Below, piece after piece: positions 1 to 7,538 of a DNA stretch of 7,538 bases. Source of the DNA: CAVPRW01 sp046727435 [NCBI: bacterium]. GTDB taxonomy: Bacteria; Tectomicrobia; Entotheonellia; J063. The notes below the pieces were generated by a model. The model was not told where the DNA came from and did not search any database. It saw nothing but the letters and a program-made list of their open reading frames with translations. Every line of letters starts with the position of its first letter. Position 1 is the stretch's first letter. Location of the stretch: positions 1-7,538 of the forward strand of contig JBKPCR010000305.1 in NCBI GenBank assembly GCA_046727435.1. The letters are read 5' to 3'. Made by a program: the position numbers and the translations under genes.

Positions 1-137
1 CGGAGCGGACCTTTGCCTGGTTCCAGAAGAAGTATCGCCGCCTGGTGGTGCGCTGGGAACGCCTTGCAGCTTGCTTTGCGGCATTTTTGGCCCTGGCAAT
101 TATTCATCTGTGGGTGCATAGGCTATTAGTGGGATAG
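1..137 (+). CDS. IS5-type transposase, C-terminal fragment (cut by window edge)
   Basis: An open frame enters from the left edge (first full codon at base 3) and gives 44 residues ending at TAG 135-137. It begins ERTFAWFQKKYRRL and continues with RWERLAAC and a hydrophobic FLALAIIHLWVHRLL tail. The ERTFAW...YRRL signature is the C-terminal end of the RNase H-like catalytic domain in IS5-type (DDE_Tnp_1) transposases, and the Glu of ERTFAW is normally the third catalytic acidic residue. The rest of the gene and the left end of the element lie outside the window. The right inverted repeat is probably just downstream (about 141-160, where the complement reads GAAGGATGTCGCACGAATC, loosely like IS5-type ends), but it cannot be confirmed without the left end. 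The family call is from motif recognition. Confidence 0.75.
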   Translation, partial: ERTFAWFQKKYRRLVVRWERLAACFAAFLALAIIHLWVHRLLVG

Positions 138-402
138 ATTCGTGCGACATCCTTCTCTGTCGCTCGTTGGTAACTCCGCATCTTGCCGAGCTGCGGATGT
201 CAAGGATTGCGCTATCCCGTCGTCATCCGATAGCATCAACGACGCGGATGCCCTCACCTCTCCCACCACCCCGCGACGTGGCCTCTCATGACCGACATCG
301 TGGCCCACACCATCAGCACCCATCGCGACACAGACGGCCAGCTCTTGCGCCACGTGATCAATAGCGGTGAGGTCTACCCCGAACGGCTCACCGCCGCTGG
401 CC

Positions 403-678
403 TCATCGCTCTTCCCTGGGCTCGAGCACTTCCTCCGTTCCCGCGTCGTCATAGCCCGTATGGAGCACACGCGTGCAGAGAACCAGCGGCTCTTGGCTCC
501 AGGGATTCAAGAGCGTATCTTCGCCTGCGCGAGCAGCCGTGGCGCTCTCAAACCGCTGCGCGGCCAAGTGGCGCGCTTCGATTTCACTCGCGGCCCGGAC
601 TATCACGGGCCCCTGGTAGGTGCTCGCTTGCCAATGCGGCGAGTCGACGTTCTGAGGTTCGAGCTTCCAGATCGGCAT
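403..678 (-). CDS. Small conserved hypothetical protein (91 aa, MPIWKL type)
   Basis: This 91-residue soluble protein starts MPIWKLEPQNVDSPHWQAS and contains GPVIVRAASEIEARHLAAQ and an acidic C-terminus. I recognise the general pattern (MPIWKL start, GPVIVRA-SE-ARxLA, then NPW) as a family of small uncharacterised bacterial proteins often found near mobile DNA, but I know no function for it. There are no membrane segments, signal peptide or metal-binding cysteines. The start is well supported: on the minus strand GGGGAGGA lies 6-8 bases before the ATG. A GC-rich hairpin (695-712) sits just upstream of that ribosome binding site in the leader. The gene stands alone and points away from the recombinase at 940. 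An overlapping plus-strand frame covers the same bases but has no ribosome binding site. Confidence 0.7.
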   Translation of the reverse strand: MPIWKLEPQNVDSPHWQASTYQGPVIVRAASEIEARHLAAQRFESATAARAGEDTLLNPWSQEPLVLCTRVLHTGYDDAGTEEVLEPREER

Positions 679-694
679 GACATGTCCTCCCCAA

Positions 695-712
695 GCCCGT
701 TCAGGAACGGGC
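695..712. other. GC-rich hairpin in leader of the 403-678 gene
   Basis: GCCCGTT (695-701), a 4-nt loop CAGG and AACGGGC (706-712) form a perfect 7-bp stem. It is 4 bases upstream of the GGGGAGGA ribosome binding site of the minus-strand gene. No T run follows on either strand, so a leader-RNA structure is more likely than an intrinsic terminator. Confidence 0.45.
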
Positions 713-779
713 CTCTTCTCTGTCCGAGACCGCAGCAGGTCGTGCGTCTACCAAGAATATACGCCGACAAGGCGAGCGT

Positions 780-900
780 TGCTAGCCTCCTCGCGCCCGC
801 CTATCACCCCCTTGTCCTCACTGAATCGCACCTTTCAGGACAAACCAGCCCTCTCCGAGGGGCTGGTTTTTGGCATACTTCCGTGGGTATGCTAGCCTCC
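780..900. repeat. 11-bp direct repeat TGCTAGCCTCC, two copies 110 bp apart
   Basis: TGCTAGCCTCC occurs at 780-790 and again at 890-900. Both copies are in the non-coding stretch just upstream of the recombinase at 940, and they flank the terminator hairpin at 842-871. Each contains the palindrome GCTAGC. The second copy overlaps a 6-bp inverted repeat (GCATAC 873-878, GTATGC 887-892). Arm-type or core binding sites for the neighbouring recombinase are one possible reading (inference). Chance repetition is less likely at this length but not excluded. Confidence 0.45.
842..871 (+). terminator. Rho-independent terminator upstream of the recombinase
   Basis: AAACCAGCCC (842-851) pairs perfectly with GGGCTGGTTT (860-869) around an 8-nt loop, and T867-T871 provides the downstream T run. 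This is a classical intrinsic terminator on the plus strand. The complementary A-rich side means it could also work weakly on the minus strand. It would insulate the recombinase at 940 from transcription arriving from the left. There is no clear plus-strand gene for it to end, so insulation or an older deleted gene are the options. Confidence 0.7.
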
Positions 901-939
901 AATCACACCTTACTAGGTAAAAGATGCGATTCAAAAACC

Positions 940-1500
940 ATGGCGACCTTACCCAAATATCTTACCCAAGACGAGCTGAAGCGCTTCTTTGCCGGGATTG
1001 AGTCCCCTCCTGACAAGGCGCACTTCGGCCTGATTTATCATTACGGCCTGCGCGTGGGCGAGGCGCTCATGCTCACTGTCGACGATGTGAACTTCAAAAA
1101 CCATCGGATCACCATCCGGCGATTGAAGAACGGACTAGGTGGAGAAAAGCCGCTGTGGCGGCACACGGCCAAACTTGTCCGGGCATATTTACGGGAGCGC
1201 CGAGACGTCGGCCCCTACCTCTTCACCGGCCGCAAGGGACCCCTGCAGAAGCGACAGGTGCAGCAGCTCTTTAACAATTACGCCAAGGCAGCCGGCATCC
1301 AAGAGCGATCGATCCATGCTCTGCGCCATTCGATGGCCGTGCACCTCCTGGAAGCTGGCCGTGGGATTGAGTATGTCGCCGACCACCTCGGCCACAAGAA
1401 CATTCAGAACACCTGTATCTACGCGCAGATCACCAATCCCCTGCGCGAGCAGGTCTTCCGCGAGCTCGAGCAGCATCCGAGGATTGTGCGGCTTGCTTAA
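940..1500 (+). CDS. Catalytic-domain-only tyrosine recombinase (186 aa)
   Basis: This protein should cut and rejoin DNA through a covalent 3'-phosphotyrosine intermediate. All expected catalytic residues are visible: Arg38 in HYGLRVGEAL, Lys63 in the beta-hairpin RRLKNG, His126 and Arg129 in HALRHSMAVHLLEAG, His152 in DHLGHKNI, and Tyr161 in NTCIYAQI. At 186 residues it lacks the SAM-like core-binding domain of XerC/D or phage integrases (about 300 residues), as in short FimB/FimE-like recombinases. The ATG at 940 opens MATLPKYLTQDELKRF, the usual first helix of the catalytic domain. The upstream in-frame extension passes through terminator DNA and is unlikely to be translated. The ribosome binding site is weak (AGGTAAAAG lies too far upstream). 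A terminator and an 11-bp direct repeat precede it. Its substrate is unknown; inversion of a nearby promoter or excision of a small element are possible. Confidence 0.85.
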   Translation: MATLPKYLTQDELKRFFAGIESPPDKAHFGLIYHYGLRVGEALMLTVDDVNFKNHRITIRRLKNGLGGEKPLWRHTAKLVRAYLRERRDVGPYLFTGRKGPLQKRQVQQLFNNYAKAAGIQERSIHALRHSMAVHLLEAGRGIEYVADHLGHKNIQNTCIYAQITNPLREQVFRELEQHPRIVRLA

Positions 1501-1658
1501 CCATTTCCTCTAAGAGGACCCATAGGACTGAACCTACGATAGAGATCTTTGGCGATCCATCAGGACTGACTGAACGGTACTACCGCTGCCTGGACTGTGA
1601 CGTCGGGCACGTAGCAGGAATGTGGAGGAACACATTCAAGCATGTCGGGAGAATGCTC
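1501..1658 (+). other. Open stretch encoding a Cys-x2-Cys peptide in frame with the membrane protein's first helix
   Basis: Upstream of ATG 1659, and in the same frame as the MESHILAAII helix, the DNA stays open back to the end of the recombinase. It reads GDPSGLTERYYRCLDCDVGH at about 1551-1610, then MWRNTFKHVGRML. RYYRCLDCDVGH looks like half of a zinc-binding knuckle in front of a membrane anchor. No ATG, GTG or TTG precedes it in frame between the recombinase stop and ATG 1620 (GCAGGA just upstream). It may be the remains of a longer N-terminus, or chance. Nothing else is evident in this spacer. Confidence 0.3.
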
Positions 1659-2164
1659 ATGGAATCGCACATACTCGCCGCAATCATCACAGGGATATTT
1701 GGGTTCGCTGGAACACTTGGGGGGTTTTGTTGACAGATTACCTGGCCCGTCGCCGAGGAAGCCCGCTGCCCACCGCGCCTGAACGCCGTCTTGAAGAAGC
1801 AGCTTCTAGCAGTAGCCCGTGGGGGGTCGCAATTCCCCCTATCCTATTCTTTGCAGGCATTTTTCTAGGATTTATGACTGGACCCCTGTTTGACATTATC
1901 TGGGGTTTTACTATCTTTAGTTTCGTTCTGCTTATGATAGTTTCCCTATTGTTAGCCCGGCATCATCGTCGACGTCCACATAGCTTCTGGCTCTATCAAC
2001 TTGAGGTGCTAGTCTTGTGGGCAGGATATACATTCGGATCATTAATGATCGGAAGGGTGAGCATATTTACCTTTGTAATGCTAATGATGGGTTTATGGCT
2101 GGTTTGTGCTGTCGTGGGCGGCCTTCTTATTGATCGTCAGCAAAGAATGCTGAAAAATTCCTGA
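1659..2164 (+). CDS. Multi-pass membrane protein, apparently frameshifted at a G6 run
   Basis: The C-terminal 145 or so residues read openly to TGA 2162-2164 and contain about four membrane helices (AIPPILFFAGIFLGF, IIWGFTIFSFVLLMIVSLLL, LEVLVLWAGYTFGSLMIG, FTFVMLMMGLWLVCAVVGGLL) with a basic loop ARHHRRRPHS. The 5' part of that frame, opened by GTG 1622, is not helix-like. In a second frame an ATG at 1659, preceded by GGGAG with 7-8 nt spacing, encodes MESHILAAIITGIFGFAGTL, a good first helix, but ends at TGA 1731-1733. Adding one G to the G6 run at 1719-1724 joins them as ...GTLGGVLLTDYLARR, a 168-residue five-helix protein. I recognise no family. Either the sequence lacks one G, the gene is mutated, or the run is a slippage site. 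A gene caller would report 1622-2164. Confidence 0.6.
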
Positions 2165-2234
2165 TAGGATGCCTCTCTTCGTCTAACCATCTCTTTCACG
2201 CTGCTTAATCGCATGTTGGCCATCCCAAACCGCG

Positions 2235-2447
2235 TCAGATAATTTTGAAAGTTACAGGAAGAGGTCCTTTTTGAGGTCCATCAGTACTCTTGATAAAATA
2301 TGTTATCAGTAATAGGCCCAAACCAAATAAACGTGTCACCAAGAGCAATAAACACAGCTGAACCCGTCGGATGCAATGAAATGAGCGATAGTATTTCAGG
2401 AACAGCAGTGCCAAGACGCCAATCTGGCGCTTGGTCCGTATCTTAAC
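2235..2447 (-). other. Possible relic of a small membrane protein (no start codon)
   Basis: On the minus strand, just after the stop of the 2453-3760 gene, an open frame runs about 70 codons to TGA at 2235-2237. It includes KIRTKRQIGVLALLFLKYY, RRVQLCLLLLVTRLFGLGLL and a polar tail GPQKGPLPVTFKII. The basic-hydrophobic-polar pattern resembles a real small membrane protein with one or two helices. However, no ATG, GTG or TTG opens it, and a hairpin lies inside it. A second minus-strand frame over 2281-2442 is also open (TAVPEILSLISLHPTGSAVF), so at most one of the two is real. Both may be chance. Confidence 0.25.
2411..2434 (-). terminator. Hairpin downstream of the proteasome-fold/TPR gene
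   Basis: CCAAG-A-CGCCA (2411-2421) pairs with TGGCG-CTTGG (2425-2434) across a 3-nt loop, giving 10 paired bases with one bulged A. It begins about 20 bases past the stop codon of the minus-strand gene, where a terminator is expected. No T run follows in the minus direction, so it may stabilise the 3' end or assist factor-dependent termination. Confidence 0.4.
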
Positions 2448-2452
2448 CCTCG

Positions 2453-3760
2453 CTAGTTGGCACCACCCTCTTGAGTCAACACTCTGTATGATTTCTCGTC
2501 GGCGACCGCCCGATCTAAATCGCCCAAATTTCGTGCGGCCATAGCGCGGTATTGGTATGCACGGGCGTATTCAGGCGCAATGTCAATGGCTCTGGAAAAG
2601 TCGTCGAAAGCCTTCTGGAATCGTCCAAGCTCTCTAAGAGCAATTCCTCGATTGTACCAGGTAGGAGCGTGCCCCGGCTCAAGGCTTATTGCCTGAGAGA
2701 AGTCAGCAACAGCAGAATCGAGTTCCCCTCGCCTGCCATGAACAGCTCCTCGGCAGCGCCAACTCGCGGCAATTTTGTCGCCGCGAGCAACCGCTCGGTC
2801 AGCCTCGGCCAACGCACGATCCCAGTCGTTAGAGTCCAGGAAAGACATCGCGCAGGAACAGTGCTCTTCTGGTTTTGTAAACATTGACAGGACATGTAAT
2901 CCAAGCTTTCCTGAAATTTCTTCCTCAAACTCAAGCGGTGACACGTTCCTAAAGCCAATTGGACGTAGCAATCCCCCTTTGGGTGTAAATGCGACTCCGT
3001 ATCGGCCTTGAAGAAAGTAGACTGCAAGCCCATTACTGCCTGACGTTGGATCAGGCATGAGATTGAAGCCATATCCCCCTTCTGCCGCCGTGCCGAAAGG
3101 AACCACAAATTCTTGAGGCATGAGATCGAATCGAATTGGATGCGTCAGCACCATCGTATATTCCATATATTGGAAGCGCCCTTGATGCAAGCCGACAGGA
3201 ACGGCAAATCCTCCGACTTCGGGGACGCTGCTGTCTTCTATTACATAGCGTAATGCGGTCATGCGTTTCTCGTAGTCAGGGTCGGTTTCGCCCCTTGGTC
3301 CCTCCGGGGTCTGTAAGGCTTGGATCTCGAACGTGTTCAGCGGGATATCGGGAGGTGTCAGTGCACCAGTTGCGTAGCCTTGAAAGTGTGAGAACGCTGA
3401 TCCCAGCCAGGAGGTCACGACCGTTTTGGCTTGACCATTCGTAATTTCAATTAAGCGTGGCTGGGGGTCGGCTGCAGCAATGAGAAAATCAGTGGATTGG
3501 GATGATTGTTCGTGAATACGCAGAAGTGTTGCCGCGACTTCGTCCGCGGCCGCGAGCGGCTGTTTTTCGACGGCGGATAAGCCGACTTTTGCCCAATGCT
3601 TAATACCAGCAAAGGACACACAGAGAGAATCATTCAGTATCCTGGATTTAATCACACCTTGTACGAGTCGCTGGCGAGGCTTGCGGACGGGGTTCGTAAG
3701 GTGGGTATCGCTCAGAATCGTAATGATACCGTTTATTTGACGGGCGACGGCAAGGCTCAT
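2453..3760 (-). CDS. Proteasome-like (Ntn-hydrolase fold) domain fused to TPR repeats (435 aa)
   Basis: The start MSLAVARQINGIITILSDT is chosen because AGGAG lies 6 nt before this ATG on the minus strand. A 45-codon upstream extension in the same frame (to 3895) has no good ribosome binding site. The N-terminus has the layout of 20S/HslV-type proteasome subunits: a short strand, a glycine turn, ILSDT, then GVIKSRILNDSLCVSFAG, and further on FLIAAADPQPRLIEITNG. Counting from Ser2 as residue 1, Asp falls at 17 (the proteasome Asp17 position) and a Lys at 37 (near Lys33), so Ser could be an N-terminal nucleophile after Met removal. This is inference; many such folds are inactive. A middle region with HQGRFQYMEYTMV and GTAAEGGYGF follows. 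Three TPRs fill about residues 331-364, 365-398 and 399-432 (WYNRGIALRELGRFQKAFDD), with a partial one at 301-330. TPRs suggest protein binding. No signal peptide is seen, so it is likely cytoplasmic. The gene is monocistronic. Confidence 0.75.
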   Translation of the reverse strand: MSLAVARQINGIITILSDTHLTNPVRKPRQRLVQGVIKSRILNDSLCVSFAGIKHWAKVGLSAVEKQPLAAADEVAATLLRIHEQSSQSTDFLIAAADPQPRLIEITNGQAKTVVTSWLGSAFSHFQGYATGALTPPDIPLNTFEIQALQTPEGPRGETDPDYEKRMTALRYVIEDSSVPEVGGFAVPVGLHQGRFQYMEYTMVLTHPIRFDLMPQEFVVPFGTAAEGGYGFNLMPDPTSGSNGLAVYFLQGRYGVAFTPKGGLLRPIGFRNVSPLEFEEEISGKLGLHVLSMFTKPEEHCSCAMSFLDSNDWDRALAEADRAVARGDKIAASWRCRGAVHGRRGELDSAVADFSQAISLEPGHAPTWYNRGIALRELGRFQKAFDDFSRAIDIAPEYARAYQYRAMAARNLGDLDRAVADEKSYRVLTQEGGAN

Positions 3761-3773
3761 GAGGTACTCCTCA
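3760..3773 (-). promoter_or_regulatory. Short hairpin containing the ribosome binding site of the 2453-3760 gene
   Basis: On the minus strand TGAGG-AGTA-CCTCA forms a perfect 5-bp stem with a 4-nt loop. It holds the AGGAG ribosome binding site, and its last paired base is the A of the ATG start. It is small, but well placed to restrain initiation. Confidence 0.35.
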
Positions 3774-3962
3774 GTAAATCGGCTTAACTCCTCACTGGCA
3801 CAATGGATATTGGGACATGCTTTATACAAGGGAAGAAATACCTCAAGAAAGGCGAAATTTTCAAGGATGAAAGGAAATGGGTAATTCTCTTTCATCTTTG
3901 AGCATCATAGCCTTGTGCACAGACCGCAAAGAGTTTCCTCCGACACCCATGGAACCACAACA

Positions 3963-3994
3963 GATGAAAGGTATAATCGGAGAACGCTTTCATC
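3963..3994. promoter_or_regulatory. 8-bp inverted repeat flanking a TATAAT box
   Basis: GATGAAAG (3963-3970) and CTTTCATC (3987-3994) are exact inverted repeats 16 bp apart. The consensus -10 hexamer TATAAT (3972-3977) lies between them. This is the arrangement of a repressor operator over a promoter. No good -35 is seen at the expected distance and no gene follows closely on the plus strand, so the role is uncertain. Confidence 0.35.
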
Positions 3995-4064
3995 CGTGAG
4001 GTCTTAGAGCCTCATGATTCCGTGTTGCCCTTGGTGAGACGCTTGTTAGGCTTTGGCCTTATAG

Positions 4065-4090
4065 AGCCGTCTCCAAAAATCGGCTTTTTT
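4065..4090 (+). terminator. Weak terminator-like hairpin with T run
   Basis: AGCCG (4065-4069) pairs with CGGCT (4081-4085) across an 11-nt A-rich loop, followed by T4085-T4090. The stem is only 5 bp, so efficiency would be low. It lies just upstream of the promoter of the second recombinase and could insulate it. Confidence 0.3.
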
Positions 4091-4098
4091 CTCCCCTG

Positions 4099-4125
4099 TG
4101 GACAAGCTAAGTAGTATAATATAAT
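4099..4125 (+). promoter_or_regulatory. Probable promoter of the XerC/D-like recombinase
   Basis: TGGACA (4099-4104, five of six matches to TTGACA) is followed after 15 bp by TATAAT (4120-4125). A second overlapping TATAAT is at 4115-4120. The 15-bp spacing is short, but the local AT-richness in otherwise GC-rich DNA and the position 25-95 bases before the recombinase reading frames support it. Confidence 0.45.
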
Positions 4126-4148
4126 GGCCTTTATGTTACACTAGCGGT

Positions 4149-4212
4149 ATAGTCAACGAACTCCAACTTTTTACGGGTCCTGAAGAGGAACAATTGCCGG
4201 CCGCACTGGGGG
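4149..4212 (+). pseudogene. Likely out-of-frame N-terminus of the downstream recombinase
   Basis: In the frame one base off from the main recombinase ORF, this stretch encodes VNELQLFTGPEEEQLPAALG. That resembles the polar leader that precedes the core-binding domain in recombinases of this type. Adding one G to the G5 run at 4208-4212 joins it in frame as ...LPAALGGRRVPALVMSAGEHG. No ATG, GTG or TTG opens the stretch; the codon where a start is expected is ATA (4149-4151). It is therefore either a decayed start plus frameshift, or a fortuitous frame. Confidence 0.4.
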
Positions 4213-4219
4213 TCGGCGG

Positions 4220-5146
4220 GTGCCGGCGCTTGTCATGTCAGCCGGCGAGCACGGTGCCTATCGGTTCTTAGAGTTTTTTGCGGCCCACCTCAGAAATCCC
4301 AACACCCGCGCCGCCTACTTTCGGGACGCGTGCGCGTTTTTCCTGTGGTGCGAACGGCGCAAGATTCGGGGGTTGTCGGCGATCCGCTCACATCATGTAG
4401 CGGGATACATCGAGCGATTGGGCAACACCCACGCGCCCCCCTCGGTCAAGCAACATTTGGCCGCGATCCGGATGTTCTTTGATTGGCTGGTCATCGGGCA
4501 GATCGTGCCGAAGAATCCCGCCAGCGCGGTGCGGGGGCCCACCTATGTGGTCAAGAAAGTCAAGACGCCGGTGCTCTTGGGCGAAGAAGCCCGCGCACTG
4601 CTCGACAGCATCAAGACCGACACGCTGGTGCGACTACGGGATCGCGCCTTCATTTCCCTCCTGGTCTACACCTTTGCGCGGGTGTCGGCCGCGGTGCAGA
4701 TGAATGGCGAGGACGTCTATACTCAGGGCAAGCGCCTGTGGGTGCGGCTACACGAAAAAGGCGGCAAGGAGCATACGCTCCCCTGTCACCACGAGCTTGA
4801 AGGCATTTTGGAGGCCTACCGGGACGCAATTGGGATTGGTCAGGAGAAAGGCACACCGCTGTTTCGATCGGCGATCGTGCGAACCGGACGGTTAACGGAT
4901 AAACGCCTGCACCGCGTAGACGGGTTCCGCATGATCAAGCGCCGGGCCCGCGACGCCGGCATTCTCTCCCCCATCGGCTGCCATACGTTTCGGGCCACAG
5001 GAATCACGCAGTATTTGTTACACGGCGGCAAGCTCGAGCATGCACAACACATGGCGGCGCATGAGTCGTCCCGCACCACGGGGCTCTATGACCGAAGGAA
5101 AGACGAGATCACGCTTGATGAAGTAGAACGAATTATTTTGACGTAA
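4220..5146 (+). CDS. XerC/D-like tyrosine recombinase (308 aa)
   Basis: This is a two-domain site-specific recombinase. Residues about 10-108 form the SAM-like core-binding domain (RFLEFFAAHLRNPNTRAAYF, then SVKQHLAAIRMFFDWLV and NPASAVRGP). Residues about 115-308 are the catalytic domain. Catalytic residues are Arg154 (YTFARVSAAVQM; the usual GLR is FAR here), Lys183 or nearby Lys180 in HEKGGKEHTLP, His255 and Arg258 in CHTFRATGITQYLLHGG, His281 in MAAHESSRTTGLYDRR, and Tyr290. All are present, so the core should be active. The GTG at 4220 (or ATG 4235) is only the first usable start after an upstream in-frame TGA; neither has a good ribosome binding site. The natural N-terminus may lie in another frame at 4149-4212. 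It is unrelated in architecture to the recombinase at 940. It may come from an integron-like, phage or integrative element whose cargo is not identifiable here. Confidence 0.85.
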   Translation: MPALVMSAGEHGAYRFLEFFAAHLRNPNTRAAYFRDACAFFLWCERRKIRGLSAIRSHHVAGYIERLGNTHAPPSVKQHLAAIRMFFDWLVIGQIVPKNPASAVRGPTYVVKKVKTPVLLGEEARALLDSIKTDTLVRLRDRAFISLLVYTFARVSAAVQMNGEDVYTQGKRLWVRLHEKGGKEHTLPCHHELEGILEAYRDAIGIGQEKGTPLFRSAIVRTGRLTDKRLHRVDGFRMIKRRARDAGILSPIGCHTFRATGITQYLLHGGKLEHAQHMAAHESSRTTGLYDRRKDEITLDEVERIILT

Positions 5147-5168
5147 CAAAAACAACGGCCGGAGGACT

Positions 5169-5185
5169 CACCGACGTTTGCGGTG
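5169..5185. other. Small hairpin downstream of the recombinase
   Basis: CACCG (5169-5173) and CGGTG (5181-5185) form a 5-bp stem with a 7-nt loop about 22 bases past the recombinase stop. No T run follows. It could aid termination or be part of a recombination site. The rest of the 5147-5338 spacer shows only short reading frames, one of which overlaps the next start codon as TGATG. Confidence 0.25.
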
Positions 5186-5338
5186 GCGTACTAGTGAAAA
5201 TTCTTGAGTCCACGACGGAGATTCTCAAGGAGAGTTATCGAAAGGCACTTTAAGCGTGAGCAGTATTCCAAGAACGTTGGACTTTTTATCAGTTGCTTCA
5301 ATGGAGCCTTGTAGCACGATTAACCTGGAGTACCGTTG

Positions 5339-5557
5339 ATGGAGAAAAGGCAGATAATTCGCTGTAGCATCAAACCCGCACTTGGAGAACGCAGTCGAAG
5401 TATTACCATACCCTGTGCTGATGGTTCCACCTATCCCGCTGTGGTATGGGTAAAAAGCCGTCTAATTGTCTCCCTCGAGGAAAGCCTTGGCTTGGAGAAG
5501 ATACCAGGATGGCTCTACGTGACTTATAGGCACGAGGTTTCGCCTGGCGTGATTTAG
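5339..5557 (+). CDS. Small unknown protein (72 aa) preceding a HEPN gene
   Basis: The 72-residue product begins MEKRQIIRCSIKPALGERSR and contains TIPCADGSTYPAVVWVKSRL and ESLGLEKIPGWLYVTYRHEV. The alternating polar and hydrophobic residues suggest a small beta-rich fold; there are no membrane segments. I do not recognise the family. The ATG at 5339 is preceded by GGAG with 8 nt spacing, better than the TTG one codon earlier. A short upstream frame ends at TGA 5338-5340, overlapping the ATG, which would allow translational coupling. The HEPN gene starts only 6 nt after this stop, so the two are probably one operon. Small proteins paired with HEPN proteins are often antitoxin-like partners, but no nucleotidyltransferase (MNT) motif is visible, so that role is a guess. 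Confidence 0.55.
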   Translation: MEKRQIIRCSIKPALGERSRSITIPCADGSTYPAVVWVKSRLIVSLEESLGLEKIPGWLYVTYRHEVSPGVI

Positions 5558-5563
5558 GTAGAG

Positions 5564-5791
5564 GTGAAAGAATCAAATGGTCAGCGCACTGCACTGAAGG
5601 TACGACTGACAGACGTGAGAGGTATCAAGGATCTAAAGTGCTGGTTTTTTGACTGGGCGACTCAGTATTATGTTGCAGCCCGGTTTGCCGCCGTTGAGGG
5701 GCTTACTCCCGTTTGTGGTAAATTATTTCATCATGCTATCGAAATGTATTTAAAAGGACATCTTTGCCTGGACTTTGGCCATTTTGAGTAG
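5564..5791 (+). CDS. HEPN-domain protein, C-terminally truncated by an insertion sequence
   Basis: The GTG start follows the previous stop by 6 nt, with AGGTAG crowding the start. The product is 75 residues; about the last eight (CLDFGHFE) are read from the end of the IS701-like element. The diagnostic part is DWATQYYVAARFAAVEGL followed by LFHHAIEMYLKGHL (about residues 30-67), matching the first two helices of HEPN proteins (xxYYxAARxAAxxGLxPVxGNLxHHAxEMYLKxxL). HEPN proteins are commonly RNases in toxin-antitoxin, CRISPR and abortive-infection systems, with an R-x4-6-H motif usually in the second half. That half, typically continuing with LGHxL, is missing, so the product is probably inactive. 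Usual length is 120-160 residues. The call rests on motif recognition. Confidence 0.6.
   Translation: MKESNGQRTALKVRLTDVRGIKDLKCWFFDWATQYYVAARFAAVEGLTPVCGKLFHHAIEMYLKGHLCLDFGHFE
5768..5781 (+). repeat. Left terminal inverted repeat of the IS701-like element
   Basis: CTGGACTTTGGCCA is the reverse complement of 7211-7224 with a single mismatch (position 3). It lies at the point where the HEPN protein loses its expected sequence. Confidence 0.7.
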
Positions 5792-5803
5792 GCACGAGGG
5801 TGC

Positions 5804-5860
5804 GATGTCCCTTACGATAGATGAGCTCTGGCAAAGTTCATGCTATCGAGGGAGGACATC
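5804..5860 (+). promoter_or_regulatory. Long nested leader hairpin sequestering the transposase ribosome binding site
   Basis: Three nested complementary segments line up: GATGTCC (5804-5810) with GGACATC (5854-5860), CGATAG (5815-5820) with CTATCG (5843-5848), and ATGA (5821-5824) with TCAT (5838-5841), closing a 13-nt loop. The GGAGG ribosome binding site (5851-5855) lies inside the descending strand and ends partly paired. In IS10 and IS50 such leader structures form only in transcripts arriving from outside and block transposase translation. The same role here is inferred. Confidence 0.6.
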
Positions 5861-5862
5861 CC

Positions 5863-7209
5863 ATGCCACCCCTGCCCGAAGCGATCATACTGGTCTTGGC
5901 GCCATTTGCACCACTCTTTTCGGAGCGTGTCTGGCGGCATGCTCAGGTCCTACTGCTGGGGGCGATGCTCACCCCCGAGACTCGCACCGTGACTGCGGCC
6001 TTGGAGGCGATGGGGTTGGCGGCGGAACGCCGCTTCACGAACGACCATCGCGTCTTGAACCGCACCACGTGGTCGGCCCGCCAGGGCAGTCGGATTCTGC
6101 TCGGCTTGCTGATCACGCTGCTGGTGCCCCCGGGCGCAACCATCGTGCTCGGAGCCGACGACACCGTGGAACGCCGCACCGGGCGCAAGATCACAGCCAA
6201 AGGGTGCTATCGCGATGCCGTGCGCTCGACCAAGAAGCACGTCATCCGCTGCTTTGGCTTGAAGTGGGTGTCGATGATGCTCTTGGTCCCAGTGCCCTGG
6301 AGCCGACGGGTGTGGGCGTTGCCTTTTCTGACGGCATTGTGTTGGCCCGCGCAGACCTCCCAACGCCGACGGCACAAAACCAGCGTGGATTGGGTACGGC
6401 AGATGATGAAACAAGTGCGCCGCTGGCTGCCAGGCCGCTGGCTGGTCTTGGTCGTCGATGGCGGCTTCGCCGCGGTGTCGCTGGCGCTGGCTTGCGTCAC
6501 ACAGCACGTCACGATGGTGTCGCGGTTGCGCTGGGATGCCGCACTGTATCACCCCCCAGCGCCGCAGCCCAAGGGCAAACGCGGTCCCAAACCCTTGAAG
6601 GGCAATCGCCAGCGCAGCTTGCAGGAGTGGGCGGAACGCGTGGATACCCCTTGGGAGACCGTGGAGCTGGACTGGTACGGGGGAAAGCGCAGACAGCTCT
6701 GGGTCTTCTCGCATACTGCCCTGTGGTACACCCCGAAGTGGCCTCCTGTGGCGATCCGCTCCGTCGTGGTGGCGGACCCGGAGGGGAAGCTGCGCATGGA
6801 GGCTTTCTTTTGTACCGATCTGGAGGCGACGCCTGTAGCGATCTTGCCATGGGTCGTGATGCGCTGGTTGGTGGAGGTGACCTGTGAAGAGGGCCGAGCC
6901 CATCTCGGATTGGAGACGCAGCGGCAGTGGTCGGACAACGCTATTGCCCGCACCACTCCCGTCCTCTTGGCCTTGTTCTCGCTCGTCACCATCCTGGCCC
7001 TGAGGTTGAGTTCAGGCGGGCAAATCCCGGTGGCGGCGACCGCTTGGTATCACAAAGCTGAGCCAACCTTCGCGGACTGTTTGGCCTTGGTACGTCGGCA
7101 TCTCTGGCGCGCTCGCTATTTGGTGAACTCTACGCCCGAGGCAGAGTGCATGCAATTTCCTCAGGAGGCTCTTGACCTCTTGATCCACGGTGTCCTGTTA
7201 GCAGCCTGA
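5863..7209 (+). CDS. IS701-like DDE transposase, intact (448 aa)
   Basis: This enzyme cuts and joins DNA to move the surrounding element. The ATG at 5863 is preceded by GGAGG with 7 nt spacing. Residues 1-80 are the helical N-terminus with NDHRVLNRTTWSARQGSRIL, typical of IS701/DDE_5-type transposases. The catalytic acids are likely Asp99 or Asp100 in LGADDTVERRTGRKI, Asp199 in LVVDGGFAAVSL, and Glu338 in RWLVEVTCEEGRAHLGL, followed by the usual ETQRQWSDNAIARTTP. CYRDAVRS and the WALPFLTAL strand also fit. The length is normal and no stops or frameshifts are seen, so it may still be active. It lies within 14-bp inverted repeats and behind a strong leader hairpin. DDE catalysis is clear; the family assignment is from memory of the motif set. 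Confidence 0.85.
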   Translation: MPPLPEAIILVLAPFAPLFSERVWRHAQVLLLGAMLTPETRTVTAALEAMGLAAERRFTNDHRVLNRTTWSARQGSRILLGLLITLLVPPGATIVLGADDTVERRTGRKITAKGCYRDAVRSTKKHVIRCFGLKWVSMMLLVPVPWSRRVWALPFLTALCWPAQTSQRRRHKTSVDWVRQMMKQVRRWLPGRWLVLVVDGGFAAVSLALACVTQHVTMVSRLRWDAALYHPPAPQPKGKRGPKPLKGNRQRSLQEWAERVDTPWETVELDWYGGKRRQLWVFSHTALWYTPKWPPVAIRSVVVADPEGKLRMEAFFCTDLEATPVAILPWVVMRWLVEVTCEEGRAHLGLETQRQWSDNAIARTTPVLLALFSLVTILALRLSSGGQIPVAATAWYHKAEPTFADCLALVRRHLWRARYLVNSTPEAECMQFPQEALDLLIHGVLLAA

Positions 7210-7210
7210 T

Positions 7211-7224
7211 TGGCCAAAGTCGAG
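7211..7224 (-). repeat. Right terminal inverted repeat of the IS701-like element
   Basis: TGGCCAAAGTCGAG is the complement of the left end. It also overlaps the first arm of a small hairpin, GTCGAG (7219-7224) with CTCGAC (7235-7240), which could act as a weak 3' stem after the transposase gene. Confidence 0.7.
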
Positions 7225-7283
7225 TCTCATGGACCTCGACAATCGGGGTAGAAAGCAGGAGAGTGTTAAAAAGTAGATAGCTC

Positions 7284-7292
7284 TGGTATACT
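7284..7292 (+). promoter_or_regulatory. Extended -10 promoter of the IS1-like transposase
   Basis: TGGTATACT has the TGn extension followed by TATACT (five of six matches to TATAAT). No good -35 is evident, as is common for extended -10 promoters. A start near base 7299 would leave the upstream arm of the leader hairpin (7292-7300) out of the element's own transcript. Confidence 0.4.
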
Positions 7293-7316
7293 CTCTCTCC
7301 ATGGACAGGAGGGAGG
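7292..7316 (+). promoter_or_regulatory. Leader hairpin over the IS1-like ribosome binding site
   Basis: TCTCTCTCC (7292-7300) can pair with GGAGGGAGG (7308-7316) over a 7-nt loop, giving nine pairs of which two are G-U. The purine arm is the whole ribosome binding site. Only transcripts starting upstream of about 7292 would contain both arms. Confidence 0.45.
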
Positions 7317-7320
7317 ACAT

Positions 7321-7538
7321 ATGATCACTTGTAAAAATTGCCACACTACTCACACGGTAAAAAATGCATTTGTTCGCGGTAAGCAACGCTATAAGTGCCA
7401 TGCATGTGGTTAGAACTTTGTCCTTGGTGATGCGCGTCATTCGCACGAGACAGAGATCAAGAAGGCCTTAGCGATCATGTTGTCCTCGCTTGGAAAATCC
7501 TCATGCGGCTTTTTAGGAAAACTCTTTGGGGTATCACG
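7321..7538 (+). pseudogene. IS1-like zinc-ribbon transposase with in-frame TAG (cut by window edge)
   Basis: The ATG at 7321 follows AGGAGGGAGG closely. The first 30 residues start MITCKNCHTTHTVKNAFVRG and end QRYKCHACG, a Cys-x2-Cys ... Cys-x2-Cys zinc ribbon (Cys4, Cys7, Cys26, Cys29) typical of the N-terminus (InsA-like) of IS1-family transposases, where it contacts the inverted repeats. TAG at 7411-7413 stands where relatives usually have Tyr or Arg (CGYNFV). The same frame then continues openly to the window end as NFVLGDARHSHETEIKKALA. A single TAT or TAC to TAG change would explain it, so the copy is probably dead unless the stop is read through. The C-terminal DDE part lies outside the window. 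Confidence 0.65.

What the first reader, a model, noticed from the sequence alone, without database searches (positions are those of the whole stretch)
2453..3760. Proteasome-fold (Ntn-like) domain fused to TPR repeats, with a possible Ser nucleophile
Seen: MSLAVARQINGIITILSDT and GVIKSRILNDSLCVSFAG follow the strand order of HslV/20S subunits. With Met removed, Ser is residue 1, Asp is at 17 and Lys at 37, close to the Thr1/Asp17/Lys33 arrangement. The C-terminal 135 residues are TPRs. Known: Ntn-hydrolase proteasome relatives are normally stand-alone ring subunits. Inference: a stand-alone, possibly self-targeting or scaffolded hydrolase, or an inactive sensor using the fold, with TPRs recruiting the partner.
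Basis: partly seen in the sequence, partly recalled or inferred. Interest (0 to 1): 0.6.

Follow-up and report, generated by a model that had tools for sequence, protein, structure and literature searches.

The report
TPR-tailed single-chain proteasome-like enzyme
The gene encodes a predicted enzyme built on the same fold and catalytic residues as a proteasome subunit, joined to a chain of protein-binding repeats, which makes it an uncommon and still untested variant of a known enzyme family.

Summary
Confirmed: minus-strand gene 3760..2453 encodes 435 residues, a proteasome-type Ntn domain plus a C-terminal TPR array. The domain has no Pfam or NCBIfam match above cut-off, but 18 relatives were found. 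In 18 aligned members (window included) the residue after the start codon is Thr (13) or Ser (5); Asp17 and Lys37 are kept in 18 of 18. A 19th, read by eye, agrees. Seven members came from a profile, without the motif being demanded. Profile comparison with HslV/20S-type sequences scores 41.4; the best of 200 shuffled decoys 17.3. The AlphaFold2 domain model (pTM 0.81) matches a 20S beta subunit at Z 19.4, the alignment starting at model residue 2 and Thr1. In 11 of 18 no in-frame start lies upstream, so no propeptide. TPRs were detected in three members, all with Ser1. Best reading: a propeptide-free Ntn hydrolase or ligase whose TPRs recruit a partner. Fold and triad are well-supported predictions; activity, substrate, partner and oligomeric state are untested. 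A defence link was looked for and is not shown.

The parts
2453..3760 (-). coding sequence, 435 aa plus stop: Ntn (proteasome-like) domain, beta extension, TPR array
   Evidence: translation; relatives have a start codon at the same place
3766..3771 (-). Shine-Dalgarno-like AGGAGT, 5 nt before the ATG at 3760
   Evidence: supports start at 3760 rather than 3895
3755..3757 (-). Ser codon AGC, predicted nucleophile (residue 1 after Met removal)
   Evidence: Thr 13 / Ser 5 of 18; structural alignment to 20S beta begins at this residue and Thr1
3707..3709 (-). Asp codon, residue 17 after Met removal
   Evidence: 18 of 18; demanded by the search pattern in the pattern-derived members
3647..3649 (-). 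Lys codon, residue 37 after Met removal (Lys33 equivalent)
   Evidence: 18 of 18; not demanded by the search pattern
3605..3607 (-). Gly codon, residue 51 after Met removal (Gly47 / oxyanion-hole position)
   Evidence: hhalign puts FAG on the FAG of HslV; Gly in 12, Asn in 4, Ser in 2 of 18
3140..3757 (-). proteasome-fold core, residues 2-207 of the frame
   Evidence: AlphaFold2 model and VIA-align 2 ranges ending at 203-219 on 20S chains
2879..3133 (-). extension beyond the 20S core, residues 210-294 (four strands, a helix and an end strand; 216-228 under pLDDT 50)
   Evidence: conserved A and F positions in the family
2471..2863 (-). TPR array, residues 300-430, three clear repeats and a doubtful first one
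   Evidence: Pfam TPR families; Z 17.6 to a designed TPR; repeat positions from my own profile, trained on these repeats

Best explanation
A propeptide-free Ntn enzyme of the proteasome-like family, carrying its own recognition module. Methionine aminopeptidase removes Met, exposing Ser1; Lys37 activates the Ser hydroxyl, Asp17 orients Lys37, and the acyl-enzyme is released by water (protease/amidase) or by another amine (ligase). The C-terminal TPR superhelix holds a partner or substrate protein and so supplies specificity. Shown by computation: fold, triad conservation, start position, TPRs. Inferred: Met removal, activity, the recruiting role of the TPRs. Unknown: substrate and oligomeric state; I think a small, ring-free form the likelier.
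For: Thr/Ser at residue 1, Asp17 and Lys37 in 18 of 18 aligned members, including 6 that a profile found without the motif being demanded; a seventh, L095, agrees by eye. hhalign against 12 HslV/20S beta/BPH-like/Anbu-like sequences: E 1.8e-5, residue 1 on Thr1; 0 of 200 decoys reach its score. Domain model pTM 0.81; Z 19.4, 3.3 A over 176 residues to T. acidophilum 20S beta, alignment starting at model residue 2 and chain residue 1. A TPR-fused relative, L019, sits at the PF00227 cut-off of 22.4 bits (22.2, 22.8). No upstream in-frame ATG, GTG or TTG in 11 of 18. A Thr1Ser proteasome is active though less efficient, and Lys33/Asp17 act as described (PMC4792962, passages).
Against: No activity is shown. 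The window protein itself matches no proteasome family model. The oxyanion-hole Gly is Asn or Ser in 6 of 18, and the position that I read as Ser129 of the proteasome is Asp in 14 of 18 (the window keeps Ser). The models rest on 11 sequences and are weak at 23-30, 141-147, 202-210 and 216-228. TPRs were detected in only 3 members, so they cannot be essential to the family's chemistry. No specific neighbour gene recurs, so no partner is suggested by context.
Confidence: 0.7

Rival explanations
1. Inactive proteasome-fold sensor or scaffold: the fold binds a ligand or peptide and the TPRs relay it, without catalysis.
For: 20S alpha subunits are enzymatically inactive users of the fold (PMC8665760); the oxyanion Gly is replaced in 6 of 18 members.
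Against: Thr/Ser1 directly after the start codon, Asp17 and Lys37 kept in 18 of 18 although the relatives are 17-31% identical to the window domain, and GTG and TTG starts keep the same register; an inactive lineage should lose these. In pattern-derived members Asp17 and the residue-1 codon class were demanded, so the free evidence is Lys37 there and all three in the profile-found members.
Confidence: 0.12
2. Ring or barrel protease like HslV or a split ring like Anbu, with the TPRs projecting outwards as an adaptor or gate.
For: Helices H1-H4 of the core are all predicted; [quoted passage not shown]
Against: 31 residues lie between H3 (123-131) and H4 (163-175), a place where Fuchs et al. say insertions could prevent double rings; an 85-residue extension and TPRs add bulk; none of the window ORFs scanned is an AAA+ ATPase. 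Assembly itself was not tested.
Confidence: 0.15
3. Effector or sensor of an antiphage or mobile-element conflict system, with a Ntn protease in the place that caspase-like or trypsin-like proteases hold elsewhere (the last is recalled, from no call).
For: Rare, scattered distribution; the window gene sits among tyrosine recombinases and a transposase; one relative lies about 430 bp downstream of an Avs2 (5e-300), another near bSEFIR (1.5e-44) and a NB-ARC-TPR protein, another in an island with Abi_alpha and PDC-S05.
Against: Control: arbitrary regions of the same genomes also hit PADLOC models, among them a Mza set (16 family loci, 111 ORFs; 12 control loci, 100 ORFs), so no enrichment is shown. 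No specific neighbour recurs in 188 ORFs of 16 loci. Of the window proteins given to PADLOC (this protein and the 1622-2164 ORF) only a generic TPR model answered (E 1.4e-4); the recombinases and transposase were not given to it.
Confidence: 0.15

Closest known systems
20S proteasome beta subunit / HslV
   Same: Predicted fold order, nucleophile position, Asp17 and Lys
   Different: No propeptide possible in 11 of 18 members; extra extension and TPRs; the window protein does not match PF00227; no ring shown
Proteasome-like family of Fuchs, Alva and Lupas 2021 (22 new subfamilies; DAH and RPC have unassigned C-terminal domains, PMI-2 to PMI-6 have H3/H4 insertions)
   Same: Conserved core, Thr1/Ser1-Asp17-Lys33, no propeptide outside beta and HslV, an H3/H4 insertion, a C-terminal extra domain
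   Different: The main text never uses the word tetratricopeptide or a word starting with TPR; the paper's sequences are not held here, so identity with one subfamily could not be tested
Connectase (monomeric archaeal ligase)
   Same: Works-like model: proteasome-fold enzyme acting outside a ring (PMC8665760)
   Different: No evidence for ligation here; connectase lacks H1/H2, which are predicted here
Anbu
   Same: Thr after Met and a SDT motif at 16-18 in the one sequence compared, which I take for Anbu (L068)
   Different: Single-sequence profile match very weak (E 0.057); Anbu's C-terminal coiled-coil helix replaced by beta extension and TPRs

Membership tests
Proteasome-like family (Fuchs et al. 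2021) | Conserved beta-sheet core with flanking helices H1-H4 | tested here: met
   AlphaFold2 strand/helix order and Z 19.4 to 20S beta; a prediction, not a solved structure
Proteasome-like family (Fuchs et al. 2021) | Thr1 or Ser1 after Met | tested here: met
   13 Thr, 5 Ser of 18; L095 Ser by eye
Proteasome-like family (Fuchs et al. 2021) | Asp17 and Lys33 equivalents | tested here: met
   18 of 18 each
Proteasome-like family (Fuchs et al. 2021) | Gly47 (oxyanion hole) | tested here: inconclusive
   Gly in the window and 12 of 18 members in all, Asn in 4, Ser in 2
Pfam PF00227 Proteasome | Score at or above 22.4 bits | tested here: not met
   Window protein: no match listed up to E 1. Relative L019: 22.2 bits, 22.8 in the genome search
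HslV or 20S beta proper | Propeptide (present in most of them) | tested here: not met
   No upstream in-frame start in 11 of 18; in the window two upstream in-frame starts exist but the Shine-Dalgarno favours 3760
HslV or 20S beta proper | Ring assembly | not testable with these tools
   No assembly prediction was made
A named subfamily (DAH, PMI and so on) | Clustering with its sequences | not testable with these tools
   Sequence sets of the paper are not held
TPR protein | Pfam TPR repeats above cut-off | tested here: met
   TPR_1 71.5 bits against 27.8

The most novel reading that the evidence does not exclude
A mobile-element-borne conflict enzyme in which a Ser-type proteasome-fold protease or ligase is fused to its own TPR recognition array, a Ntn counterpart of TPR-linked caspase-like proteases, acting outside any ring on a TPR-selected protein.
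Probability: 0.15. Interest if true: 0.8.

Novelty: new variant of a known kind. Interest (0 to 1): 0.5.

Why it matters
It adds to the proteasome-like family an architecture in which a recognition module is in the same chain as the catalytic domain. If active, it would be a small system for asking how proteasome-fold enzymes work without rings, and whether Ser is a workable natural nucleophile in this fold. It is also a ready substrate-recruiting enzyme scaffold.

Tried and rejected
Upstream start at 3895: rejected because of the Shine-Dalgarno at 3760 and the register of relatives.

Searches that found no relative: genome contigs and viral contigs with the window domain, viral contigs with the two-sequence alignment, phages with the window domain and with the Rhodococcus protein, plasmids with the Rhodococcus protein beyond itself, viral contigs with a motif pattern and with two relatives. 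One search used a pattern that I had spaced wrongly (shown), so its zero says nothing. One weak plasmid hit (E 8e-3) opened the family.

Pattern scan: 25 loci; 10 were used as members. Nine reach E 1e-3 with the window domain (L005, L009, L010, L013, L014, L017, L019, L025, L026); L020 does so only with the Rhodococcus protein (1.8e-4). The other 15 were dropped: some start alike (L002, L008, L015, L021, L023) but are cut, stop early or did not reach E 1e-3; the rest look like chance by eye.

Ser1 and TPR: Pfam was run on 9 members. TPRs in window, L014, L019 (all Ser); none in L026, L017 (Ser) or L001, L051 (the L037 protein), L010, L005 (Thr). My own repeat profile, trained on the three, gave nothing better than E 0.19 (L026) in the other tails. 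L095 (Ser) has no such tail by length. L039, L041, L055 were not checked. The tree of 18 groups Ser rows (2 changes, shuffled mean 4.5, 1 of 500 as low) but not as one clade, and is poorly resolved with long branches; L095 came later.

Defence enrichment: looked for, not shown. The control regions were fixed, arbitrary places; of 15 asked for, 14 came and 12 were used, two being too short; the plasmid record L001 had no control. The tool lists only 25 of 53 and of 68 families, so the counts are incomplete.

Nearest known subfamily: HslV set E 1.5e-4; single sequences HslV 1.3e-4 and 0.0034, 20S beta 0.0064, BPH-like 0.038, Anbu-like 0.057: too weak to name one. A second Rhodococcus proteasome subunit (L067) was left out of the comparison set.

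Fold search of viral models: 8 matches at E 1e-3 or better, none of them named as a proteasome or protease (one is named a TPR protein); not pursued. No Rfam match in the window; promoter scan at chance level, no terminator found. The domain's one Pfam line, ParD_like at E 0.01 (16.2 bits, cut-off 23), was taken for chance.

Literature: the papers listed by searches (20 of 41; 15 of 22; 2; 1; 4) show by title and start of abstract no TPR-fused proteasome homologue; most subscription papers are not held.

Full report
The gene. The finding lies on the minus strand. Frame 3760..2456 encodes 435 residues beginning MSLAVARQINGIITILSDTHLT. A longer frame starts at 3895, but the ATG at 3760 has AGGAGT 5 nt upstream, and all 17 aligned relatives have a start codon at the matching place.

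Known-family searches. The 299-residue N-terminal part has no match above cut-off in Pfam (only ParD_like, E 0.01, below cut-off) or NCBIfam, none in PADLOC and none in the PDB by sequence, and a weak phage-family match at residues 3-54 (phrog_17392, E 1e-3). The C-terminal part is TPR. No whole genome is held for the window, so its organism is unknown.

Relatives. tblastn on plasmids gave one hit, in Rhodococcus qingshengii (E 8e-3; 4e-10 in a pairwise comparison), a 272-residue protein starting MTLIVARIHEDKITAVSDTKIT, with Thr at the nucleophile position and no TPR. From the motif common to both I scanned genome contigs (84,980 species genomes by the tool's description). Of 25 loci, 10 were taken as relatives, 9 by blastp with the window domain and L020 with the Rhodococcus protein. 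Three are about 31% identical over the domain: Planctomycetota (L019), Bacteroidota (L014), Polaromonas (L026). A profile of 12 members then found L037, L038, L039, L040, L041, L055 and L095 without the motif being demanded.

Conservation. In 18 aligned members residue 1 is Thr (13) or Ser (5); Asp17 18 of 18; Lys37 18 of 18; Gly119 18 of 18; Gly51 12 of 18. The relatives are 17-31% identical to the window domain. In the pattern-derived members Asp17 and a codon of the class Ser/Thr/Cys/Arg/Trp at residue 1 were demanded by the pattern, so the free evidence there is Lys37 and Gly119. For the 6 aligned profile members, and L095 by eye, all positions were free, and they hold. L038 starts with GTG, L039 and L095 with TTG, in the same register. 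In 11 of 18 there is no in-frame ATG, GTG or TTG upstream, so no propeptide; in the window there are two, and in L095 five.

Homology to the proteasome. hhalign of the family against 12 HslV, 20S beta, BPH-like and Anbu-like sequences taken from carrier genomes (the last two names are my own reading of the sequences) gives E 1.8e-5 over 63 columns, residue 1 on Thr1, Asp on Asp17, Lys on the Lys33 column. Of 200 column-shuffled decoys the best scores 17.3 against 41.4; the reversed alignment 12.4. Against single sequences the match is weaker (E 1.3e-4 to 0.057). L019 lies at the PF00227 cut-off (22.2 and 22.8 bits, cut-off 22.4).

Structure. The full model (11 sequences, pLDDT 70.7, pTM 0.59) and the domain model (pLDDT 76.9, pTM 0.81) show S1-S4, H1-H2, S5-S8, H3-H4 and two further strands in proteasome order. 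Foldseek finds 956 PDB chains at E 1e-3 or better; all 50 listed are proteasome chains. VIA-align 2, a second look at Foldseek's own matches: Z 19.4, 3.3 A, 176 residues, T. acidophilum 20S beta, model 2..206 on chain 1..197. Residues 210-294 lie beyond the aligned 20S core and are an extension, partly of low confidence. Residues 293-433 match designed TPRs and MamA at Z 16-18.

Distribution and context. The family is rare and scattered. Genomes with a match, the seed genome counted: 1 of 299 (phylum of the Polaromonas), 2 of 246 (phylum of the planctomycete), 5 of 198 (family of the Bradyrhizobium L005), 1 of 200 (family of the Polaromonas), 1 of 198 (family of the Tateyamaria), 1 of 28 (genus of L013's genome), 2 of 296 (phylum of the L014 genome), 1 of 169 (its order), 1 of 166 (order of the planctomycete), 2 of 114 (order of the L055 genome). 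No specific neighbour recurs: among 188 neighbour ORFs of 16 loci only 4 cross-locus blastp pairs appear at E 1e-5, three of them among what look like ABC-type ATPases and one recombinase-like (names by eye). The window gene lies between a small recombinase and a plasmid-type tyrosine recombinase (relatives in 443 plasmid records) and near an IS701 transposase. Some relatives sit near defence genes: Avs2, bSEFIR with a NB-ARC-TPR protein, Abi_alpha with PDC-S05, NOV_C, and a HEPN match below its cut-off. With the same ORF caller, arbitrary regions of the same genomes also gave defence hits, including a Mza set. I therefore do not claim enrichment.

Mechanism. By analogy with the proteasome (Huber et al. 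2016, PMC4792962, passages seen), Lys37 would deprotonate Ser1 and Asp17 would orient the Lys. The same paper reports that a Thr1Ser proteasome is active but slower, so Ser is workable. Release by water or by another amine cannot be told apart from sequence. The TPR array probably binds a partner or substrate; this is inference. TPR tails occur in the window, a Bacteroidota and a Planctomycetota member, so the fusion is not an assembly error of the window.

Comparison. Fuchs, Alva and Lupas 2021 (PMC8665760; main text parts 1-5 of 6 read, and a term search) define the proteasome-like family by these features and expect many more members. Domain and triad place this protein in that family; the PF00227 model does not reach it. 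The word tetratricopeptide is absent from their text. Whether the domain equals one of their subfamilies could not be tested. Verdict: new variant of a known kind.

Noticed in passing
window 4220-5146 (+): Tyrosine recombinase of a type found in 443 plasmid records (376 with at least 80% of the query covered; best listed 60.7% identity), suggesting plasmid or integrative-element DNA.
   Followed up: partly
window 940-1500 (+): Second, short tyrosine recombinase catalytic domain (XerA-type E 5.6e-37, below its cut-off; Phage_integrase 111 bits) without a matched N-terminal DNA-binding part.
   Followed up: no
window 5821-7209 (+): IS701-family transposase, above cut-off (305 against 170 bits); relatives in 126 plasmid records.
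   Followed up: partly
window 7321-7538 (+): Cys-rich start of what looks like an IS1/IS1595-type gene, with an in-frame stop (read by eye; the family name is recalled).
   Followed up: no
window 1622-2164 (+): Small membrane-protein-like ORF converging on the finding; only a weak conjugal-transfer match (TIGR03750, 20.4 bits, cut-off 70.75).
   Followed up: no
L048:2431-6756 (+): Avs2-type STAND protein (1441 aa, E 5e-300) ending about 430 bp upstream of a family member (start at 7190), same strand, in a MAG titled Rhodococcus.
   Followed up: partly
L047:10095-11066 (-) and 11529-14618 (+): bSEFIR protein and a SMEK-NB-ARC-TPR protein upstream of the 'Bathyoplasma' member.
   Followed up: partly
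L045:4967-7582: Abi_alpha, NYN and PDC-S05 genes beside the Tateyamaria member, with an integrase-like gene at 13789-15129 (by eye); island-like.
   Followed up: partly
L053:6923-7933 (+); L043:7044-7808 (+); L042:9200-9883 (+): Adjacent same-strand genes: LprI with a HEPN_RiboL-PSP match below cut-off, 30 bp upstream; NOV_C 187 bp upstream; ATE_C (aminoacyl-protein transferase type) 118 bp downstream of a TPR-fused member.
   Followed up: partly
L051:6652-8745 (-): Member of 697 aa in the planctomycete's phylum with a tail of about 400 residues that no Pfam model matches at E 1.
   Followed up: no
L002, L008, L015, L021, L023: Further proteins with a like N-terminal motif that are cut, stop early or are too distant to align; possibly other proteasome-like subfamilies.
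   Followed up: no
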